Positions 1 through 64,000 of a DNA stretch of 64,000 nt are shown piece after piece. Where the stretch lies: contig AP026073.1 in NCBI GenBank assembly GCA_024349765.1, positions 4,836,001 to 4,900,000 on the forward strand, read 5' to 3'. Numbering within the stretch: position 1 is the stretch's first letter; each line of letters starts with the position of its first letter. Position numbers and translations under genes: made by a program. The notes beneath the pieces were generated by a model. That model did not search any database and was not told where the DNA came from. It was given only the letters and a program-made list of their open reading frames with translations. This DNA is from Streptomyces nigrescens (lineage in GTDB: Bacteria > Actinomycetota > Actinomycetes > Streptomycetales > Streptomycetaceae).

Positions 1-831
1 GAGTCGTTCGGTCTGCTCGGGGCTCTGCCCGGGGCTGCCCAGGGAGTCCCACATCCGCCGCATCGAGGGGCCGATGTGCTCGGCCATGTGCCGGTAGCCG
101 CCGGGGCCGCCGCCGAGGTGGGCGCCGAGGAACGGGCCCACCGTCGACCAGCGCAGGCCGAGCGAGTTGACCACGATCGTGTCCAGCTCGGCGGGGCCGA
201 CCACGCCCTGTTCGACGAGGTGGATCGCCTCGCGGCTGAGCGCGTTCTGGAGGCGGTTGCCGACGAACCCGGGGATCTCCTTGCGTTCGACCACCGGCAC
301 CCGGCCCACCGACCGGTAGAACGCGACCGCACGGCTCACCGCGTCCTTCGACGTACGCGCGCCGGGCACCACCTCGACCAGCGGTACGAGGTGCGGCGGG
401 TTGAACGGATGGCCGATCAGTACGCGTCCGGCGCCGGCGTCGTCGAGGTCCCCGGTGAACGCGCTGGACGGGATGGCGGACGACGAGCTCAGCAGGAGCG
501 CGTGCGGCGGTGCCTCGCGCACCAGGGTGGTGAAGAGTTCCTGCTTGAAGGCGGTGTTCTCGGGGCCGTTCTCCTGCACGACGTCGGCGTCGCGCACGGC
601 CGCGGCGAGGTCGCCGACCGGCTCGACCCGTTCGGCGAGGTTCCCGACGTCCAGGCCCTGCCGGGCCAGGTGCGGGGCGGCCTCGGTCAGTGCGCCGTCC
701 AGGGCGGCCGCGAGGTCGGGGCGCGGATCGCTGACGCGTACCCGCATGCCGTGGCCGGCGAACAGGGCGGCCCAGGAGAGCCCGATGGTCCCGGCTCCGA
801 TCACCGCCACGGTGGGGTGGGTTGTGGTCAT
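1..831 (-). CDS. 3-hydroxyacyl-CoA / hydroxyacid dehydrogenase, NAD-binding (3' end cut by window edge)
   Basis: Predicted to oxidise a 3-hydroxy acid or its CoA ester with NAD+. The minus-strand frame opens with ATG at 829-831 and stays open for 277 codons to the window edge, so the C-terminus is missing. The N-terminus shows a Rossmann loop (VAVIGAGTIG), followed by a GHPFNPPH segment and a NSLGLRW...GPFLGAHL segment. The last two resemble the lambda-crystallin/L-gulonate and L-carnitine dehydrogenase branch more than classic FadB. It is the last gene seen of the minus-strand run that starts with a thioesterase near 5.5 kb, and lies 121 bp after the decarboxylase gene. Family assignment is firm; substrate is inference. 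A free hydroxy acid is plausible because this branch often uses non-CoA substrates. Confidence 0.85.
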   Translation of the reverse strand, partial: MTTTHPTVAVIGAGTIGLSWAALFAGHGMRVRVSDPRPDLAAALDGALTEAAPHLARQGLDVGNLAERVEPVGDLAAAVRDADVVQENGPENTAFKQELFTTLVREAPPHALLLSSSSAIPSSAFTGDLDDAGAGRVLIGHPFNPPHLVPLVEVVPGARTSKDAVSRAVAFYRSVGRVPVVERKEIPGFVGNRLQNALSREAIHLVEQGVVGPAELDTIVVNSLGLRWSTVGPFLGAHLGGGPGGYRHMAEHIGPSMRRMWDSLGSPGQSPEQTERL

Positions 832-952
832 GACTGCTTGTGTCCGTTTCTCTTCGTCAGCTGGCTGTCGGCCGTCGCTCCGTCCGGTATCCGGCGCGCG
901 GTCGGCCGGCGGTCGGACGGTGGTCGGCCCTCGGCCGGCGCCCGGCCCGGGG

Positions 953-1690
953 TCAGTGCGCCAGGTAGTCGTGCACCGGTGTGACCGGTGACAGCGTGAG
1001 GTCGGTGACGACGTGGCTCGCGGAGACGACCTCACGGACCGGCAGGTCGGCCAGGGGCGCGAGGACGTGGGCGAAGAGCTGGAGCCGGGCGGGGCCGGTC
1101 CAGGCGCCCTTGACCACCACGTCGCTGATTTCGGTGCGCACCAGTTGGGCGGTCCGCGGCGTGCCGTCGTATCCGGGGACGAGCTTGAGCATGAAGGTCG
1201 GCACGGTGATCTGTGCGGCCGCCTCGTCGGGGTCGAGCTCGTGGTGCTTGTAGCCCATCGTCGCGGTGGCCACCCGCAGCGTGCCGTGGTCGAGGACGCC
1301 GACCAGCGCGCCGTGGTCCACGTACAGTGCGGGCGCCCCGATGGTCTTGGGGTAGGCACCGGCTTCTCTGCCGGACGCGGTGGCCGGGAAGTTGTCCAGG
1401 TACATCGCGTGCAGGTATTCGCCCCGCTCCCCCCGGTGGCGGACCGGGATGGCCTGGCCGGCTTCGGTGTACGGCCCGTATCCGGTGACGTCGCCCATCC
1501 GCATCACCTCGAAGCGGACCAGGGGTTCGTCGATCTCCAGTGGTTCGGGGACGACGGCGCGCAGCGCGTCGCGGTCGGTGCGGTAGACGATGGTGAGGTA
1601 CTCGCGGTCGGTGAAGCGCGGGACGACGGGCGGGTAGGCGGGATTCATCAGCGGGGTGGCGAGGCGCCGGCCGATGTCGTGCTGTTCCAT
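953..1690 (-). CDS. adc: Acetoacetate decarboxylase
   Basis: Predicted to decarboxylate acetoacetate or a related 3-keto acid to a ketone plus CO2 through a lysine Schiff base. The 245-residue product matches the length of Clostridium acetobutylicum Adc and lines up without obvious gaps. R29, E61 and E76 are conserved, and the Schiff-base lysine falls at K115 in the motif AYPKTIG. The neighbouring lysine of the clostridial enzyme (K116) is Thr here. The start is the ATG at 1688-1690. The gene sits between a hydroxyacid dehydrogenase and an enoyl-CoA hydratase on the same strand, so its keto acid may be supplied by that dehydrogenase. Function as a decarboxylase is likely; the exact keto acid is not known. 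Confidence 0.93.
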   Translation of the reverse strand: MEQHDIGRRLATPLMNPAYPPVVPRFTDREYLTIVYRTDRDALRAVVPEPLEIDEPLVRFEVMRMGDVTGYGPYTEAGQAIPVRHRGERGEYLHAMYLDNFPATASGREAGAYPKTIGAPALYVDHGALVGVLDHGTLRVATATMGYKHHELDPDEAAAQITVPTFMLKLVPGYDGTPRTAQLVRTEISDVVVKGAWTGPARLQLFAHVLAPLADLPVREVVSASHVVTDLTLSPVTPVHDYLAH

Positions 1691-1727
1691 GGCGTTTCGT
1701 CGTTTCCTTTCTGCCTCTGTGGTGCCG

Positions 1728-2513
1728 CTACTTGCCCTGCCAGACGGGCGCGCGGCGCTCGGCGAAGGCCGTCATGCCCTCGCGGACGTCGGCGGAGGCG
1801 GCCAGCGCGGTCATCTCCTCGCGCTGGGCGGCGAAGGCGGCCGGTTCGGGGGTGCCGTCGGCGACGCGGGCGATCTTCTTCACGGCGGCGAGGGCGAGCG
1901 GGGCGTTCGCCGCGAGTCGTGCGGCGAGTTCCAGTGCCACGGGGGTGGCCCGGCCGGCCGGTACGACCCGGTTGGCGATGCCGAGCGCACCGGCGCCTGC
2001 TCCGGTCACCGGCTCGCCGGTCAGCAGGAGTTCCATGGCCAGGTGGTACGGGATCCGCTTGGGCAGTCGTACGGCGCCGCCGCCGGCCGCGATGAGCCCG
2101 CGCGTGACCTCCGGCAGGCCGAAGTGGGCGTCCTCGGCGGCCACGATGAGGTCGCAGGCGAGGGCGAGTTCGAAGCCGCCGCCCATGGCCCAGCCCTCGA
2201 CGGCGGCGATCAGCGGTTTGGTGGTGACGGCTTCGGCGAGTCCGCCGAAGCCGCGGCCGGCGATCTCGGGCGATTCACCGGCGAGGGCGGCCTTGAGGTC
2301 CATCCCGGCGCTGAAGGTGCCCTGGGCACCGGTGAGGACGCCGGCCCGTAGTTCCGCGTCGCCTTCCAACTGGTCGATCGCGGCGGCGAGTTGGGAGGCC
2401 ACAGCGGCGTTGACGGCGTTCCTGGCCGCGGGCCGGTCGAGGGTGATGAGCAGGGTGCGGCCGATGCGTTCGGTGCGTACGACGGGGGCGGGGTCGTGCG
2501 TGGTGGGGGTCAT
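1728..2513 (-). CDS. Enoyl-CoA hydratase/isomerase (crotonase family)
   Basis: Predicted to add water across the double bond of an enoyl-CoA. The 261-residue product has the crotonase oxyanion-hole region (FSAGMDLKAA) and both catalytic glutamates, in GGGFELA and in LPEVTRG. I chose the ATG at 2511-2513 because a GAAGGG ribosome site lies just upstream. A longer frame to 2570 would add a Pro-Leu repeat encoded by a microsatellite and is less likely. The gene lies 37 bp before the decarboxylase gene and 118 bp after the CoA-transferase gene. The CaiB-like transferase plus this CaiD-size hydratase recalls carnitine-type CoA chemistry, but the substrate cannot be read from sequence. Confidence 0.9.
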   Translation of the reverse strand: MTPTTHDPAPVVRTERIGRTLLITLDRPAARNAVNAAVASQLAAAIDQLEGDAELRAGVLTGAQGTFSAGMDLKAALAGESPEIAGRGFGGLAEAVTTKPLIAAVEGWAMGGGFELALACDLIVAAEDAHFGLPEVTRGLIAAGGGAVRLPKRIPYHLAMELLLTGEPVTGAGAGALGIANRVVPAGRATPVALELAARLAANAPLALAAVKKIARVADGTPEPAAFAAQREEMTALAASADVREGMTAFAERRAPVWQGK

Positions 2514-2532
2514 GACGGGGCCCTTCGGGTGC

Positions 2533-2567
2533 GGAGGGAGAGGGAGGGGGAGAGGGAGAGGGAGAGG
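2533..2567. repeat. GGGAGA-type microsatellite upstream of the hydratase gene
   Basis: A purine-rich run built from about six GGGAGA/GGGAG units lies 20-55 bp upstream of the hydratase start on the coding (minus) strand, where it reads CCCTCT. If the upstream ATG at 2568-2570 were used, it would encode a Pro-Leu dipeptide repeat. Confidence 0.8.
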
Positions 2568-2631
2568 CATTCACCGGGAGGAGGTGGGGCGGCGCGGTGG
2601 CCGGTCGCCGCGCCGCCCGGCGGCGGGTTCG

Positions 2632-3801
2632 TCACCGTCCGCCGGCGGCGAGTTCGTCGAAGACCTCGGTGGTGTGCTGGCCGGGCAGCGGGGCGAGCCG
2701 GCGGACCGTGCCGGGGGTGGCGGAGAAGCGCACGGGCAGGCCGATGGAGCGGATCGGGCCCTCGCTCGGGTGCTCGACCACGTCGAGGAGGTGGCCGTCT
2801 TGGACGTACGGGTCGTCGGCGGCCCGGTCCAGTTCGAGCACCGGTGCCATGGGGATGCTGTGCTTGGCGCAGATCTCTTCCCATTCCTGCGTGGTCAGGG
2901 CGGGTGCGCAGTCGGCGACGAGGTCCATCAGCGGGTCGACGTCCGCGTCGTCGATGACCGTGCCGGCCACCCGCGGGTCCTCGGCGAGGTCGGGACGGCC
3001 GGCCGCGGCGAAGAAGTCCCGGAAGTTCGCGGCGTTGTACGGCACGATGCAGGCGAGTCCGTCGGCCGTGGGGACGGCGCGGTGGCCGCGCTTCATGGAG
3101 AGCGGGAATCCGGTGGCGCCGGTGGGCGGCTCGTAGACGTGGCCGGAGAGGTGCTCGACGAGGTTGAAGGCGAGGAGGGTGTCGGTCATCGGGATCTCGA
3201 TGTGCTGGCCCTGTCCGGTGCGGTCGCGGTGCAGCAGGGCGGCGAGGACCGAGTGGACGATGGTCAGTCCGGCGACCTTGTCGCCGATGATGGTCGGCAG
3301 GTAGACCGGCCGGCCGAGGGCGCGGTGGGCGATGTCGACCAGGCCGGAGGATGCCTGCACGGTTTCGTCGTAGGCGGCGTGGCCGGCCCGTTCGGAGTCG
3401 CTGCGGAAGCCCTGGGCGTGGGCGTAGACCAGGCCGGGGTGGTGTGCGGCGAGGTCGGCGTAGGTGAGGCCGAGGCGGGCCAGCGGGCCGGGGCGCATGT
3501 TGGTGATGAGGACGTCGGCGGTGCCGATGAGGGCGAGGGCCCGTGCGTGGTCGGCGTCGTCCTTCAGGTTGAGCGAGACGCTGCGCTTGTTGCGGTTGAC
3601 GTTCAGGTGGAGCGGGGTCATTCCGGGGGTGGTGCGGTACCGGCCCGCCCGGATGGTGTCCGACGGCGACTCGATCTTGATGACATCGGCACCGAGGTCG
3701 CCCATGATCTGGGCGGCGTAGGGGCCCATCACCACCGTGGACAGGTCGATCACCCGCACGCCGGCGAGCGGTCCTCCGGCGGTCTCGGTCGTGGCGTCCA
3801 T
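2632..3801 (-). CDS. CaiB/BaiF-type CoA-transferase (family III)
   Basis: Predicted to move CoA from one acyl-CoA to another free acid. The 389-residue product has the family III N-terminus (GVRVIDLSTVVMGPYA), the LGADVIKIE segment and the AYDETVQA motif with the likely catalytic aspartate at about D145. The length matches single-subunit family III enzymes. The start is the ATG at 3799-3801, preceded by GGGAG; a 22-residue longer frame has no such site. It is the first metabolic gene after the LysR regulator in the minus-strand run, with a perfect hairpin about 95 bp upstream. It probably activates the acid degraded by the downstream hydratase, dehydrogenase and decarboxylase. Confidence 0.92.
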   Translation of the reverse strand: MDATTETAGGPLAGVRVIDLSTVVMGPYAAQIMGDLGADVIKIESPSDTIRAGRYRTTPGMTPLHLNVNRNKRSVSLNLKDDADHARALALIGTADVLITNMRPGPLARLGLTYADLAAHHPGLVYAHAQGFRSDSERAGHAAYDETVQASSGLVDIAHRALGRPVYLPTIIGDKVAGLTIVHSVLAALLHRDRTGQGQHIEIPMTDTLLAFNLVEHLSGHVYEPPTGATGFPLSMKRGHRAVPTADGLACIVPYNAANFRDFFAAAGRPDLAEDPRVAGTVIDDADVDPLMDLVADCAPALTTQEWEEICAKHSIPMAPVLELDRAADDPYVQDGHLLDVVEHPSEGPIRSIGLPVRFSATPGTVRRLAPLPGQHTTEVFDELAAGGR

Positions 3802-3895
3802 TGTCGCTCCCGCGGAAAGTAGGTGTACTGCGAATGTTTCCGTTGTCGACGGTAGGTGAGACGCCACGAAATGAGAACGATCAAGAAACGAAGAA

Positions 3896-3920
3896 GGGTA
3901 TGACCACAGCGGTCATACCC
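3896..3920. promoter_or_regulatory. Perfect 10-bp inverted repeat between lysR-type gene and CoA-transferase gene
   Basis: The arms GGGTATGACC and GGTCATACCC are separated by 5 nt. It lies 76 bp after the LysR stop and about 95 bp before the CoA-transferase start. On the minus strand it is followed by a T-rich stretch (TTCTTCGTTTCTT), so it could be a terminator of the regulator gene. Its ATGACC/GGTCAT symmetry also suits a regulator operator. The two readings cannot be separated by eye. Confidence 0.6.
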
Positions 3921-3995
3921 CTGACATGACTGATTGTCGAAGGGCAGGTCGGAGTGCCGCTTATCGGCGTGCAGGCCGGTGCGCCGAATCGGCGC

Positions 3996-4907
3996 TCAGG
4001 CGGAAAGCTCCTCGGCGAAAACGCGGCGGGCCTCGGCCACCAGGCCCGCCAGGTCGCCGCCGGATTCCGCCCGGTCCTTGCGGAACAGCAGCCCGGTGAC
4101 CAGCTCGGCCGGGAAATCCGCCACGGGCAGCACGATCACGTTCTCCAGCCGGTAATTGTGCATCGGGCTTTCGGTGGAGAGCATCGTCAGGGAGAAGGCG
4201 AGACCGCCGGAAACGAGTTCCGAGGCCCCCGCATAATCGGAACTGTTGAGGCGAATTCTTTTCCGCACGCCCGCGGAATTCAGCCGGGCGTCGATTTCGT
4301 CGAAATATGCGGGGAGGGCTTCGGGGGCGGTGGCCACATAGGGGAGGTCCCGCAGGTCGTCGAGGGTGAGCGACTCCCGGCCGGCGAACCGGTCGGCGGG
4401 CACGGCCGCGCCGAGCCGTTCCCGCATCACCTCGATGATCCCGAGCGCCGGATCGGCGACCGGCAGCCGGACCAGCGCCAGCGCCAGCCGGCCGTCCCGG
4501 ACCGCCTCGGCCAGCCCGGTCGACCTGCCGGGCCAGCGCTTGAGTTCGTACGCCTCCCGGCCGGCGTCCGCCAGCTGCCGGACCCGGTCACGCAGCGCCG
4601 GGTGCACCCCGGATGGCATCCCGATCAGCAGGGTGGCGCGCTGCGGGCGGACGGCCTCGCGCAGCCGCCAGGGAATGGAGTTGACGCGGTCGAGCACGTC
4701 CCGGGCCATCGGCAGCAGGGCCGCACCGGCCGGGGTCAGCGCGACGCGATGGGTGGTCCGCTCGAACAGCGGCTGGCCCAGCTCGCGTTCGAGGTCCTTG
4801 ATGCGCTGGCTCAGGGGAGAGGCCGCCATGTGCAACTTGCGTGCCGCCTGGGAGAAGTTCAGCTCTTCGGCCACGGCTACGAAGTAGCGCAGGTGCAGCA
4901 TGTCCAC
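3996..4907 (-). CDS. LysR-family transcriptional regulator
   Basis: The 303-residue product has the usual LysR size. An N-terminal winged helix-turn-helix spans about residues 3-62 (LRYFVAVAEELNFSQAARKL, then SPLSQRIKDLE and LTPAG), followed by a periplasmic-binding-like effector domain. It is transcribed in the same direction as the CoA-transferase gene downstream and the thioesterase gene 74 bp upstream, not divergently as is common for the family. A perfect palindrome follows its stop. It most likely senses an acid or CoA-pathway intermediate and controls the surrounding genes; that role is inferred from position. Start ATG at 4905-4907, with an alternative ATG two codons later. Confidence 0.92.
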   Translation of the reverse strand: MDMLHLRYFVAVAEELNFSQAARKLHMAASPLSQRIKDLERELGQPLFERTTHRVALTPAGAALLPMARDVLDRVNSIPWRLREAVRPQRATLLIGMPSGVHPALRDRVRQLADAGREAYELKRWPGRSTGLAEAVRDGRLALALVRLPVADPALGIIEVMRERLGAAVPADRFAGRESLTLDDLRDLPYVATAPEALPAYFDEIDARLNSAGVRKRIRLNSSDYAGASELVSGGLAFSLTMLSTESPMHNYRLENVIVLPVADFPAELVTGLLFRKDRAESGGDLAGLVAEARRVFAEELSA

Positions 4908-4981
4908 ACGGTCACCCTACCCGCGCGGCGGGCCGCCCCCGGCGGACCGGAGCACCGCCCGGCCGGTGGACGGCCCACGGC

Positions 4982-5500
4982 TCACTGCCCGGTCAGGCCC
5001 AACGGCGCCGGGTCCTCGGCCAGCTCGCGCAGGGCCGCCCGCGGGTCCGGCAGCAGCTTGCGCTCGGCGAGGTCCAGCACTCCGCAGACCGCGCTCACCT
5101 CGGCGGCCACCGTCCCGTCCGTCTTGCGGACGGTCTGCTCGATGCGGAAGGTCCGGCCCTCGCCCCAAACGAACGCGCAGCTCACCTCGACCTCGTCGCC
5201 GGCCCGCAGCTCGCGCCGGTAGCGGATGGTGGTCTCCAGGGTCACCGGCCCGATGCGCCGGTCCACCATGGCGCTCTGCCGGATGCCGCTCGCCTGGAGC
5301 AGCGACCAGCGGGCGTGCTCGGCGTACTGGAGGTAGACGCTCTGGTTGAGATGGCCCTGGGTGTCCGTCTCGTATCCCCGTACGGTGACCCGCACGGCGA
5401 ACGGCTCCGCCGTCTCCACCTCGCCCACCGGCTCCCCCGCTCCCGCCACCGTCACTCCCACTGCCACTCCCCGCGATCCCTTGGCCATGGCCATGGCCAT
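4982..5500 (-). CDS. Acyl-CoA thioesterase, hot-dog fold (4HBT)
   Basis: Predicted to hydrolyse an acyl-CoA thioester. The product of about 172 residues has the 4HBT signature (GYETDTQGHLNQSVYLQYAEHAR) with the usual active-site aspartate region, then IGPVTLETTIRYRRELRAGD typical of hot-dog strands. The start is uncertain: three in-frame ATG codons (5500, 5494, 5488) form the repeat ATGGCCATGGCC, and I give the first. Upstream the frame runs into low-complexity Cys/Arg codons that are unlikely to be protein. The gene heads the minus-strand run shared with the LysR and CoA-transferase genes. Some actinobacterial carnitine dehydrogenases are fused to such a thioesterase, which makes its presence near the dehydrogenase notable. 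Confidence 0.85.
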   Translation of the reverse strand: MAMAMAKGSRGVAVGVTVAGAGEPVGEVETAEPFAVRVTVRGYETDTQGHLNQSVYLQYAEHARWSLLQASGIRQSAMVDRRIGPVTLETTIRYRRELRAGDEVEVSCAFVWGEGRTFRIEQTVRKTDGTVAAEVSAVCGVLDLAERKLLPDPRAALRELAEDPAPLGLTGQ

Positions 5501-5550
5501 CGGTGTCCCATCGTAGGCGCGGGTGATCGGCACGGGGGGCTTTTCTCTCC

Positions 5551-5604
5551 GGCACCTGCGGCACCGGCGGCACCGATCGCACCGGCAGCACCAGCAGCAC
5601 CAGC
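5551..5604. repeat. GCACC(A/G)GC low-complexity repeat
   Basis: Imperfect 6- to 9-nt units of the type GCACCGGCG and GCACCAGCA repeat for about 54 bp between the protease stop and the thioesterase start. No gene is evident here. Confidence 0.7.
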
Positions 5605-5650
5605 CCACCGGCGGACGCCGGGAGACGCCTCCCGCGCCGACGGCGATCCG

Positions 5651-6880
5651 TCAGGGGCTCCCCGTCTTCAGGCGGAGGTTCCATTTGGCCAGGGGCTTGG
5701 TGATGGGCTGGAAGATGGTGACGGTGTCGCCGCCGAAGTTGCCGCAGGTCGCGGCGCCGCCGCCGGAGTGCACGCCGACCGCCATCGGGGCGTTGGGCTG
5801 GGTGACGTACGAGCCGCCCGAATCCCCGGCCGCGGAACAGGCGTTGGTGTAGGCGAGCCCGTCGATGATCGTGGTGCCGTAGTCCACGGTCTGGTCGACC
5901 CGGGTGATCTCCCCGCAGTGCCAGCCGCTGGACTGCCCCGAGCGGCAGATCGACATGCCGGCCAGGCCCTCCTGCGCGCCGGTGACGGCGACGGGCGTGC
6001 CGCCCTGCCCGGCCACCGCCGAGCCGACGGTCCACCCCGGCTGGTCGACCTGGACCAGCCCGAAGTCGCCCTCGTGGCCGTTGACGCTGTGGTTGCCGCC
6101 CGGATTGGAGGTGCCCATCCGGGTGCCGTCCTTGCCGTACGCGGCCTGATCAGGCGTCAGGGTGCAGTGGCCGGCCGTCAGGAAGCCCTCGAACCCCTGC
6201 GGACCGGTCACCGAGAAGCCGATCGAGCAGATGCCCTCGTTGCCGGGCATCCAGCGCTCGCCGCCGACGACCGTGCCGCCCTGCTGGCGCGGCGTCTGGT
6301 TGCTGCGTTCGACGGTGACCCTCACCTTCGCGCGGGTGCCGAGGCCGCGGATGCCCTTCTCGAACGCGTCCGTCCGGGCCGTGTGCTTGGTGCGGTCGAT
6401 ACGGATCACGAGACCGTTGGCCCGCTCGTCCACGCCCCAGCCGGTGACCCCGGGGACGCCCTTGCCGACCCGGACCGCGACCTTCCGCACCAGCGCGGTC
6501 AGCACCGCGCGACTGTGCCGCACCGTCTTGGGGATCGCGCCGACCGCCTTCACCCGCTGGGCGTCGGCGGGGCCGGTCACCGCGACGACGAGCTTGCCGC
6601 TCGCCTTGTCGAACCACATCCCGGCCGGCGGCGTGGCGAGCGCCCGGCGGACCGCGGCGGCGGCACGGTGCGCGTCGGCCTCCTGCGCGAGCCGGGTGCG
6701 CACCTGTTCCGCGGTCAGCCGGAGGTCCCGGCGCATCGCGTCGAGCAGACCGCGCGGGGCGGGCTGGGGCGCGGGCGTGGGGAGCGGTACGGAGTGCGCA
6801 GGGCCGAGCGGGCCGACGGTCGCCATGACGGCGGCGACGGCCGCGCACCGTAGTGCTGCCTTGCGGAGGCGGGGTTCCAT
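5651..6880 (-). CDS. Secreted streptogrisin-like serine protease (S1, alpha-lytic type) with propeptide
   Basis: A 409-residue preproenzyme. It has a signal peptide at about 1-30, a propeptide of the alpha-lytic protease type at about 40-200, and the mature chymotrypsin-like domain from about 203 (TVVGGERW). The triad is visible at H238 (FLTAGHCT), D272 (EGDFGLVQVD) and S354 (SAAGDSGGSY). Cysteines at 218, 239, 312, 322 and 348 fit family disulphides. I chose the ATG at 6878-6880 because a GGAG site precedes it, whereas the longer frame adds an unsupported Arg-rich leader. It would act outside the cell after autocatalytic removal of the propeptide. It is divergent from the NlpC/P60-like gene. 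Confidence 0.95.
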   Translation of the reverse strand: MEPRLRKAALRCAAVAAVMATVGPLGPAHSVPLPTPAPQPAPRGLLDAMRRDLRLTAEQVRTRLAQEADAHRAAAAVRRALATPPAGMWFDKASGKLVVAVTGPADAQRVKAVGAIPKTVRHSRAVLTALVRKVAVRVGKGVPGVTGWGVDERANGLVIRIDRTKHTARTDAFEKGIRGLGTRAKVRVTVERSNQTPRQQGGTVVGGERWMPGNEGICSIGFSVTGPQGFEGFLTAGHCTLTPDQAAYGKDGTRMGTSNPGGNHSVNGHEGDFGLVQVDQPGWTVGSAVAGQGGTPVAVTGAQEGLAGMSICRSGQSSGWHCGEITRVDQTVDYGTTIIDGLAYTNACSAAGDSGGSYVTQPNAPMAVGVHSGGGAATCGNFGGDTVTIFQPITKPLAKWNLRLKTGSP

Positions 6881-6982
6881 CGGGGATCTCCTCGCGGTGT
6901 CGGGTGCACGTCGGATCCGATGGGGCGAGCGTGCGGGACACCGGCGCGGGCGGCACGAGGAGATCGCCCGCATCATGGTGGG

Positions 6983-7555
6983 ATGACCACCGATCCCCGC
7001 CGCCAAGTCCCCGCTGTTCACGGCCCGGTGGCGTGCGGAGACCTGCCGCCCGCGCTGCGCAACGTGACCTACTCGGGCGCCCGCCATCCGGGAGCGACGG
7101 CACCTGAATGCCCGTCAGGCGCGGGGTCCGGGGCGGGCGGAGGGAGCGCGGCGGGCGGCCCGGGTGGTTTCGACGGCCGTGGCGGCTCGGACGGTTTCGC
7201 CGATCTGGCCGGGGGCGCCAACTGCCAGCGCTACGCCTACGCCGTGCTGCGCCACTTCGGGCTGTGGGTGCCGCCGTTGCGCTCGGCGGAGTTGTGGGCG
7301 GACACCCGGACCACCCGGCGGGCCGGGCGTCCACGGCCGCTGGACCTGGTCCTCTTCGACGCGGGGCCGGACCAGGACCGGCCCGAGGGGTACGGCGCCC
7401 ATGTGGGCGTGCATCTGGGACCCGACGCCGTGCTGCACCTCTGCCGCGAGGTGGGCCGGCCCGCGGTCTGGCGCTATGCGGACTTCGCGGCGCGGGCGCG
7501 GTACGCGCGGTTCCTCGGGGCCAAGCGGGTGCGGGGCGCGACGCCGGACCGGTGA
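6983..7555 (+). CDS. NlpC/P60-like papain-fold protein
   Basis: The 190-residue product has no signal peptide. A Gly-rich linker at about 45-70 leads to a C-terminal domain with a Cys-containing helix (GANCQRYAYAVL), a YGAHVGVHLG strand with His, and a further VLHLC segment. These match the Cys/His/polar arrangement of NlpC/P60 peptidases, though sequence similarity is modest. The family cleaves peptidoglycan stem peptides, normally outside the cell, so the missing export signal is odd and suggests another substrate. The start ATG at 6983 follows GGTGGG; a longer frame to 6920 is possible. It is divergent from the streptogrisin-like gene by 102 bp. Confidence 0.65.
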   Translation: MTTDPRRQVPAVHGPVACGDLPPALRNVTYSGARHPGATAPECPSGAGSGAGGGSAAGGPGGFDGRGGSDGFADLAGGANCQRYAYAVLRHFGLWVPPLRSAELWADTRTTRRAGRPRPLDLVLFDAGPDQDRPEGYGAHVGVHLGPDAVLHLCREVGRPAVWRYADFAARARYARFLGAKRVRGATPDR

Positions 7556-7654
7556 GGGCCCGGGGGCGCCGGGCGGGGCCGGTCCCGCCCGCCCGGACCG
7601 GCACCCTACGATGCGGATCAGGACCGGCCGGGAAGAGGCCCCTCCCCCGGCCCG

Positions 7655-9022
7655 TCAGAACCCGCCGTCGCCCCCGCCGCCGAAGCCACCGCCGTCGAAC
7701 CCGCCGCCGTCCCCGAAGCCGCCGCCGCCGAAGCCGCCGCTGAAGTCGTCGGGGTTGAAGTCGGCGCCGGAGTAGTCGCCGCCCTCGACGCCCGCGGGCC
7801 CGCCGAAGTCGGCGCCGTAGGCGGGGGACGACATCATGACATTGCCGAGCAGCGTGCCCACGAGCAGACCGGGCAGCAGGCCGCCGCCGAAGTAGCCGCC
7901 GGCCCAGGGGGCGTAGGCCGGGCCCGCGTCCCAGTACGGGCGGTCGCCGCTCTCGGTGCGGACCGTGCGGGTCAGCGGCTCGCGGCCGTCGTCCAGCCGG
8001 CTCTTGTCCGCGGCGCAGACCGGGACGACGCGCTCGGCGCCGCCGGGCGGGGCCCAGGCGGCGTCGACGACGGACGGGCCGTGCCGCGGGTCGAAGAAGC
8101 AGGGCAGCCGGCGCTCGGGCAGCGGCCGGCCCTCGCGGCGCGCGGCGAGCGTGGCCAGCGAGAACCGGCCGTCCTCCAGCGCCTTGGTCACCGCCTGCAC
8201 GTCGCCGGGGTGCTGGGCCGCCGCCATCGCCGACTTCGCGTTCTCGTAGGCGTCCAGCGCATGGCTGTAGTCGGCGCGCATCGCGTCGTCGGCACCGGGC
8301 TCGTCGGGCCGGAAGTCGAGCCGGTCCAGTTCCTCGCCGAAGGCGGTGATGTCCTCGTCGACGACGGTCCGCAGCTGCTCCAGCGCGGCCCGCTCCTCCT
8401 CCTGGCGCCGCCGGCGGTTGCGGCGGGAGATGGCGTACGCGCCGCCGCCGCCGACGACCAGCAGCACGCCGAGGCCGATCGCGGTGCCCGAGTCGAAGCC
8501 GGAGCCGCCGGTGCCGCCCCAGGAGTCGGGGGCGTGGCCGCGGGCCGACTGGTTGGCAGTGTCGACGAAGCTGTTCAGCCGCTCGCCGACGGTCGGGTAG
8601 GTGGTGCGCTTCACCGAGCCGACCAGGTTCTGCACCGCGCTGCGGGACATCACCCGCGGGTCGGCGCCGGCGTTGAAGCCGTTGCCGAGCTCGACGGCGT
8701 AGACCCCGGCGATGCCGACCTTGGTCCGCAGATCGCGGAGCAGGGTGCTGGGCGGGTAGTCCGCGGTGCGCGGCAGCACGGCCACGAAGACCGGCTTGTC
8801 GGCGTCCTTGATCTTCTTGGCCAGGGCGTCCGCGTCGGCCGTGGAGAACTGCCCCGCGGCGCGCGGATCGACGTAGACCGGGCCCTTCTTCAGGGCGCTC
8901 GCGGCATCGTCCAGACCGCCCGCGGCGTGCGCGCCGGGCGCCAGCACGGCGGCCACCGCCAGCAGCGCGGCCACCAGCAGCAGAACGGGTCCGATCAGCG
9001 CACGACGAGTTGCGGTGTTCAT
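7655..9022 (-). CDS. Membrane protein with extracytoplasmic N-domain and Gly-rich C-terminal tail
   Basis: A 455-residue protein. It has a signal peptide or anchor at about 8-34, an extracytoplasmic alpha/beta region at about 35-165, a single membrane span at about 181-200 and a basic stop (SRRNRRRRQEEE). A cytoplasmic helical domain follows at about 205-330. The last 70 residues are Gly/Phe/Asp-rich (FGGGGFGDGGGFDG type). The layout recalls TPM-domain membrane proteins, but I do not recognise a catalytic motif. The start is the ATG at 9020-9022. No operon partner is evident; the next gene upstream is 400 bp away across a repeat array. Confidence 0.8.
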   Translation of the reverse strand: MNTATRRALIGPVLLLVAALLAVAAVLAPGAHAAGGLDDAASALKKGPVYVDPRAAGQFSTADADALAKKIKDADKPVFVAVLPRTADYPPSTLLRDLRTKVGIAGVYAVELGNGFNAGADPRVMSRSAVQNLVGSVKRTTYPTVGERLNSFVDTANQSARGHAPDSWGGTGGSGFDSGTAIGLGVLLVVGGGGAYAISRRNRRRRQEEERAALEQLRTVVDEDITAFGEELDRLDFRPDEPGADDAMRADYSHALDAYENAKSAMAAAQHPGDVQAVTKALEDGRFSLATLAARREGRPLPERRLPCFFDPRHGPSVVDAAWAPPGGAERVVPVCAADKSRLDDGREPLTRTVRTESGDRPYWDAGPAYAPWAGGYFGGGLLPGLLVGTLLGNVMMSSPAYGADFGGPAGVEGGDYSGADFNPDDFSGGFGGGGFGDGGGFDGGGFGGGGDGGF

Positions 9023-9426
9023 GGGTTCGACGCTACCCGAACCACACTTTCAGGACATCACCGGTCAGCTTCGGGACGTCATCGGTCGGGTTCGGTACCC
9101 CGCCGGTCGGGCCCGGGACCTCGCGGATCGGGTCCGGGACGACATCCCCGGCCGGGTCCGGCACGACATCGCCGAGCGGGTTCGGCACGTCGCCGACCGG
9201 GCCCGGTACGACATCTCCGGCCCGGGTCGGAGATGTCGTCGGCCGGGCCCGGGCATCGCCGGTCGAGGTGCCGTGAGCGGGGGCCGGTCGGGGGGATTTT
9301 CCTGCGTCGCCGGGGGTCTGTCGCGCCGGAAATGGCCATCGGGGTGGTCGCTCCGCGCGTCGTTTTTGGCGGTCGGAGTGCCGGGGATGCTCCGGCTCGT
9401 CCCTCCCCCGAGGAAACGAGGAGACG
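9023..9426. other. Non-coding stretch with a repeat array
   Basis: This 404-bp gap between two divergent genes holds the tandem array at 9055-9235 and then about 190 bp without recognisable features. A GAGGAG-type ribosome site just before 9427 serves the next gene. Open frames across it on both strands are repeat-driven and look non-coding. Confidence 0.6.
9055..9235. repeat. Degenerate 21/24-bp tandem repeat array
   Basis: About seven head-to-tail units of the form CGCCG(A/G)(C/G)CGGG(T/C)(T/C)CGG(T/C/G)ACG, each extended or not by a GACAT trinucleotide step, so unit length alternates between 21 and 24 bp. Both lengths are multiples of three, so long open frames persist on both strands. 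The minus-strand frame would read as GDVVPDPAG-like repeats, the plus frame as Arg-rich repeats. Confidence 0.75.
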
Positions 9427-10038
9427 ATGTCCAGGGCGATCTCGATAGCCACGAACCTCGCCGTCGCCGTTGCCGCCACCGCCGTCGGTTGCATGACGGT
9501 GGTCACCCTGGCGCCGGGGAACCCGGACGACGGGACGAGCCGGTTCCGGGCCGCGAGCACCCCGGCCGCGGCGGCCGGGCCGGACGGTTCGGCGGCGCGG
9601 GCCGCCACCTCCGCCCTCGGCATCCGCTCCGGCCGCCCGGGCACCTCCGGTCCGGCCGGACCGGACGCGGTGGCCGAACCGGACGCGGTGACCGAACCGG
9701 ACTCGGAGGCCGAACCGGATGCGGAGACCATGGGCGGGCGGATCGAGGTGACCGCGCCGCCGGCCGGTCTCAGCTACCGCCCGCACGGCAGCCTCCCGGT
9801 CGCCTGGAGGAACAGCACCGGGCAGCAGGTGGACGTCTGGCTCAACGCCGGTATGGGCCACGGCCGGCCGCCGCAGCGGCTGGCCGTGGTGGCGCCCAAG
9901 GCGGGCGACGGGCCGACGGGCGAGGCCCTGGTGACGCTGCCACAGGTGCCGCCGGGGCCGCACTACTTCCTGGAGGTGGCCACCGCCGGCGACGGCACGG
10001 TCCACGCCTTCAGCAAGACCTTCGCCATCACCGGCTGA
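9427..10038 (+). CDS. Secreted or anchored protein with Ig-like C-terminal domain
   Basis: The 203-residue product has an N-terminal hydrophobic segment (about 8-30), a long Ala/Pro/Asp/Glu linker with a near-repeat (EPDAVTEPDSEAEPDAE) to about residue 100, and a compact beta-rich domain at about 105-203 (GRIEVTAPPAG, then LPVAWRNSTGQQVDVWLN and GPHYFLEVATA). This pattern is like the Ig-like substrate- or wall-binding domains of exported proteins of unknown function. No catalytic motif is visible. The start ATG at 9427 has a good GAGGAG site. The stop lies inside the first unit of a downstream 17-bp repeat array. Confidence 0.75.
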   Translation: MSRAISIATNLAVAVAATAVGCMTVVTLAPGNPDDGTSRFRAASTPAAAAGPDGSAARAATSALGIRSGRPGTSGPAGPDAVAEPDAVTEPDSEAEPDAETMGGRIEVTAPPAGLSYRPHGSLPVAWRNSTGQQVDVWLNAGMGHGRPPQRLAVVAPKAGDGPTGEALVTLPQVPPGPHYFLEVATAGDGTVHAFSKTFAITG

Positions 10039-10095
10039 CCGGGGCCACCGGCCGACCGGGGCCACCGGCTGACTGGAGCCACCGGCTGACCCGGG
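10029..10095. repeat. 17-bp tandem repeat, four units
   Basis: Four head-to-tail units of CCACCGGCTGACCGGGG with few mismatches. The first overlaps the stop codon of the preceding gene. Confidence 0.85.
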
Positions 10096-10170
10096 AATAC
10101 CCCCCGCCTGCCCGGCGTTGCGGGCCCCAAAGGGGGGCGCCCCTCCCCTACGGGATCTGTTCGCCCACCC

Positions 10171-10242
10171 CCTACGGGCCCCGCGCCGCGCACACCTACG
10201 GGCCCCGCACCGCGCCCCCACGGGCCCCGCGCCGCGCGCACC
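10171..10242. repeat. 24-bp tandem repeat, three units
   Basis: Three units related to CCTACGGGCCCCGCGCCGCG, each 24 bp, lie in the GC-rich gap between the secreted-protein gene and the convergent acyl-CoA dehydrogenase gene. They might provide terminator-like structure for both; no gene is seen. Confidence 0.75.
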
Positions 10243-10284
10243 GCGCGGGTCCCACGCCACGCCCCCGCGCCCCCACGTCCCCCT

Positions 10285-11481
10285 CTACGGCGCCCCCAGA
10301 TCCACCAGTCCCGCCAGGGTCTCGCGGTGGCGGCCCGGGGTGCCCAGGGTGAGCTCGTCGGCCTTGGCCCGCTTGAGGTAGAGGTGGGCCGGGTGTTCCC
10401 AGGTCATGCCGATCCCGCCGTGCAGCTGGACGCATTCCTCGGCGGCGCGGACCGCGACCGGCGCGCAGTACGCCTGGGCGACGGCCACCGCCACCGGGGC
10501 GTCCGGGCTGCCGGTGGCCAGCGCGTCCGCGGCGTTGCGGGCCGCGGCGCGGGCCGAGGCGACCTCCAGCCAGAGGGCGGCCATCCGGTGCTTCAGCGCC
10601 TGGAACGAGCCGATCGGGCGGCCGAACTGGGTGCGCTCGGCCGTGTGGCGCACGGTTTCGGCCAGGCACCACTCGGCGACGCCGAGTTGTTCGGAGGCGA
10701 GCAGCCCGGCCCCGGTGAGCAGGGCCCGGTCGACGGCTTCCCGGGCCCGGTCGCCGGTGGCCAGCAGGCGGCCGCGGGCGCCGTCGAGGGTGAGGTGTGC
10801 CAGCGGGCGGGTGAGGTCGAGCGGGGTGACGCGCTCGGTGCGTACGCCGTCCGCCGCGGCCTCGACCGCGAACAGGGCCGGACCGTCGGAGCCCTGGGCG
10901 GGCACCAGCAGCAGATCGGCGGCCGCGGCGTCGGCGACCGAGGTCACCCGGCCGGTGAGCGTGCCGTCCGCGGCGGCCCGTACGGTCGGCTCGGGCGGGC
11001 CGCCCGGTGCGGTGGTCAGGGGGACGGCGAGCGCGCCGACGGTGGTGCCGGCGGCGAGCGCGGTCAGTGCCCCGGCGACCTCGGCGTCCTCGTGGTCGCA
11101 GCCGAGCAGGGCGGTCACCGCGAGGACCGCGCTGGTCAGGTAGGGGACGGGCGCGACGGCGCGGCCCAGTTCCTCCAGGACGACGGCGGTCTCCCGGGTG
11201 CTTGCGCCCGCGCCGCCGAGCTTCTCGGGGACCAGCAGCCCGGCGGTGCCGATCTCGGTGGCGAGCGACCGCCACAGCGCGCTGGGGGCACCTCCCGCCC
11301 GAGCGGAGCCGAGGGTGGGGGAGTACGGCACGTCCGACTCGACGGCGGCGAGCACGGTGGCCGGATCGCTGCGGTCGGTGAGCAGGGCCCGTACGGCGTC
11401 GCGCAGGGCTTCCTCATCCTCGGAGTAGAGGAGGTCGGGGTCGGGCGCCGGGGTGGGGGTGGAGCGGGTCTCGGTGGTCAT
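10285..11481 (-). CDS. Acyl-CoA dehydrogenase (third gene of operon)
   Basis: A 398-residue flavoprotein of the acyl-CoA dehydrogenase superfamily, predicted to oxidise an acyl-CoA to the enoyl-CoA. It shows the N-terminal helical domain (LVPEKLGGAGAS), the C-terminal FGRPIGSFQALKHR signature and GGIGMTWEHPAHLYLKRA near the end. Its ATG overlaps the stop of the upstream dehydrogenase gene by 4 bp (ATGA), so the two are probably co-translated and may form a heteromer. Residues about 54-68 (SPTLGSARAGGAPSA) are encoded by a palindromic REP-like sequence and look like an in-frame insertion between the usual DVPY and ALWRSLA segments. Confidence 0.92.
   Translation of the reverse strand: MTTETRSTPTPAPDPDLLYSEDEEALRDAVRALLTDRSDPATVLAAVESDVPYSPTLGSARAGGAPSALWRSLATEIGTAGLLVPEKLGGAGASTRETAVVLEELGRAVAPVPYLTSAVLAVTALLGCDHEDAEVAGALTALAAGTTVGALAVPLTTAPGGPPEPTVRAAADGTLTGRVTSVADAAAADLLLVPAQGSDGPALFAVEAAADGVRTERVTPLDLTRPLAHLTLDGARGRLLATGDRAREAVDRALLTGAGLLASEQLGVAEWCLAETVRHTAERTQFGRPIGSFQALKHRMAALWLEVASARAAARNAADALATGSPDAPVAVAVAQAYCAPVAVRAAEECVQLHGGIGMTWEHPAHLYLKRAKADELTLGTPGRHRETLAGLVDLGAP
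11284..11325. repeat. REP-like palindromic sequence inside an acyl-CoA dehydrogenase gene
   Basis: About 42 bp combining GGGGGCACCTCCCGCCCGAG with a complementary GAGGGTGGGGGAG arm. This is the style of the short imperfect palindromes commonly seen between Streptomyces genes. Here it lies in coding sequence and keeps the frame. Confidence 0.7.
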
Positions 11482-12659
11482 CGGGGGAGGTCCTTCCACG
11501 CGACGTCCTTGTCGGTGCGCGGCTCGGGCGGCAGCCCCAGTACGCGTTCGGCGACGATGTTGAGCAGCACTTCCGAGGTGCCTCCTTCGATGGAGTTCCC
11601 CTTGGCGCGCAGATAGCGGTAGCCGGCCTCGCGTCCGGTGAAGTCGACGCCGTCGGGGCGGCGCATCGTCCAGTCGTCGTAGGTCAGTCCGTCCTCGGCG
11701 AGGAACTCCACCTCCCAGCCGCTGATGTCCTGGGCGAGCCGGGCGAAGGCCAGTTTCATGCCGCTGCCCTCGGGGCCGGGCTGGCCCTTGGTGAGCTGCT
11801 GGCGCAGCCGTTCGCCGGTGAGCCGGGCGACCTCGGCGTCCACCCACAGGGTCAGCAGCCGCTGGTGCAGGTCGTGGGTGCGCAGTTCGGGGCGGGCGCG
11901 CCAGTCGGCGGCGGCGACGCCGATCATGCCGCCCTCGCGGGGGATGCGGTTGCCGCCGATGGCGACCCGTTCGTTCATCAGCGTGGTCTGGGCGACCTTC
12001 CAGCCCTCGCCCACCTCGCCGAGGCGGTGGGCGTCGGGGATGCGGACGCCGGTGAGGAAGACCTCGTTGAATTCGGCCTCGCCGGTGATCTGGCGCAGCG
12101 GCCGCACCTCGACGCCGGGGTCGGTCATGTCGCAGACGAAGTATGTGATGCCGCGGTGTTTGGGCAGGTCGGGGTCGGTGCGGGCGATGAGGATCGCCCA
12201 GCGGGCCAGGTGGGCGCTGGAGGTCCACACCTTCTGGCCGTCGACCACCCAGTCCTCGCCGTCCCGTACCGCGCGGGTGGCGAGTGCCGCGAGGTCGGAG
12301 CCGGCTCCGGGTTCGCTGAACAGCTGGCACCAGACCTCTTCGCCGGTCCACAGGGGGCGCAGGAAGCGCTGTTTCTGTTCGTCGGTGCCGAAGCGGAGGA
12401 TGGTCGGGGCGGCCATGCCCAGGCCGATGCCGATCCGGCCGGGGTCGTTGCCGGGAGCGCCGGCGGCGGCGAGTTCGGCGTCCACGACGGCCTGCAGCGA
12501 GCGGGGCGCGTCCAGGCCGCCGAGGCCCTCGGGGAAGTGCACCCAGGCGAGTCCGGCGTCGAAGCGGGCGCGCAGGAAGTCCAGCCGGTCGGTGGTGGCG
12601 GGCGGGTGCGCGGCGAGGAGGTCGGCGGTGCGGCGGCGGAGGTCTGCGGCGTCGGTCAT
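11478..12659 (-). CDS. Acyl-CoA dehydrogenase (second gene of operon)
   Basis: A 393-residue acyl-CoA dehydrogenase with the FAD/substrate segments QLFSEPGAGSDLA and GQKVWTSSAHLA and the C-terminal GGTSEVLLNIVAERVLGLP motif, all as in active FadE enzymes. Its start ATG at 12657-12659 overlaps the stop of the quinone oxidoreductase gene, and its own stop overlaps the start of the next dehydrogenase. Paired acyl-CoA dehydrogenases of this kind in actinobacteria can form alpha2-beta2 enzymes on bulky CoA thioesters such as steroid side chains. That is a family precedent, not something visible here. Substrate unknown. Confidence 0.94.
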   Translation of the reverse strand: MTDAADLRRRTADLLAAHPPATTDRLDFLRARFDAGLAWVHFPEGLGGLDAPRSLQAVVDAELAAAGAPGNDPGRIGIGLGMAAPTILRFGTDEQKQRFLRPLWTGEEVWCQLFSEPGAGSDLAALATRAVRDGEDWVVDGQKVWTSSAHLARWAILIARTDPDLPKHRGITYFVCDMTDPGVEVRPLRQITGEAEFNEVFLTGVRIPDAHRLGEVGEGWKVAQTTLMNERVAIGGNRIPREGGMIGVAAADWRARPELRTHDLHQRLLTLWVDAEVARLTGERLRQQLTKGQPGPEGSGMKLAFARLAQDISGWEVEFLAEDGLTYDDWTMRRPDGVDFTGREAGYRYLRAKGNSIEGGTSEVLLNIVAERVLGLPPEPRTDKDVAWKDLPR

Positions 12660-13654
12660 CGTGCCTCCTCGGTGGTGGGGACGACGACGAGGCGGCCGAC
12701 GGAGGTGCCGTCGGCGACCCGCTGGACGGCGTCGGCGGCGTCCGCCAGCGGGACCCGGTCGCCGATCAGCGGCTTGACGGCGCCCTGGGCGGCGAGCTCG
12801 GTGAGTTCCTTGTGGCAGGCGTCGACGGCGGCCGGGTCTTTGGTGTTGTAGAGGCCCCAGTGCAGGCCGAGGATGGCGTAGTTCTTGACCAGGGCGTGGT
12901 TGAGGGCCGGGGAGGGGATGGTGCCGCCGGCGAAGCCGACGACGAGGATGCGGCCCTCGAAGGCGATGCACTTGGTGGACTTGGTGTAGGCGTCGCCGCC
13001 GACGGGGTCGTAGACGACGTCGGCGCCGCGGCCTCCGGTGGCGTCCTTCACGGCGGCGACGATGTCGTCCGTGTGCCGGTCGAGGACCAGGTCGCAGCCG
13101 AGTTCCCGGGCGGTGCGGGCCTTGTCGGCGCCACCGACCACGCCGATGACCCGGGCGCCGGCGGCCTTGCCGAGCTGTACGGCGGCGCTGCCGACGCCGC
13201 CGGCCGCGGCGTGCACCAGCAGGGTTTCGCCGGCCTGGAGGCGGGCGCGGCGGTGCAGGCCGAACCAGCCGGTCTGGTAGCCGATGTGCAGTGCGGCGGC
13301 CTCGGCGTCGTCCAGTGCCTCGGGTGCGGGGCGTACGGTCGCGGCGTCGGCCACCGCGAGTTCGGCGAAGCCGCCGGCCGGCAGCGGCGGCTGGGCCAGC
13401 ACCCGCGTGCCGGGTTCCGCGTCGGCCCCCTCGCCGGCGGCGAGCACCTCGCCGCAGATCTCCACGCCGGGGGTGAACGGCAGCGGCGGCCGCACCTGGT
13501 AGTGGCCCCGGCAGAGCAGTGCGTCGGGGAAGTTGACGTTGGCGGCCCGTACCCGCAGCAGCAGCTGCCCCGGTCCCGGTTGGGGGTCCGGCACTTCCTC
13601 CAGCCGCATCACTTCACGCGGCTCGCCGTTCGCGTGTACGCGCCATGCCTTCAC
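12656..13654 (-). CDS. NADPH:quinone oxidoreductase-like (zinc-free MDR family)
   Basis: A 332-residue medium-chain reductase with the N-terminal GroES-like fold (PGPGQLLLRVRAANVNFPD), no catalytic zinc cysteines and a Rossmann motif AAAGGVGSAAVQLGKAAGA for NAD(P)H. It is likely to reduce quinones or enoyl-type alpha,beta-unsaturated carbonyls. The start is GTG at 13652-13654 with GGAGG 7 nt upstream. It is the first gene of a three-gene operon joined by ATGA overlaps to two acyl-CoA dehydrogenases, so its electrons or substrates may belong to the same acyl-CoA pathway. It is divergent from the XRE regulator gene. Confidence 0.93.
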   Translation of the reverse strand: MKAWRVHANGEPREVMRLEEVPDPQPGPGQLLLRVRAANVNFPDALLCRGHYQVRPPLPFTPGVEICGEVLAAGEGADAEPGTRVLAQPPLPAGGFAELAVADAATVRPAPEALDDAEAAALHIGYQTGWFGLHRRARLQAGETLLVHAAAGGVGSAAVQLGKAAGARVIGVVGGADKARTARELGCDLVLDRHTDDIVAAVKDATGGRGADVVYDPVGGDAYTKSTKCIAFEGRILVVGFAGGTIPSPALNHALVKNYAILGLHWGLYNTKDPAAVDACHKELTELAAQGAVKPLIGDRVPLADAADAVQRVADGTSVGRLVVVPTTEEAR

Positions 13655-13720
13655 CTGGTGCCTCCGAAAGATGTGGGTACGCGGGTGGGGCGGGGGAACG
13701 CACCGGCCCCCTCGCCACGG

Positions 13721-13742
13721 GCATACTAAGCGGTCGGTATAC
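13721..13742. promoter_or_regulatory. Candidate operator in the divergent promoter region
   Basis: The sequence ATAC-taagcggtcg-GTAT sits about 70 bp upstream of the quinone oxidoreductase start. The halves ACTAAGCG and CGGTCGGTA resemble TetR-family half-sites seen before actinobacterial acyl-CoA genes. Symmetry is imperfect, so this is a suggestion only. Confidence 0.35.
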
Positions 13743-13839
13743 GCCGGGGGAACAGGAAATCGGCCCGGTGAGGGAACGGTCTCAGCCTGGTACTCGCAGG
13801 GTCAGGCTGCGGCCCGTGCGAGGGCGGAGACTGGCGGGC

Positions 13840-14751
13840 ATGGACATACCCGCGAGCGACACCCCCGCGATGGACCAGCCCGCCGAGTTGGGCGGTTTCC
13901 TGCGCACCCGCCGCGCCCGGCTCCGCCCGGAGGACGTCGGCCTGGTGTCCTACGGAGGGCGGCGCCGGGTGCCGGGGCTGCGCCGTGAGGAGCTGGCGCA
14001 GCTGGCCGGTGTCAGCGTGGCGTACTACACGCGGCTGGAGCAGGGGCAGAGCCATCAGGCCTCGGAGGGGGTGCTGGACGCGCTGGCCCGTGCGCTGCGG
14101 CTGTCCGCCGACGAGCAGGCGTATCTGCGGGAGCTGGCCCGGCCGGCCCGGGTGCGCCGGCGGCCGGCGGTCCGCCACGACAAGGTCCGTCCGGGGGTGC
14201 GGCGGCTGCTCGCGGCCGTGGCGGACGTGCCGGCGGTGGCGCTCGGCCCGCGCTTCGAGATCCTGGCCTGGAACCGCCTCGGGCACGCACTGATCGCCGG
14301 GCATCTGGACGTCGACAGCCCCGACCGCCCGCTGGACCGCCCCAACGCGCAGCGGATGCTCTTCCTCGACCCGCACACCCGTGAGCTGTACCCGGACCGC
14401 GAGGAGGCGCTGCGGCACGCGGTGTCCTCGCTGCGGGTGGCCGCCGGGCAGCGACCGGACGATCCGCAACTGACCGCGCTGATCGGTGAGTTGTCGATGA
14501 AGAGCACGGAGTTCAGCGCGCTGTGGTCCCGGCACGGCGTGGGCAACTGCACCTTCGGCACCAAGCGGTTCCACCATCCGCTGGTGGGTGAGCTGGTGCT
14601 GGACTTCGAGATGATGCAGACGCCGGACGGTTCCGGGCAGGGCGTGCTGATGTACACGGCCGAGGAGGGGTCGCCGTCCGAGGCGGCGCTGCGGCTACTC
14701 GCCGCGGAGTGCGGCCCAGACGTCCGGGTCCTCGAACCCGAGCGCCCATAG
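13840..14751 (+). CDS. XRE-type regulator with MmyB-like ligand domain
   Basis: A 303-residue regulator. An N-terminal helix-turn-helix lies at about residues 12-75 (LGGFLRTRRARLRPEDVGL, RRVPGLRREELAQLAGVSVAYYTRLEQG), and a C-terminal PAS-like domain of the MmyB type at about 115-290 (PRFEILAWNRLGHAL, FHHPLVGELVLDFE). This family commonly represses the divergent oxidoreductase gene and may bind a fatty acyl ligand. The start ATG at 13840 was chosen because the HTH begins normally there; a frame to 13645 has no domain content. The 3' end overlaps the convergent GH18 gene by 57 bp. Confidence 0.92.
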   Translation: MDIPASDTPAMDQPAELGGFLRTRRARLRPEDVGLVSYGGRRRVPGLRREELAQLAGVSVAYYTRLEQGQSHQASEGVLDALARALRLSADEQAYLRELARPARVRRRPAVRHDKVRPGVRRLLAAVADVPAVALGPRFEILAWNRLGHALIAGHLDVDSPDRPLDRPNAQRMLFLDPHTRELYPDREEALRHAVSSLRVAAGQRPDDPQLTALIGELSMKSTEFSALWSRHGVGNCTFGTKRFHHPLVGELVLDFEMMQTPDGSGQGVLMYTAEEGSPSEAALRLLAAECGPDVRVLEPERP

Positions 14752-15768
14752 GCCGGTGCCCCGCACCCCGTAGGCGCGCAGGAGCGGCAGGTGGGCGCGG
14801 ACGCCGCGGGCGTCCTGGTACCAGACCTGGTGTTCCTCGCCGTCCTTGCGGTAGGTGAAGTGCGGGGTGCCGGAGGCGGTGTCGAAGAGGTAGTCGGCAC
14901 CCTCGCGTGCGCGCAGCGCCTCGGCCTCCTTCCAGGTCAGGTGGGCGGCGTGGCCGGTGGTGCCGGTGACCCAGTCCCAGCCGTAGCCGGGGAAGGCCAC
15001 CTCGATCTTGTGGGGCGGGATGGTGTCGGTGGCGTAGCGCAGGAACTCGTCGTACCAGTCGGTGGAGGACAGCGGTCCCGCGTCGCCGCCCGACCAGTGC
15101 AGGTCGTAGCCCATGATGCGGATGCGGTCGGCGGAGCGGCCGAGGTGCGCGTAGTCGAAGGCGGTGCCGGTGCCGCGGGCCCGGGCGAGGACGGTGACCA
15201 CGCATTCCTTGTCGCGGGCGTGCAGCCGCGCGCACAACTCCCGGACCAGGGTGCGGTATCCGGTGCGCACCCGGTCCCGGGCGTGCCGGTCGCCGGTGAC
15301 CGCCATGGCCTCGTAGTCCAGGTCGATCCCGTCGTACGAACGGCTCGCCGCGAGGTCGAGCAGGGTGTCGAGGTGTGCCCGCCGCCGCTCGGGGTCGTGC
15401 AGCAGGGCGGCCATCCGGTCGGCGCCGAGGGTTTCGGTGACCGTGGGTACGACCTTGATGCCGGCGCGGTGCAGTCCGTCGATGATGCGGCGGCGGCCGG
15501 CGCCGTGGTGTCCGGTGAGGGTGGTGTCGTCGGACGCCTGGTACCAGAAGGGGCTGACGGTGTGGAGCTGGGAGGCGTGCCGGAGGGCGTCGCGGTAGGC
15601 GGCGTCGGTGTCGCCCCAGTAGGGCAGCCAGGCCGAGACGGTGCGGCGGCGGGCCTCGGTGGTGTCCGGGGTGGCGGCGGCCGCGGGGGTGAGCGGGCCG
15701 GTGAGCGTCACCGCCGCGAGCAGGAGCGCGAGCCAGCCGCGCGCCCGGTTTCCGGAGACATGGTCCAT
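14695..15768 (-). CDS. Secreted glycoside hydrolase family 18 protein
   Basis: A 357-residue exported enzyme with a signal peptide at about 1-32 (LALLLAAVTLTGPLTPAAAA) followed by a GH18 TIM barrel. The catalytic signature DGIDLDYEAM carries the DxxDxDxE acid, and later barrel strands (IRIMGYDLHW, EVAFPGYGWDW, GLWALGFEDPDVW) are typical of the spore-germination/YaaH-like branch. That branch cleaves beta-1,4 N-acetylglucosamine bonds in chitin or peptidoglycan; no binding module (LysM, CBM) is present. The conserved C-terminal motif lies in the 57 bp shared with the opposite-strand regulator gene, so both proteins are constrained there. Confidence 0.93.
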   Translation of the reverse strand: MDHVSGNRARGWLALLLAAVTLTGPLTPAAAATPDTTEARRRTVSAWLPYWGDTDAAYRDALRHASQLHTVSPFWYQASDDTTLTGHHGAGRRRIIDGLHRAGIKVVPTVTETLGADRMAALLHDPERRRAHLDTLLDLAASRSYDGIDLDYEAMAVTGDRHARDRVRTGYRTLVRELCARLHARDKECVVTVLARARGTGTAFDYAHLGRSADRIRIMGYDLHWSGGDAGPLSSTDWYDEFLRYATDTIPPHKIEVAFPGYGWDWVTGTTGHAAHLTWKEAEALRAREGADYLFDTASGTPHFTYRKDGEEHQVWYQDARGVRAHLPLLRAYGVRGTGLWALGFEDPDVWAALRGE

Positions 15769-15793
15769 GCCCCGAGCGTCACCCCGCGGGACT

Positions 15794-15810
15794 GCTGACG
15801 CACCGTCAGC
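15794..15810. promoter_or_regulatory. 7-bp perfect inverted repeat upstream of the GH18 gene
   Basis: GCTGACG-CAC-CGTCAGC, 26 bp upstream of the GH18 start. It may be an operator overlapping the promoter or a weak terminator of the upstream HAD gene. Confidence 0.5.
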
Positions 15811-15816
15811 GCGGCC

Positions 15817-15882
15817 GAACGGGAGCGGGGCGGGGCCCGGCCGGGTGGCGAACGGGAGCGGGGCGGGGCCGGGTTGGGTCCG
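15817..15882. repeat. 33-bp direct repeat, two units
   Basis: Two units begin with GAACGGGAGCGGGGCGGGGC and are 33 bp apart. They lie between the HAD and GH18 genes; no coding role is evident. Confidence 0.75.
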
Positions 15883-15915
15883 CCCCGCTGTCGTGACGCG
15901 CGGCCCCGCCGCCGG

Positions 15916-16398
15916 TCAGGTGCGTCCCGCGCGCTGCTGGGCGTCGCGGAGGGTGGCGGACGGGGTGGCCCACCGGGCCCGGACGACCGTGAAGCCGGCC
16001 GCTTCGAAGGCGTCGCAGACCTGCTCGTCGTCGTCGACGACATGGCGGATCTCGCGGTGCCGGGCGATCCGGCGCAGGGTCTCCAGCTTGGTGTGCCGGG
16101 CCGGGCGACGGTCGTGGTCGGGCCGCATCCACACCTCGCCCGGCGGCAGGCCGTGCCGGGCCAGCCAGTCCAGGGTGTCGCGGCGGCAGCGCTCGGGGCG
16201 GCCGGTGAGGTAGCCGACGTCGCCGTCCTCGGCGCTGCGCAGCGCCAGCGCCACGCCCTCGCCGAGCGGCGGGTCGTCGGTGGCCGCGGCGAAGAAGGCC
16301 GGCCAGTCACGCGGGGTGCGCCGCAGCCAGTGCTGGCGGTGGGCGGTGTCGGCGAGAGTGTTGTCGAGGTCGAAGAGGGCCAGGGGGCGATGCGTCAT
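15916..16398 (-). CDS. HAD-superfamily phosphatase (polynucleotide-kinase 3'-phosphatase-like)
   Basis: A 160-residue HAD protein. Motif I is LFDLDNTLAD (nucleophile about D10, acid/base about D12), motif II is the VGYLTGRPE segment, and a distal acidic motif is HVVDDDEQVC. There is no obvious large cap domain, which fits phosphatase domains acting on exposed phosphates such as 3'-ends of nucleic acids, but small-molecule phosphatases are equally possible. Its ATG overlaps the stop of the upstream HxlR regulator gene by 4 bp, so both are probably one transcript. Confidence 0.85.
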   Translation of the reverse strand: MTHRPLALFDLDNTLADTAHRQHWLRRTPRDWPAFFAAATDDPPLGEGVALALRSAEDGDVGYLTGRPERCRRDTLDWLARHGLPPGEVWMRPDHDRRPARHTKLETLRRIARHREIRHVVDDDEQVCDAFEAAGFTVVRARWATPSATLRDAQQRAGRT

Positions 16399-17057
16399 GC
16401 CGTCGGTGCCTTCGGTCGGTGGGCCGCGGCGGTCCCGTGGGTTTCGCCGGTTTCGGGGCGGGTGACCGCGATCCGGCCGGCGGCGATGGCCTGGGCGACG
16501 GAGAGGCGGTCGTGGGCGAGGTCGGCGCAGGTCGCGGCGTCCGTCCGGAGCCGGACGTCGGGGTGCTCGGCGGGGCCGTCGGCGTAGCCGGGGCCGGTGT
16601 CGCCGGAGAGCAGGACATGGAACCGGCCCTCGTCGAGGGTGATGTCGACGACGTCGGTGCCGTCGGTGAAGTGTGCGGCGAGCCGGGCCAGGAGGGGGAC
16701 CGCGAACCAGTGGGCGCGGACCGCGTCGGTGGGCCGCTTCTCGTCGAGGGCGGGGGCGCCCCAGTCGGCGAGGGCGGTGAGGGCGGGCAGCAGGGCGCGG
16801 CCGCGGTCGGTGAGGGCGTAGACGGAGGCGGCGCCGGGCGGGGCGAGCCGGCGGCGGGTGACCAGGCCGTCGCGTTCCATGTCCTTCAGGCGGGAGGCGA
16901 GCATGTCCGTGCTGACGCCGGGCAGGTCGGCGTGCAGGTCGGTGTAGCGCCGGGAGCCGCCCAGGAGTTCCCGGACGATCAGGAGCGTCCAGCGGTCGCC
17001 CACGGCGTCCAGGGCCCGGGCGACGGCACAGTACTGGTCATAGCTTCGGCGCGGCAT
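16395..17057 (-). CDS. HxlR-family regulator with C-terminal SCP2-like domain
   Basis: A 220-residue regulator. The N-terminal HxlR winged helix (about 5-100) includes YCAVARALDAVGDRWTLLIV, GVSTDMLASRLKDMERDGLV and a LTDRGRALLP wing. The C-terminal half (about 120-210; FTDGTDVVDITLDEGRFHV, HPDVRLRTDAATCADL) resembles a sterol-carrier (SCP2) fold, a common partner of this HTH in actinobacteria. The start ATG at 17055-17057 is directly followed upstream by overlapping palindromes, so autorepression and control of the divergent aminotransferase gene are likely. It is transcribed with the HAD gene. Confidence 0.92.
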   Translation of the reverse strand: MPRRSYDQYCAVARALDAVGDRWTLLIVRELLGGSRRYTDLHADLPGVSTDMLASRLKDMERDGLVTRRRLAPPGAASVYALTDRGRALLPALTALADWGAPALDEKRPTDAVRAHWFAVPLLARLAAHFTDGTDVVDITLDEGRFHVLLSGDTGPGYADGPAEHPDVRLRTDAATCADLAHDRLSVAQAIAAGRIAVTRPETGETHGTAAAHRPKAPTA

Positions 17058-17076
17058 GGCTCCAGCATAGACAGAA

Positions 17077-17113
17077 GTTGGACTTTCCAAGTCGCGACTT
17101 GGTAAAACCAAGT
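17077..17113. promoter_or_regulatory. Overlapping palindromes between HxlR-type and alaA genes (probable operator)
   Basis: CCAAGTCG/CGACTTGG (17087-17102) is a perfect 16-bp palindrome. The arm ACTTGGT (17097-17103) pairs again with ACCAAGT (17107-17113), and TTGG-ACTTT-CCAA lies on the other side. Alternating TTGG/CCAA half-sites therefore cover about 36 bp between the divergent starts, as expected for cooperative HxlR dimer binding. Confidence 0.75.
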
Positions 17114-17175
17114 ACGGTGTGATGACGACGAGTGCTGCCGCGCCGCGCGGCGGGCGAGGACCGGGAGGCCGCCGC

Positions 17176-18387
17176 ATGCAGTTCAAGCAGTCCAGCAAGA
17201 TGGCCGACGTCTGCTACGAGATCCGCGGACCGGTGATCGAGCACGCGGACGCGCTGGAGGAGGCCGGGCACAGCGTGCTGCGGCTGAACACCGGCAATCC
17301 GGCGCTGTTCGGCTTCGAGTGCCCCGAGGAGATCCTGCAGGACGTGATGCGCAACCTCTCCCGCGCACACGGCTACACCGAGTCCCGGGGCATCCTCTCG
17401 GCCCGCCGCGCGGTGGCCCAGCACTACCAGCAGAACGGCCTGCCGGACGTCGACGTCGACGACATCTACCTCGGCAACGGCGTCTCCGAGCTCGTCTCGA
17501 TGGCGGTCCAGGCGCTGCTCGACGACGGTGACGAGGTCCTCATCCCGGCCCCCGACTTCCCGCTCTGGACGGCCGTCACCACCCTCGCCGGCGGCAAGGC
17601 CGTGCACTACCTCTGCGACGAGTCCGCGGACTGGCTGCCGGACCTCGACGACCTCGCCTCGAAGATCACCGACCGGACCCGGGCGATGGTCATCATCAAC
17701 CCCAACAACCCGACCGGCGCGGTCTATCCGCGCGAGCTGCTGGAGGGCATGCTCGACCTCGCCCGGCGCCACCAGCTGATGGTCTTCGCCGACGAGATCT
17801 ACGACCGGATCCTCTACGACGACGAGGTCCACCACCACGCCGCGGTGCTCGCCCCCGACCTGGTCTGCCTGACCTTCAGCGGTCTGTCCAAGTCCTACCG
17901 GGTGGCCGGCTTCCGCTCCGGCTGGCTGGTGGTCTCCGGCCCCAAGCAGCACGCCGCCGACTACCTGGAGGGCCTGGGCACCCTCGCCTCGATGCGGCTG
18001 TGCCCGAACGCGCCCGCGCAGTACGCCATCCAGGCGGCGCTGGGCGGCCGGCAGTCCATCAAGGACCTGGTGCTGCCGGGCGGCCGGCTGCGCGAGCAGC
18101 GCGACGTGGCCTGGGAGCGGCTCAACGAGATCCCGGGCGTCTCCTGCGTCAAGCCCCGGGGCGCGCTCTACGCCTTCCCGCGCCTCGACCCGGCCGTCCA
18201 CAAGATCCACGACGACGAGAAGTTCGTGCTGGACCTCCTGCTGCGGGAGAAGATCCAGGTCGTCCAGGGCACCGGCTTCAACTGGCCGCGCCCGGACCAC
18301 TTCCGCATCCTCACCCTGCCGCACGCCGACGACCTCGACGCCGCGATCCGCCGGATCGGCCGATTCCTGGCCGGATACCGCCAGTGA
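17176..18387 (+). CDS. alaA: Alanine-synthesising aminotransferase AlaA
   Basis: Predicted PLP enzyme making alanine from pyruvate and glutamate. The 403-residue product aligns end to end with E. coli AlaA as I remember it. Shared landmarks are the QSSKMADVCYEIRGPV start, TGNPALFGFECPEE, GYTESRG, NPNNPTGAVYPRELL, the PLP lysine in SGLSKSYRVAGFRSGW, and VQGTGFNWPRPDHFRI near the end. I chose ATG 17176 with GGGAGG upstream; an earlier ATG at 17119 would add a low-complexity leader. It is divergent from the HxlR regulator across a strong palindromic operator, so expression is probably controlled by that regulator. Confidence 0.94.
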   Translation: MQFKQSSKMADVCYEIRGPVIEHADALEEAGHSVLRLNTGNPALFGFECPEEILQDVMRNLSRAHGYTESRGILSARRAVAQHYQQNGLPDVDVDDIYLGNGVSELVSMAVQALLDDGDEVLIPAPDFPLWTAVTTLAGGKAVHYLCDESADWLPDLDDLASKITDRTRAMVIINPNNPTGAVYPRELLEGMLDLARRHQLMVFADEIYDRILYDDEVHHHAAVLAPDLVCLTFSGLSKSYRVAGFRSGWLVVSGPKQHAADYLEGLGTLASMRLCPNAPAQYAIQAALGGRQSIKDLVLPGGRLREQRDVAWERLNEIPGVSCVKPRGALYAFPRLDPAVHKIHDDEKFVLDLLLREKIQVVQGTGFNWPRPDHFRILTLPHADDLDAAIRRIGRFLAGYRQ

Positions 18388-18690
18388 CGCCCGGGGCCGG
18401 CAGCGGCCCCCGGTTCACCCGAACGGCGGCACCCCTCCCCCGCCGCCGTCCACCGCCCGCCGGTCCGGCGCGCGGCCGTGGCCAGCGTCAGGAAGGGCCT
18501 CCCGGCGCCCCCCGGGCGGCCCGGCACCGTCCGACGGCCCCTCGGTCCGGACGGCCCGGACGCCCGGCGACGGGCCGTCCTGCCCCGCGGGACCACCGCA
18601 CGGAATCGAACGCGCCCTTGAGCCCGTCGGCCGCAGCCGATTAGGTGGAGGGCGGCAATCACGCCGCCACCCGACAAGGGAGGGGATTCC
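18388..18690. other. Intergenic region upstream of egtA
   Basis: No gene is seen. A GGCGGC-AATCAC-GCCGCC inverted repeat (18651-18668) sits just upstream of the egtA start and ribosome site (GGGAGGGGA). It may be a regulatory element for the ergothioneine operon; the rest is unremarkable GC-rich sequence. Confidence 0.5.
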
Positions 18691-19971
18691 ATGCCCGTTC
18701 GGCCCGCACTCTCGGAAGCGGAGCTTGAAGCGCATCTGCACGGCATTTGCTTCAAGACGGGTCCACCTCGCCGGATAGGCGTGGAGCTGGAGTGGCTGGT
18801 CCACGACGCGTACCACCCCCGATGTCCGGTCGAACCCGACCGGCTGCGGCACGCGGCCACCGTCCTGCGCCAACTCCCCCTCTCCTCGCTCCTGACCTTC
18901 GAACCCGGCGGCCAGCTGGAGCTCAGCTCGCTGCCCGCCACCTCCCTGCGCGCCTGCATCGAGGCCGTGTCGGCCGATCTCGCGCTGGTCCGCCCGGCCG
19001 TGCGGGCCCTGGGCCTGGGGCTGGCCGGCCACGGCCACAACCCCTGGCACCCCCCGCGCCGGATCCTGACCGACCCCCGCTACAACGCCATGGAGGCGTA
19101 CTTCGACCGCTGGGGCCCGGCCGGGCGCTCGATGATGTGCGGCACCGCCTCCGTGCAGGTGTGCGTGGACGCCGGCCACGAGGAGCCGGGCCCGCTCGGG
19201 CTCGGCCGGCGCTGGCTGCTGGCCCATCTGCTGGGCGCCGTGCTCACCGCGGCGTTCGCCAACTCGCCGACCAGCGAAGGGTGTCCCACGGGCTACCGCA
19301 CCACCCGCCAGGTCGTGTGGTCCCAGCTCGACCCGGCCCGCACCCTCGCCCCGCCGCCGGGCCCCGACCCGCGCACCGCGTGGGCGGCGTACGTCCTGGA
19401 CGCGCCGGTGATGTGCATCCGCGCCGAGCACGGGCCCTGGGACGCACCGGCGGGGCTCACCTTCCGCGAATGGGTCCGCACCGGGGTCCCCAGACCCCCG
19501 ACACAAGAGGACCTCGACTACCACGTCACCACCCTCTTCCCGCCCGTCCGGCCGCGCGGCCATCTGGAGCTGCGCATGATCGACGCCCAGCCCGGGGAGA
19601 CCGGGTGGACCGTCCCGCTGGCCGTCACGGTCGCGCTGTTCGACGACCCGGAGGCCGCCGAGCGCGCCTACCGCATCGTCAAACCACTGGCCGAGACGGC
19701 CGGTTCGCGGCCCGCGCCGCGCAATCCGCTGTGGCGGCGGGCCGCCCGCGCGGGACTGACCGACCCGGAGCTGCATGCCGCGGCGGTGGCCTGCTTCGCC
19801 GCCGCGCAGGAGGCGCTGCCCCGGATCGGTGCCCCGCCCGAGGTGTGCGCCGCGGTCGCGGCGTTCACCGAGCGGTACGTGGCACGCGGACGGTGCCCCG
19901 CGGACGACCATCTCGACGCCCTGTACGCCGCGGAGGGCGAACTCCTCCTGGGGAAGGAAGGCCAGCAGTGA
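18691..19971 (+). CDS. egtA: Ergothioneine biosynthesis glutamate-cysteine ligase EgtA
   Basis: Predicted to make gamma-glutamylcysteine from glutamate, cysteine and ATP, the sulfur donor for ergothioneine. The 426-residue product is the size of actinobacterial EgtA and shows GCS2-family features: IGVELEWLVHDAYHP near the N-terminus, GGQLELSSLP and the MCGTASVQVCVDAGHE strand, then PVRPRGHLELRMIDAQP. It is the first gene of egtABCD; its stop overlaps the GTG start of egtB (GTGA). The start ATG follows a strong GGGAGGGGA site. Identification relies on both the protein and the unambiguous downstream genes. Confidence 0.95.
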   Translation: MPVRPALSEAELEAHLHGICFKTGPPRRIGVELEWLVHDAYHPRCPVEPDRLRHAATVLRQLPLSSLLTFEPGGQLELSSLPATSLRACIEAVSADLALVRPAVRALGLGLAGHGHNPWHPPRRILTDPRYNAMEAYFDRWGPAGRSMMCGTASVQVCVDAGHEEPGPLGLGRRWLLAHLLGAVLTAAFANSPTSEGCPTGYRTTRQVVWSQLDPARTLAPPPGPDPRTAWAAYVLDAPVMCIRAEHGPWDAPAGLTFREWVRTGVPRPPTQEDLDYHVTTLFPPVRPRGHLELRMIDAQPGETGWTVPLAVTVALFDDPEAAERAYRIVKPLAETAGSRPAPRNPLWRRAARAGLTDPELHAAAVACFAAAQEALPRIGAPPEVCAAVAAFTERYVARGRCPADDHLDALYAAEGELLLGKEGQQ

Positions 19972-21287
19972 CGACCGATCCGGAGCTCCTTCGTGAACGC
20001 GCGGCCGCGGCGCTGCTCGCCGCCCGCGACCGCACCCGTCTGCTCACCACCTGCGTCGAGCACCCCGACCTCGTCGCCCAGCACTCCCCGCTGATGTCCC
20101 CGCTGGTGTGGGACCTGGCCCACATCGGCAACCAGGAGGAGCAGTGGCTGCTGCGCACCGTCGGCGGCCGGGAGGCGCTGCGCCCGGACATCGACTCCGT
20201 CTACGACGCCTTCGAGCATCCGCGGGCCGAACGCCCCTCCCTGCCGCTGCTGCCGCCCGACGAGGCGCACGGCTATGTCGCCGAGGTCCGCGGCCGGGTG
20301 CTGGACGTCCTGGAGCGCACCCCGCTGCACGGCGGTCCGCTGCTGGACGCGGGTTTCGCGTTCGGCATGATCGCCCAGCACGAGCAGCAGCACGACGAGA
20401 CCATGCTGATCACGCACCAGCTGCGGCGCGGCCCCGCCGTGCTCACCGCGCCCGAACCGCCGCCCGCCCCCGATGACCTGCTGCCGTCCGAAGTCCTGGT
20501 GCCCGGCGGGCCGTTCAGCATGGGGACCTCCGCCGAACCCTGGGCGCTGGACAACGAGCGGCCCGCGCACCGCCGCCTCGTGCCGGCGTTCCTGATCGAC
20601 ACCACACCGGTCAGCAACGGCGCCTACCAGCGGTTCATCGAGGACGGCGGCTATCAGGAGCCGCGCTGGTGGGCCGCCGAGGGCTGGGCGCAGGTCCAGC
20701 AGCACAAGCTGCGGGCCCCGCTGTTCTGGAAGCGGGACGGCGGCCAGTGGCTGCGCCGCAGGTTCGGGGTGACCGAACCGGTCCCGCCGGACGAGCCGGT
20801 GCTGCACGTCAGCTGGTACGAGGCGGACGCCTACGCCCGCTGGGCCGGCCGGCGGCTGCCGACCGAGGCGGAGTGGGAGAAGGCCGCCCGGTTCGACCCG
20901 GCCACCGGCCGGTCGATGCGCTACCCGTGGGGCGACGAGGACCCCACGCCGGAGCGCGCCAACCTCGGCCAGCGGCATCTGCGCCCCGCGGCCATCGGCA
21001 GCTATCCCGAGGGCGCGTCCCCGCTCGGCGTGCGGCAGTTGATCGGCGACGTGTGGGAGTGGACGGCGAGCGACTTCCTGCCATACCCGGGCTTCGCCGC
21101 CTTCCCCTACCGGGAGTACTCGGAGGTGTTCTTCGGCGACGGGCACAAGGTGCTGCGCGGCGGTTCCTTCGCCGTCGACCCGGTCGCCTGCCGGGGCACC
21201 TTCCGCAACTGGGACCTGCCGGTCCGGCGGCAGATCTTCTCCGGGTTCCGCACCGCCCGGGACGCCGGCCCGGAGGGGGACGCATGA
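19968..21287 (+). CDS. egtB: Ergothioneine sulfoxide synthase EgtB
   Basis: Non-haem iron enzyme joining gamma-glutamylcysteine to hercynine with O2. The 439-residue product has an N-terminal DinB-like domain with the iron ligands (LAHIGNQEEQW, and HEQQHDE as an HxxxHxE motif). A C-terminal sulfatase-modifying-factor (FGE) domain follows, with VLHVSWYEADAYARWAG, RLPTEAEWEKAAR, GDVWEWTAS and VLRGGSF. The GTG start overlaps the egtA stop, indicating coupled translation. A much longer frame to 18747 is an artefact of the opposite reading phase through egtA. Three cysteine-free active-site strands fit the actinobacterial form. Confidence 0.96.
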   Translation: MTTDPELLRERAAAALLAARDRTRLLTTCVEHPDLVAQHSPLMSPLVWDLAHIGNQEEQWLLRTVGGREALRPDIDSVYDAFEHPRAERPSLPLLPPDEAHGYVAEVRGRVLDVLERTPLHGGPLLDAGFAFGMIAQHEQQHDETMLITHQLRRGPAVLTAPEPPPAPDDLLPSEVLVPGGPFSMGTSAEPWALDNERPAHRRLVPAFLIDTTPVSNGAYQRFIEDGGYQEPRWWAAEGWAQVQQHKLRAPLFWKRDGGQWLRRRFGVTEPVPPDEPVLHVSWYEADAYARWAGRRLPTEAEWEKAARFDPATGRSMRYPWGDEDPTPERANLGQRHLRPAAIGSYPEGASPLGVRQLIGDVWEWTASDFLPYPGFAAFPYREYSEVFFGDGHKVLRGGSFAVDPVACRGTFRNWDLPVRRQIFSGFRTARDAGPEGDA

Positions 21288-21325
21288 GGCCGGCACCGCG
21301 AACGGCCGGGGAGGCGAACGCCTGA
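21284..21325 (+). other. 13-codon minicistron bridging egtB and egtC
   Basis: An ATG overlapping the egtB stop (ATGA) opens a 13-codon frame whose TGA overlaps the egtC ATG (TGATG). A GGGGAGG ribosome site for egtC lies inside it. It may carry terminating ribosomes to egtC; a functional peptide is unlikely. Confidence 0.45.
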
Positions 21326-22080
21326 TGTGCCGTCATATCGCTTACGTGGGGCCGCCGGTGCCCTTCGGGCAGATCGTGCTGGAACCGCCGCACGGCCTGT
21401 ACCGGCAGTCGTGGGCGCCGCGCCACCAGAAGCACGGCACGGTCAACGCGGACGGCTTCGGCGTCGGCTGGTACGCACCGGACGACCCGGTCCCGGCACG
21501 CTACCGCCGGGCCGGGCCGATCTGGGCCGACGACCAACTGCCCGACCTGGCCCGGGTGGTGCGCACCGGCGCGCTGCTGGCGGCGGTACGCGACGCCACC
21601 GTGGCCGGGCCGGACGCCGAGGCGGCGGCCGCGCCGTTCGCCGGGGAGGGCCATCTGTTCAGCCACAACGGCGCGGTGGCCGGCTGGCCGGACTCGCTCG
21701 CGCCGCTCGCCGCCGCGCTGCCGCCGGAGGAGCTGCTGCGCCTCCAGGCCCGCTGTGACGCGGCGTTCGTCTGGGCGCTGGTGCGGCACCGGCTGACCCG
21801 CGGCGACGAACTCGGGGACGCGCTGGCCGACACCGTCACGGCCGTCGCCGGGGCCGCGCCCGGCTCCCGGCTCAACCTGCTGCTGACCGACGGCACCACC
21901 ATCGCCGCCACCTCCTGGGGCGACACCCTCTACCACCTGGCCCTTCCGGGCGGCGGCCGGGTGGTCGCCGCCGAACCCTACGACGATTCCCCCCACTGGG
22001 CCGAGGTCCCCGACCGCACCCTGCTGCGCGCCACCCGGACCGACGTCCACCTCACCCCGCTCAAGGAGCCCGCCACGTGA
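21325..22080 (+). CDS. egtC: Gamma-glutamyl hercynylcysteine sulfoxide hydrolase EgtC
   Basis: Class II glutamine-amidotransferase-fold enzyme that removes the glutamate from gamma-glutamyl hercynylcysteine sulfoxide. The 251-residue product starts MCRHIAYVG, exposing the catalytic Cys2 after methionine removal, and has GTVNADGFGVGWY, LFSHNGAVAGW and DAAFVWALVRHRL as in other EgtC proteins. It begins 38 bp after egtB through a short bridging frame, and its TGA overlaps the egtD GTG start. It acts in the cytoplasm between EgtB and the lyase step. Confidence 0.95.
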   Translation: MCRHIAYVGPPVPFGQIVLEPPHGLYRQSWAPRHQKHGTVNADGFGVGWYAPDDPVPARYRRAGPIWADDQLPDLARVVRTGALLAAVRDATVAGPDAEAAAAPFAGEGHLFSHNGAVAGWPDSLAPLAAALPPEELLRLQARCDAAFVWALVRHRLTRGDELGDALADTVTAVAGAAPGSRLNLLLTDGTTIAATSWGDTLYHLALPGGGRVVAAEPYDDSPHWAEVPDRTLLRATRTDVHLTPLKEPAT

Positions 22081-23039
22081 GCCCGCATCGCATCACCCGC
22101 AACCTCCCTGCCGACGCCACCACGGCCGCGCTGCGCGCCGATGTCGCCCAGGGCCTGTCCGCCACGCCCAAAGCGCTGCCGCCCAAGTGGTTCTACGACG
22201 CCCGCGGCAGCGAACTCTTCGAAGAGATCACCACCCTGCCCGACTACTACCCGACCCGCGCCGAACGGGAGATCCTGCTCACCCGCGCCGACCACATCGC
22301 CGCGGCCACCAACGCCCGCACCCTGATCGAGCTGGGCTCCGGGTCGTCCGACAAGACCCGCCACCTCATCGGAGCGCTGACCGGCCTGCACACCTACGTG
22401 CCGATCGACGTCAGCGAGTCGGCGCTGACCGCGGCCGGCGAGGCGCTGCTCGCCGGGCACCCCGGCCTGACCGTGCACGCCCTGGTCGCCGACTTCCAGC
22501 AGGACATGACGCTGCCCGAGACGCCCGGCCCGCGGCTGCTGGCGTTCCTCGGCGGCACCATCGGCAACCTCCTCCCCGAGGAGCGGGCCGCGTTCCTCAC
22601 CTCCGTGCACGACCTGCTGTCCCCGGGCGACGCCCTGCTGCTCGGCACCGACCTGGTCAAGGACGAGGCGACGCTGGTCGCCGCGTACGACGATCCGCAG
22701 GGCGTCACGGCCGCGTTCAACAAGAACGTCCTCCAGGTCATCAACCGCGAGCTCGACGGCGACTTCGATCCGGCGGACTTCGACCACGTCGCGGTGTGGA
22801 ACGCCGCGGAGGAGTGGATCGAGATGCGGCTGCGGGCGCGCCGGGACGTGACCGTGAAGATCCCCGGCGTGGACCTGGCCGTGCCGTTCGCGGCCGGTGA
22901 GGACATCCGCACCGAGATCTCGGCCAAGTTCCGCCAGGAGGGGGTGCGGGCCGAACTCGCCGCCGCCCGGCTGGAGTTGACCAACTGGTGGACGGACAGC
23001 GCGGATCGCTTCGCGCTGTCGCTCGCGTTCCGTGCCTGA
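22077..23039 (+). CDS. egtD: L-histidine N-alpha-methyltransferase EgtD
   Basis: Makes hercynine (trimethylhistidine) from histidine and three SAM molecules, the first committed ergothioneine step. The 320-residue product matches EgtD length. It has LPPKWFYDARGSELFEEIT, a SAM-binding ELGSGSSDKTRHLI loop, GGTIGNLLPEER and the C-terminal ISAKFRQEGV with FALSLAF. The GTG start overlaps the egtC stop. It ends the egt operon; no EgtE-type PLP lyase follows, so that step must be encoded elsewhere or by another lyase. Confidence 0.96.
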   Translation: MSPHRITRNLPADATTAALRADVAQGLSATPKALPPKWFYDARGSELFEEITTLPDYYPTRAEREILLTRADHIAAATNARTLIELGSGSSDKTRHLIGALTGLHTYVPIDVSESALTAAGEALLAGHPGLTVHALVADFQQDMTLPETPGPRLLAFLGGTIGNLLPEERAAFLTSVHDLLSPGDALLLGTDLVKDEATLVAAYDDPQGVTAAFNKNVLQVINRELDGDFDPADFDHVAVWNAAEEWIEMRLRARRDVTVKIPGVDLAVPFAAGEDIRTEISAKFRQEGVRAELAAARLELTNWWTDSADRFALSLAFRA

Positions 23040-23180
23040 TACCGCCCGGTAGGGACGGATACGTACGAGGACACATCCGGCCGGTGTGCCCCTGGGCGCG
23101 CCGGCCGGGTGCCGTCCGCGCGGGCGGTGTGGTTCCATGCCCCGGACGCACGTGCGTATTCGACGGGCAGGGGTGGCGGC

Positions 23181-24122
23181 ATGGGGCTGGGGCTCGATCG
23201 GCGGGGGTTTCTCAGGGGCGCGGCCGGGCTGTCGGCCGCCGGGGTCCTGGCGGGCGCCGGCAGCGGACGGTTCACGGCCGGGGCGGCCGAGCGGAGGCCG
23301 GCCAGGAGCCGTGCGCTCTCCGTGCAGGACTGGATGTCCGCGCTCCCCGACGCCACTCCCCTGACGCGCCTGACGATCCCGGGCACGCACGACTCCGGGG
23401 CCCGGATCGGCGGCCCCTGGGTGGCCTGCCAGAACACCGCGGTCGACGCCCAGCTGGCCGCCGGGATCCGCTTCCTGGACGTCCGCTGCCGGGCGGTCGA
23501 CAACGTCTTCGCGATCCATCACGGCGCGTTCTACCAGCAGCTGATGTTCGGCGACGTGCTCAACGCCTGCCGGGCCTTCCTCGCGGCCCACCCGTCCGAG
23601 ACGGTGCTGATGCGGGTCAAGCAGGAGTACTCGGAGGTCTCCGCCGAGGAGTTCCGCCGGATCTTCGGCAGCTACCTGGACGACAAGGGCTACCGCCCGC
23701 TGTTCCGGCTGGACGCCGGGCTGCCCGCGCTGGGCGAGGCACGGGGCAGGGTCGTCCTGCTGGCGGACTCCGACGGCCTCGGCGGGGTCCGCTACGGCGA
23801 CCCCCAGGTCTTCGACATCCAGGACGACTACATGGCCGAGCCGTTCGGGAAGTACCCGAAGATCGAGGCGCAGTTCCGCAAGGCCGTCGCGCAGCCCGGC
23901 AAGCTCTTCGTCAACTACGTCAGCACCGCCGCGCTGCTCCCGCCGCGCTCCAACGCCGACCGCCTCAACCCGCAGGTCAAGACGCTGCTGGAGGGTACGG
24001 AGGGCAGCGGCTGGACGGGCCTGGGCATCGTCCCGATGGACTTCCCGAACGAGTTCGGCCTGGCCGAAACGCTGATCCGGCACAACCCGGGCCCGCGGTT
24101 CACCCGACCGGCCCCGCGGTAG
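23181..24122 (+). CDS. Tat-exported phosphatidylinositol-specific phospholipase C (PI-PLC X domain)
   Basis: Predicted to cleave phosphatidylinositol outside the cell. The 313-residue product has a twin-arginine signal (DRRGFLRG, then a hydrophobic stretch to about 30) and the bacterial PI-PLC barrel. The two catalytic histidines are visible in TIPGTHDSGA and FAIHHGAFYQ, and RFLDVRCR and VLMRVKQEYSE match adjacent barrel strands. The start ATG at 23181 sets the signal correctly; the longer frame to 23109 lacks one. It lies 141 bp after egtD with its own leader region and is probably a separate transcript. Confidence 0.93.
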   Translation: MGLGLDRRGFLRGAAGLSAAGVLAGAGSGRFTAGAAERRPARSRALSVQDWMSALPDATPLTRLTIPGTHDSGARIGGPWVACQNTAVDAQLAAGIRFLDVRCRAVDNVFAIHHGAFYQQLMFGDVLNACRAFLAAHPSETVLMRVKQEYSEVSAEEFRRIFGSYLDDKGYRPLFRLDAGLPALGEARGRVVLLADSDGLGGVRYGDPQVFDIQDDYMAEPFGKYPKIEAQFRKAVAQPGKLFVNYVSTAALLPPRSNADRLNPQVKTLLEGTEGSGWTGLGIVPMDFPNEFGLAETLIRHNPGPRFTRPAPR

Positions 24123-24158
24123 GCGTCCGGCCGGCGGTCCTGCCGCAGACTGGGGTGC

Positions 24159-25157
24159 ATGCCCCGTTCCGGACTGCCCGGTGTCCCGCAGCGGCTGCCG
24201 GTGGCTCTCGGGCTGCTCACCGTGGTCGTGGGCAGTACGGCGCTGACGCTGGGCCTGCCCGCCCGCGATCCGTATCTGGCCGCGGGGGACAGCGCCACCG
24301 GCTCGTACCTGGCCACCCGCGCGGACGGGGACCTGGCCGCCGCCGCGCTGCTCGCCGGTCCGTACCGGGAGCGGCCGGGCCCGCCGGCGGCCCTACCGCG
24401 CGGCGGCCGGACCGGCGGCGGGGCGACGGCCGCGCTGCCGGAGTCCCGGCCGCTGGTGGCCGCCCCGGCGGCCCCGGCCCCGGCGATCGGCGCGCTCTTC
24501 TCGCCCGGCGACGACGGAGACCCGGCGCACCACTGCACGGCGAGCGTGGTGCGCTCCCCCGCCGCCGACCTGATCGTCACCGCCGCGCACTGCGTGCACG
24601 ACGGCGGGTTCCGCACCCGGCTGGTGTTCGTGCCCGGCCTGCACGACGGGATCGCGCCGTACGGGCTGTGGGTGCCCACCCGCATCCACGTCGATCCGCG
24701 GTGGATCAGCGACCGGGACCCGGACCACGACGTGGCGTTCCTGCGGGTGCGCAGGGCCGGGCAGGGCGGCGGCCGGATAGCGGACCTCACCGGCGCCGAA
24801 CGGATCCGGTTCGGCGCGCCGGCCGGGCGCCCGGCGCTACTGACCGGCTACCCCGCCGACCGGGACGCCCCGGTCAGCTGCCGGCACACCGCGACGGCCC
24901 AGGGCCCGTCCCAACTGCGCTTCGACTGCCCCGGGTTCCCGAACGGCACCAGCGGTGGCCCGCTGCTCACCGATGTCGATCCGGCCACCGGCACCGGGGC
25001 GCTGATCGGGGTGATCGGCGGGCTCGACGAGGGCGGTGACGACTTCGTCTCGTACAGCAGCCGGTTCGGTGCGGACGTGGCGGCGCTGTACCGGCGGGCC
25101 ACCGCGGAGCCGGGCCCCACGCCGGGCGTCAGGCCCCGCGCGACACCACGGTCTTGA
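24159..25157 (+). CDS. Exported trypsin-like serine protease
   Basis: A 332-residue S1-family protease with an N-terminal hydrophobic signal or anchor (about 12-34), a Pro/Ala/Gly-rich linker to about 105 and a chymotrypsin-like domain. The triad is H in IVTAAHCVHDG, D in DPDHDVAFLRV and S in NGTSGGPLL; cysteines in HHCTASVV and AAHC fit the usual disulphide. It follows the PI-PLC gene by 36 bp on the same strand, so the two may be co-transcribed. Its last 29 bp overlap the convergent second PI-PLC gene. Substrate unknown. Confidence 0.9.
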   Translation: MPRSGLPGVPQRLPVALGLLTVVVGSTALTLGLPARDPYLAAGDSATGSYLATRADGDLAAAALLAGPYRERPGPPAALPRGGRTGGGATAALPESRPLVAAPAAPAPAIGALFSPGDDGDPAHHCTASVVRSPAADLIVTAAHCVHDGGFRTRLVFVPGLHDGIAPYGLWVPTRIHVDPRWISDRDPDHDVAFLRVRRAGQGGGRIADLTGAERIRFGAPAGRPALLTGYPADRDAPVSCRHTATAQGPSQLRFDCPGFPNGTSGGPLLTDVDPATGTGALIGVIGGLDEGGDDFVSYSSRFGADVAALYRRATAEPGPTPGVRPRATPRS

Positions 25158-26163
25158 GGACGGACGGCAGCGAATACCAGTCGGCGGTGGCGAAACTGGC
25201 GTGCGCGGCGGCGAGTTGGCCGACCCGGGCGAGCGCCTGTGCCTCGGTGGGGTGGGTGGCGTCGATGGCCGGCGGCACGTTGTGCGCGTCGGTCATGATG
25301 AGGAGGTAGTGCCGGCGGTCGTACCAGGCGGTGTCGATGGTGCCGTTCAGGTAGGTCGCGGCGTCACCGTCGAAGACCACGAACCAGGGGCGCAGCGCCG
25401 GGTCCTGGTAGCGGTCGCGGGGGTCGCCGGCGGCCGCGCCGTGCACCGCGGGGAAGGCCACCGACTGCGCGAGCTTCCCCTGCGCGGCGAGGTCCTTGAG
25501 GTGGCCGGCGTACTCGACGTCGGTCCAGAGCTTGTCGAGCGGGTTGTTCTCCTCGACGGTGCCCGGTATCAGCTCGAACAGGAACTTTCCGGCCAGGGCG
25601 GCGCGCGCGGGCCAGCCGCCGGCCCGGACCGCCTCGTCGGGCGTGGCGTGGCCCGCGGTGAGGTCGCCGGGGCCGTAGACGGCGTCGCCGAGCTTCTGCC
25701 GCACCAGCGCGTCGAACTCGGCCGGGCCGCGCCCGCCCTTGGCGTTGAAGCCGTCCTTCAGCTCGACCTTGACGAGGATGGGGCGGTGGCCGGGGTGCGC
25801 GTCGTGCCAGGCCTTCATGTCGGCCAGGCAGCCGGCGAAGTCCTTGTTGACGTCCTTGGTCCGCAGCTCGGAAGCGCTGGCCGCGCCCTCGCAGTTGCTG
25901 TTGCTGCCGAACGGGTTGCTGTGGCTGACCCGCCAGGACCGGCCCAGCCCGTTGGTCCAGAGGTCGAGTTCGACCAGTGCGGCGCCGGAGTCCAACGCGT
26001 CCGCGAAGTAGGGGTACTTCTCCTTGTCGTAGGCGTTGTGGACGCCCACGGACGTGCTGGTGCCGTACGTCAGACCGGCCGGCTCGGCGCCCGCCGGCGC
26101 GGACACCGCCACCACCGCGGCCGCCGCCGCGGCGACCGTCCCCACACACCGCTTCCCGTTCAT
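25129..26163 (-). CDS. Secreted PI-PLC-type phosphodiesterase (Streptomyces PLC1-like)
   Basis: The 344-residue product has a Sec signal peptide at about 1-27 (VAAAAAAVVAVSAPAGA) and a phospholipase-C-type barrel. Its motifs (SVGVHNAYDK, VELDLWTNGL, RVSHSNPFGSNSNC) place two histidines and acidic residues as in the Ca-dependent Streptomyces PI-PLC branch. That branch is different from the X-domain enzyme 2 kb upstream. The C-terminal part (IMTDAHNVPPAI) completes the barrel. The start ATG at 26161-26163 was set by the signal peptide. It converges on the trypsin-like gene with a 29-bp overlap. Lipid hydrolysis is likely; exact lipid uncertain. Confidence 0.87.
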   Translation of the reverse strand: MNGKRCVGTVAAAAAAVVAVSAPAGAEPAGLTYGTSTSVGVHNAYDKEKYPYFADALDSGAALVELDLWTNGLGRSWRVSHSNPFGSNSNCEGAASASELRTKDVNKDFAGCLADMKAWHDAHPGHRPILVKVELKDGFNAKGGRGPAEFDALVRQKLGDAVYGPGDLTAGHATPDEAVRAGGWPARAALAGKFLFELIPGTVEENNPLDKLWTDVEYAGHLKDLAAQGKLAQSVAFPAVHGAAAGDPRDRYQDPALRPWFVVFDGDAATYLNGTIDTAWYDRRHYLLIMTDAHNVPPAIDATHPTEAQALARVGQLAAAHASFATADWYSLPSVLKTVVSRGA

Positions 26164-26337
26164 GTTCCCCGCTTTCCGTGGTCCCGCGGCGCCCGGCCGG
26201 TCAGCCCGGACGCCGTTCGGCCGGCCGGGCGGCCGGTCGATCGGGGAGCAGCGTACGGGGAGTTGGGACGGGTGGGGACCACGGGGTCGGTGACGATAGG
26301 GGAAACTCCCCTTACTTGACCGACTTGGGGAGGGCCC

Positions 26338-26856
26338 ATGGCCGACAATCACGCAACCGGCCGGCTGCCGCGTACCGGACAGCCACTCGTCGCGACGGTG
26401 CTCACGGGCACGGTCGCGCTCTATCTGGCGCTCGTCGCCTTCGGCAACATCACCGACTTCGGCACCAATCAGCAGTTCGTCCGGCACGTCCTGGCGATGG
26501 ACACCACCTTCAAGGACCCGGACCTGATGTGGCGGGCCATCACCTCGCAGGGGCTCCAGGACGCCGCGTACGTGGCGATCATCGCCTGGGAGAGCGTCAC
26601 CGCGCTGGTGCTGATAGTGGCCACCGTGCTCTGGCCGCTCGGTCTGCGGCGCGGCGACGTGGCCCGCGCGCGGATGCTGAGCACCGTCGGTCTGCTGATG
26701 ATGCTGCTGCTGTTCGGCGCGGGCTTCCTGGCGATCGGCGGGGAGTGGTTCTCGATGTGGCAGTCGAAGACCTGGAACGGCCTGGAGGCGGCGACCCGCA
26801 ACGTCACGCTCGCGGGAGTCGCGCTGCTGGCCGTCCGGCTGCCGTCGGCGCCCTGA
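26338..26856 (+). CDS. DUF2165-family small integral membrane protein
   Basis: The 172-residue product has about four membrane spans (centred near residues 26, 82, 118 and 158). The signature segments of DUF2165 are present: ALVAFGNITDFGTNQQFVRH, MDTTF and WRAITS, and a GGEWFSMWQS loop. No biochemical function is established for the family. The start ATG at 26338 has GGGGAGG upstream. It is monocistronic, divergent from the second PI-PLC gene and convergent with the monooxygenase gene 30 bp away. Confidence 0.9.
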   Translation: MADNHATGRLPRTGQPLVATVLTGTVALYLALVAFGNITDFGTNQQFVRHVLAMDTTFKDPDLMWRAITSQGLQDAAYVAIIAWESVTALVLIVATVLWPLGLRRGDVARARMLSTVGLLMMLLLFGAGFLAIGGEWFSMWQSKTWNGLEAATRNVTLAGVALLAVRLPSAP

Positions 26857-26886
26857 GCCGTCCCGCGCGCGGCGGGCGCCGGTGGG

Positions 26887-28047
26887 TCACCACTCGATCC
26901 GGTAGTCCGTGAGCCAGTCGCTGCCGTCCGCGCCGCCGCCCGCGGGGCCGGTGGCGGGGCGGCCGGGGCCTTGCGGGCCGGTGCGGGCGGCGAGGCCGGC
27001 GCTGGCCGCGACGACCTTCTCCACCCGTTCCCGGCGCAGCTTCTCGTAGGCCGCGAAGGCGGTGCGCGGGTCGGTGTGGTCGCGCAGGCAGCGGGCCAGC
27101 ACGATGCCGTCCTCGATGGCCATCGAGGCGCCCTGGGCGGCGTTGGGCGCGGCCGCGTGGGCGGCGTCGCCGAGGACGACCTTGGTGTCGTCGTACCAGG
27201 TGGGCGTGGTGGCGATGTCGTAGGCGCTGGAGACGATGACCCGGTCGCCGGTGGCGCGGACGAGGGCGGCGGCCGGGGTGGCGTCGCCGGGGAACCGCGC
27301 GGCGACCCGGTCGCGCCACTCGCCGGGGCCGACGGCCTGCAGGGCGGTGCGGTCGCTCTCGGCGCCGGGGATGTTGGCGAACCACCAGATCTCATCGTCG
27401 GGGGCGCGGGTACAGCCGAAGACGGCGCGGTCGCCGCGGATCATGGTGTAGGTCTCCGCGGCCGGCTCGGCGCCGGTGGCGCGGGTGTAGCCGCAGACCG
27501 TGTGCTGGCCGGTGTGGCGTGGCCGGGGCGCGGCCGGGTCGATGAGGGTGCGGGTGACGGAGTGCAGTCCGTCCGCGCCGATCAGCAGGTCTCCCTCGGC
27601 GCGGCTGCCGTCGGCGAACGCGGCGACCACCCGCTTCCCGCCGGCCGAGGCCACCGTCTCGGCGCCGACCAGCCGTTTCCCGTGGTGCACGGGGATCCCC
27701 CGGCGGGCGGCCTCGGCGTGCAGCACCTGGTAGAGGGTGGCTCGCCGGAGGGTGCGCGGGCCGGGCCCGGTGCCGCTGCCGGCGATGGGCCGCTCGGCGA
27801 CCTTGGTGCCGTCGTGGCCGAACACCGCGATCCGCCGGGCCGGGAAGGAGTGTGCGGCGACCGGGTCGTGGGCGTCGATCACCCGGAGCGCTTCGAGGCC
27901 GTTGGCGAAGACGACGAGGAAGGCGCCGACGTCGTCCGCGCCGCTCGGGTACGCCTCGAAGACCTCCGCCTCGATGCCCGCCTTGTGCAGCGCCATGGCG
28001 GTCACCGTGCCCGCGATGCCGCCGCCGATGATCAGGGCCTTGCTCAT
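26887..28047 (-). CDS. FAD-dependent monooxygenase (aromatic hydroxylase type)
   Basis: Predicted NAD(P)H/FAD hydroxylase. The 386-residue product has the N-terminal dinucleotide-binding fold (IIGGGIAGTVTAMAL), the second FAD motif (DLLIGADGLHSVTR) and the GDAAHAAAPNAAQGASMAIED motif of class A monooxygenases. The start ATG at 28045-28047 gives the canonical N-terminus. It lies 150 bp after the CYP102-type gene on the same strand. Two hairpins in that gap suggest separate transcripts, though both could act on the same class of substrate. Confidence 0.92.
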   Translation of the reverse strand: MSKALIIGGGIAGTVTAMALHKAGIEAEVFEAYPSGADDVGAFLVVFANGLEALRVIDAHDPVAAHSFPARRIAVFGHDGTKVAERPIAGSGTGPGPRTLRRATLYQVLHAEAARRGIPVHHGKRLVGAETVASAGGKRVVAAFADGSRAEGDLLIGADGLHSVTRTLIDPAAPRPRHTGQHTVCGYTRATGAEPAAETYTMIRGDRAVFGCTRAPDDEIWWFANIPGAESDRTALQAVGPGEWRDRVAARFPGDATPAAALVRATGDRVIVSSAYDIATTPTWYDDTKVVLGDAAHAAAPNAAQGASMAIEDGIVLARCLRDHTDPRTAFAAYEKLRRERVEKVVAASAGLAARTGPQGPGRPATGPAGGGADGSDWLTDYRIEW

Positions 28048-28103
28048 GCCGTGGTCCCCCCGGGTGTGCCCCCGCTCGGTGCCGCCGTCCGGGTCGTGGC
28101 CGG

Positions 28104-28168
28104 CGGTGCGGCCCTGTGGCCGCACCGTCCACCTTGCCTCCGGCGGGCCGGAAGATCCAGCCCGCCGG
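28104..28168 (-). terminator. Two stem-loops after the CYP102-type gene
   Basis: CGGTGCGGCC-CTGT-GGCCGCACCG (28104-28127) is a perfect 10-bp stem. CCGGCGGGC/GCCCGCCGG (28140-28148 with 28160-28168) is a second 9-bp stem. They lie 30-94 bp after the P450 stop and lack U-tails, as is usual for Streptomyces terminators. Confidence 0.65.
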
Positions 28169-28197
28169 GGGACGTACGGCCGTGCCGCCGGGCGTTC

Positions 28198-31100
28198 TCA
28201 GCCCGCCGCGTACACGTCCTCGATGTACCGGCCGGAGGCGGTGAGTTCGCGCAGCCAGGCCTCGGACTCCTGGGCCGAGGCGCCGGTGTGCACGGCGTGC
28301 ACCTCGCGGAAGGCGGCCCGTACGCCGGGGGCCATCCGGCTGCCGTCGCCGCAGACGTACACCCGGGCGCCGGCCTGGAGGAGTTCCCAGACCTCGGCGG
28401 CCTCGGCGGCGATGCGGTGCTGGACGAAGCGGTGGCCGTTCTCGGGGCGCTCGCTGAAGACGGGTCGTACCGAGAGCGCCCCGGCCGCTTCGGCGGCGGC
28501 GAACTCCGCGGCGTGCAGGAAGTCGGCCGTGGGATCGTCGCAGCCGAAGTACAGCCGGGCGGGCGCCGTTTGGCCGGCCGCGACCCGGTCGGCCACGGCA
28601 CCCCGGAAGGGGGCGAGGCCGGTGCCGGCGGCGACCAGGATGACCGGGGTGCCGTCGGCCGGGTCGAGGCGGAAGGCCTCCCGGCAGGGCTGGACCCGGG
28701 CCAGGACCGTGTCGCCGGGGCGCAGGCCGTGCAGATACGTCGAGCCGGTGCCGCCGGGCAGCAGCGAGACCATCAGCTCGGCGTGCCGGGCGTCGGCGGC
28801 GGGCGAGGACGAGATCGAGTAGTGCCGGGTGCGCAGCGCCGGCAGCAGGTCGAGGACCACCGGCCAGGGCAGCCGGCCGCGCAGCGCGGGGTGGGCCTCG
28901 ATCAGCTCGATCAGGGTGCGCGGGTCGTCCTCGGCGAGGTGTTCCAGGGCCTGCCGCTCGGGCGGGCACGGGTTGTGCGCGGCCAGCACCGCGAGTTGCC
29001 CCGAGGTCGGCCGGGTCCCCAACTCCACGTGGTGGGTGAGGAGTTGGCGTACGGTCAGGGGCCGGTCGACGGGCAGGGTGTCGCGGGCCGGGCGGCGGCC
29101 GGGGTGCAGGGCGAGCACGGTGTCGAGGTCGGCGCCGAGGGCGCGGGCGGCCCGCTCGACGGCGGCCGGGGCGTTGGCCGGCAGCACGGCGAGGTGGTCG
29201 GCGGTGCGGTAGCTGACGCCGTCCGGCAGGGCGAGCCGCAGGAACCGCTTGGGGCGCGGCCAGCCCGCCGCGGTGAGGTCGTGCGCCTCGGTGACGGTCA
29301 GTTCGGTCAGCTCGTGCCGGGCGGCGAGGGCGTCGAGCGGTCCGCCGGTGAGCTCGGTGACGGTGTAGCCGGTGTCCTCGGCGGCCGGGGCGCCCGCGCC
29401 GATGCTGGCGGGGTCGCCGTAGCGGGCCAGCAGTTCGGTGCGCAGCGCGGCGGTGAACTCCTTGACGGTGCCGCTGAGATCGCCGGAGGCGTCGGCCTCG
29501 GCGCGCGGCAGCATCCGGTCACCGCCGAGCGCGGCCAGCCGGTCGTCGATGAGGGTGGGGACGTGCTGGTAGGTGGCGGCCCAGTTGCGGTCGCCGACGC
29601 CGAGGACGGCGAACGGGCGGTCCGCGGCGGCGCCGTCCCCGGCGGTCCGCAGCCGGCCGACGAAGGCGGCCGCGTCGTCGGTGGGCTGTCCGTTGTAGGA
29701 GGCGGCGACGATGACGACGGGCCGGTCGGCGGGCAGCCCGTCGGCGTAGGTGTCCAGCGGGGCGACCTCGGTGGCGCAGCCCAGGCCGGTGGCCTCGTCG
29801 GCGAGCCGCTCGGCGAACTCGCGGCAGGTGCCGTAGTTGCTGCCGTGCAACAGCAGCAGCCCGGTGCCCTGGACGACGCGGGTGGGCAGGGCGTCGTCGG
29901 TGGCGGCGGCGTCGTCCGCGGGGCCGGCGGTGCCGGGCAGGACGTCCAGGGCGGCGCGCACCGCGGCGTGGTCGGCGGGCGTGCGGGCGGCCAGTTCGAC
30001 GGTGAACCCGTCCGGCTTGAGGGTGAGGGTCTCCTTGATGCGCAGCCGGTAGTCGGCGTGGTCGATCAGCCGGTAGCGGTGGGCGAGCAGGGCGAGCAGC
30101 ATGGTCGCCTCGTGCAGCGCGAACTGCCGCCCGATGCAGGCGCGTTCACCGGTGCCGAACGGCTTGTAGGCGTGCGGCGAGCGGGCCGCCTCGGCCTCCG
30201 GGCTGAAGCGGGACGGGTCGAACAGCTCGGGGTTGTCGCCCCAGCACGGGTCGCGGTGCAGCATCGGGGTGAGCACGGTGACCAGCTGGCCGGCCTTGAC
30301 CGGGTAGCGGCCGCCGAGCACGGTGTCCGCACGGGCCTGGCGGGTGAAGGCGGCGGCGGTGGGCCACAGCCGCAGCGCCTCGTTGAGGACCTGCCGGGTG
30401 AACGGCAGGTGGCCGATGTCCTCGAAGGCCGGGTCGGGGTCGGCCTGGTCGCCCCACAGCTCGTCGGCCTCGCGCTGGACCATGCGCAGCGCCAGCGGGT
30501 CCTTGAGCAGGTGGTAGAGGGCGAAGGAGAGGGCGCCCGAGGTGGTCTCGTGACCGGCGATCAGGAAGGTGATGACCTGGTTGCGGATGTTGGCGAGGTC
30601 GAGGGAGGGGCCGCCGGACCCGGTGCCGTCCTCCTGCGTGCGGGCGCCGAGCATCAGGCCGAGCAGGTCGTCCTCGCCGGTCTCGCCGCTCGCCGTGCGC
30701 GCGGCGATGACCTCGTCGACGACGGAGGCGAGGTAGTCCGCGTCGGCGCGGAACGCCGCGTCCGCCGCGGAGTGGTCGGCGTGCGGGTCCCGGGCGAACT
30801 TCTTCATGCTCCATTCGAGACAGCGCACCATCGCCTCGACGAACGGGTGCTGCGAGTCGCCACGGGAGAACGACTCGAAGTCGAAGCCGAAGCCGGCCAG
30901 CCCGATGGTGTCCAGCGTCATCCGGGTCATGTCCTCGGCTATGTGCACCGGCGTGCCGTCGGCCACCCGACGGTCCCAGCTCGCCATGACCCGGCGGGCG
31001 ACCTTCAGCATCGCCGGGTGGTACGTCCGCATCGAGCCCAGCGCGAAGGCCGGCATCAGGACCTCGTGCGCCTTGGCCCAGTTCGGCTCGTCGTTGTAGG

Positions 31101-31386
31101 CGGTGAACAGACCGTCCCCGGCGAATTCCCGGACGTTCTCCAGGACGACCGAGACCCCCTTGGCGAAGCGGGTCTCGTCGGCGGCCTCGGTGACCAGGTC
31201 CAGCGAGGTGAGGAAGAGCGTCTCGCGCTCGCCGAGCCTGCGCTTGAAGACCGGTCCGTGGGTCCGGGCGAGGTCCATGGTCTGCTGGATGGGCGTCGAG
31301 GTCATCCCGTCGGCCGTGATGTCGACGACCGGGATGCCGTCATCGGCGGCGCGTTCGTCACTGTGGAGCGCGATGGTGTCGGTCAT
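28198..31386 (-). CDS. Self-sufficient cytochrome P450/NADPH-P450 reductase (CYP102, P450-BM3 type)
   Basis: A 1062-residue fusion that hydroxylates fatty acids or similar lipids using its own reductase. The haem domain (about 1-480) has the BM3-like GDGLFTAY segment (gate Phe at 94), the oxygen-activating LIAGHETTSG, the ExxR pair in NEALRLWP and the haem ligand C417 in KPFGTGERACIGRQF. The FMN domain (about 515-665) has LLLLHGSNYGTCREF and VGDRNWAATYQ. The FAD/NADPH domain (about 680-1062) has RHYSISSSP, GTGLAPFRG and VCGDGSRMAPGV. Relative to BM3 numbering (offset 7), R47 is kept (R54), Tyr51 is Phe58, and the C-terminal Trp that stacks on FAD is Tyr (EDVYAAG). The start ATG at 31384-31386 is divergent from a PAS-HTH regulator. 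Confidence 0.97.
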   Translation of the reverse strand: MTDTIALHSDERAADDGIPVVDITADGMTSTPIQQTMDLARTHGPVFKRRLGERETLFLTSLDLVTEAADETRFAKGVSVVLENVREFAGDGLFTAYNDEPNWAKAHEVLMPAFALGSMRTYHPAMLKVARRVMASWDRRVADGTPVHIAEDMTRMTLDTIGLAGFGFDFESFSRGDSQHPFVEAMVRCLEWSMKKFARDPHADHSAADAAFRADADYLASVVDEVIAARTASGETGEDDLLGLMLGARTQEDGTGSGGPSLDLANIRNQVITFLIAGHETTSGALSFALYHLLKDPLALRMVQREADELWGDQADPDPAFEDIGHLPFTRQVLNEALRLWPTAAAFTRQARADTVLGGRYPVKAGQLVTVLTPMLHRDPCWGDNPELFDPSRFSPEAEAARSPHAYKPFGTGERACIGRQFALHEATMLLALLAHRYRLIDHADYRLRIKETLTLKPDGFTVELAARTPADHAAVRAALDVLPGTAGPADDAAATDDALPTRVVQGTGLLLLHGSNYGTCREFAERLADEATGLGCATEVAPLDTYADGLPADRPVVIVAASYNGQPTDDAAAFVGRLRTAGDGAAADRPFAVLGVGDRNWAATYQHVPTLIDDRLAALGGDRMLPRAEADASGDLSGTVKEFTAALRTELLARYGDPASIGAGAPAAEDTGYTVTELTGGPLDALAARHELTELTVTEAHDLTAAGWPRPKRFLRLALPDGVSYRTADHLAVLPANAPAAVERAARALGADLDTVLALHPGRRPARDTLPVDRPLTVRQLLTHHVELGTRPTSGQLAVLAAHNPCPPERQALEHLAEDDPRTLIELIEAHPALRGRLPWPVVLDLLPALRTRHYSISSSPAADARHAELMVSLLPGGTGSTYLHGLRPGDTVLARVQPCREAFRLDPADGTPVILVAAGTGLAPFRGAVADRVAAGQTAPARLYFGCDDPTADFLHAAEFAAAEAAGALSVRPVFSERPENGHRFVQHRIAAEAAEVWELLQAGARVYVCGDGSRMAPGVRAAFREVHAVHTGASAQESEAWLRELTASGRYIEDVYAAG

Positions 31387-31429
31387 GTCTCCAGCGTGAG
31401 GGGCCCGGTGGGCAGTTCGGGCCCGGGCA

Positions 31430-31447
31430 ACTGCATGATTGTGCAGT
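31430..31447. promoter_or_regulatory. 6-bp inverted repeat between CYP102 and PAS-HTH genes
   Basis: ACTGCA-tgattg-TGCAGT sits in the 105-bp divergent promoter region, 44 bp from the P450 start and 45 bp from the regulator start. It is the only clear symmetric site there and is a candidate binding site for the regulator. Confidence 0.55.
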
Positions 31448-31491
31448 GGTTTTTCGCTGCTCGCTCTTGCGCGCGGACCGGAGATGGGGCA

Positions 31492-32193
31492 ATGGACATC
31501 GGGCACGCCGACAGTGCGCCGGACGGGGACTCCCCCGGCGCCCACCCGCCGCCCGCCGGGCCCGGCCCGGTCGATCCGGCGGGACCGTACGCGGACGGAC
31601 CCTGGCGCAACTACTTCCTCATCCTGCTGGACCGCATCCCGACGCCGATCGCGGTGTGCCGGGCGGACGGTGAGGTGCTGATCGCCAATCCGGCGATGGC
31701 CACGCTGTGGGGGGTGGCGCCGGGTCAGTTGCGCGGCCGCAATCTGCTGGACCTGTTCCGGCCCCGGGCGAAGGAGCAGCTGCGGCGGATCGCCGAGGCG
31801 GTGCGGCTGGGCCGCCGGTCGCGCTATCCGGTCGAGGTGCACTGGCGGTCGGCCGCGGACGGCGCCGAGCGCGAGGGGGAACTGACGGTGGACCCGGTCG
31901 GGTCCGTCCGGCCGCCGGCCCTGCTGGCGCTGCTGCGGGTCACGGAGAGCGCCCCGCCGCCGGCCCCGCGGGCCACGGCGAGCCCGGTGGAGTCGCGGAT
32001 CCTGGCCCTGGCCGCCGGCGGCGCGACGACGGCGGCGATCGGCGCGTCCCTGGGGCTGACCGTCGACGGGGTGAACTACCACCTGGCCCGGCTGTCCCGC
32101 CGCTGGCGGGTGCAGGGCCGGGCCGCGCTGGTCGCCAAGGCGTACGTGCTGGGCGTGCTGGCGGCGGACAGCTGGCCACCGGCCCCGGCCTGA
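31492..32193 (+). CDS. PAS-domain helix-turn-helix (LuxR-like) regulator
   Basis: The 233-residue product has a Pro-rich leader (about 1-35), a PAS domain (about 38-150; LLDRIPTPIAVCRADGEVLIANPAM, WGVAPGQLRGRNLLDLF) and a C-terminal LuxR-like helix-turn-helix (about 165-225; ILALAAGGATTAAIGASLGLTVDGVNYHLARL). It is divergent from the CYP102-type gene, so it probably senses a lipid or redox cue and controls that P450. I place the start at ATG 31492 after a GGAGATGGGG site; an in-frame ATG about 63 bp upstream is an alternative. BM3-type P450s in bacilli use TetR-type repressors, so this arrangement differs. Confidence 0.88.
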   Translation: MDIGHADSAPDGDSPGAHPPPAGPGPVDPAGPYADGPWRNYFLILLDRIPTPIAVCRADGEVLIANPAMATLWGVAPGQLRGRNLLDLFRPRAKEQLRRIAEAVRLGRRSRYPVEVHWRSAADGAEREGELTVDPVGSVRPPALLALLRVTESAPPPAPRATASPVESRILALAAGGATTAAIGASLGLTVDGVNYHLARLSRRWRVQGRAALVAKAYVLGVLAADSWPPAPA

Positions 32194-32227
32194 CCATCAG
32201 CACGCGTGTGCGGTTAACCTCCGTGGT

Positions 32228-32689
32228 GTGGAGGAGAACGCAGCCGCGCAGTTCGAGCGCGGAACGGACGGCCCGAAGGTCATCGTCGTCGGCGTGGACG
32301 GCTCCGACTCGTCCTGGCGCGCCGCCGCGTACGCGGCCGGACTCGCCCGGCGCCAGGGCTCGAAGCTCGTCCTGGTCTACGTCCAGCCGGTGCTGCCGGC
32401 CGGGGCGTCGATGGGCGCGCCGGTCGTGGACGCGACCAACGAGGTGGCCGAGGAGCTGATGGCCGAGATCCGCAAGGCCACCGACCGGCTGCAGGGGATC
32501 TACGACGTGCGCTGGGAGTTCCACACGCTGCGTGGCGACCCGTACAACGGCATGGTGCAGATGGCCGACGAGCTCAAGGCCGACGCCGTGGTGGTCGGCG
32601 CCTCGGAGTCGGCCGGGCACCGCATCATGGGCTCGGTCGCGGTCCGCCTGGTCAAGGCGGGGCGCTGGCCGGTCACCGTCGTCCCGTAG
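32228..32689 (+). CDS. Universal stress protein (UspA family)
   Basis: A 153-residue single-domain Usp with the usual IVVGVDGSDSSWRAAAYAA start and a VVVGASESAG...GSVAVRLVKAGRWPVTVVP end. The Gly-x2-Gly-x9-Gly ATP loop is degenerate: the second Gly is Glu and the spacing is shorter, so nucleotide binding may be lost. The GTG start at 32228 has no strong ribosome site and follows the PAS-HTH gene by 34 bp, so translation may depend on that transcript. The role is general stress protection by family; no specific partner is visible. Confidence 0.92.
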   Translation: MEENAAAQFERGTDGPKVIVVGVDGSDSSWRAAAYAAGLARRQGSKLVLVYVQPVLPAGASMGAPVVDATNEVAEELMAEIRKATDRLQGIYDVRWEFHTLRGDPYNGMVQMADELKADAVVVGASESAGHRIMGSVAVRLVKAGRWPVTVVP

Positions 32690-32781
32690 CGGCCCGCACC
32701 GCTCCGCTGGTGGGGCCGGCCGCCCTGAGGCACGGTGGGAGGTGGACGGGCGGAGCGCCGCCCCGGCCGAGGGAGACCACC

Positions 32782-32997
32782 GTGACCGACCGCACGTACC
32801 GTGTGACCGACATCGTCGGGACGTCCCAGGAGAGCGTGGACGCGGCGATCAGGAACGGCATCAAGCGCGCCTCGCAGACCCTCCGCAATCTCGACTGGTT
32901 CGAGATCACCGAGGTGCGCGGACACCTCGTCGACGGCGAAATCGACCACTACCAGGTCGGCATGAAGGTCGGGTTCCGGCTGGAGGACGCCGATTGA
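32782..32997 (+). CDS. Dodecin (flavin-binding/storage protein)
   Basis: A 71-residue protein that forms a hollow dodecamer binding flavins or coenzyme A. The dodecin pattern is clear: YRVTDIVGTSQESVDAAIRNGI, then LRNLDWFEITEVRG with the flavin-stacking Trp at about W39, and HYQVGMKVGFRLE. The GTG start at 32782 follows a GAGGGAG ribosome site. It is transcribed in the same direction as the Usp and permease genes but separated by about 90 and 140 bp. In this region it may buffer free flavin. Confidence 0.95.
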   Translation: MTDRTYRVTDIVGTSQESVDAAIRNGIKRASQTLRNLDWFEITEVRGHLVDGEIDHYQVGMKVGFRLEDAD

Positions 32998-33137
32998 CGC
33001 CCTGATGACACCCCTCCCGGGTACGTCTCCCGGCGAGTCGCCACCGTACTAGGGAGTCGCCTTCCTTAGGCGCCTTCGAGGGTCCATGATGATCCGCCGT
33101 CGGACCACGACGGAGCGAGCCTACGGAGGGATCCCAG

Positions 33138-34577
33138 ATGGGGCTGCGCGCGGGACAGGGCGTATTGCGCCGCAAACCGATCGAACACATCGAAGAGGCG
33201 GAGGGCCCGGCGAGCCAGCAGCTCACCCGGGTGCTGGGGCTGTGGCAGCTGACCGCCATCGGCGTCGGCGGCATCATCGGCGCCGGCATCTTCACGCTCG
33301 CCGGCACCGTCGCGAACGGCAAGGCCGGACCCGCGGTCCTGGTCTCCTTCCTCGTCGCGGGCATCGCGAGCGCCGCGGCCGCCTTCTCGTACGCCGAATT
33401 CGCCGGGCTGATCCCGAAGGCGGGGTCGGCCTACACCTACGGCTATGCGGTGCTCGGCGAGGTGGCCGGGTGGTTCATCGGCTGGGACCTGCTGCTGGAG
33501 TACACCGCGATCGTCGCGGTCGTCGCGATCGGCATCTCCGGATATTTCAGCTTTCTGCTCGGTGAGCTGGGGGTCCATCTGCCCGCCTGGATGCTCGGCG
33601 CACCGGGGACCGGGCCGGGGCACCGCGTCGACCTCTTCGCGGCGGCGCTCTGCCTCCTGATCGCCTTTCTGCTGACCCTGGGCATCAAGAACGCCGCGCG
33701 CTTCGAGACGATCGTGGTGGGGCTGAAGGTCCTGGTCGTCGTGGTCGTGATCGCGGTCGGCTTCTTCCACATCAACACCGCGAACTACCACCCGTTCTTC
33801 CCGTTCGGGGTGAGCGGCGCCTTCACCGGTGCGGCCACCGTCTTCTTCGCGGTCTTCGGCTACGACGCGATGAGCACCGCCGCCGAGGAGTCCACCGACG
33901 CCCAGCGCCACATGCCGAGGGCGATCATGTACTCGCTGGCGATCTCGATGGTGCTGTACGTCCTGGCCTGCCTGGTGCTGACGGGCATGCAGAACTACAA
34001 GGACATCGACCCGGAGAGCGGCTTCTCGTCGGCGTTCAAGTCGGTGGGGCTGCACGGCCTCGCGGACGTCATCGCGGTCGGCGCGATCATCGGCATCCTG
34101 ACCGTCATGTTCACCTTCATGCTCGGGGTGACCCGGGTGTGGTTCTCGATGAGCCGGGACGGCCTGCTGCCGAAGTGGTTCGCCAAGACCAGCCCCACCC
34201 ACCACGTGCCGACCCGGGTGACCTGGATCGTCGGGGCGGCCTCCGCCGTCATCGCCGGTTTCCTGCCGATCGGCGAGGCCGCCGAGCTGACGAACATCGG
34301 CATCCTGCTGGCGTTCGTGGTGGTCTGCGTGGCCGTCATCGTGCTCCGCTACAAGCGCCCCGAACTGCCGCGCACGTTCCGCACGCCGGGGATGCCGGTG
34401 GTGCCGGCGCTCGGGGTGGTGTTCTCCCTCTGGCTGATCACGTTCCTGGCGTGGCAGACCTGGGTGCGGTTCGTGGTCTGGTTCCTCATCGGCATGGTCA
34501 TCTACTTCGGCTACTCCTACCGCCACTCGAACCTGGAACGCGCGGAGCACGAGGATGCCGGGGGCGAGGCGCGCTGA
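33138..34577 (+). CDS. Cationic amino-acid transporter-type APC permease
   Basis: A 479-residue membrane protein with about 12-13 spans. The APC N-terminal signature is IGVGGIIGAGIFTLAG, then GSAYTYGYAVLGEVAGWFIGWDLLLEY and the FFAVFGYDAMSTAAEES segment typical of the CAT/YfnA branch. It is likely to import or exchange amino acids such as arginine, lysine or ornithine; specificity cannot be read. The start ATG at 33138 has GGAGGGATC upstream. A strong hairpin follows the stop. It has no operon partner. Confidence 0.93.
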   Translation: MGLRAGQGVLRRKPIEHIEEAEGPASQQLTRVLGLWQLTAIGVGGIIGAGIFTLAGTVANGKAGPAVLVSFLVAGIASAAAAFSYAEFAGLIPKAGSAYTYGYAVLGEVAGWFIGWDLLLEYTAIVAVVAIGISGYFSFLLGELGVHLPAWMLGAPGTGPGHRVDLFAAALCLLIAFLLTLGIKNAARFETIVVGLKVLVVVVVIAVGFFHINTANYHPFFPFGVSGAFTGAATVFFAVFGYDAMSTAAEESTDAQRHMPRAIMYSLAISMVLYVLACLVLTGMQNYKDIDPESGFSSAFKSVGLHGLADVIAVGAIIGILTVMFTFMLGVTRVWFSMSRDGLLPKWFAKTSPTHHVPTRVTWIVGAASAVIAGFLPIGEAAELTNIGILLAFVVVCVAVIVLRYKRPELPRTFRTPGMPVVPALGVVFSLWLITFLAWQTWVRFVVWFLIGMVIYFGYSYRHSNLERAEHEDAGGEAR

Positions 34578-34583
34578 ACTGCC

Positions 34584-34614
34584 GGGGCCGGTGGCCGCAT
34601 CGGCCACCGGCCCC
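34584..34614. terminator. Bidirectional terminator (13-bp perfect stem)
   Basis: GGGGCCGGTGGCC and GGCCACCGGCCCC are separated by a 5-nt loop. It lies 7 bp after the permease stop and 19 bp after the stop of the convergent secreted-protein gene. Confidence 0.85.
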
Positions 34615-34632
34615 GGGACCGGCCTCTTCAGG

Positions 34633-35121
34633 TCAGAAGACGAAGGGGCCCGGTGACTGCGGGGACGTGGCCTTGCAGGTAGCCGTGATCCCGAGGACGA
34701 CGACCTTCAGGGAGGCGGCCTCCAGGCTGTCACCGGAGGCGACGGTGCCCTTGAGGGGCCCGGTGGAGACCTGGCCGCCGGCCGGGATCGCCGGGTTGGC
34801 GTTGCCGGCGAACTCGGTCGTGCCGGAACCGTTCTTGGTGAGCGTCAGCGTGGACCGCACCGAATTCGCGCCGATGTTGATCGGCGAGGTGATGGCGGAG
34901 GTCGACACGCTGATGGTGGCGGCGGTGCCGTCCTGGGTGGCGGTGAGGGTGGCCGTACCGGAGCCGTACGAGCCGCAGTCGAAGGAGAGGGTGGCGGTGC
35001 CGGGGGTCACCGCGGTCGATGCCGGCGCCATCGCGAGGGTGCCGGCGGCGGCGATCGCGAGGCCGAGGGCGGTACGTATGCCCGTACCTGTGCGTAACGT
35101 GCCGGATCTGCGCTGCTTCAT
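34633..35121 (-). CDS. Small secreted protein of unknown function
   Basis: The 162-residue product has a Sec signal peptide (basic start MKQRRSG, hydrophobic LGLAIAAAGTLAMAPAS) and a mature domain of about 125 residues rich in Thr, Ser, Gly and Ala. Two cysteines (SFDCGSYG near the start, ATCKATSP near the end) probably form a disulphide across a beta-sandwich. I do not recognise the family. The start ATG at 35119-35121 has GAAGG about 12 nt upstream. It converges on the permease gene across a strong terminator and is probably monocistronic. Confidence 0.75.
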   Translation of the reverse strand: MKQRRSGTLRTGTGIRTALGLAIAAAGTLAMAPASTAVTPGTATLSFDCGSYGSGTATLTATQDGTAATISVSTSAITSPINIGANSVRSTLTLTKNGSGTTEFAGNANPAIPAGGQVSTGPLKGTVASGDSLEAASLKVVVLGITATCKATSPQSPGPFVF

Positions 35122-35304
35122 GGGGGGAAACCGCCTTCGTGAGGGGGGTGACAGGTCGTCCCCGCACGTTCCGGCCGGGGAACTGACGGGTGGTCAGCGA
35201 CCTGGAATCGCGGACCATTGAGGCACGCGGCCCTGAAGAGAGCAAGGCACGCACGCCATGATTTTTGACCTGCCCGCACCAAACCACCGGGCTTCCGCGC
35301 CCCC

Positions 35305-36081
35305 TCACCCGCCCGGCAGCGACCTCCGTAGCCACCCGCCCAGCCGGTGCCGCCACAGCCACCACGGCAGCCGGTGGCGGGGCACGTACCCCCACAGGTC
35401 GTCGTCCGCCTCACTGTCGCGCGGGCAGCGTCGCAGCAGGTCCAGGCAGCGGCGGTCGACGGTGCCGTGCAGCCGGGCGGTGTGGGCCAGGGCGACGAGT
35501 CCTTGGTGGCGGAGCCCGTGGTCCGACGACTCCAGGGCGCACTCCAGGGTCCGGGCGACCCTGGGCAGGATCGCCGCCGGGTCGGGGTGGGTCAGCGCGA
35601 GCCCGATCACCGCCACGCCCCGCAGCTCCTCGCCGCGCTCGAAGGCGGCGTCCACCTCTTCCGGCCGGTCGGTCCCGAGCAGTGCCCCGCTCTCCCGCCA
35701 GTTCATGCCCCGGCCCGACGCGGCGCGGTCCAGCAGGAACTCCGCGCGACCGGCGGCCAGTTGGCGCGCGGCCGGCTCCGCATCGCCCGCACCTTCGGAC
35801 GCGCTCCGCGCGACCAGCGCGAGGTAGTCCCAGATCCGTCCGGCGGCGTCCGTCCCCGCGCCCGGGATCTCCCGGCAGACCGCGTCCAGTTGAGGCTCCG
35901 ACGGCCCCTGCGCATGGATCCGGGCGAACGCCTCACCGGGGGCGCCCAGGTCGCAGCGGCGGAGGAAGGCGAGCCGGACGGTGTCGGCGGCGGTCAGCCG
36001 TCCGTTCAGCCTGCCCCAGGCGAGTTCGGACGGTTCGATGGCCGCCGCGTAGCGGACGACCTCGGCGGGGATGGCGTGCAC
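35305..36081 (-). CDS. Hypothetical helical protein (HEAT-like)
   Basis: A 258-residue protein, largely alpha-helical by composition, with no signal peptide or membrane span. Segments such as ILPRVARTLECALESSDHGLRHQGLVALAHTA look like HEAT-type repeat helices near the C-terminus. The last 25 residues are Trp/Arg-rich (RHRLPWWLWRHRLGGW). Codon use (G/C at third positions) supports this strand over the plus-strand frames. The start is GTG at 36079-36081 with a weak ribosome site. It is divergent from the GH92 gene. Function unknown. Confidence 0.7.
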   Translation of the reverse strand: MHAIPAEVVRYAAAIEPSELAWGRLNGRLTAADTVRLAFLRRCDLGAPGEAFARIHAQGPSEPQLDAVCREIPGAGTDAAGRIWDYLALVARSASEGAGDAEPAARQLAAGRAEFLLDRAASGRGMNWRESGALLGTDRPEEVDAAFERGEELRGVAVIGLALTHPDPAAILPRVARTLECALESSDHGLRHQGLVALAHTARLHGTVDRRCLDLLRRCPRDSEADDDLWGYVPRHRLPWWLWRHRLGGWLRRSLPGG

Positions 36082-36207
36082 CGGGTGAGCCTAACGAGGT
36101 GCCCGTGCCGCGCCGTGGTCGCCCTCATGATGCCTGCGGCGTATCGCAGTTGCCGTCGCGGGCACTCTTGACGCGGACCTGACGTACCCCAAGAATGAGC
36201 GCGCCTT

Positions 36208-36219
36208 GACAACGTTGTC
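36208..36219. promoter_or_regulatory. LacI-type palindrome upstream of the GH92 gene
   Basis: GACAACGTTGTC is a perfect 12-bp palindrome with the central CG of LacI-family operators. It is 23 bp upstream of the mannosidase start, where a repressor would block transcription or the ribosome site region. No LacI-type gene is in this window. Confidence 0.65.
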
Positions 36220-36242
36220 GGTCGAACCGGAGGTCCGGATTC

Positions 36243-38630
36243 ATGCCATGGCCCAGTCGCAACCGGCTGCGTACCGCGGGCGCGGTGCTGGCGGCCGCGC
36301 TGATCGGGGGCGGGCTCACCGCGCCCGCCGCACAGGCCGCGCCGCCCGGCGGCACGCTCACCGACCTGGTCAACCCCTTCATCGGCAGCCAGAAGGACGG
36401 CAACACCTACCCGGGCGCCGCGGTGCCGTTCGGCATGGTGCAGCTCTCCCCCGACACCGGCCACACCACCGGCTACGGCTACGACGACGACCACATCCGG
36501 GGCTTCAGCTCGGTGCACGTCTCCGGCGTCGGCTGCGGGCTGGGCGGCGACCTGCCGGTGCTGCCCACCACGGGCGACATCACCGCGACCGACGACGCCG
36601 CGTACGCGGCCGCCTTCCGCCATGACGACGAGTCGGCCCGGCCCGGCTACTACCGGGTCGGCCTGACCTCGTACGGCGGGATCACCGCCGAGCTGACCGC
36701 CACCGCCCGCACCGGCCGGCAGCGCTACACCTTCCCGGCCACCGACAAGGCCAATGTGCTGCTCAACGCCGGGCAGTCGCTGCACCGGACGGTCTCCACC
36801 AAGGTCGAGGTGCTGGACTCCCGCACCGTGCGCACCGCCATCACCGGCCGCGGCTTCTGCCAGGACACCGCGCCGTACACCGTCTACACGATCACCCGCT
36901 TCGACCGGCCGTTCACCTCGTACGGCACCTGGGAGGGCGACACCGTCACGCCCGGGTCACGCGGGTCCACGGCGGGCGGCCGGCACGGCGCGTACGTCCG
37001 CTTCGACACCCGCGGGGACCGTACGGTCGAGGCGACCACGGCCCTCAGTTACGTCGACGCGGCGGGCGCGGCCCGCAACCTGCGCGCGGAGGGCGGGAGT
37101 TCGTTCGACCGGGCCAGGGCCGCGGCCGATGCCGCGTGGGAGCGGCGGCTGGCCCTGGTGCGGGCGCAGGGCGGCAGCCGGACGCTGCGCCGGACGTTCT
37201 ACTCCTCGCTCTACCGGTCGTTCCTCGCGCCGAACCTCGGCAGCGACGTGGACGGCCGCTACACCGGTTGGGACCGCACGGTGCACCGGGTCTCGGAGTT
37301 CGGCGGCTCCGCCTACTACCAGAACTGGTCGCTGTGGGACACCTACCGCACCCAGGCCCAGTTGCTCGCGCTGCTGGCGCCGCGCGAATCACGCGACATG
37401 GCGCTGTCGGTGCTGCGGATCGACAAGGAGGGCGGCTGGCTGCCCAAGTGGGGCTACGGCACGGTCGAGACGAACATCATGACCGGCGACCCGGTCACCC
37501 CGTTCCTCACCAACGCCTATCAGCAGGGGCTGCTGAAGGGGCATGAGGAGGAGGCGTACGCGGCGCTCAGGAAGAACGCCGACGGGGTGCCCCCGGCCGC
37601 GTCCCCGGCCGTCGGGCGGGAGGCGAACGCGGAGTACCTGAGGAACGGTTTCGCGCCGTACGTCAAGGGCCGCCCGCACCGCAAGCCCGGCGACTCGGAC
37701 TTCGACCACGGCGCCTCGGCGACCCTGGAGTACGCCCTGTCGGACGCGATGCTGGCGCAGATGGCGCGGGACCTGGGGCACACCGCGGACGCCGACCGCT
37801 ATGCGGCCCGCGCGCAGAACTACCGGAAGATCTTCGACCCGTCGACCGGCTTCTTCCGGGCCCGGGACGAGCACGGCGCGTTCACCGGCCCGGCCGATCC
37901 GGCCAAGAGCGAGGGCTTCCACGAGGGCACGTCCTGGCAGTACCAGTGGCTGGTGCCGCAGGACCTGCCCGGGATGCTGCGGCTGATCGGCGGCCGGGAG
38001 GCGGCGGACGAGCGGCTCGACGCGTTCTTCGCGTACCGGAAGCTGCTGGCGGATCCGGAGAGGACCGCCCGTGAGGTGTGGGTCAACGGGCCGTACGACT
38101 ACTACAACGCGGACAAGTACAACCCGCAGAACGAACCGGACCTGATCGCTCCGTACACCTATCTGTCCACCGGCCGGCCGTGGAAGACGACGGACGTGGT
38201 GCATGCGGCGCTGACGCTGTTCACCGACACGCCCAGCGGGATGACGGGGAACGACGACCTGGGGACGATGTCGGCCTGGATGGTGCTGTCGTCGATCGGG
38301 GTGTTCCCCGTGCAGCCGGGCACCGACACCTGGGGGCTGAGCACGCCGGTCTTCGACCGGGTGGAGCTGACGCTGGACCGGCGCTACTACCCCGCGGGGC
38401 ACTTCACCATCACGGCACCCGGTACGTCCGCGTCGAACCGCTATGTCCAGTCGGTCCGTCTGGACGGCACCGACCGGGACCGTACGTACCTGACCACGGG
38501 TGAGCTGCGGAGCGCCCGCGCACTGGCCTTCCGGGTCGGTGCGGAGCCGTCCGGCTGGGGCACCGGCGAGCGGGCCGCGCCGCCGCCGGTGGGCACCGCG
38601 GCGCCGGGTGGTGCGGCCGGCCGGCGGTGA
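36243..38630 (+). CDS. Secreted GH92 alpha-mannosidase
   Basis: A 795-residue exported enzyme of the GH92 alpha-mannosidase family, which trims mannose (often alpha-1,2) from glycoproteins in a Ca-dependent inverting reaction. After a signal peptide (about 1-32) come the N-terminal beta-domain (TDLVNPFIGSQKDGNTYPGA, FGMVQLSPDTGH) and the helical catalytic domain (SLWDTYRTQAQLLALL, EGTSWQYQWLVPQD). The family-defining NDDLGTMSAWMVLSSIG lies near residue 670. The start ATG at 36243 follows GGAGG. A palindromic LacI-like operator precedes the gene and a strong terminator follows it. Confidence 0.96.
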   Translation: MPWPSRNRLRTAGAVLAAALIGGGLTAPAAQAAPPGGTLTDLVNPFIGSQKDGNTYPGAAVPFGMVQLSPDTGHTTGYGYDDDHIRGFSSVHVSGVGCGLGGDLPVLPTTGDITATDDAAYAAAFRHDDESARPGYYRVGLTSYGGITAELTATARTGRQRYTFPATDKANVLLNAGQSLHRTVSTKVEVLDSRTVRTAITGRGFCQDTAPYTVYTITRFDRPFTSYGTWEGDTVTPGSRGSTAGGRHGAYVRFDTRGDRTVEATTALSYVDAAGAARNLRAEGGSSFDRARAAADAAWERRLALVRAQGGSRTLRRTFYSSLYRSFLAPNLGSDVDGRYTGWDRTVHRVSEFGGSAYYQNWSLWDTYRTQAQLLALLAPRESRDMALSVLRIDKEGGWLPKWGYGTVETNIMTGDPVTPFLTNAYQQGLLKGHEEEAYAALRKNADGVPPAASPAVGREANAEYLRNGFAPYVKGRPHRKPGDSDFDHGASATLEYALSDAMLAQMARDLGHTADADRYAARAQNYRKIFDPSTGFFRARDEHGAFTGPADPAKSEGFHEGTSWQYQWLVPQDLPGMLRLIGGREAADERLDAFFAYRKLLADPERTAREVWVNGPYDYYNADKYNPQNEPDLIAPYTYLSTGRPWKTTDVVHAALTLFTDTPSGMTGNDDLGTMSAWMVLSSIGVFPVQPGTDTWGLSTPVFDRVELTLDRRYYPAGHFTITAPGTSASNRYVQSVRLDGTDRDRTYLTTGELRSARALAFRVGAEPSGWGTGERAAPPPVGTAAPGGAAGRR

Positions 38631-38636
38631 CGGCAC

Positions 38637-38685
38637 CCCGTTCGCCCGCGGCCGGCGGCACGGCGCACGGTCGCGGGCGAACGGG
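38637..38685. terminator. Bidirectional terminator (14-bp perfect stem)
   Basis: CCCGTTCGCCCGCG (38637-38650) pairs with CGCGGGCGAACGGG (38672-38685) across a 21-nt loop. It lies between the GH92 stop and the convergent EF-hand gene stop. Confidence 0.85.
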
Positions 38686-38723
38686 CGGCGAAGGGGGTGT
38701 GCGTGCCGCGGCGGGTGCGGGCG

Positions 38724-38936
38724 TCAGCCCTGCAGGGCCTGCCAGAACTCGTCGAAGGACATGGTGCCGTTCCGGTCGGTGTCCTTGGCCTTGATGACGG
38801 CCTCGGCGACCGGGCCGGTGACGAACGGGTCGCCCATCTCCGCCATCGCGTGCTTGAACTCGTCCGGCGTGACCTGGCCGTCGCCGTCCGCGTCGTACCG
38901 GTCGAACGTCGCCCTGGCCTCGTTGATGTCTGCCAT
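38724..38936 (-). CDS. EF-hand calcium-binding protein (CabB-like)
   Basis: A 70-residue acidic protein with two EF-hand loops, [12 protein letters not shown] and [12 protein letters not shown], both with the 1/3/5/12 acidic ligands. The start [20 protein letters not shown] closely resembles small Streptomyces calcium-binding proteins such as CabB, as I recall them. I set the start at ATG 38934-38936 with GGGGG upstream; a longer frame to 39008 adds an unlikely leader. It probably buffers or senses Ca2+ in the cytoplasm. It is monocistronic between two convergent/parallel neighbours. Confidence 0.92.
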
Positions 38937-39018
38937 GAGAGGTGCCCCCTTCGTGGTGCTGCGCAGTGCTGCGCGGTGGTGTTGCCTGGTGATCTGACCT
39001 GCGTACATTAGCGGACCG

Positions 39019-41481
39019 TCAAGAGGGGTCCGGGTGCCCCCTCCGCCGGGCCAGATAGCGGGCGGTGCGGCTGCCCGGGGCGGCGGCGACCGCGGCGGGG
39101 GTGCCCTCGGCCACGATCCGGCCGCCTTCGGCGCCGCCGCCCGGGCCGAGGTCGATGACGTGGTCGGCGCCGGCGACCACGCCCATGTCGTGCTCGACGA
39201 CCACGACGGTGTGGCCGGCGTCGACCAGGCCGTGCAGCTGGCGCAGCAGCACCTCGGTGTCGGCCGGGTGCAGCCCGGTGGTGGGCTCGTCGAGCAGGTA
39301 GAGGGTGTGGCCGCGGCGGGTGCGCTGGAGTTCGGTGGCGAGTTTGATGCGCTGGGCCTCGCCGCCGGACAGTTCGGTCGCGGGCTGGCCGAGCCGGAGG
39401 TAGCCGAGGCCGACGTCCTGGAGGGTGCGCAGGCTGCGGGCGGCGGACGGGACGTCGGCGAGGAAGTCCGCCGCGGTGTCCACGGTCATGTCGAGGACGT
39501 CCGCGATGGTGCGGTTCCGGTGGGTGATCTGCAAGGTTTCCGGGTTGTAGCGGGCGCCGTGGCAGGCGGTGCACGGCGCGTACGTGCCGGGGAGGAAGAG
39601 GAGTTCCACCGCGACGAAGCCCTCGCCCTGGCAGGTCTCGCAGCGGCCGGCGGCGACGTTGAAGGAGAACCGTCCGACGGTGTAGCCGCGGGCCCGGGCC
39701 TCGTCGGTGGCGGCGAAGACCTTCCGCACCGCGTCGAACAGCCCGGTGTAGGTGGCGAGGTTGGAGCGCGGGGTGCGGCCGACCGGCTTCTGGTCGACCC
39801 GGACCAGCCGGTCGATCGCCGCCAGGCCGTCGGCGCCGGAGAGCCGGGCGCGGGCCATCGGTCCGGCCTCGGTCCCGGCGTCGGCGCCGTCCTCGGCGTC
39901 GGGCCGGCCGGCACCGAGGTGGTCCCCCACGGTCTCCGCGAGGACCCGGGTGACCAGCGTCGACTTGCCCGATCCGGAGACTCCGGTGACGGCGGTGAAG
40001 ACGCCGAGCGGGAAGGCCGCGTCCAGTCCGCGCAGGTTGTGCAGGGTGACGCCGCGCAGGGTCAGCGTCCCGGAGGGGGTGCGCGGGGTGCGCCGCGGGG
40101 GCGGTTCGGTGGCGAAGAGGTAGCGGCGGGTGGCGGAGGCCTCGACGTCGGCGAGGGCCGCGACCGGGCCGCTGTGCAGGACCTGGCCGCCGTGTTCCCC
40201 GGCGCGCGGGCCGATGTCCACGATCCAGTCGGCGTGCCGCACCACGTCCATGTCGTGCTCGACCACGAACAGCGTGTTCCCGGCGTCCTTGAGGCGGCCG
40301 AGGACGGTGAGCAGGGCCTCGGTGTCGGCCGGGTGGAGTCCGGCGGACGGCTCGTCGAGGACGTAGACCACGCCGAACAGGCCGGAGCGCAGCTGGGTGG
40401 CGAGCCGCAGCCGCTGGAGCTCGCCCGCGGACAGGGTGGGTGCGGGCCGGTCCATGCTGAGGTAGCCGAGGCCGAGTTCGGTGAGGACCTCGATGCGGGC
40501 CACGAGGTCGCGGGCGAGCGCCGGGGCGACCTCGTCGTCGGTGCGGGCGGCGGTGGGGCGGAGCAGTGCGGCGAGGGCGCCGAGCGGCAGGCCGGCGAGG
40601 TCGGCGATGTCCCGGCCCTCGAAGGTGACGGCGAGCGCCTCGGGGCGCAGCCGCCGTCCGGCGCACCGCGGGCAGGGCTCGGCGACCATGAAGCCCTGGA
40701 CGCGCCGCCTGAGCGTCTCGCTCTTGGAGTCGGCGAAGGTGTGCAGCACGTAGCGGCGGGCGCTCATGTACTGGCCCTTGTAGGGGCGCTGGATGCGACC
40801 GGCCTCGCGGACCGGGTGGACGGTGACGACGGGCTGTTCGTCGGTGAACAGGATCCAGTCGCGGTCGGCCTGCGGGAGTTCGCGCCAGGGCCGGTCGATG
40901 TCGTGGCCGAGGGTGGCGAGGATGTCGCGGAGGTTCTTGCCCTGCCAGGCACCGGGCCAGGCGGCGATGGCGCCCTCGCGGACGGACAGTGCGGGGTCGG
41001 GGACCAGGGACTCTTCGGTGACGCGGTGGACGGTGCCCAGGCCGTGGCATTCGGGGCAGGCGCCGGCCGCGGTGTTGGGCGAGAAGGCGTCGGAATCAAG
41101 CCGCTCCGTCATGCCCTCCGGGTAGTCGCCGGCGCGGGAGAAGAGCATCCGCAGGGTGTTGGAGAGGGTGGTGACGGTGCCGACGGAGGAGCGGGAGGTG
41201 GGCGCGGAGCGCCGCTGTTGCAGTGCGACGGCCGGCGGCAGCCCGGTGATGTCCTCGACCTTGGGCGCGCCGACCTGGTGGATCAGCCGCCGGGCGTAGG
41301 GCGCCACCGACTCGAAGTAGCGGCGCTGGGCCTCGGCGTAGAGGGTGCCGAAGGCGAGCGAGGACTTGCCCGATCCGGACACCCCGGTGAACGCGACCAG
41401 CGCGTCCCTCGGGATGTCCACGTCGATGGTGCGGAGGTTGTGCTCACGGGCGCCGCGCACCCGTACGTACGAGTCGGCCAT
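39019..41481 (-). CDS. UvrA-like ABC ATPase (excinuclease subunit A paralogue)
   Basis: An 820-residue duplicated ABC ATPase of the UvrA family but about 130-150 residues shorter than repair UvrA. Both halves have Walker A ([26 protein letters not shown]), signature ([24 protein letters not shown]) and Walker B ([26 protein letters not shown]). Zinc-type Cys pairs appear as CPEC, CPRC, CETC and CTAC. Such short paralogues in streptomycetes are linked to DNA-binding drug resistance or an accessory repair role. That is family knowledge; no drug cluster is nearby. Start ATG at 41479-41481, with an in-frame GTG six codons upstream as alternative. Confidence 0.93.
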
Positions 41482-41522
41482 CCGTCCATGATCGGGCACG
41501 GTCCGCGGTGAGCGGCGACGCG

Positions 41523-42788
41523 TCAGCCGGTGGCCGTCGCGGCGTCGATGCGCTCGCGGGCCTCCTCCCAGGGCAGCGGGGTGGCGACGACGGCCCGCAG
41601 CGCCCGGATCCGGCGCGGCGGCAGCCCGGCGGCGAGCACGCCGACCGCGCGGCCCTCCCGGCCGTAGAGCGCGAGGACGCGGCGCCCGGCCCGGTCGAGC
41701 ACCGGGGTCTCGACCCGGTCGGCCCCCGCGGTCGGCCCGTACGCCTGGATCTTGAGGTCGTACTGGTCCGACCAGAAGTACGGGACCGGGGCGAACGGGC
41801 GGCGCTCCTGGGGGTCGGCGCCGTCCGCGGCCAGTTCGGCGAGCAGGTTGCGGGCGGCGGCCATGCCCTGTTCGGTGGCGTTCATCCGGTGCTCGATGCG
41901 CAGCGGGCGCCCGTGCACCGGGTGCTCCCAGCGGGCCACGTCACCGGCGGCGTAGATGCCGGGGGCGGCGGCGCAGTACGCGTCGCAGCGCAGCCCGTCG
42001 GTGGTGTCCAGGGCCGGGTCGTCGCCCAGCCAGCCGACGGCGGGGGTGGACCCGATGGCGAGCAGCACGGTGTCGGCGGCCAGCCGGGTGACTCCCCCTC
42101 CCCCTCCCCCATCGGCCAGCCGGACCGCGCTGACGGTGGTGCCCTCGGTGTCGAAACCGTCCACGACGCCGGTGCGCAGGGTGACGCCGCGGGCCCGGTG
42201 CTCCTCGGCGAGAAGTTCCCCGACCGCGGTGCCGACGGCGGCGGCCATGGGTACCGGGTCCTGGCCGACGAGGGTCACCTCGTGCCCCAACTCCCGTGCC
42301 ACCGCAGCCGCTTCGCATCCCAGCACGCCGTTGCCGACGACCACCAGGCGGCGGCCACCGCCGGCGAGCCGGCCGCGCAGCGCCAGCGCGTCGTCGAGGG
42401 TGCGCAGGGTGTGTACGCCGGTGAGCGCGTCGGCGCCGGGCAGCGTACGGGCCGCGACCCCGGTCGCGATGATCACGCCGGCGCAGTCGAGCCGTTCGCC
42501 GTCGTCCAGCGTGAGGGTGCGGGCGGCCACGTCGAGACCGGTGGCCCGGGTGCCGAGCCGCAGGTCGAGGCCGAGCGGGTCGAGCTGTTCCTGGGTGCGC
42601 AGCAGCAGCCGCTCCGGGTCCCAGGTGCCGTGCAGCAGCTGTTTGGACAACGGCGGCCGGTCGTACGGGAGATGGGGCTCGTCACCGATGAGCGCGAGCG
42701 GGCCGGTCCAGCCGAAGCGGCGCAGCGCCTCGGCCGCGGCGAGGCCGGCCGCGGAGGCGCCGACGACGGCTATCGGGCGGGTGGTCAC
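41523..42788 (-). CDS. Ferredoxin reductase, FAD/NAD(P)H (P450 redox partner type)
   Basis: A 421-residue pyridine-nucleotide-disulphide oxidoreductase of the putidaredoxin-reductase type. It has the FAD motif VVGASAAGLAAAEALR, the NAD(P)H motif VVVGNGVLGCEAAAVAREL and the second FAD contact GIYAAGDVARWEHP. A short Gly run (residues about 236-241) comes from a CCCCCT microsatellite. The GTG start overlaps the stop of the ferredoxin gene (GTGA), so both are co-translated. With the ferredoxin it would deliver electrons to a P450; the P450 gene upstream in the operon is decayed, so it now probably serves other P450s. Confidence 0.94.
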   Translation of the reverse strand: MTTRPIAVVGASAAGLAAAEALRRFGWTGPLALIGDEPHLPYDRPPLSKQLLHGTWDPERLLLRTQEQLDPLGLDLRLGTRATGLDVAARTLTLDDGERLDCAGVIIATGVAARTLPGADALTGVHTLRTLDDALALRGRLAGGGRRLVVVGNGVLGCEAAAVARELGHEVTLVGQDPVPMAAAVGTAVGELLAEEHRARGVTLRTGVVDGFDTEGTTVSAVRLADGGGGGGVTRLAADTVLLAIGSTPAVGWLGDDPALDTTDGLRCDAYCAAAPGIYAAGDVARWEHPVHGRPLRIEHRMNATEQGMAAARNLLAELAADGADPQERRPFAPVPYFWSDQYDLKIQAYGPTAGADRVETPVLDRAGRRVLALYGREGRAVGVLAAGLPPRRIRALRAVVATPLPWEEARERIDAATATG

Positions 42789-42979
42789 GCCTGGACCTCG
42801 ATGACGGCGGCCGGGCAGATGGCGGCGGCCTCGCGGACCGCGTCGTGCTGGTCGGCCGGCGGTTCGGCGTCGAGCAGCACCACGACGCCGTCCTCGTCAC
42901 GCTGGTCGAAGACCTCGGGGGCGATCAGTACGCACTGGCCGGCGGCGCAGCACTTGTCGGCGTCGACGGTGATCTTCAT
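42785..42979 (-). CDS. [3Fe-4S] ferredoxin (P450 electron donor type)
   Basis: A 64-residue ferredoxin with cysteines arranged CX5C near residue 10 (KCCAAGQCV) and a distal CPAA motif, the single-cluster pattern of actinobacterial P450-associated ferredoxins. The sequence ITVDADKCCAAGQCVLIAPEVFDQ is typical. The start is the ATG at 42977-42979, with a ribosome site (GGAGA) just upstream. It lies between the P450 relic (50 bp upstream) and the overlapping ferredoxin reductase gene. Confidence 0.96.
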   Translation of the reverse strand: MKITVDADKCCAAGQCVLIAPEVFDQRDEDGVVVLLDAEPPADQHDAVREAAAICPAAVIEVQA

Positions 42980-43029
42980 GGTGATTCTCCGTGGGGATGG
43001 GTGAGTTACGGGTGGAACGGATTGCCGGT

Positions 43030-43353
43030 CTACCAGGTGACGGGCCGGGCGTGGCAGCCATAGATCGACATGTCGGTACGGAACGGGATCTCCTCGACCG
43101 GAACCGCGGGCCGCATCGCCGGGAAACGGCGCAGCAACCGGCCGAGGACCACCTGGAGTTCGACCCGGGCCAGGGCCTGCCCGAGGCACCGGTGGATGCC
43201 GTACCCGAAGGCGACGTGGTGCCGGGAATCGGGGCGGGCGATGTCGAGCCGGTCGGCGCTCAGCCCGATCATGTTGGCGGTGGTCTCGTGCCCGGCGATC
43301 AGCAGCAGGGCGGCGAAGGCGGCCACCCGGTCGTGGTAGCCGGGCAGTTCACG
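43030..43353 (-). pseudogene. Cytochrome P450 relic (N-terminus and middle lost)
   Basis: An open stretch after a TGA at 43354-43356 encodes the P450 I-helix (YHDRVAAFAALLLIAGHETTAN) and then, after only about 15 residues, the haem-binding region (HHVAFGYGIHRCLGQALAR) and a normal C-terminus. About 230 N-terminal residues and some 80-100 residues between I-helix and haem loop, including the ExxR helix, are missing. The fragment cannot be a working P450. It keeps its position directly upstream of the ferredoxin and ferredoxin reductase genes, so an intact P450-Fd-FdR operon once existed here. Confidence 0.9.
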
Positions 43354-43403
43354 TCACGCGGCCTCGCGTGCGTCGTCGGTGACGGTGCGGGGACAGGGCG
43401 GCC

Positions 43404-44621
43404 TCACCGCCCCATCGTCAGCCCGTCCTCGGCGGCGCCCCGGCTCAGCACCGCCGCGCGGATCCGGTCCCGGACGTCGCGGTGCGCGCCGGTCCGGGCG
43501 AGGTTCCGCACCCGGACCCGGGTGCCCTGTTCGGCGAGCTGCGGAACGTAGGCGGCCTCGGTGACCCGCCAGCGCCCGCCGGGCCGCTCGGGCGGCGCGA
43601 ACCGGAAGCGGGCGAGGGTGCCCCAGTTGCCGCGCGGCTGCCTCATCGCACCGGAGACCTGGTCGCCGAGTCCGTAGACGACCCAGGTGCCGTTGACCTT
43701 CTCGTACGGCTGCGGGGTGTGCGCATGGGTACCGACGATCAGGTCGATGTCGGGCCGGCCGTCGGTCTCGGCGGCGGTGAGCGCCCGGGCCAGCGCGAGC
43801 TGCTCCTCGTCCGGGGCGGTCCGGTACTCGGTGCCCCAGGCGGGACTGACGACCACGACGTCCGCACCGGCCCGGCGGGCCGCCCGGGCATCGGACACGA
43901 TCGTCTTCTCCTCCAGCAGATTCACCGCCCGGGCCGCGTCGTCCGGCGGCCCGTCGCCCTCGATGCCGTCGGTGTACGACAGATGGGCGACCCGCGCCCC
44001 ACCGGGAGCCCGCAGCAGCACCGGCCGCGCGGCCTCGGCACCGTCCCGGGCCGCCCCCGGGTGCCGCAGCCCGACCGTGTCCAGCGCGTCCAGGGTCCGG
44101 CGGATCCCTGGCAGCCCCTGGTCGAGGACGTGATTCGACGCGATCCCGCAGGAGTCGTAGCCGGCCGCCTTGAGCGCGGTGGCGATCTGCGGCGGCGACT
44201 GGAGGAGCGGGTACCCGGTGAACGGCCCGTCGAGCGGCCCGAGCGGCGCGTCCAGATGACACAGCGCCACATCGGCCCCGGAGACGACCGGTGCCACACC
44301 CTTGAGCATCGGCCGGAAGTCGTAGCCGTAGCCGTCGAGGGGCGCGTCCTCCTGCGCGGTGTCCAGCACCTCGGGGTGCGTGGGGATCACGTCCCCCGCG
44401 GCGACGAGCGTGAACGACCGCGGAGCCGCGCGCTCGACCACGCGGGCCCGCGCGGACGGACGAACCTCCCCACCCGTCCGCGCCCCCGAGCCGGGCGCCT
44501 CCGCACCGGCGCCGCGCCGCGTCACCGAACGCCCGGCCCCACAGCCCGCGGCCAGCGCACAGGCCAGCACACCGGCCACGCCCGCCCGACCGATAGCCGC
44601 ATACCGCCCATATCTGCCCAT
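43404..44621 (-). CDS. CapA-family lipoprotein (metallophosphatase fold)
   Basis: A 405-residue exported lipoprotein with a lipobox ending LAAGC at C27. A CapA/PgsA-type metallophosphatase domain starts at about residue 70, with LVAAGDVIPTHPE, GIASNHVLDQG and LIVGTHAHTPQPYEKVNG holding the metal-ligand Asp, Asn and His residues. Family members take part in poly-gamma-glutamate or capsule assembly, but many actinobacterial ones stand alone, as this one does, so the substrate is open. The start is the ATG at 44619-44621. Upstream lies the composite repeat element. It abuts the P450 relic at its 3' side. Confidence 0.9.
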   Translation of the reverse strand: MGRYGRYAAIGRAGVAGVLACALAAGCGAGRSVTRRGAGAEAPGSGARTGGEVRPSARARVVERAAPRSFTLVAAGDVIPTHPEVLDTAQEDAPLDGYGYDFRPMLKGVAPVVSGADVALCHLDAPLGPLDGPFTGYPLLQSPPQIATALKAAGYDSCGIASNHVLDQGLPGIRRTLDALDTVGLRHPGAARDGAEAARPVLLRAPGGARVAHLSYTDGIEGDGPPDDAARAVNLLEEKTIVSDARAARRAGADVVVVSPAWGTEYRTAPDEEQLALARALTAAETDGRPDIDLIVGTHAHTPQPYEKVNGTWVVYGLGDQVSGAMRQPRGNWGTLARFRFAPPERPGGRWRVTEAAYVPQLAEQGTRVRVRNLARTGAHRDVRDRIRAAVLSRGAAEDGLTMGR

Positions 44622-44648
44622 ACCCGACAGATATCATGCCCATTGCTA

Positions 44649-45141
44649 TCCCTCCCACGTACCCGTCTGTCCCGCCGCGGGTCTTGCTCGCCGTTGCGCT
44701 TTGCGGCGCCTCGCACGTAGCCGTCTGTCCCGCCGCGGGGCTTGGTCGCCGTTGCGCCTGGCGGCGGGCGTGGTGTTGTCGGGTGCGGTGCCGGCCCTCC
44801 AGACTTCGTCCTCCGGTCCAGCCCCTCCCGTGAGTGGGAGGTGAGCGCTGGTTGGGGGCGGGCCTGATCTGTTGCCTGCGCGCAGGTGGGCATTACCTGC
44901 ACCCCCACCGTCCTTAACTTTCCCCCTCACGGGAGGGGACGGGCCGGAGGGGCCGGTTGTGTGGACGTAAAGCGTCAGCAGTCCACACAACCGGCCCCGG
45001 AGGCCCGTCACCGCACCCACAAACCACCCAGCCCGCCGCAGGCGCAACGGCGAACAACACCCGCGGCGCGACAGACAGGTACGTGGGAGGCGCCGCAAAG
45101 CGCAGCGCCCCGCGGCGGGACAGCCAAGTACGTGGGAGGGA
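44649..45141. repeat. 493-bp composite inverted-repeat element without coding capacity
   Basis: The ends are a perfect 14-bp inverted repeat (TCCCTCCCACGTAC at 44649-44662 and its complement at 45128-45141). Inside the left end are two direct copies of a 58-bp unit (44651-44708, 44709-44766). Inside the right end are two inverted copies (45033-45090, and a 49-bp version at 45091-45139). Each unit holds a CCCGCCGCGGG near-palindrome. The core (44767-45032) has nested stems: CCCCTCCCGTGAG/CTCACGGGAGGGG (44822-44834 with 44926-44938), GCAGGT/ACCTGC (44882-44900) and a perfect 18-bp stem with 14-nt loop (44949-44998). No protein frame or target duplication is evident. It fills the gap between the CapA and hydrolase genes and looks like a MITE or REP-type composite. 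Confidence 0.85.
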
Positions 45142-45266
45142 GCGTCCACGACGATGTACGCGGCGGCCAGAGCGAGTTGACGAACACTCAGGTACTGGCA
45201 GAGCTGGCCGAATCGTGACGGAGCGATCCGGCCATCGGGTGCCCGACAGCCTCTAGGGTCGGACGT

Positions 45267-46067
45267 ATGAGTGCGCGCGGGGAGCGGGAACCGGTTCATG
45301 TGACGGTGTGGGACGAGGCGACGCCCGGGGCGCCGCGGGTGCTGCTGGTGCACGGCACCATGACCTGGGGGACGGAGTGCTTCGCCGGGCAGCGGCCGCT
45401 GGCCGAGATGTTCCGGCTGGAACTGGTCGACCGCCGCGGCTTCGGCGACAGTCCGGACATCGCCCGCAGCGACTACGAGACGGACGCCGAGGACGTTCTC
45501 CGGCTCCTCGGGCACGGGGCGCACCTCGTGGGGCATTCGTACGGCGCGGCCGCCGTGATGCTGGCCGCGTCCGCGCGCCCGGAGGCGGTGCAGTCGCTCA
45601 CCCTCATCGAGCCGGCCCCGCTCCGTACCGCGGCCGGACATCCCACCGTGGCGGCCGCGGTGCGGCGGATCCGGGAGGCGTTCGGCGCGTTCGACACCGC
45701 CCGGATGGACCCGGAGGTGTACCTGCGGGTGTCCACCGAGCCGTACGGGCTGCCGGTGCCCGAGCCGACCCCGCGGATGCTGCGCGCGGCGCGGTCGGCG
45801 ATGCGCGAACGTCCCGTATGGGACGCCGAGTTGCCGCTCGGCCCGCTGACCGCGGCCACGCTGCCCAAGGTCGTCATCAACGGCACCTGGGAGACCGCGC
45901 ATCCGGAGTACCGGGAGTTCACCGGCGCGGCGCTGGCGGCCTGCGGGGAGTACCTCGCCGAGGCGATCGGCGCCCGCCACGTCCAGGTGAGCGGCGCCGC
46001 GCACGCACCGCACCAGGAGCGTCCCGACGAGGTGAACGCGGTGCTCACCCGGTTGTGGCAGAGCTGA
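45267..46067 (+). CDS. Alpha/beta hydrolase
   Basis: The 266-residue product has the alpha/beta-hydrolase fold: an oxyanion loop at VLLVHGTMTWG, LELVDRRGFGDSP, the nucleophile elbow GHSYG (serine about 92) and a terminal His in VSGAAHAPHQERPDEV. No signal peptide is visible, so it should act in the cytoplasm. The substrate (ester, lactone or peptide) cannot be told. The start ATG at 45267 lies 126 bp after the composite repeat element. It is convergent with the Mrr-TerD gene, 51 bp apart. Confidence 0.92.
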   Translation: MSARGEREPVHVTVWDEATPGAPRVLLVHGTMTWGTECFAGQRPLAEMFRLELVDRRGFGDSPDIARSDYETDAEDVLRLLGHGAHLVGHSYGAAAVMLAASARPEAVQSLTLIEPAPLRTAAGHPTVAAAVRRIREAFGAFDTARMDPEVYLRVSTEPYGLPVPEPTPRMLRAARSAMRERPVWDAELPLGPLTAATLPKVVINGTWETAHPEYREFTGAALAACGEYLAEAIGARHVQVSGAAHAPHQERPDEVNAVLTRLWQS

Positions 46068-46118
46068 CCGGGAGGTCTCCCGCACGGGAGGGCGGCCCAC
46101 GGAGGTGCCGCGGGCGGC

Positions 46119-48236
46119 TCAGGCGACCTCGATGCCGTACTCCTGCACCAGAGCGGTGAGGCCGCCGGGGTAGCCCTTGCCGCCGATGACGAAGTCCCAG
46201 TCGCCGCCGGCCCGTTGCCGGAAGGAACCCAGGACCAGTGCAGTCTCGCCGCGCCGCCCGTCGGAGACCACCAGCTGCCCCTGCTCCTCCCCCGCGGCGT
46301 CCAGCAGCCGGATCCGGGCGTCGGTGAAGCCGGCGAGGTCGGCGTCGGGGTTGGCCTGGGGGTCGACGGCGGCGACCAGGACCAGCCGGTCGGCGTCCGG
46401 TGGCAGCCCCTCGAAGTGCACCCGCACCGCGGCCCGGTCGGGGGCGGTGCCGGGCAGCATCCGTACCGAACCGTCCGGTGTGCACGGGTTGTTGTAGAAG
46501 ACGAAGTGGTCGTCGCTGAGCACGGTGGTCCCCTTGCAGACCAGGGCGCAGACGTCGAGGGCCACGTCCCCGGACCAGGTCATGCCGAGGACGTTGTGGT
46601 CCGGTGTTCCGCCGGAGGAGGCGGTGGGGGCGGGCGCGCCGTCGGGGTCGGTGTCGGTGCCGGGGGCGGGCGTGCCGAGGCGGCCGCGGAGACCGTAGCG
46701 GCCGAGCAGGTCGACGAGTTCGGGGCCGGCGATCAGGCTGAGCGGTTTGCCGTTGGCGAAGGTGTGCGCGCCGGGGCCGAAGCGGGAGGTGGTCACCAGC
46801 ACGCCCTTGTTGGCGCCTTCGGACTGGACGGTGCCGTAGAGGTCGCGGACCGCGGTGGGCGGGACGGTGTTGCGGTAGCGCTTGACCTGCACGACGATCT
46901 TGCCGCCGCGGATCGGGTCGGGGTCCAGCGCGTCCACGTCCACCCCGCCGTCGCCGGACCGCTGGGTGGTGACGGCCTGCATGCCCATCGCGCGGAACAG
47001 TTCCGCGATCAGGTTCTCGAAGGCGATCGGGTCCATCTCGTAGAGGTCCGGCTCGGTCTCGCCGCCGTGCGAGACGACCGTGCCCGCACCGCCGACGTCG
47101 TCCGGCAGCCGTCCGGGCCGTACCGCCGTGCGCTGGTCCGGCCGGGCGGCGAGCTGCCCGCGCAGGCCGTCGGTCAGGCACTCCACGGCGCTGACCCGGT
47201 CGAGGTGGAGGGCGTCGAAGGCGCCGCGCGGGGCCATGACGGTGGCGAGGTACACCTGCGCGGGGCGGCCGGTCGCCGGGTCGACGTCGTCCACGAAGCC
47301 GTTGAGCGCCACCGAGTCCAGCGCGCCGTAGGTGTCGGCGGCGAAGAGGTCCCGCAGGACCAGCAGCATGCTCTGGGCCAGGACGTCGCGGTAGAGCGCC
47401 CGGCGCTGGGCGGCCGGCCGGGCGGTCTCCTTCTCCTGGTCGGCACCGGCCTGGTACCGGACGGCCTTGGTCTCGGGGACGACGGCGTAGCCGGGCAGTT
47501 CCCAGTCCAGGACGAGCTGGCGGGCGGTGGGTTCGTAGGCGGCGGTGACCCGGCGGGGGAACCCCTCCGGCCAGGCGGTGGAGGCGTAGAGCGCGGCGGA
47601 GAAGTACTCGACGGCGGCCTCGGCGTCGCCGTTGCGCAGGCCGGTCAGCAGTTCCTCGATGCCGGCGTTGTGCTGCCGGATCCCGTCCAGCGCACCGGCG
47701 GCCCACTGGTCGTACTGCCGGCGGTAGGCGGCGAGTTGGTTCTGCCGCTGGTGTTCGGCGGACTGCGCGGCGTACCAGTCCTGTTCGTACCGGGCGCGGG
47801 CCTCCTCCTGGGCGCGGTCGCGGCGGGCCGCGCCCAGGTGCCAGCCGCCGGGGGGCGCCTGATAGCGGGCGGGGTCGGGCATCGGTACGGGGGTGGCGAG
47901 GGCGCCCGGCGCGAACTCCTCGATGCGCTCGGGGCGCAGCAGCGCGGCGGCGGTGAACGCCGGGGCCCGGCAGCCGTCGGCGAGCAGGCCGGTGAGCGCG
48001 GCGACCCGGGCGTCCAGCTCCTCGGTCCGGCGGCGGGCGTCCGCCTCGCGCTGCTGCCGGTAGGCCGCCTGGCGTTCCCGGTGCAGCCGCGCCATGGCCC
48101 GTTCGGCGTCCCGGGCCTGCCGTTCCTGGTCGCGCTGCGCCTGGGCGTACGCGCGGCGCTGGGCTTCCTCCCGGCGCTGCTGCTGGCGCTGCGCCTCGGC
48201 CCAGACGGCCATTAATCCATGGGAACGGCGGCTCAT
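46119..48236 (-). CDS. Coiled-coil / Mrr-type nuclease / TerD fusion protein
   Basis: A 705-residue multidomain protein. Residues about 8-80 and 140-190 are Gln/Arg/Glu-rich coiled coil. Residues about 200-395 form an unassigned domain (LVLDWELPGYAVVPETKAVRY; VYLATVMAPRGAFDALHLDRV). Residues about 402-515 are an Mrr-like restriction endonuclease with E407 (IAFENLIAELF), D433 (SGDGGVDVDAL) and Q450-x-K452 (IVVQVKRYRN). Residues about 548-705 are a TerD domain (SDDHFVFYNN, ETALVLGSFRQ, GGLTALVQEYGIEVA). In the TerD Ca-site motif, usually DLDAS, the sequence is LDVCAL, so one acidic ligand is Cys. TerD proteins belong to stress and phage/tellurite-linked systems, so a DNA-targeting stress or defence role is plausible. 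No ter cluster or methylase is adjacent. Confidence 0.92.
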   Translation of the reverse strand: MSRRSHGLMAVWAEAQRQQQRREEAQRRAYAQAQRDQERQARDAERAMARLHRERQAAYRQQREADARRRTEELDARVAALTGLLADGCRAPAFTAAALLRPERIEEFAPGALATPVPMPDPARYQAPPGGWHLGAARRDRAQEEARARYEQDWYAAQSAEHQRQNQLAAYRRQYDQWAAGALDGIRQHNAGIEELLTGLRNGDAEAAVEYFSAALYASTAWPEGFPRRVTAAYEPTARQLVLDWELPGYAVVPETKAVRYQAGADQEKETARPAAQRRALYRDVLAQSMLLVLRDLFAADTYGALDSVALNGFVDDVDPATGRPAQVYLATVMAPRGAFDALHLDRVSAVECLTDGLRGQLAARPDQRTAVRPGRLPDDVGGAGTVVSHGGETEPDLYEMDPIAFENLIAELFRAMGMQAVTTQRSGDGGVDVDALDPDPIRGGKIVVQVKRYRNTVPPTAVRDLYGTVQSEGANKGVLVTTSRFGPGAHTFANGKPLSLIAGPELVDLLGRYGLRGRLGTPAPGTDTDPDGAPAPTASSGGTPDHNVLGMTWSGDVALDVCALVCKGTTVLSDDHFVFYNNPCTPDGSVRMLPGTAPDRAAVRVHFEGLPPDADRLVLVAAVDPQANPDADLAGFTDARIRLLDAAGEEQGQLVVSDGRRGETALVLGSFRQRAGGDWDFVIGGKGYPGGLTALVQEYGIEVA

Positions 48237-48591
48237 GTCGACTCTTCGTCCTCCCCCCGGGGCGGCGGCCCCCCGGAACCCTGTGGAAGCGGTTTCACCA
48301 GCGCTGTTGCGGCTGACCGTCGCAGTCGACTCTAGCGGGAGCGGGTGCCGGGGCGGTGGGGCGGAGGTGGGCGATGGCGAATGCGCTCATGGGACGGCCT
48401 TCCCGTGGAAGCGGAGGTGAGGGCGCCACCCACGCTTCCAGGCCGCCGCGGCGGGGTCGATTACCTCGGGGGTCATCCGCCTGCCGGCCCCGGCCCGCCG
48501 CCGCCCCGAAGGAATCGCGCCCTGGGGCGGCGCGAGGACTTCGTGGCACCAACTCCCGTACGGAGAAGGGGTATTGAGCGCATCGGGGCCC
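48237..48591. other. Gap holding a possible gene remnant
   Basis: This 355-bp stretch lies between the start of the Mrr-TerD gene and the stop of the acyl-CoA synthetase gene. It holds only the 31-codon frame at 48295-48390 described separately; the rest shows nothing I can name. Confidence 0.5.
48295..48390 (-). pseudogene. 31-codon frame resembling the N-terminus of DUF1330 proteins
   Basis: The frame starts ATG with a GGAAGG site and reads MSAFAIAHLRP, which matches how many DUF1330 proteins begin. The following residues (TAPAPAPARVDCDG) do not continue the domain. It may be the stub of a deleted gene or a chance match; confidence is low. Confidence 0.3.
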
Positions 48592-50154
48592 TCAGATCGC
48601 TCCCCCGTGCTCCGCCCAGTACGGGTCCCGCAGCCGGCGTTTGAAGAGCTTGCCGGACTCGTCGCGCGGCAGCCGCCGCTCGAAGACGACGGCCCGCGGG
48701 ACCTTGTACCCGGCGAGCCGCTCGGCGACGTGGCCGCGTACCGCTTCCGCGGTGAGCCGTACGCCCGGCTCGGTCTCCAGGTGCGCGGCGAGGACCTCGC
48801 CGAACTCCTCGTCGGGAATGCCGAACACCGCGGCGTCCCGCACCCCGTCCAGCGCCAGCAGCGCGGCCTCGATCTCCGCGGGGTAGATGTTGACGCCGCC
48901 GGAGATGACCATGTCGTTGCGGCGGTCGCTCAGGTAGAGGTAGCCGTCCGTGTCGAGATGGCCGATGTCGCCGATGGTGACGTAGCCGGGCAGGCCAGGC
49001 GCCTCCATGGCGGCGCGCTTGTCCGGGTCCCCGAGGTAGGTGAACTGCGGCCAGTCCTCGGACGGTTTGAGGTAGATGTCACCGGTGGCGCCGGGCGGCA
49101 GCGGCTGCCCGACGCGGTCGAGGACGGCGACCTCGCCGGTCCCGCTCGCCCGGCCGACGGTGCCGGGGTGGGCCAGCCACTCCGCGCTGTCGCACCACGT
49201 CACCGCGCCGGTCTCGCTGCCGCCGTAGTACTCCCGCAGGACCGGTCCCAGCCAGTCGATCATGGCGTGTTTCACATGCGGCGGACAGGGCGCGGCGGCG
49301 TGCACCACGGAGGTGAGCGACGACAGGTCGTAGCGCTCGCGGACGTCCTTGGGGAGCCGCAGCAGTCGTACGAACATCGTGGGCACGACCTGTACCTGCT
49401 CGATGCGGTGCCGCTCGACCAGGCGCAGGAACTCCTCGGCGTCGAAGCGCGGCATCAGCGTGATGTCGAGGCCGGCGGCGAGTGCGAGGACGGCGTGCTG
49501 GCTGGGGGACGCGTGGTAGAGCGGCGCGGGGATCAGCGTACGGCCGCCGGGGGCCACCGCGAAGTACTCCAGGAACCGCTGCACCCCCTGCTCGAGCCGG
49601 TCCGGTGCGACGGGGGCGCGCAGAACTCCCTTGGGGCGCCCGGTGGTTCCGGAGCTGTAGATGACGGTGGGCGGGCGTTCCGCGGCGGGCCGGTCCAGCG
49701 GGTCGTGGCCGGCCAACCAGTCGTCGAGCAGCGGGTGCGCGCCGGTGGGCGGGCACGCGGTGATGCCGCAGGCGGCCGCCACCCCGGCGGGCACCGCCAC
49801 CTCGACGAGGCGGGCGTTCTCCGGCAGCACGGCCGCCACCCGGTCCAGCAGGTCGGTGTGGACGAAGACCACCTTGCTGCCGCTGTCGGTGAGGACGTGC
49901 CGCAGGTCGTCGTGGCGGAAGTGCCAGTTGACCGGGACCGCGGAAGCGCCGAGCAGGGCGGCACCGGCGGTGATCTCCAGATGCGCGGGCTCGTTGCGGA
50001 GGACCACGGCGATCCGGTCGCCCGGCCCGACTCCCGCCTCCCGTAAGCCACTTGCGATCCGCGCCGCGCGGTCGGCGAACTCCGGGTAGCCGCGCTCCTG
50101 CCCGGCACAGCGGATCGCGGGGGTACCGGCGGCGGGCGGGGCGACGGCTTCCAT
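48592..50154 (-). CDS. Acyl-CoA synthetase / AMP-dependent ligase
   Basis: A 520-residue ANL-superfamily enzyme that activates a carboxylic acid through an acyl-adenylate to its CoA thioester. The P-loop is IYSSGTTGRPKG, the A5 motif YYGGSETG, the hinge YLSDRRNDMVISGGVNIYP, and the catalytic A10 lysine lies in RDESGKLFKRRLRD. The start ATG at 50152-50154 has GGAGG 5 nt upstream. The residues preceding A5 (CPPHVKHAMIDWLGPVLREYYGG) match medium-chain or aromatic acid ligases loosely. It is monocistronic and divergent from the fucosidase gene. The substrate is unknown. Confidence 0.94.
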   Translation of the reverse strand: MEAVAPPAAGTPAIRCAGQERGYPEFADRAARIASGLREAGVGPGDRIAVVLRNEPAHLEITAGAALLGASAVPVNWHFRHDDLRHVLTDSGSKVVFVHTDLLDRVAAVLPENARLVEVAVPAGVAAACGITACPPTGAHPLLDDWLAGHDPLDRPAAERPPTVIYSSGTTGRPKGVLRAPVAPDRLEQGVQRFLEYFAVAPGGRTLIPAPLYHASPSQHAVLALAAGLDITLMPRFDAEEFLRLVERHRIEQVQVVPTMFVRLLRLPKDVRERYDLSSLTSVVHAAAPCPPHVKHAMIDWLGPVLREYYGGSETGAVTWCDSAEWLAHPGTVGRASGTGEVAVLDRVGQPLPPGATGDIYLKPSEDWPQFTYLGDPDKRAAMEAPGLPGYVTIGDIGHLDTDGYLYLSDRRNDMVISGGVNIYPAEIEAALLALDGVRDAAVFGIPDEEFGEVLAAHLETEPGVRLTAEAVRGHVAERLAGYKVPRAVVFERRLPRDESGKLFKRRLRDPYWAEHGGAI

Positions 50155-50473
50155 GGGACCTCCAGTGGCTGCGGCCGGTCGGCTCATTGAACAGCCAACC
50201 GCGGTGGTTCACCAGGTCGCGGGGCGCCCGAGCGGCCCGGCGGGACGTCCGACCGTACGTATCTCGGCCAATCACCGACGACCACTTTGCTCCGATCAAT
50301 GAGTCCATCCGGACCCCTCGGAGCCTTCAGGAGCACCTGCGTCCCTTCAGTGCTCCGATGTTTGTCGTGTTCGGGGGCTTCCGGTCGCGGGGCCGGGCCT
50401 GCACCATGCGGGAGGACACGGGAGGCGCGCGCCCGGTTCGCCGACGGGACCATCCGACCCGAGGGAGCGAGCG
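50155..50473. other. Divergent promoter region between acyl-CoA synthetase and fucosidase genes
   Basis: No gene is supported in this 319-bp gap. A TACGTA-containing stretch (about 50256-50261) lies midway, and GAGGGAGCGAGCG precedes the fucosidase ATG. No strong palindrome is visible. Confidence 0.5.
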
Positions 50474-52306
50474 ATGCACAGCCGCAGGAGACCGTTCCGG
50501 AGACCGCGAGTCGTGGTGGCGCTGGCTGCGCTGCTGCTGGCGGCGGTGGGCGGTTCGGGGGCCGCCGCCGCGCCCCCGCCGCGCCCCGCCGAGGGGCCCG
50601 GGACCAACCACGCGACCGACGACCCGTTCACCGCGCCGCGCACCGCGTGGTGGCGCACGGACCGCTTCGGGATGTTCATCCACTTCGGCGCGTACTCGAA
50701 CCTGGAGGGCGAGTACACCCGGCCGGACGGCTCGGTCTGCCGCAACGCGGAGTGGATCGAGCGCGAGTGCGGCATTCCGCGGGCGGAGTACGAGAAGCAG
50801 GCCGCCGCCTTCAACCCGTCCGGCTTCGACGCCGAGGCGATCGTCCGGGCCGCCAAGGACGCCGGGCAGCGCTACCTCGTCATCACCGCCAAGCACCACG
50901 ACGGCTATGCGATGTGGCCGACCCGGCAGAACACCTGGAACCTGCGGGACCACTCCGCGTTCGACAAGCGCCGCGACCTCCTCGCCGAGCTGAAGCGGGC
51001 CGCCGACGCCGCCGGCATCCGGCTCGGCTTCTACTACTCGATCTGGGACTGGCACGACCCGGACTTCGCCGACCCGGCGGCCTTCCCGCGGTACAAGAAG
51101 CGGATGTACGGCCAGCTCGCGGAGCTGATCGAGAACTACGACCCGGCGCTGCTGTGGTTCGACGGCGAGTGGGACGCGGACCGCCCCACCAACCGCTGGT
51201 CCCGACAGGACGGCGCCGAACTCCAGGCGTATCTGCACCGGCTGAAGCCGGACCTGATCGTCAACAACCGGGTCGGCAAGCGCGACGTGGTCGACGGTGA
51301 CTTCGGCACGCCGGAGCAGGAGATCCCCGCCGAGCCGGTGGACGGCCAGCTGTGGGAGAGCTGCATGACGCTCAACGACCACTGGGGGTACGCCCGTTAC
51401 GACGGCAACTGGAAGTCGCCGGCGACCGTCGTCCGCAATCTGCTGGACGTGGCGAGCCGGGGCGGCAACTACCTGCTGAACGTGGGCCCCGACCGGCTCG
51501 GCCGGATCCCGCAGCCGGCCGTCGACCGGTTGCGGGAGACCGGCCGCTGGTTGGCCGCGCACGGGCAGGGCGCCGCGGTGTACGGCGCCGGGCACACCGG
51601 ACTGGTCGCCGCGCCGTCGTGGGGCGCGGTCTCCCGGCGCGGCGACGAGCTGTACGCCTCGGTCACGTCGTGGCCCGCGGCCGGTGCGGCCCTCCACCTG
51701 ACCGCGCGGGCGCCCTTCCGGATCACGGCGGCCCGGGTGCTGGGCAGCGACCGGCGGGTGACGGTGGTCCCGGCCGGCGACGGCTACGACCTCACACCGT
51801 CGGGACCGGCCCCCGATCCGCCGGCGGGCGTCCTCCGGCTGACGATCGAGCCGCCGCCCGAGGCGCCGGCCGGCACCGGCACCGGACTGACCGCGCAGAG
51901 CTGGGCGAACGACTCCTTCACCGGCCCGCCCGCGGTGACCGGCGTCGACCCGACGGTGAACAAGTCCTACCGCTTCGACGGCTCACCGGATCCCGGCATC
52001 CCCGCCGATCACTTCAGCACCCGCTGGACCGGCTCCCTGCAGCCGCGCTTCGACGAGACGTACACCCTCACCACCGTCTCGGACGACACCGTGCGGCTGT
52101 GGCTCGACGGCCGGCTGCTGATCGACAGCGCGACGCCGCACGGCCCGAAGGTGGACAAGGCCACCGTCGCCCTGAAGGCCGGTCACCGGCACCGCATCCG
52201 GATCGACTACGCGGAGCGGACCGGCGAGGCGCACATGAAACTGCTGTGGTCGAGCCCGAGCCAGTCCCAGCAGATCGTGCCGCAGCGCCGGCTCTACCCG
52301 GACTGA
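50474..52306 (+). CDS. Secreted GH29 alpha-L-fucosidase with C-terminal PA14 domain
   Basis: A 610-residue exported enzyme. After a signal peptide (about 1-33) comes the GH29 barrel (about 50-385), with WWRTDRFGMFIHFGAYS, YLVITAKHHDGYAMW, the nucleophile aspartate in ALLWFDGEW and GGNYLLNVGPDRLG. A beta-sandwich follows, then a PA14 carbohydrate-binding domain at about 460-605 (YTLTTVSDDTVRLWLDGRLLI). It should release L-fucose from glycans or xyloglucan outside the cell. The start ATG follows GAGGGAG. A large hairpin terminator follows the stop. With the GH92 enzyme at 36 kb it suggests growth on host or plant glycoconjugates. Confidence 0.95.
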   Translation: MHSRRRPFRRPRVVVALAALLLAAVGGSGAAAAPPPRPAEGPGTNHATDDPFTAPRTAWWRTDRFGMFIHFGAYSNLEGEYTRPDGSVCRNAEWIERECGIPRAEYEKQAAAFNPSGFDAEAIVRAAKDAGQRYLVITAKHHDGYAMWPTRQNTWNLRDHSAFDKRRDLLAELKRAADAAGIRLGFYYSIWDWHDPDFADPAAFPRYKKRMYGQLAELIENYDPALLWFDGEWDADRPTNRWSRQDGAELQAYLHRLKPDLIVNNRVGKRDVVDGDFGTPEQEIPAEPVDGQLWESCMTLNDHWGYARYDGNWKSPATVVRNLLDVASRGGNYLLNVGPDRLGRIPQPAVDRLRETGRWLAAHGQGAAVYGAGHTGLVAAPSWGAVSRRGDELYASVTSWPAAGAALHLTARAPFRITAARVLGSDRRVTVVPAGDGYDLTPSGPAPDPPAGVLRLTIEPPPEAPAGTGTGLTAQSWANDSFTGPPAVTGVDPTVNKSYRFDGSPDPGIPADHFSTRWTGSLQPRFDETYTLTTVSDDTVRLWLDGRLLIDSATPHGPKVDKATVALKAGHRHRIRIDYAERTGEAHMKLLWSSPSQSQQIVPQRRLYPD

Positions 52307-52362
52307 TCGCCGGCCGCGCGGCCCGGGCGACGCCGGTGCACCCGCCGTCCGCGGCGCCTGAC

Positions 52363-52418
52363 CGGGCGTCGGCCCTGACCCTGGAGGGGGCTACCCCAAG
52401 GGTCAGGGCCGACGTCCG
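52363..52418. terminator. Large bidirectional terminator (about 20-bp stem)
   Basis: The arms 52363-52382 and 52399-52418 pair perfectly over 15 inner bases (GTCGGCCCTGACCCT with AGGGTCAGGGCCGAC) and continue outward with one G-U pair. The loop holds a small GGGG/CCCC stem. It ends the fucosidase gene and lies 5 bp from the stop of a minus-strand small frame. Confidence 0.9.
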
Positions 52419-52423
52419 AGCGG

Positions 52424-52612
52424 TCAGTCGATGCCGCGGAAGATGTGCGGCTCGCCGGGATCGTCGTCACAGCCGGCCAGCCGCACCGGCCCGCAGCGGT
52501 CCCAGACTTCGAGGTTACGGACTTCCTTGATCCGACCTGGTCGCTCGCCCGCCCGCTTCAGCCGGGGTTGCTTGGGTTGAACCTTGTGCACAGCCACCAC
52601 GCACTCCTTCAT
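52424..52612 (-). CDS. Possible small basic protein of unknown function
   Basis: A frame of up to 62 codons ends directly before the strong terminator, which supports a transcript from this side. The product is Lys/Arg-rich in its first half (HKVQPKQPRLKRAGERPGRI) and carries Cys at about 4, 40 and 48 with an acidic GCDDDPGEPH near the end. The ATG at 52610-52612 has no ribosome site. An AAGGAG inside the frame is 6 nt before a GTG codon at 52595-52597, which may be the true start (57 residues). I recognise no family. Confidence 0.4.
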   Translation of the reverse strand: MKECVVAVHKVQPKQPRLKRAGERPGRIKEVRNLEVWDRCGPVRLAGCDDDPGEPHIFRGID

Positions 52613-53025
52613 CGAGGTATTGGTCCGACGCGGTGGCGCCTCGCTTCACAGAGCGGGAAGTCGACCAAGGTTTGTGGCGTTCCCGCGACGGGCCAATGGT
52701 GTTGGCGTCTCCCAGATAGGTCGTCCGTCGACCCTCAGAGTAACTACGGCGCTCGCGCCGCGCTCGACGTTTTCCGGCGAGATGGTCATGTCGCCGGAAG
52801 GCGGGAATAGCACCCCCTCGGAAAATCGGGACGGCGCCCTTGGGACACGGGGACGGCGCCCTCGGGAAAACGGGACGGCGCCGCGGAAATGTGATGCACC
52901 TCATACACCCGAATGGCTCCCGGGTTGCTGCATTTGCCCCGATCCGTACGCTGGAGAGTGACTGGCGAGAGACCGCGCGGACGGAGTGTTCCCGGGTGCG
53001 CGGCGGCAGTGCTACCCATGGGCGG
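52613..53025. other. Leader region upstream of the LMF1-family gene
   Basis: GC content drops locally (about 52720-52830), which fits a promoter region. A triple tandem repeat lies at 52819-52883. Open frames through it are repeat-driven. The true start of the following membrane-protein gene could lie in the last 180 bp of this stretch. Confidence 0.5.
52819..52883. repeat. 21/22-bp tandem repeat, three units
   Basis: Three units end in CGGGACGGCGCC or GGGGACGGCGCC and differ mainly in the A-rich first half (GAAAAT, GACACG, GAAAAC). It lies about 140 bp upstream of the LMF1-family start. Confidence 0.8.
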
Positions 53026-54450
53026 GTGGCATGGTTCTCGGATTCCGGTTACTGGCTCGGCCGGCTGGTCTTCCAGCGGCTGCTGGCCGTTCTCTACCTG
53101 CTCGCGTTCCTCGCGGCGCTACGTCAGTTCCGGGCGCTCATGGGGGCGCGCGGGATGCTCCCGGTGCCCGAGTACGTGGCCCGGGTGCCGTTCCGCTCGG
53201 CGCCCTCGGTGTTCCACTGGCGCTACTCGGACCGCCTCTTCGCGGGCTGGTGCCGGTGCGGGTTGGTGCTGTCGGCGGCGGTGGCGGCGGGTGCCGCGGA
53301 CGCCGTGCCGCTCTGGGCGTCGATGGTGCTGTGGGCCGTGCTCTGGGCGCTGTACCTGTCCATCGTGAACGTCGGGCAGACCTGGTACAGCTTCGGCTGG
53401 GAATCGCTGCTGCTGGAGTCGGGCTCCCTGGCGGTGTTCCTCGGCAACGCCGACACCGCGCCGCCGGTGCTGATCATGTGGCTGCTGCGCTGGGTGCTGT
53501 TCCGGGTGGAATTCGGTGCCGGCCTGATCAAGATGCGCGGTGACCGCTGCTGGCGGGACCTGACCTGCCTCTACTACCACCACGAGACCCAGCCGATGCC
53601 CGGCCCGCTGAGCTGGTTCTTCCACCATCTGCCCAAGCCCCTGCACAAGGTCGAGGTGGCCGCCAACCACGTCGCCCAACTCGGCCTGCCCGTGCTGCTG
53701 TTCACCCCGCAGCCGATCGCCGGCTGGGCCGCCGCCGCGATGGTCGTCACCCAGCTGTGGCTGGTGCTGTCCGGCAACTTCGCCTGGCTGAACTGGGTCA
53801 CCATCGCGCTCGCCGCGTCGGTCGCCGCACCCCTGTGGGCGCGGCCCGATGTGCCGCTGCCCACCCCTCCGCTCTGGTTCGAGGTCCTGGTCCTGATCGC
53901 CACCGCCGGCGTCGCCTGGCTCAGCTACCGCCCGGCCCGCAACCTGCTCACCCGGCAGCAGATGATGAACACCTCCTACGAGGCGCTGCACCTGGTCAAC
54001 TCCTACGGTGCCTTCGGCAGCATCACCCGGGTGCGCCGGGAGATCGTCATCGAGGGCACGGCGGACGCGGTGACCGGGCCCGGGACGACCTGGCAGGCGT
54101 ACGAGTTCCACGGCAAGCCGGGCGACGTGCGCCGGGTGCCGCGTCAGTTCGCGCCGTATCACCTGCGGCTGGACTGGCTGATGTGGTTCGCCGCGCTGTC
54201 CCCCGCCTACGCGCGGTCCTGGTTCGTACCGCTCGTGGCGCGGCTGCTGGAGAACGACCGGGACACCCTGCGGCTGCTGCGCACCAATCCGTTCCCCGAC
54301 CTGCCGCCGGCCCGGATCCGGGCCCGGGTCTTCCGCTACCGCTTCACGACCTGGCGGGAACGGCGGGAGACCGGAGCGTGGTGGCACCGGACCGAGGAGC
54401 GGGAGTTCCTGGCGCCGATCGGGCGGTCAGCTCTGTCCGGAAGGCGATGA
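53026..54450 (+). CDS. Lipase maturation factor (LMF1) family membrane protein
   Basis: A multi-span membrane protein of about 474 residues. The LMF1 signature is clear: TWYSFGWESLLLESG, FGAGLIKMRGDRCWRDLTCLYYHHETQPMP and LSWFFHHLPKPLHKVEVAANH. A C-terminal soluble domain of the family follows (WQAYEFHGKPGDVRRVP, LDWLMWFAAL). In animals LMF1 matures secreted lipases in the ER; the bacterial role is not established. I place the start at GTG 53026 where the first conserved segment begins; earlier GTG/ATG codons in frame are possible. The last 107 bp overlap the convergent TPR gene. Confidence 0.92.
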   Translation: MAWFSDSGYWLGRLVFQRLLAVLYLLAFLAALRQFRALMGARGMLPVPEYVARVPFRSAPSVFHWRYSDRLFAGWCRCGLVLSAAVAAGAADAVPLWASMVLWAVLWALYLSIVNVGQTWYSFGWESLLLESGSLAVFLGNADTAPPVLIMWLLRWVLFRVEFGAGLIKMRGDRCWRDLTCLYYHHETQPMPGPLSWFFHHLPKPLHKVEVAANHVAQLGLPVLLFTPQPIAGWAAAAMVVTQLWLVLSGNFAWLNWVTIALAASVAAPLWARPDVPLPTPPLWFEVLVLIATAGVAWLSYRPARNLLTRQQMMNTSYEALHLVNSYGAFGSITRVRREIVIEGTADAVTGPGTTWQAYEFHGKPGDVRRVPRQFAPYHLRLDWLMWFAALSPAYARSWFVPLVARLLENDRDTLRLLRTNPFPDLPPARIRARVFRYRFTTWRERRETGAWWHRTEEREFLAPIGRSALSGRR

Positions 54451-55432
54451 CCATGGCGCGCGCATGGCGCAGTCCTATGCGGGCGAACTCCTGCTCCAGC
54501 ACGGCGAGTTCGGACAGCGTCTCGTCCAGGTCGTGGCCGAGCCGGGCGCGGGACTTGGCCAGCCCCAGCCGGGACAGCGCCTCCCCGCGCGGCTCCTGCA
54601 TCGCGCGGAACTCCCCCAGCGAGAGGGTGTAGGTGTCCCGGGCCGCGGCGTAACGGCCCGCGCGGTACAGCACGTTGCCGCGCATCTTGTGGTTGTAGGC
54701 GAGCGCGCTGGCCAGGTCCATCCGGCGGCAGACCGCCTCCGCCTCGGACAGCAGCGTGAGCGCCCGCTCGGTCTCGCCCCGCACCGACAGCACATCGGCG
54801 ACCCCCCGCAGCGACCAGGCGCGGCCCCGGGCGTCATCGCCCTCCTCGGCTATCCGGGCGGACTCCTCGAACAGCTCCAGGGCCTTGTCGTGGTCGCCGG
54901 TGTTGCGGTGCATCTGGGCGATGCCGGACATCGCCCAGACCGTGTGCCGGGTCTCGCCGTGCGCCCGCGCCTGGGCGAGGAGCTGCTCGTGGAGCTCGGC
55001 GACCGCGGCGTAATCGCCCTGTATGCGGCCGGTCTCGGCGAGTCCGGCGAGCGCGTAGCCGTGTGCGAGGCGGTCGCCGCCGCGGTCGGCCAGCGCGACG
55101 GCGTGGGTGAGCAGCCGGCGGGCCAGCGGCAGCGTGCCGCACTGGCGGGCCAGCGTGCCGCCGCTCCACAGCGCCCAGGCCATGGCGCCGGCGTCACCCG
55201 CGCTCCGGGCGCTGCGGTAGCTCTCCCGCCAGGCGTCGTTGGCCTCGGCGACCCGGCCGAGCCGCCGGTTGGCCTCGGCGACCGCGAGCCCGGCCCGGGC
55301 CCGCTCCAGCGCCGTGCCCGCCTCGGTGCGCGCCCGGCTCGCCGTGGCCAGCACCTCCTCGTAGGACGAATTCACGCCCAGTGCCGCGCCCAGCTCGCCC
55401 TGGTATTCCGGTGCGAACGCCTTGCCGTACAT
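54344..55432 (-). CDS. Tetratricopeptide-repeat protein
   Basis: A 362-residue soluble protein made mostly of TPR helical pairs: about seven to eight repeats of roughly 38-40 residues from residue 40 to 330 (for example GDHDKALELFEESARIAEEGDD and AGRYAAARDTYTLSLGEF). There is no HTH, kinase or NB-ARC domain, so it is a stand-alone TPR scaffold, perhaps a remnant of the larger SARP/AfsR-type architecture. The C-terminal 30 residues are low complexity and lie in the 107 bp overlapped by the LMF1 gene. The start ATG at 55430-55432 has GAGAGG upstream. Confidence 0.88.
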   Translation of the reverse strand: MYGKAFAPEYQGELGAALGVNSSYEEVLATASRARTEAGTALERARAGLAVAEANRRLGRVAEANDAWRESYRSARSAGDAGAMAWALWSGGTLARQCGTLPLARRLLTHAVALADRGGDRLAHGYALAGLAETGRIQGDYAAVAELHEQLLAQARAHGETRHTVWAMSGIAQMHRNTGDHDKALELFEESARIAEEGDDARGRAWSLRGVADVLSVRGETERALTLLSEAEAVCRRMDLASALAYNHKMRGNVLYRAGRYAAARDTYTLSLGEFRAMQEPRGEALSRLGLAKSRARLGHDLDETLSELAVLEQEFARIGLRHARAMVIAFRTELTARSAPGTPAPRSGATTLRSPAVPARS

Positions 55433-55577
55433 CAATCCGGGACCTCTCGATCATTTCCGTGCTTGATCACGAAAGTACGAGCGATCGGGGGTCCGGCGAA
55501 TCAACCCACGTATGGGTCCTTCCGTACAACTGGAGTGCTACGCAAGGGGTACCTGGTCATCTTGCGGATGTAGGGGT

Positions 55578-55600
55578 CTCTCAGGGTCGAACCCTGAGAG
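55578..55600. other. Perfect 10-bp hairpin (tRNA T-arm-like)
   Basis: CTCTCAGGGT-CGA-ACCCTGAGAG forms a 10-bp stem with a 3-nt loop, 93 bp upstream of the lactonase start. The core GGGTCGAACCC looks like a tRNA T-arm with a shortened loop, but no other tRNA parts are found. A second small inverted repeat (ACCCA-CGTA-TGGGT, 55504-55517) lies nearby. Confidence 0.6.
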
Positions 55601-55692
55601 GGCAAGGCGCAGACGCGCTCCGAGCCGTTGCACCCTGCGCAATTCGGGTTGCAGCTCTTGCCGACGCGGGCGGGGCGGGCCACCCTGCTCCC

Positions 55693-56910
55693 ATGACGGA
55701 AGCGCGCACGGATTCGCGTACAGGGGCGGCGGCCGGACCCGGGATCGGCCGCCGCCGGTTCCTCGGGACCGTGGCGGCGGGGGTGACCGCGGCCGCCGGT
55801 GCGGGGGTGCTGACCGTCGGCGACGCGGCGCCCGCCCGGGCCGGACGCCCTGCCGCCCGTCGTCCGCACGGCCCCCGCCCGCTCTTCCTGGGCACCTACA
55901 CGTCGAAGGAGGGCGGCGGCACCGGCATCGGCCTGGCCACGTACGACACCGCGACCGGCCGGATCACCGCCACCGGCGTGGTCACCGGCGTCCCCGACCC
56001 GTCCTACCTCGCCCTCGCCCCGTCCGGCCGCACCCTCTACGCGGTCGACGAGCAGCAGGACGGCCAGGTGACCGCCCTCGCGCTGGCACCGGACGGCCCG
56101 CCCACCGTGCTGGGCGCCCGGTCCACCGGCGGGGCCGGCCCCTGCCATCTGTCGGTGCACCCCGGCGGGCGCTGGCTGCTGAGCGCCAATTACCTCTCGG
56201 GCAGCGTGGCCGTCCACCCGATCGACCGGGCCACCGGAGCCCTCGGCGCGCGCACGGACCTGGTCACCCACAGCGCTCCCCCGCCCGGCCCCGGACAGGA
56301 CGGGCCGCACGCCCACCAGATCATCACCGGCCCCGACGGCCGCCACGTCCTCGCCGTCGACCTCGGCAACGACACCGTCTACAGCTACCGGCTCGATCCC
56401 ACGGCCGGAAAACTGACCCAGGTGTCGGCCGCGTCCCTGCGCCCCGGCGCCGGCCCCCGGCATCTCACCTTCCACCCCACCGGCGACTTCGCCTATCTGG
56501 CCAACGAGGTGGACAACACGGTGGTGGTCTGCCGCTACGACCGCCGGACCGGGCGGCTGACACCCGGCGCACCGCAGTCCACCGGGACCGGCCCGGGCAC
56601 CAGCTATCCGGCCCAGATCCTGGTCACCGCCAACGGGCGATACGCGTTCCTCGCCAATCGCGGCCACAACAGCCTCACCCGCTACGCCGTGGCGGCGGGC
56701 GGCGCGCGGCTCGTGCTGCTGGACACCGTGCCCGTGGGCGGCGACTTCCCCCGGCAGATCGCCTTCTCCCCGGACGAGCGGTGGCTCTTCGCCGCCAACC
56801 AGAAGTCCGGCACGGTCACGGTCTTCTCCGTCACGGCCCGCACCGGGACCCTGACCCCCGTAGGGGAACCCTTCGCCGCGCCCCTCCCCGTCTGCGCCCT
56901 CCCCCTCTGA
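55693..56910 (+). CDS. Tat-exported lactonase-family beta-propeller protein
   Basis: A 405-residue protein with a twin-arginine signal (GRRRFLGTVAAG, hydrophobic to about 48). A seven-bladed propeller of the Pgl/YbhE lactonase family (PF10282) starts at PLFLGTYTSKEGGGTGIGL and includes PCHLSVHPGGRWLLSANY, GPHAHQIITGPDGRHVLAVD and PRQIAFSPDERWLFAAN. Cytosolic relatives hydrolyse 6-phosphogluconolactone; with export the substrate is probably another lactone or wall sugar. The start ATG at 55693 places the Tat motif correctly. It appears monocistronic. Confidence 0.93.
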   Translation: MTEARTDSRTGAAAGPGIGRRRFLGTVAAGVTAAAGAGVLTVGDAAPARAGRPAARRPHGPRPLFLGTYTSKEGGGTGIGLATYDTATGRITATGVVTGVPDPSYLALAPSGRTLYAVDEQQDGQVTALALAPDGPPTVLGARSTGGAGPCHLSVHPGGRWLLSANYLSGSVAVHPIDRATGALGARTDLVTHSAPPPGPGQDGPHAHQIITGPDGRHVLAVDLGNDTVYSYRLDPTAGKLTQVSAASLRPGAGPRHLTFHPTGDFAYLANEVDNTVVVCRYDRRTGRLTPGAPQSTGTGPGTSYPAQILVTANGRYAFLANRGHNSLTRYAVAAGGARLVLLDTVPVGGDFPRQIAFSPDERWLFAANQKSGTVTVFSVTARTGTLTPVGEPFAAPLPVCALPL

Positions 56911-57001
56911 ACGCCCGGCCCCGCCCCGCGTTCTCGCGCCCGTCCGCTCCGAAACACCGCGGCAACAGTCCCGCAGGGTTGGCCGATTAGCGTCGCCCCC
57001 C

Positions 57002-58432
57002 ATGAGCGCCAAGGCAGCAGCAGGGAAAGCGACACCGCACACCACCCCGGCGGAACGGACGGACCGGACGGAACAGACGGAGCGGAGCGGTCTCCGGCAC
57101 ACCCTCAAGCGCCGCCACATGCAGTTGATCGCGCTGGGCGGGGTCATCGGCGCCGGGCTGTTCGTGGGCAGCGGGGTCGTCATCCGGTCCACCGGCCCGG
57201 CCGCCGTGCTCTCCTTCCTGGCGGCCGGCACCCTGACCGTACTGATCATGCGGATGCTGGCCGAGATGACCGTGGCCCGCCCCGTGCCGGGGTCCTTCTA
57301 CGTCCATGTCCGCGAGACCCTGGGACCGCGTGCCGGGTTCGCCGTCGGCTGGCTGTACTGGTACTTCTTCGTGATCGTGGTCGCCGTGGAGGCGGTGGCG
57401 GGCGGCCGCATCGTCCAACTCTGGCTGCCCGGAGCGCCGTTGTGGGCGATCAGCCTGGTCCTGATGGCGCTGCTGACCGCCACCAACATGGTGTCGGCGC
57501 GCTCCTACGGGGAGTTCGAGTACTGGTTCTCGTCCGTCAAGGTCCTCGCGATCGTCGTCTTCCTCTTCCTCGGCGCGCTGTACGTACTGGGGCTCTGGCC
57601 GCACGCGCACGGCGGGCTGGCCCTGCTCACCGCGCACGGCGGGTTCGCCCCGGCAGGGCTCGGCGCGGTGCTGACCGCCGTGGTGCCCTGCATCGGCTTC
57701 TTCACCGGCGCGGAGATCGTGACCATCGCGGCGGCCGAGTCGGTCGAGCCGGAGCGGGCGGTGGCGGACGCGATCCGTTCGATCGTCCTGCGGGTGGTGG
57801 CGTTCTACGTCCTGTCGGTCTTCGTGGTGGTGGCGGTGGTGCCGTGGACCTCGAAGGCGATCGAGGTCAGTCCGTACGCGGCGGTGCTGGACCGGCTCGC
57901 GGTACCGGCGGCCGGCACGGTCATGAACGCCGTGGTCCTCGTCGCCGTGCTCTCCTGCCTCAACTCCGCGCTCTACACGTCCTCCCGGATGCTGTTCGCC
58001 CTCACCCGCAACGGGGACGCGCCCCGCGGCATGAGCAAGGTCAGCGCGAGCGGTGTGCCCCACCGGGCGCTGCTCGCCGGCACCTCGGTCGGCTACCTCT
58101 CGGTGATCGCCGCGTGGATCTCCCCCGACGTCGTCTTCACGTTCCTGATCAACTCCTACGGCGCCATCGCCCTGTTCGTCTATCTGGCGATCGCCGTGGC
58201 CCAGCTCCGCATGCGCCGCACCCTGGAACGCACCGAGCCGTCCCGCCTCACCCTGAAGATGTGGCTCTTCCCCTGGCTCAGCCGTCTCACGGTCGCCCTG
58301 CTCACCCTGGTGATCCTCACCATGGCCTTCCTCCCCACCACCCGCCCCCAGTTCTGGCTCAGCCTGCTGACGGTCGCCGTGGTCCTCACCGCCTACGAAG
58401 TCCGCCGCCGGGGGACGCGGGACACCGCCTGA
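57002..58432 (+). CDS. Amino-acid permease (APC superfamily, AAT type)
   Basis: A 476-residue membrane protein with 12 predicted spans after a hydrophilic 35-residue Thr/Arg/Glu-rich leader. The AAT signature is present: LKRRHMQLIALGGVIGAGLFVGSG, then MLAEMTVARPVPGSFY and PCIGFFTGAEIVTIAAAES, closest to the GabP/AnsP/LysP branch. It likely imports an amino acid or GABA by proton symport; the ligand is not readable. The start ATG at 57002 lacks a strong ribosome site. It is followed after 110 bp by a sensor kinase gene on the same strand. Confidence 0.94.
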   Translation: MSAKAAAGKATPHTTPAERTDRTEQTERSGLRHTLKRRHMQLIALGGVIGAGLFVGSGVVIRSTGPAAVLSFLAAGTLTVLIMRMLAEMTVARPVPGSFYVHVRETLGPRAGFAVGWLYWYFFVIVVAVEAVAGGRIVQLWLPGAPLWAISLVLMALLTATNMVSARSYGEFEYWFSSVKVLAIVVFLFLGALYVLGLWPHAHGGLALLTAHGGFAPAGLGAVLTAVVPCIGFFTGAEIVTIAAAESVEPERAVADAIRSIVLRVVAFYVLSVFVVVAVVPWTSKAIEVSPYAAVLDRLAVPAAGTVMNAVVLVAVLSCLNSALYTSSRMLFALTRNGDAPRGMSKVSASGVPHRALLAGTSVGYLSVIAAWISPDVVFTFLINSYGAIALFVYLAIAVAQLRMRRTLERTEPSRLTLKMWLFPWLSRLTVALLTLVILTMAFLPTTRPQFWLSLLTVAVVLTAYEVRRRGTRDTA

Positions 58433-58542
58433 ACCCGGGGAACGGGATTCCTTCCTTACCGCCGGTTTACCACTCATTTGCGCAGGATGGGGGCGAGAAG
58501 GCAACTGCCCCGCGCCGTGGGGCATCTGAGGGAGGACCAGTC

Positions 58543-59610
58543 GTGCGCGCACCCGCCGCCGAGCACCCCCGTCGGCCGGTGCCGTGGTTGCGGCCGACGA
58601 TCCGGGTACGGCTGACGCTGCTGTACGGCGGGATGTTCCTGGTGGCCGGGGTCGTGATCGACGCACTGATCGGTGACTGCCTCCGGGCGCACGGGGCGCT
58701 GACGCTGGACGACTTCGTGCACCGTTCGTTGCTGGCGTTGCTGGGGTTGACGGTGGTGGCGTTCGCGTTCGGTTATGCGATGGCGGGGCGGGTGCTGTCG
58801 CCGTTGGGGCGGATCACGCGGACCGCGCAGCGGGTGGCGGGGTCGGATCTGCACCGGCGGATCGAGTTGGGGGGGCCGGACGACGAGCTCAAGGAGCTGG
58901 CGGACACCTTCGACGAGATGCTGGACCGGCTGGACCGGGCGTTCGAGTCGCAGCGGCGGTTCGTGGCCAATGCCTCGCACGAGCTGCGGACGCCGTTGGC
59001 GATCAACCGGACGCTGCTGGAGGTGCAGCTGGCCGATCCGGACGCCTCGCCGGAGCTGGCGCAGCTGGGCAAGACGCTGCTGGCCACCAACGAGCGCAGT
59101 GAGCAGTTGGTGGAGGGGTTGTTGCTGCTGGCGCGCAGTGAGAACCGGGTCGTGGACAAGAAGCCGGTGGATCTGTCCGAGGTCGCCGCTCAGGCCGTGG
59201 ACCAGCTCCGTGAGGAGGCGCAGGCCAAGGGCGTGGTGCTGCGTGGGGTGCGCCAGCAGGTCTTCGTGCAGGGCAATGGTGTGCTGCTGGAGCGGATCGC
59301 GCTGAATCTGGTGCAGAACGCGGTGCGCTACAACGTGCCCGAGGGGTGGGTGGAGGTGAGCACCGAGCCGCAGCCGGGGTGTGCGGTGCTGGTGGTCACC
59401 AACACCGGGCCGGTGGTCCCCGCCTACGAGGTGGAGAACCTCTTCGAACCGTTCCGCCGGCTGCGCACCGAGCGCACCGGCAGCGACAAGGGCGTCGGCC
59501 TGGGCCTGTCCATCGTCCGCTCGGTGGTCCGCGCACACGACGGCACCATCACCGCAGAACCCCGCGAGGGCGGCGGCCTGACCCTGCGGATCGAACTGCC
59601 GGCCTCCTAG
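58543..59610 (+). CDS. Sensor histidine kinase (orphan, short sensor)
   Basis: A 355-residue membrane kinase. Two spans (about 23-43 and 65-85) enclose only about 20 external residues, so it probably senses within the membrane. A HAMP linker (GRVLSPLGRITRTAQRVAGSDLHRRIELGG) leads to the dimerisation helix with the phosphorylated His in FVANASHELRTPLA. An ATPase domain follows with N box (LNLVQNAVRYN), F-type box (FEPFRRLRTE) and GVGLGLSIV. No response regulator gene is adjacent on either side. GTG start at 58543 with GGGAGGACC. Confidence 0.95.
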   Translation: MRAPAAEHPRRPVPWLRPTIRVRLTLLYGGMFLVAGVVIDALIGDCLRAHGALTLDDFVHRSLLALLGLTVVAFAFGYAMAGRVLSPLGRITRTAQRVAGSDLHRRIELGGPDDELKELADTFDEMLDRLDRAFESQRRFVANASHELRTPLAINRTLLEVQLADPDASPELAQLGKTLLATNERSEQLVEGLLLLARSENRVVDKKPVDLSEVAAQAVDQLREEAQAKGVVLRGVRQQVFVQGNGVLLERIALNLVQNAVRYNVPEGWVEVSTEPQPGCAVLVVTNTGPVVPAYEVENLFEPFRRLRTERTGSDKGVGLGLSIVRSVVRAHDGTITAEPREGGGLTLRIELPAS

Positions 59611-59622
59611 GAGGTACCTCCG

Positions 59623-60411
59623 CTAGTCGGACACGTAGGGACGGAGCGCTTCCCTGAGGTCCGCTTCGAAGCGGGCGTAGTGGGTGCGGAGCGGGGTGCC
59701 GGGCCAGTCCGGGGGGAGCAGGGCGGCGGGGAGGAGGGGGTCGGCGAGGAGGTGGCGCAGGGCGGCCGCGGCGATGGTGAATCGGTCGGCGAGGGTGTCG
59801 GCGCGGTCCAGCGCGGCCATCAGGGCGCGGGCGTGGGCCGCCCAGGCGTCGAGGTCCCAGAGCCGGGCGGCGAGGGCGGCCGGGTCGTCGTCCGGGGTGC
59901 CGGTGAACCAGGTGCACTGCTCGGTGACGACCGCCGGGCGGGGCCGGTCGAGGTTGGCCGGGCGCAGCCAGCTGCCCTCGCGGAGTTCGGCCAGCCGGAG
60001 GCCCGCCATGGCCTGCCGGAGCGCGGTGCGCTCCGCGGCGGGGCGGCGTTCGGCCGTGGTGACGAGGGCGATCTCCCAGTCCCCGTGCCAGCGGCGGGTG
60101 CGCGGGGTGCGGCTCTCGTCCTGGCGGGCCTGACGGGCCAGCAGGCGGCTGGTGAGGGCGTAGGTGCCGCCGGTCTGCCGCAGGTCACCGGCGGCCACCA
60201 TGCGCGACAGGGCGACCCGGACGGTGCCCTCGGCGACGCCGAACAGCTCGCCGACCCGCACCAGGGCGCGGGCGGGCAGGCGGGGCGGATGGTGGCCGAG
60301 GAGGGTGCTCAGCACGATCGAGCGGGCGGTGAGCGGCCGCAGCCGGTCGAGGGGGGTGGGGCCGTTGTCGTTCATGGGTGGCTGGGGGTTCATGGGTGGC
60401 TGGGGGTTCAT
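59623..60411 (-). CDS. PaaX-family transcriptional regulator
   Basis: A regulator of about 250-262 residues. The N-terminal winged helix is LTARSIVLSTLLGH, then VRVGELFGVAEGTVRVALSRMVAAGDL; the middle Cas2-like domain has RRWHGDWEIALVTTAERRPAAERTALRQAM, and the C-terminal helical domain ends DWPGTPLRTHYARFEADL. PaaX relatives repress CoA-dependent catabolism and release on binding an acyl-CoA. It is divergent from the AidB-like dehydrogenase, its probable target. The start is ambiguous: an 18-bp repeat gives three in-frame ATGs at 60411, 60393 and 60375. The stop lies 13 bp from that of the sensor kinase gene. Confidence 0.92.
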   Translation of the reverse strand: MNPQPPMNPQPPMNDNGPTPLDRLRPLTARSIVLSTLLGHHPPRLPARALVRVGELFGVAEGTVRVALSRMVAAGDLRQTGGTYALTSRLLARQARQDESRTPRTRRWHGDWEIALVTTAERRPAAERTALRQAMAGLRLAELREGSWLRPANLDRPRPAVVTEQCTWFTGTPDDDPAALAARLWDLDAWAAHARALMAALDRADTLADRFTIAAAALRHLLADPLLPAALLPPDWPGTPLRTHYARFEADLREALRPYVSD

Positions 60412-60424
60412 GGGTGGCTGGAGT
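60371..60424. repeat. 18-bp tandem repeat, three units, each with an in-frame ATG of the PaaX gene
   Basis: Two identical units TTCATGGGTGGCTGGGGG and a third ending in GAGT instead of GGGG. On the minus strand they encode MNPQPP repeats at the very start of the regulator gene. Confidence 0.95.
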
Positions 60425-60522
60425 TTACGGGGCGGCGGTCGGCGGCCCGGTGGCCGGTGGCCGACGCCGCGGCCGGTATTACACACTTCTCTCGGGTGTT
60501 CGGATTCTGTAATGTCGAGGGT

Positions 60523-62235
60523 ATGACCGTCACCCATGAAGTCGTGAATCAGGCCCCGCCGCTGACCGGGTTCAGTACGGCGGACGAGCCGGCCCTGCTG
60601 GAGGCACTCCGGCGGTACGGCGCCGAGTGGGGCGAGCCGGAGGTGACCGCGCTCGGGGCGCTGGCCGGTTCGGCGGCGGTGCAGGACCAGGCCCGCTGGG
60701 CGGAGCAGCAGCCGCCCCGGCTGCACACCCACGACCGGTTCGGGCACCGCGTCGACGAGGTCGAGTTCCATCCGGCCTGGCACCAGTTGATGACCGTGGC
60801 GGTGGAGCAGGGCCTGCACGCCGCGCCGTGGACCGATGACCGCCCGGGGGCGCATCTGGTACGGGCCGCGAAGTTCTACGTGTGGTCGCAGGCCGAGCCG
60901 GGGCACGGCTGCCCGATCTCGATGACGTACGCCGCGGTGCCCGCGCTGCGCGCCGCGCCGGAGCTCGCCGCGCGGTACGAGCCGCTGCTGGCCGCCCGCT
61001 CGTACGACTTCGGGCTGCGCGCCCCGCTCACCAAGTCGGGCCTGATCGCGGGCATGTCGATGACGGAGAAGCAGGGCGGCTCAGACGTGCGGGCCAACAC
61101 CACGCGCGCGGTGCCGGCCGGCGACGGCACGTACCGCCTCACCGGCCACAAGTGGTTCACCTCGGCGCCGATGAGCGATCTGTTCCTGGCGCTGGCGCAG
61201 ACCGAGGAGGGGCTCGGCTGCTTCCTGGTACCGCGGGTGCTGCCGGACGGCGCGCTCAACGGGATGCGGCTGAAGCGCCTGAAGGACAAGCTGGGCAACC
61301 GCTCCAACGCGTCGTCCGAGATCGAGTACGAGCAGGCGGTGGCCTGGCCGGTCGGCGAGCCGGGCCGCGGGGTGCGGACCATCGTCGAGATGGTGAACAT
61401 GACCCGGCTGGACTGTGTGCTCGGCTCGGCGGCCGGAATGCGGGCGGGGCTGCGGCAGGCGCTGCACCACACCGCGCACCGGCGGGCGTTCGGGCGGGAG
61501 CTGGACCGGCAGCCGCTGATGCGCTCGGTGCTCGCGGACCTGGCGATCGAGTCCGAGGCGGCGACGCTGCTGGGCCTGCGGCTGGCGGCGGCGGTGGACG
61601 GGGCGCAGGCCGGGGACGCGCAGGAGGCGGCGCTGCGCCGGCTGGCACTGGCGGCCGGCAAGTACTGGGTGTGCAAGCGCGGCAGCACGCACGCCGCGGA
61701 GGCGCTGGAGTGTCTGGGCGGCAACGGCTACGTCGAGGACTCCGGCATGCCGCGCCTCTACCGGGAGGCGCCGCTGCTGTCCATCTGGGAGGGCTCGGGC
61801 AACGTCGCCGCCCTCGACGTGCTGCGGGCGCTGGGTCGGGAACCGGCCGCGCTGGACGCGTTCTTCGCCGAGGTGGAGCAGGCGGCGGGCGCCGACCGGC
61901 GGCTGGACGCGGCGGTGGCCGGGCTGCGCAAGCTGCTCGGTGAACTCTCCGGCCCGGAGCGGGCGCAGCTGATGGCGCGTTCGCTGGCGGAACGGATGGC
62001 GCTGGTGCTGCAGGGGTCGCTGCTGGTCCGGCACAGCGATCCGGCGCTGGCCGACGCGTTCTGCGCGACGCGGCTCGGCGGCGAGTGGGGGCATGCGTAC
62101 GGCACGCTGCCGGCCGGCGCCGGTCTGACGGCGATCCTCGAACGGGTCCGGCCGTGGACGCCGGACACGGCGACCAGGGGCGGGGCGGCCGAGCGCACGG
62201 CGGCCGGGGTCGCGGCCGTCGGGGGCGCGGCCTGA
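60523..62235 (+). CDS. AidB-like acyl-CoA dehydrogenase
   Basis: A 570-residue flavoprotein of the AidB branch of the acyl-CoA dehydrogenases. Landmarks shared with E. coli AidB are FHPAWHQLMTVAVEQGLHAAPW, GMSMTEKQGGSDVRANTTRA, LKDKLGNRSNASSEIE and SIWEGSGNVAALDVLR. E. coli AidB protects DNA during alkylation stress, but it lies here with a crotonase, a hydrolase and a PaaX regulator. A catabolic acyl-CoA role is therefore at least as likely. The start ATG at 60523 gives the normal N-terminus. The stop overlaps the crotonase start (TGATG). Confidence 0.94.
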   Translation: MTVTHEVVNQAPPLTGFSTADEPALLEALRRYGAEWGEPEVTALGALAGSAAVQDQARWAEQQPPRLHTHDRFGHRVDEVEFHPAWHQLMTVAVEQGLHAAPWTDDRPGAHLVRAAKFYVWSQAEPGHGCPISMTYAAVPALRAAPELAARYEPLLAARSYDFGLRAPLTKSGLIAGMSMTEKQGGSDVRANTTRAVPAGDGTYRLTGHKWFTSAPMSDLFLALAQTEEGLGCFLVPRVLPDGALNGMRLKRLKDKLGNRSNASSEIEYEQAVAWPVGEPGRGVRTIVEMVNMTRLDCVLGSAAGMRAGLRQALHHTAHRRAFGRELDRQPLMRSVLADLAIESEAATLLGLRLAAAVDGAQAGDAQEAALRRLALAAGKYWVCKRGSTHAAEALECLGGNGYVEDSGMPRLYREAPLLSIWEGSGNVAALDVLRALGREPAALDAFFAEVEQAAGADRRLDAAVAGLRKLLGELSGPERAQLMARSLAERMALVLQGSLLVRHSDPALADAFCATRLGGEWGHAYGTLPAGAGLTAILERVRPWTPDTATRGGAAERTAAGVAAVGGAA

Positions 62236-63050
62236 TGTCCGTACGGGTGGAGCGCGCCGGGCCGGTGACGACGGTGGTGCTGTCGCGGCCGGACCGCCGC
62301 AATGCCGTGGACGGCGCCACCGCACGCCAACTCGCCGACGCCTTCCGGGAGTTCGAGGCGGACGACGGGGCGCGGGCGGCGGTGCTGTGGGGCGCGGACG
62401 GGACGTTCTGCTCGGGCGCCGACCTGAAGGAGGTGGGCGCCGAGCGGGGCAATCGCGTGGCGGCGGACGGCGACGGGCCGATGGGGCCGACCCGGCTGCG
62501 GCTGAGCAAGCCGGTGATCGCGGCGGTGGCGGGCCATGCGGTGGCCGGCGGGCTGGAGCTGGCGCTCTGGTGTGATCTGCGGGTGGCCGAGGAGGACGCG
62601 GTCTTCGGGGTGCTCTGCCGGCGGTGGGGCGTGCCGCTGATCGACGGCGGTACGGTGCGGCTGCCCCGGCTGATCGGGGCGAGCCGGGCCATGGACCTGG
62701 TCCTGACCGGCCGGCCGGTGCCGGCCGCGGAGGCGTTGGCGATCGGGCTGGCCAACCGCGTGGTGCCGACCGGCACGGCGCGCGCGGAGGCGGAGGCACT
62801 GGCCGCGGAGCTCGCCCGCTTCCCGCAGGCGTGTCTGCGCAGCGACCGGGCGTCCCTGCTGGACCAGGAGGGCCGGGACGAGGCGGCCGCGATGGCCGCC
62901 GAACTCCGTTACGGGCAGGCGGTGCTGGCCGAGGGGCTGGAGGGCGCGGCGCGGTTCGCCGCGGGCGCAGGACGGCACGGCGTACCGGCCGCGGAGACGG
63001 GAGACGAGGCGGGACCGGGCGCCCTCGGGGAGACGGGCGGGTCCGGGTGA
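62235..63050 (+). CDS. Crotonase-family protein lacking one catalytic glutamate
   Basis: A 271-residue crotonase with oxyanion-hole segments TFCSGADLKEVG and AGHAVAGGLELALWCD, the latter keeping the first catalytic Glu. At the second site, where hydratases have a Gln-Pro-Glu type motif, it reads FGVLCRRWGVP, so the second Glu is Cys. Hydration of enoyl-CoA is therefore doubtful; isomerase, hydrolase or another crotonase reaction may apply. The ATG overlaps the stop of the AidB-like gene, so the two proteins are co-translated. The C-terminal 30 residues are low complexity. Confidence 0.9.
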   Translation: MSVRVERAGPVTTVVLSRPDRRNAVDGATARQLADAFREFEADDGARAAVLWGADGTFCSGADLKEVGAERGNRVAADGDGPMGPTRLRLSKPVIAAVAGHAVAGGLELALWCDLRVAEEDAVFGVLCRRWGVPLIDGGTVRLPRLIGASRAMDLVLTGRPVPAAEALAIGLANRVVPTGTARAEAEALAAELARFPQACLRSDRASLLDQEGRDEAAAMAAELRYGQAVLAEGLEGAARFAAGAGRHGVPAAETGDEAGPGALGETGGSG

Positions 63051-63121
63051 CCGGAAGGGCCCGGCGGCTCCGGTCCGTAACTCCCTTGTCGTGATCGTTC
63101 CATGGCCGCGAGGATGACGGC

Positions 63122-64000
63122 ATGCCTGCCGCCACCTTCACCGCGCCCGACGGGACCGAGCTCGCCTACCACGTACGGGGTACCGGAGAGCCTCTGCTCT
63201 GCCTGCCCGGTGGCCCGATGCGGGCCTCCGCCTACCTCGGTGACCTGGGTGGGCTGTCGGCGCACCGGCAACTGGTGCTGCTCGACCTGCGCGGCACCGG
63301 CGACTCCGGCGTCCCGGCCGACCCGGCCGGCTACCGCTGCGACCGGCTGGTCGACGACGTCGAGGCGTGGCGCCGGCACCTCGGCCTGGAACGGGTGGAT
63401 CTGCTGGCGCACTCGGCCGCCGGCGACCTGGCCCACTCGTACGCGGCGCGGTATCCCGAGCGGATCGGTGCGCTGGTACTGGTCCACGCACGGGGCCGGG
63501 CGCTCGGCGTCGACTTCACCACCGAGCACCGCCTGGAGGCCGCCGCGCTGCGGAAGGCCGAACCGTGGTACGAGTCCGCGCGCGACGCCTTCGAGGCCAT
63601 CTGGGCCGGTACGGCGACCGACGCGCAGTGGGACGCCGCCACGCCGTTCTTCTACGGCCGGTGGGACGCGGCCGCGCAGGCGCATGCGGCGGGCGAGGTG
63701 GCGCAGACCAACGACGAGGCGGCGGAGCGCTATGCGGCGGCCGGCGCCTTCGAGCCGGCGGCCACCCGTGCCGCCCTCGCCGCGCTGCGGGCGCCGGTGC
63801 TGTTCCTGGCCGGCGAGCTGGACGGCGCCCCGCTGCCCCGGGTCGCCGCCGACATCGCCGGGTTGCTCCCCACCGCCGAGCTGACCGTCCAGCCGGGCGC
63901 CGGCCACTTCCCCTGGCTCGACGACCCGGACTTCTTCGTCCGGACCGTGGCGGCGTTCCTCCGCCGGGCGGGACGGGCCCACCTCCCGGCTGCCGGCTGA
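63122..64000 (+). CDS. Alpha/beta hydrolase (proline-iminopeptidase-like)
   Basis: The 292-residue product has the alpha/beta-hydrolase fold: HGGP-type oxyanion turn as LCLPGGPMRAS, LVLLDLRGTGDSG, the nucleophile elbow AHSAAG (Ser, first Gly replaced by Ala), FLAGELDGAPL for the acid and GAGHFPWLDDPDFF for the His. The LPGGP and LRGTGDS segments recall prolyl aminopeptidases, but a small esterase or CoA-ester hydrolase is also possible. It follows the crotonase gene by 71 bp on the same strand. The start ATG is at 63122 and the stop coincides with the window end. Confidence 0.9.
   Translation: MPAATFTAPDGTELAYHVRGTGEPLLCLPGGPMRASAYLGDLGGLSAHRQLVLLDLRGTGDSGVPADPAGYRCDRLVDDVEAWRRHLGLERVDLLAHSAAGDLAHSYAARYPERIGALVLVHARGRALGVDFTTEHRLEAAALRKAEPWYESARDAFEAIWAGTATDAQWDAATPFFYGRWDAAAQAHAAGEVAQTNDEAAERYAAAGAFEPAATRAALAALRAPVLFLAGELDGAPLPRVAADIAGLLPTAELTVQPGAGHFPWLDDPDFFVRTVAAFLRRAGRAHLPAAG

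What the first reader, a model, noticed from the sequence alone, without database searches (positions are those of the whole stretch)
46119..48236. Coiled-coil / Mrr nuclease / TerD fusion as candidate stress or defence protein
One polypeptide combines a long coiled coil, an unassigned 190-residue domain, an Mrr-like nuclease with visible E407, D433 and QxK(452), and a TerD domain whose Ca-site has Cys for Asp. Mrr nucleases cut modified or foreign DNA and TerD domains mark membrane-linked stress complexes. Here both are joined without a methylase or ter operon, so the TerD part may gate the nuclease. TerD-nuclease associations have been proposed from comparative genomics, but I know of no characterised example with this layout.
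Basis: partly seen in the sequence, partly recalled or inferred. Interest (0 to 1): 0.72.

Follow-up and report, generated by a model that had tools for sequence, protein, structure and literature searches.

The report
Nuclease fused to TerD stress domain
A streptomycete gene joins a DNA-cutting domain to a TerD stress-response domain in one protein, and some other actinomycetes carry similar TerD-nuclease pairings of separate origin, which suggests that TerD helps aim or switch on DNA-cutting enzymes that act against invading DNA.

Summary
The reading frame is real: 46119-48236, minus strand, 705 aa, with coiled coil, unassigned ~190-residue domain, Mrr_cat (E 4e-33) and TerD (E 8e-22). The layout holds in 79 of the 80 best related loci; E407, D433, Q450 and K452 are invariant in 80 of 80 aligned rows. 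One detail fails: the TerD Cys stands opposite Ser, not Asp, and the acidic loop of ordinary TerD is missing. Coiled coil, middle domain and Mrr match one known-type unit (PADLOC mREase_IV, E 2e-62) that is common without TerD. (2) The coiled-coil/middle part also occurs as its own gene directly upstream of SNIPE-type nucleases in 7 of 22 actinomycete loci. Presence is patchy (22 of 61 congeneric genomes), neighbours vary, remnants exist. Best reading: a single-gene nuclease against foreign DNA with TerD as aiming or gating module, perhaps at the membrane. Function is inferred; nothing here shows activity, target or TerD ligand.

The parts
46119..48236 (-). Whole gene, 705 aa: coiled coil - middle domain - Mrr_cat - linker - TerD
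   Evidence: full-length homologues
47991..48215 (-). First long helix / coiled coil, residues 8-82
   Evidence: AlphaFold model; conserved N-terminus
47634..47831 (-). Second long helix / coiled coil, residues 136-201
47061..47633 (-). Unassigned middle domain, residues 202-392; shared with TerD-less Mrr proteins and, as part of a separate gene, with some SNIPE-type loci
   Evidence: AlphaFold of residues 200-395 alone pLDDT 90.3, pTM 0.87; no Pfam family; relatives
46704..47042 (-). Mrr_cat PD-(D/E)xK nuclease domain, residues 399-511; E407, D433, Q450-V-K452
   Evidence: invariance; Foldseek matches MspJI and AspBHI
46605..46673 (-). Low-confidence linker, residues 522-544
   Evidence: pLDDT under 50
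46125..46595 (-). TerD domain, residues 548-704; D561 kept, Ala559, acidic loop missing, C563 and C567

Best explanation
It is a single-gene nuclease directed against foreign (phage or plasmid) DNA. The coiled-coil/middle module docks the enzyme on its target, the Mrr domain cuts DNA, and the C-terminal TerD domain, an addition seen in Streptomycetaceae, places the enzyme (for example at the cell membrane or at a Ter-protein complex) or releases it on a stress or infection signal. Shown here: the domains, the intact and conserved catalytic residues, purifying selection on each domain, the TerD-less parent family, a second TerD-Mrr fusion of separate origin, one TerD-SNIPE protein, and the sharing of the coiled-coil/middle module with SNIPE-type loci. 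Inferred: DNA cutting, defence, docking by the middle module, and aiming or gating by TerD.
For: PADLOC mREase_IV over residues 18-512, E 1.7e-62. Nuclease motif 80 of 80; dN/dS Mrr 0.01-0.12, TerD 0.18-0.31 against 7 relatives. Full length in 22 of 61 congeneric genomes. Of 6 fetched congeneric regions with the same flanking ligase (out of 8 other genomes with it) 4 hold the gene and 2 do not; one of the two, L213, keeps two fragments at the site. G013 keeps only the TerD part. Plasmid copies. Commonest neighbour cluster within six called genes in only 15 of 78 loci, so no fixed partner. TerD N-terminal to Mrr: parts of both domains in 7 of 8 genomes of genus g68, complete in 5 (Pfam 3 of 3 scanned). 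TerD N-terminal to DUF4041 + GIY-YIG in L177, TerD E 1.7e-36. The reversed fusions lie outside the clade of fused forms on the Mrr tree (98/99) and in another TerD subfamily (95/91). Coiled-coil/middle gene directly upstream of SNIPE-type nucleases in 7 of 22 loci, same strand, the nearest in-frame start within about 5 bases of its stop. SNIPE is a membrane-bound nuclease that cuts phage DNA during injection (PMC13190303; abstract and sections 9, 10, 29 read).
Against: No activity, target or phage phenotype is known for this protein. The window neighbourhood is not a defence island. Within its own clade the gene is fairly syntenic (ligase found in 7, PGA_cap gene in 8 of 12 loci examined), as for a vertically inherited gene. 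In 5 of 5 reversed TerD-Mrr proteins read, the Gln of QxK is Ser, so those nucleases may be altered or dead. Only one TerD-SNIPE protein was seen: 1 of 22 loci; in 5 genomes of its family the other four matches were to TerD alone, and 0 of 32 plasmid records covered 80% of it; its TerD was not placed on a tree. By a crude hydropathy test only 1 of the 22 SNIPE-type proteins (L194) has a strongly hydrophobic N-terminal stretch, so a membrane place of the actinomycete ones is itself unproven. In two loci (L164, L165) the coiled-coil/middle protein has no Mrr and I noticed no SNIPE-type gene beside it (not searched by profile). A TerD-less relative (L108) falls inside the fused clade, with Kitasatospora on the Mrr tree (98/95), weakly so on the longer one (83/25), so loss in L108 or two gains are both open. 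TerD is promiscuous in actinomycetes (one next to what looks like a VWA domain in L159), so fusions alone prove no shared function.
Confidence: 0.58

Rival explanations
1. Classical type IV enzyme: the middle domain reads a modified base and the Mrr domain cuts modified incoming DNA; TerD only helps stability or assembly.
For: The parent family is labelled methyl-directed in PADLOC. In S. coelicolor an Mrr-like enzyme (Sco4213) restricts m6A DNA in vivo (PMC3874153, Table 1, passages). Foldseek finds the modification-dependent MspJI and AspBHI.
Against: Nuclease similarity does not in itself set modification preference (PMC3874153, passage). No modified-base reader fold came up for the middle domain (inconclusive). 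The same middle module pairs with SNIPE-type nucleases, and SNIPE itself is reported to act by location (PMC13190303, section 10). It leaves the TerD fusions unexplained.
Confidence: 0.22
2. Housekeeping or stress nuclease: TerD senses metal, calcium or oxidative stress and the Mrr domain processes the cell's own damaged DNA.
For: TerD label and 8 other TerD matches in the genome; a neighbour cluster with a RecQ helicase (one member scanned) in 11 of 78 loci, next in order in 10 of them; chromosomal location in the window genome.
Against: Full-length gene lacking in 39 of 61 congeneric genomes, variable neighbours, plasmid copies, missing acidic loop of ordinary TerD.
Confidence: 0.1
3. Inactive nuclease kept as a DNA-binding or scaffolding protein, like the NACHT-associated inactive REase family that also matches.
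For: NA-iREase1 matches residues 406-509, E 1.3e-13; the reversed fusions have SxK instead of QxK (5 of 5 read).
Against: E, D, Q and K invariant in 80 of 80 and present in 17 of 17 TerD-less relatives read by eye; the Mrr domain is the most constrained part; Mrr_cat scores 114 bits, NA-iREase1 51.
Confidence: 0.06
4. Chance or assembly artefact: two neighbouring genes read as one.
For: None found.
Against: Same fused frame in 79 of the best 80 related loci and in a Kitasatospora plasmid.
Confidence: 0.01

Closest known systems
PADLOC mREase_IV PDLC03663 (type IV methyl-directed restriction enzyme model, 544 positions)
   Same: Coiled coil, middle domain and Mrr in the same order over 22-524 of 544 positions; TerD-less members in streptomycetes and other bacteria
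   Different: The TerD-less kind lacks the C-terminal domain; methyl dependence of the window protein is unknown. In one search the model also matched 4 of 14 control genomes, so a match alone is not specific to this layout
SNIPE / PD-Lambda-1 (DUF4041 + GIY-YIG membrane nuclease, PMC13190303)
   Same: 7 of 22 actinomycete SNIPE-type loci carry a separate gene homologous to about residues 1-395 of the window protein directly upstream; one SNIPE-type protein has an N-terminal TerD
   Different: Unrelated nuclease fold; no DUF4041 or GIY-YIG in the window protein; action at the membrane is only a proposal here
ScoA3Mrr (Sco4213) of S. coelicolor
   Same: Mrr-like enzyme of a streptomycete that restricts m6A DNA in vivo (PMC3874153, passages; Mrr_cat per PMC1934918, passages)
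   Different: Whether it shares the coiled-coil/middle module could not be tested; the passages read mention no TerD
TerD family (3ibz, 2kxt) and ter operons
   Same: TerD family and fold match; [quoted passage not shown]
   Different: No ter gene beside it; acidic loop missing; fused behind a nuclease
CoCoNuT type IV systems (PMC11090510)
   Same: Coiled coils with nucleases and, in some types, Ter-related (TerY-P) genes (passages)
   Different: No McrB-type GTPase or TerY-P among the 9 neighbours scanned; TerD, not TerY
MspJI / AspBHI
   Same: Mrr-cat type nuclease, best Foldseek hits besides TerD-like chains
   Different: MspJI and its kin read the base with an N-terminal SRA-like domain (PMC3874153, passages), which was not recognised here

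Membership tests
Mrr_cat PD-(D/E)xK nucleases | Pfam Mrr_cat above cut-off | tested here: met
   114 bits against cut-off 21
Mrr_cat PD-(D/E)xK nucleases | E ... D ... QxK catalytic residues | tested here: met
   E407, D433, Q450, K452 in 80 of 80 rows
Mrr_cat PD-(D/E)xK nucleases | DNA cleavage | not testable with these tools
   needs protein
Type IV (modification-dependent) restriction enzymes | Matches a curated type IV model along its length | tested here: met
   PDLC03663, residues 18-512 to 22-524/544, E 1.7e-62
Type IV (modification-dependent) restriction enzymes | Known modified-base reader domain | tested here: inconclusive
Type IV (modification-dependent) restriction enzymes | Cuts modified DNA only | not testable with these tools
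   needs an assay
TerD family | Pfam TerD above cut-off, and fold | tested here: met
   78 bits against 25.3; Foldseek 3ibz E 1.7e-12
TerD family, calcium type | Acidic GDNxTGEGxGDDE loop of ordinary TerD | tested here: not met
   Absent in the 9 Streptomyces/Actinacidiphila rows and the Kitasatospora row aligned. That this loop binds calcium is recalled
Ter operon systems | terC, telA, TerY or other ter genes alongside | tested here: not met
   none among the 9 neighbouring genes scanned
SNIPE / PD-Lambda-1 | DUF4041 and GIY-YIG nuclease | tested here: not met
   No such family in the window protein
SNIPE / PD-Lambda-1 | Membrane location | not testable with these tools
   needs microscopy or fractionation
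ScoA3Mrr (Sco4213) subfamily | Shared coiled-coil/middle module | not tested
CoCoNuT systems | McrB-type GTPase in the operon | tested here: not met
   none among the 9 neighbours scanned

The most novel reading that the evidence does not exclude
TerD is a portable aiming or trigger module that actinomycetes have attached apparently three separate times to nucleases of two unrelated folds (Mrr and SNIPE-type GIY-YIG), and the window protein is a PD-(D/E)xK counterpart of SNIPE: it waits at the membrane or at a Ter complex and cuts DNA as it enters, telling self from non-self by place rather than by methylation. The coiled-coil/middle module is the common docking part of both nuclease kinds.
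Probability: 0.24. Interest if true: 0.85.

Novelty: new variant of a known kind. Interest (0 to 1): 0.62.

Why it matters
What TerD domains do in phage inhibition is still open: published proposals are that they sense a nucleotide-like signal in Ter systems whose other parts act at the membrane (PMC7824862 and PMC7159879, passages). A single protein in which TerD is joined to a conserved, apparently intact nuclease, with other fusions as controls, makes the question directly testable: remove TerD, move it, or change its pocket, and measure phage restriction and location. The shared coiled-coil/middle module also links a poorly studied type IV family to SNIPE; a term search of the SNIPE paper's main text for Mrr, TerD, upstream gene, two-gene and coiled found nothing (its supplements were not read).

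Tried and rejected
Rejected: chance frame or misassembly; loss of the nuclease motif; a fixed operon partner (commonest cluster in 15 of 78 loci; L041 and L063 were dropped because my gene caller missed the focal gene); a compositional island in the window (one search shows no G+C step, no tRNA). Phage records hold no full-length relative (6 records with partial TerD or Mrr matches).

Literature: searches. No paper in the library holds both DUF4041 and TerD. Seven hold both TerD and Mrr as whole words; of these I saw the TerD passages of two (PMC3710099, PMC7159879), which describe no such fusion, and only the listing of the other five. The most likely earlier source, Anantharaman 2012 (10.1039/c2mb25239b, PMC4104200), is not held, so a TerD-REase fusion may already be listed there; I recall that it treats TerD together with DNA-processing enzymes.

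Full report

2. Conservation. A scan of genome contigs found 118 relatives and kept the best 80, all in Streptomyces, Streptacidiphilus and Actinacidiphila, matched over practically the whole query. Of the 80, 79 have one intact frame; L083 is broken in the coiled coil and was dropped. In own + 79 rows E407, D433, Q450 and K452 are invariant, as are D561, C563 and C567. A Kitasatospora plasmid protein has the same architecture at about 50% identity, with Ser at the C563 place. dN/dS against seven close relatives is 0.13-0.29 (coiled coil), 0.17-0.32 (middle), 0.01-0.12 (Mrr) and 0.18-0.31 (TerD).

3. A correction. In the alignment with ordinary TerD domains, C563 stands opposite Ser of FDLDASA; the first Asp of that motif is Ala559 here (Ala in 72 of 80), and the loop GDNxTGEGxGDDE is missing. 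If that loop is the calcium site (recalled, not tested), calcium gating is unlikely.

4. The parent family. PADLOC's mREase_IV model PDLC03663 covers residues 18-512 with E 1.7e-62. So coiled coil, 'unassigned' domain and Mrr are one established unit, and TerD is the addition. With profile A1 in 148 actinomycete genomes, the full fusion occurs in 4, all of the own genus; 14 loci in 12 genomes of other families carry the unit without TerD (two of the 14 have a stop within the matched stretch). Among the 30 plasmid records listed, matches in Methylobacterium, Agrobacterium, Xanthomonas, Pseudochrobactrum and Pseudonocardia end at residues 504-508. In 61 genomes of the own genus the fusion is full length in 22; two genomes carry a TerD-less member (G021, and G054 beside its fusion), and G013 has only the TerD part, with no further match upstream. 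In 17 of 17 TerD-less relatives read by eye E, D and QxK are present.

5. Distribution and context. Neighbours vary: within six called genes the commonest cluster is in 15 of 78 loci; a cluster with a RecQ helicase (one member scanned) is in 11. In the window the scanned neighbours are an alpha/beta hydrolase, an AMP-binding ligase, a fucosidase, a lipase maturation factor, a PGA_cap protein, a P450 fragment, a pyridine-nucleotide oxidoreductase, a UvrA-like ATPase and an EF-hand protein. Among 12 related loci (L009-L020) the ligase is found in 7 and the PGA_cap gene in 8, so the gene is fairly syntenic within its clade. The ligase occurs in 9 of 199 congeneric genomes, own included; of 6 of the other 8 regions fetched, 4 have the fusion and 2 do not; one of those two, L213, keeps fragments of residues 322-359 and 669-705 at the site, a deletion remnant. 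Three plasmids hold a match over at least 80% of the query; the one in Streptomyces sp. NBC_01724, typed mobilizable, lies among AIPR, PIN, AbiV and transposase genes. Phage records hold no full-length relative.

6. TerD joined to nucleases elsewhere. In genus g68 of family f20 a protein of about 450-500 aa has TerD first, a proline-rich linker, then Mrr_cat (Pfam in 3 of 3 scanned). Of 35 genomes of that family, 7 of the 8 g68 genomes have parts of both domains (complete in 5; in pieces in G242 and G243) and no other genus has both. On the Mrr tree the fused forms plus TerD-less L108 form a clade at 98/99 and the reversed ones another at 100/99. On the TerD tree the two sets lie in different subfamilies, split at 95/91. 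So these two fusions arose separately. Against: Gln of QxK is Ser in 5 of 5 reversed proteins read. A third architecture: L177 (G137) has TerD (E 1.7e-36) in front of DUF4041 and GIY-YIG, the SNIPE / PD-Lambda-1 kind. It is 1 of 22 SNIPE-type loci; in 5 genomes of its family the other matches were to TerD alone, and none of 32 plasmid records covered 80% of it. Its TerD was not placed on a tree.

7. The coiled-coil/middle module is shared. In L166 and L168 it is a gene of its own (409 and 415 aa, no Mrr) followed at once by a DUF4041 + GIY-YIG gene; in L167 only the start of such a gene follows, recognised by eye. PADLOC calls the second gene PD-Lambda-1 (best E 1.3e-101 and 2.1e-96) and the first mREase_IV (6.4e-22 and 1.9e-41). 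From the other side: PDLC03976 gave 22 loci in 296 actinomycete genomes, and 7 of these 22 have the coiled-coil/middle gene directly upstream on the same strand, the nearest in-frame start of the nuclease within about 5 bases of its stop (L193 is the same locus as L166). Nine partners form one clade at 100/100 inside the family. In L164 and L165 the module has no Mrr and I noticed no such nuclease beside it. SNIPE sits in the membrane and cuts phage DNA during injection; most of its homologues are thought to be aimed at membranes by diverse N-terminal parts (PMC13190303, abstract and sections 9, 10, 29). By a crude hydropathy test only L194 of the 22 proteins here has a strongly hydrophobic N-terminal stretch, so the actinomycete ones need another way to the membrane, if they go there.

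8. Mechanism. Best reading: the coiled-coil/middle module docks on a target connected with invading DNA, the Mrr domain cuts, and TerD places or releases the enzyme. Shown: architecture, conservation, module sharing, two fusions of separate origin and a third architecture. Inferred: everything functional. The narrower proposal, cutting at entry by place rather than by methylation, rests on the SNIPE link and on the published view that parts of Ter systems act at the membrane and that TerD may sense a signal (PMC7824862, PMC7159879, passages). The main rival is an ordinary type IV enzyme; Sco4213 shows that an Mrr-like enzyme of Streptomyces can restrict m6A DNA in vivo (PMC3874153, passages).

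9. Novelty. New variant of a known kind. A TerD-dependent anti-phage system with a McrBC-like restriction system, as separate genes, is in print (PMC3710099, passage). No described TerD-Mrr or TerD-SNIPE protein came up in the searches named under Tried and rejected, but Anantharaman 2012, the most likely place, could not be read.

Noticed in passing
L166 4866-7409, L168 5416-8036, L178, L183, L186, L188, L189, L190: Two-gene unit of a coiled-coil/middle protein and a SNIPE-type (DUF4041 + GIY-YIG) nuclease in actinomycetes; several of these nucleases start with a PPGWPxPPxGW repeat.
   Followed up: partly
L177 1459-3423: TerD fused in front of a SNIPE-type nuclease; one case in 22 loci.
   Followed up: partly
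L145 6894-8288, L146, L147 and relatives L157, L158: Reversed TerD-Mrr fusion of one genus, with SxK in place of QxK; in L157 and L158 a gene that looks like glycyl-tRNA synthetase (recognised by eye) lies close by.
   Followed up: partly
L180, L185, L192, L195: SNIPE-type proteins whose N-terminus has a W(Y/F)xD...RYWDG..WT-like motif (looks like DUF2510, recalled, not tested).
   Followed up: no
L213 6329-6547: Remnant of the fusion gene (pieces of residues 322-359 and 669-705) at the syntenic site of a congeneric genome, which looks like loss by internal deletion.
   Followed up: yes
L098 8487-8963: Only the TerD part of the fusion is found, 73% identical, without coiled coil or nuclease.
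   Followed up: yes
L039 8001-11018: Orthologue with about 300 extra C-terminal residues in frame and no Pfam match in them; could be a lost stop or a real extension.
   Followed up: no
L168 3236-4381: DUF262 protein matching NsnA and PD-T4-2_A near the SNIPE-type pair on a Kocuria plasmid, beside a HEPN gene.
   Followed up: no
L169 4821-6140: Pseudonocardia plasmid where the match spans two annotated genes, a hypothetical protein and a restriction endonuclease: split gene or frameshift.
   Followed up: no
window 38724-39008: Small EF-hand (calcium-binding) protein gene, 94 aa, about 7 kb from the fusion; nothing links the two.
   Followed up: no
window 43030-43326: Frame with only the C-terminal part of a cytochrome P450 in Pfam (98 aa), probably a gene remnant or a mis-called frame.
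   Followed up: no
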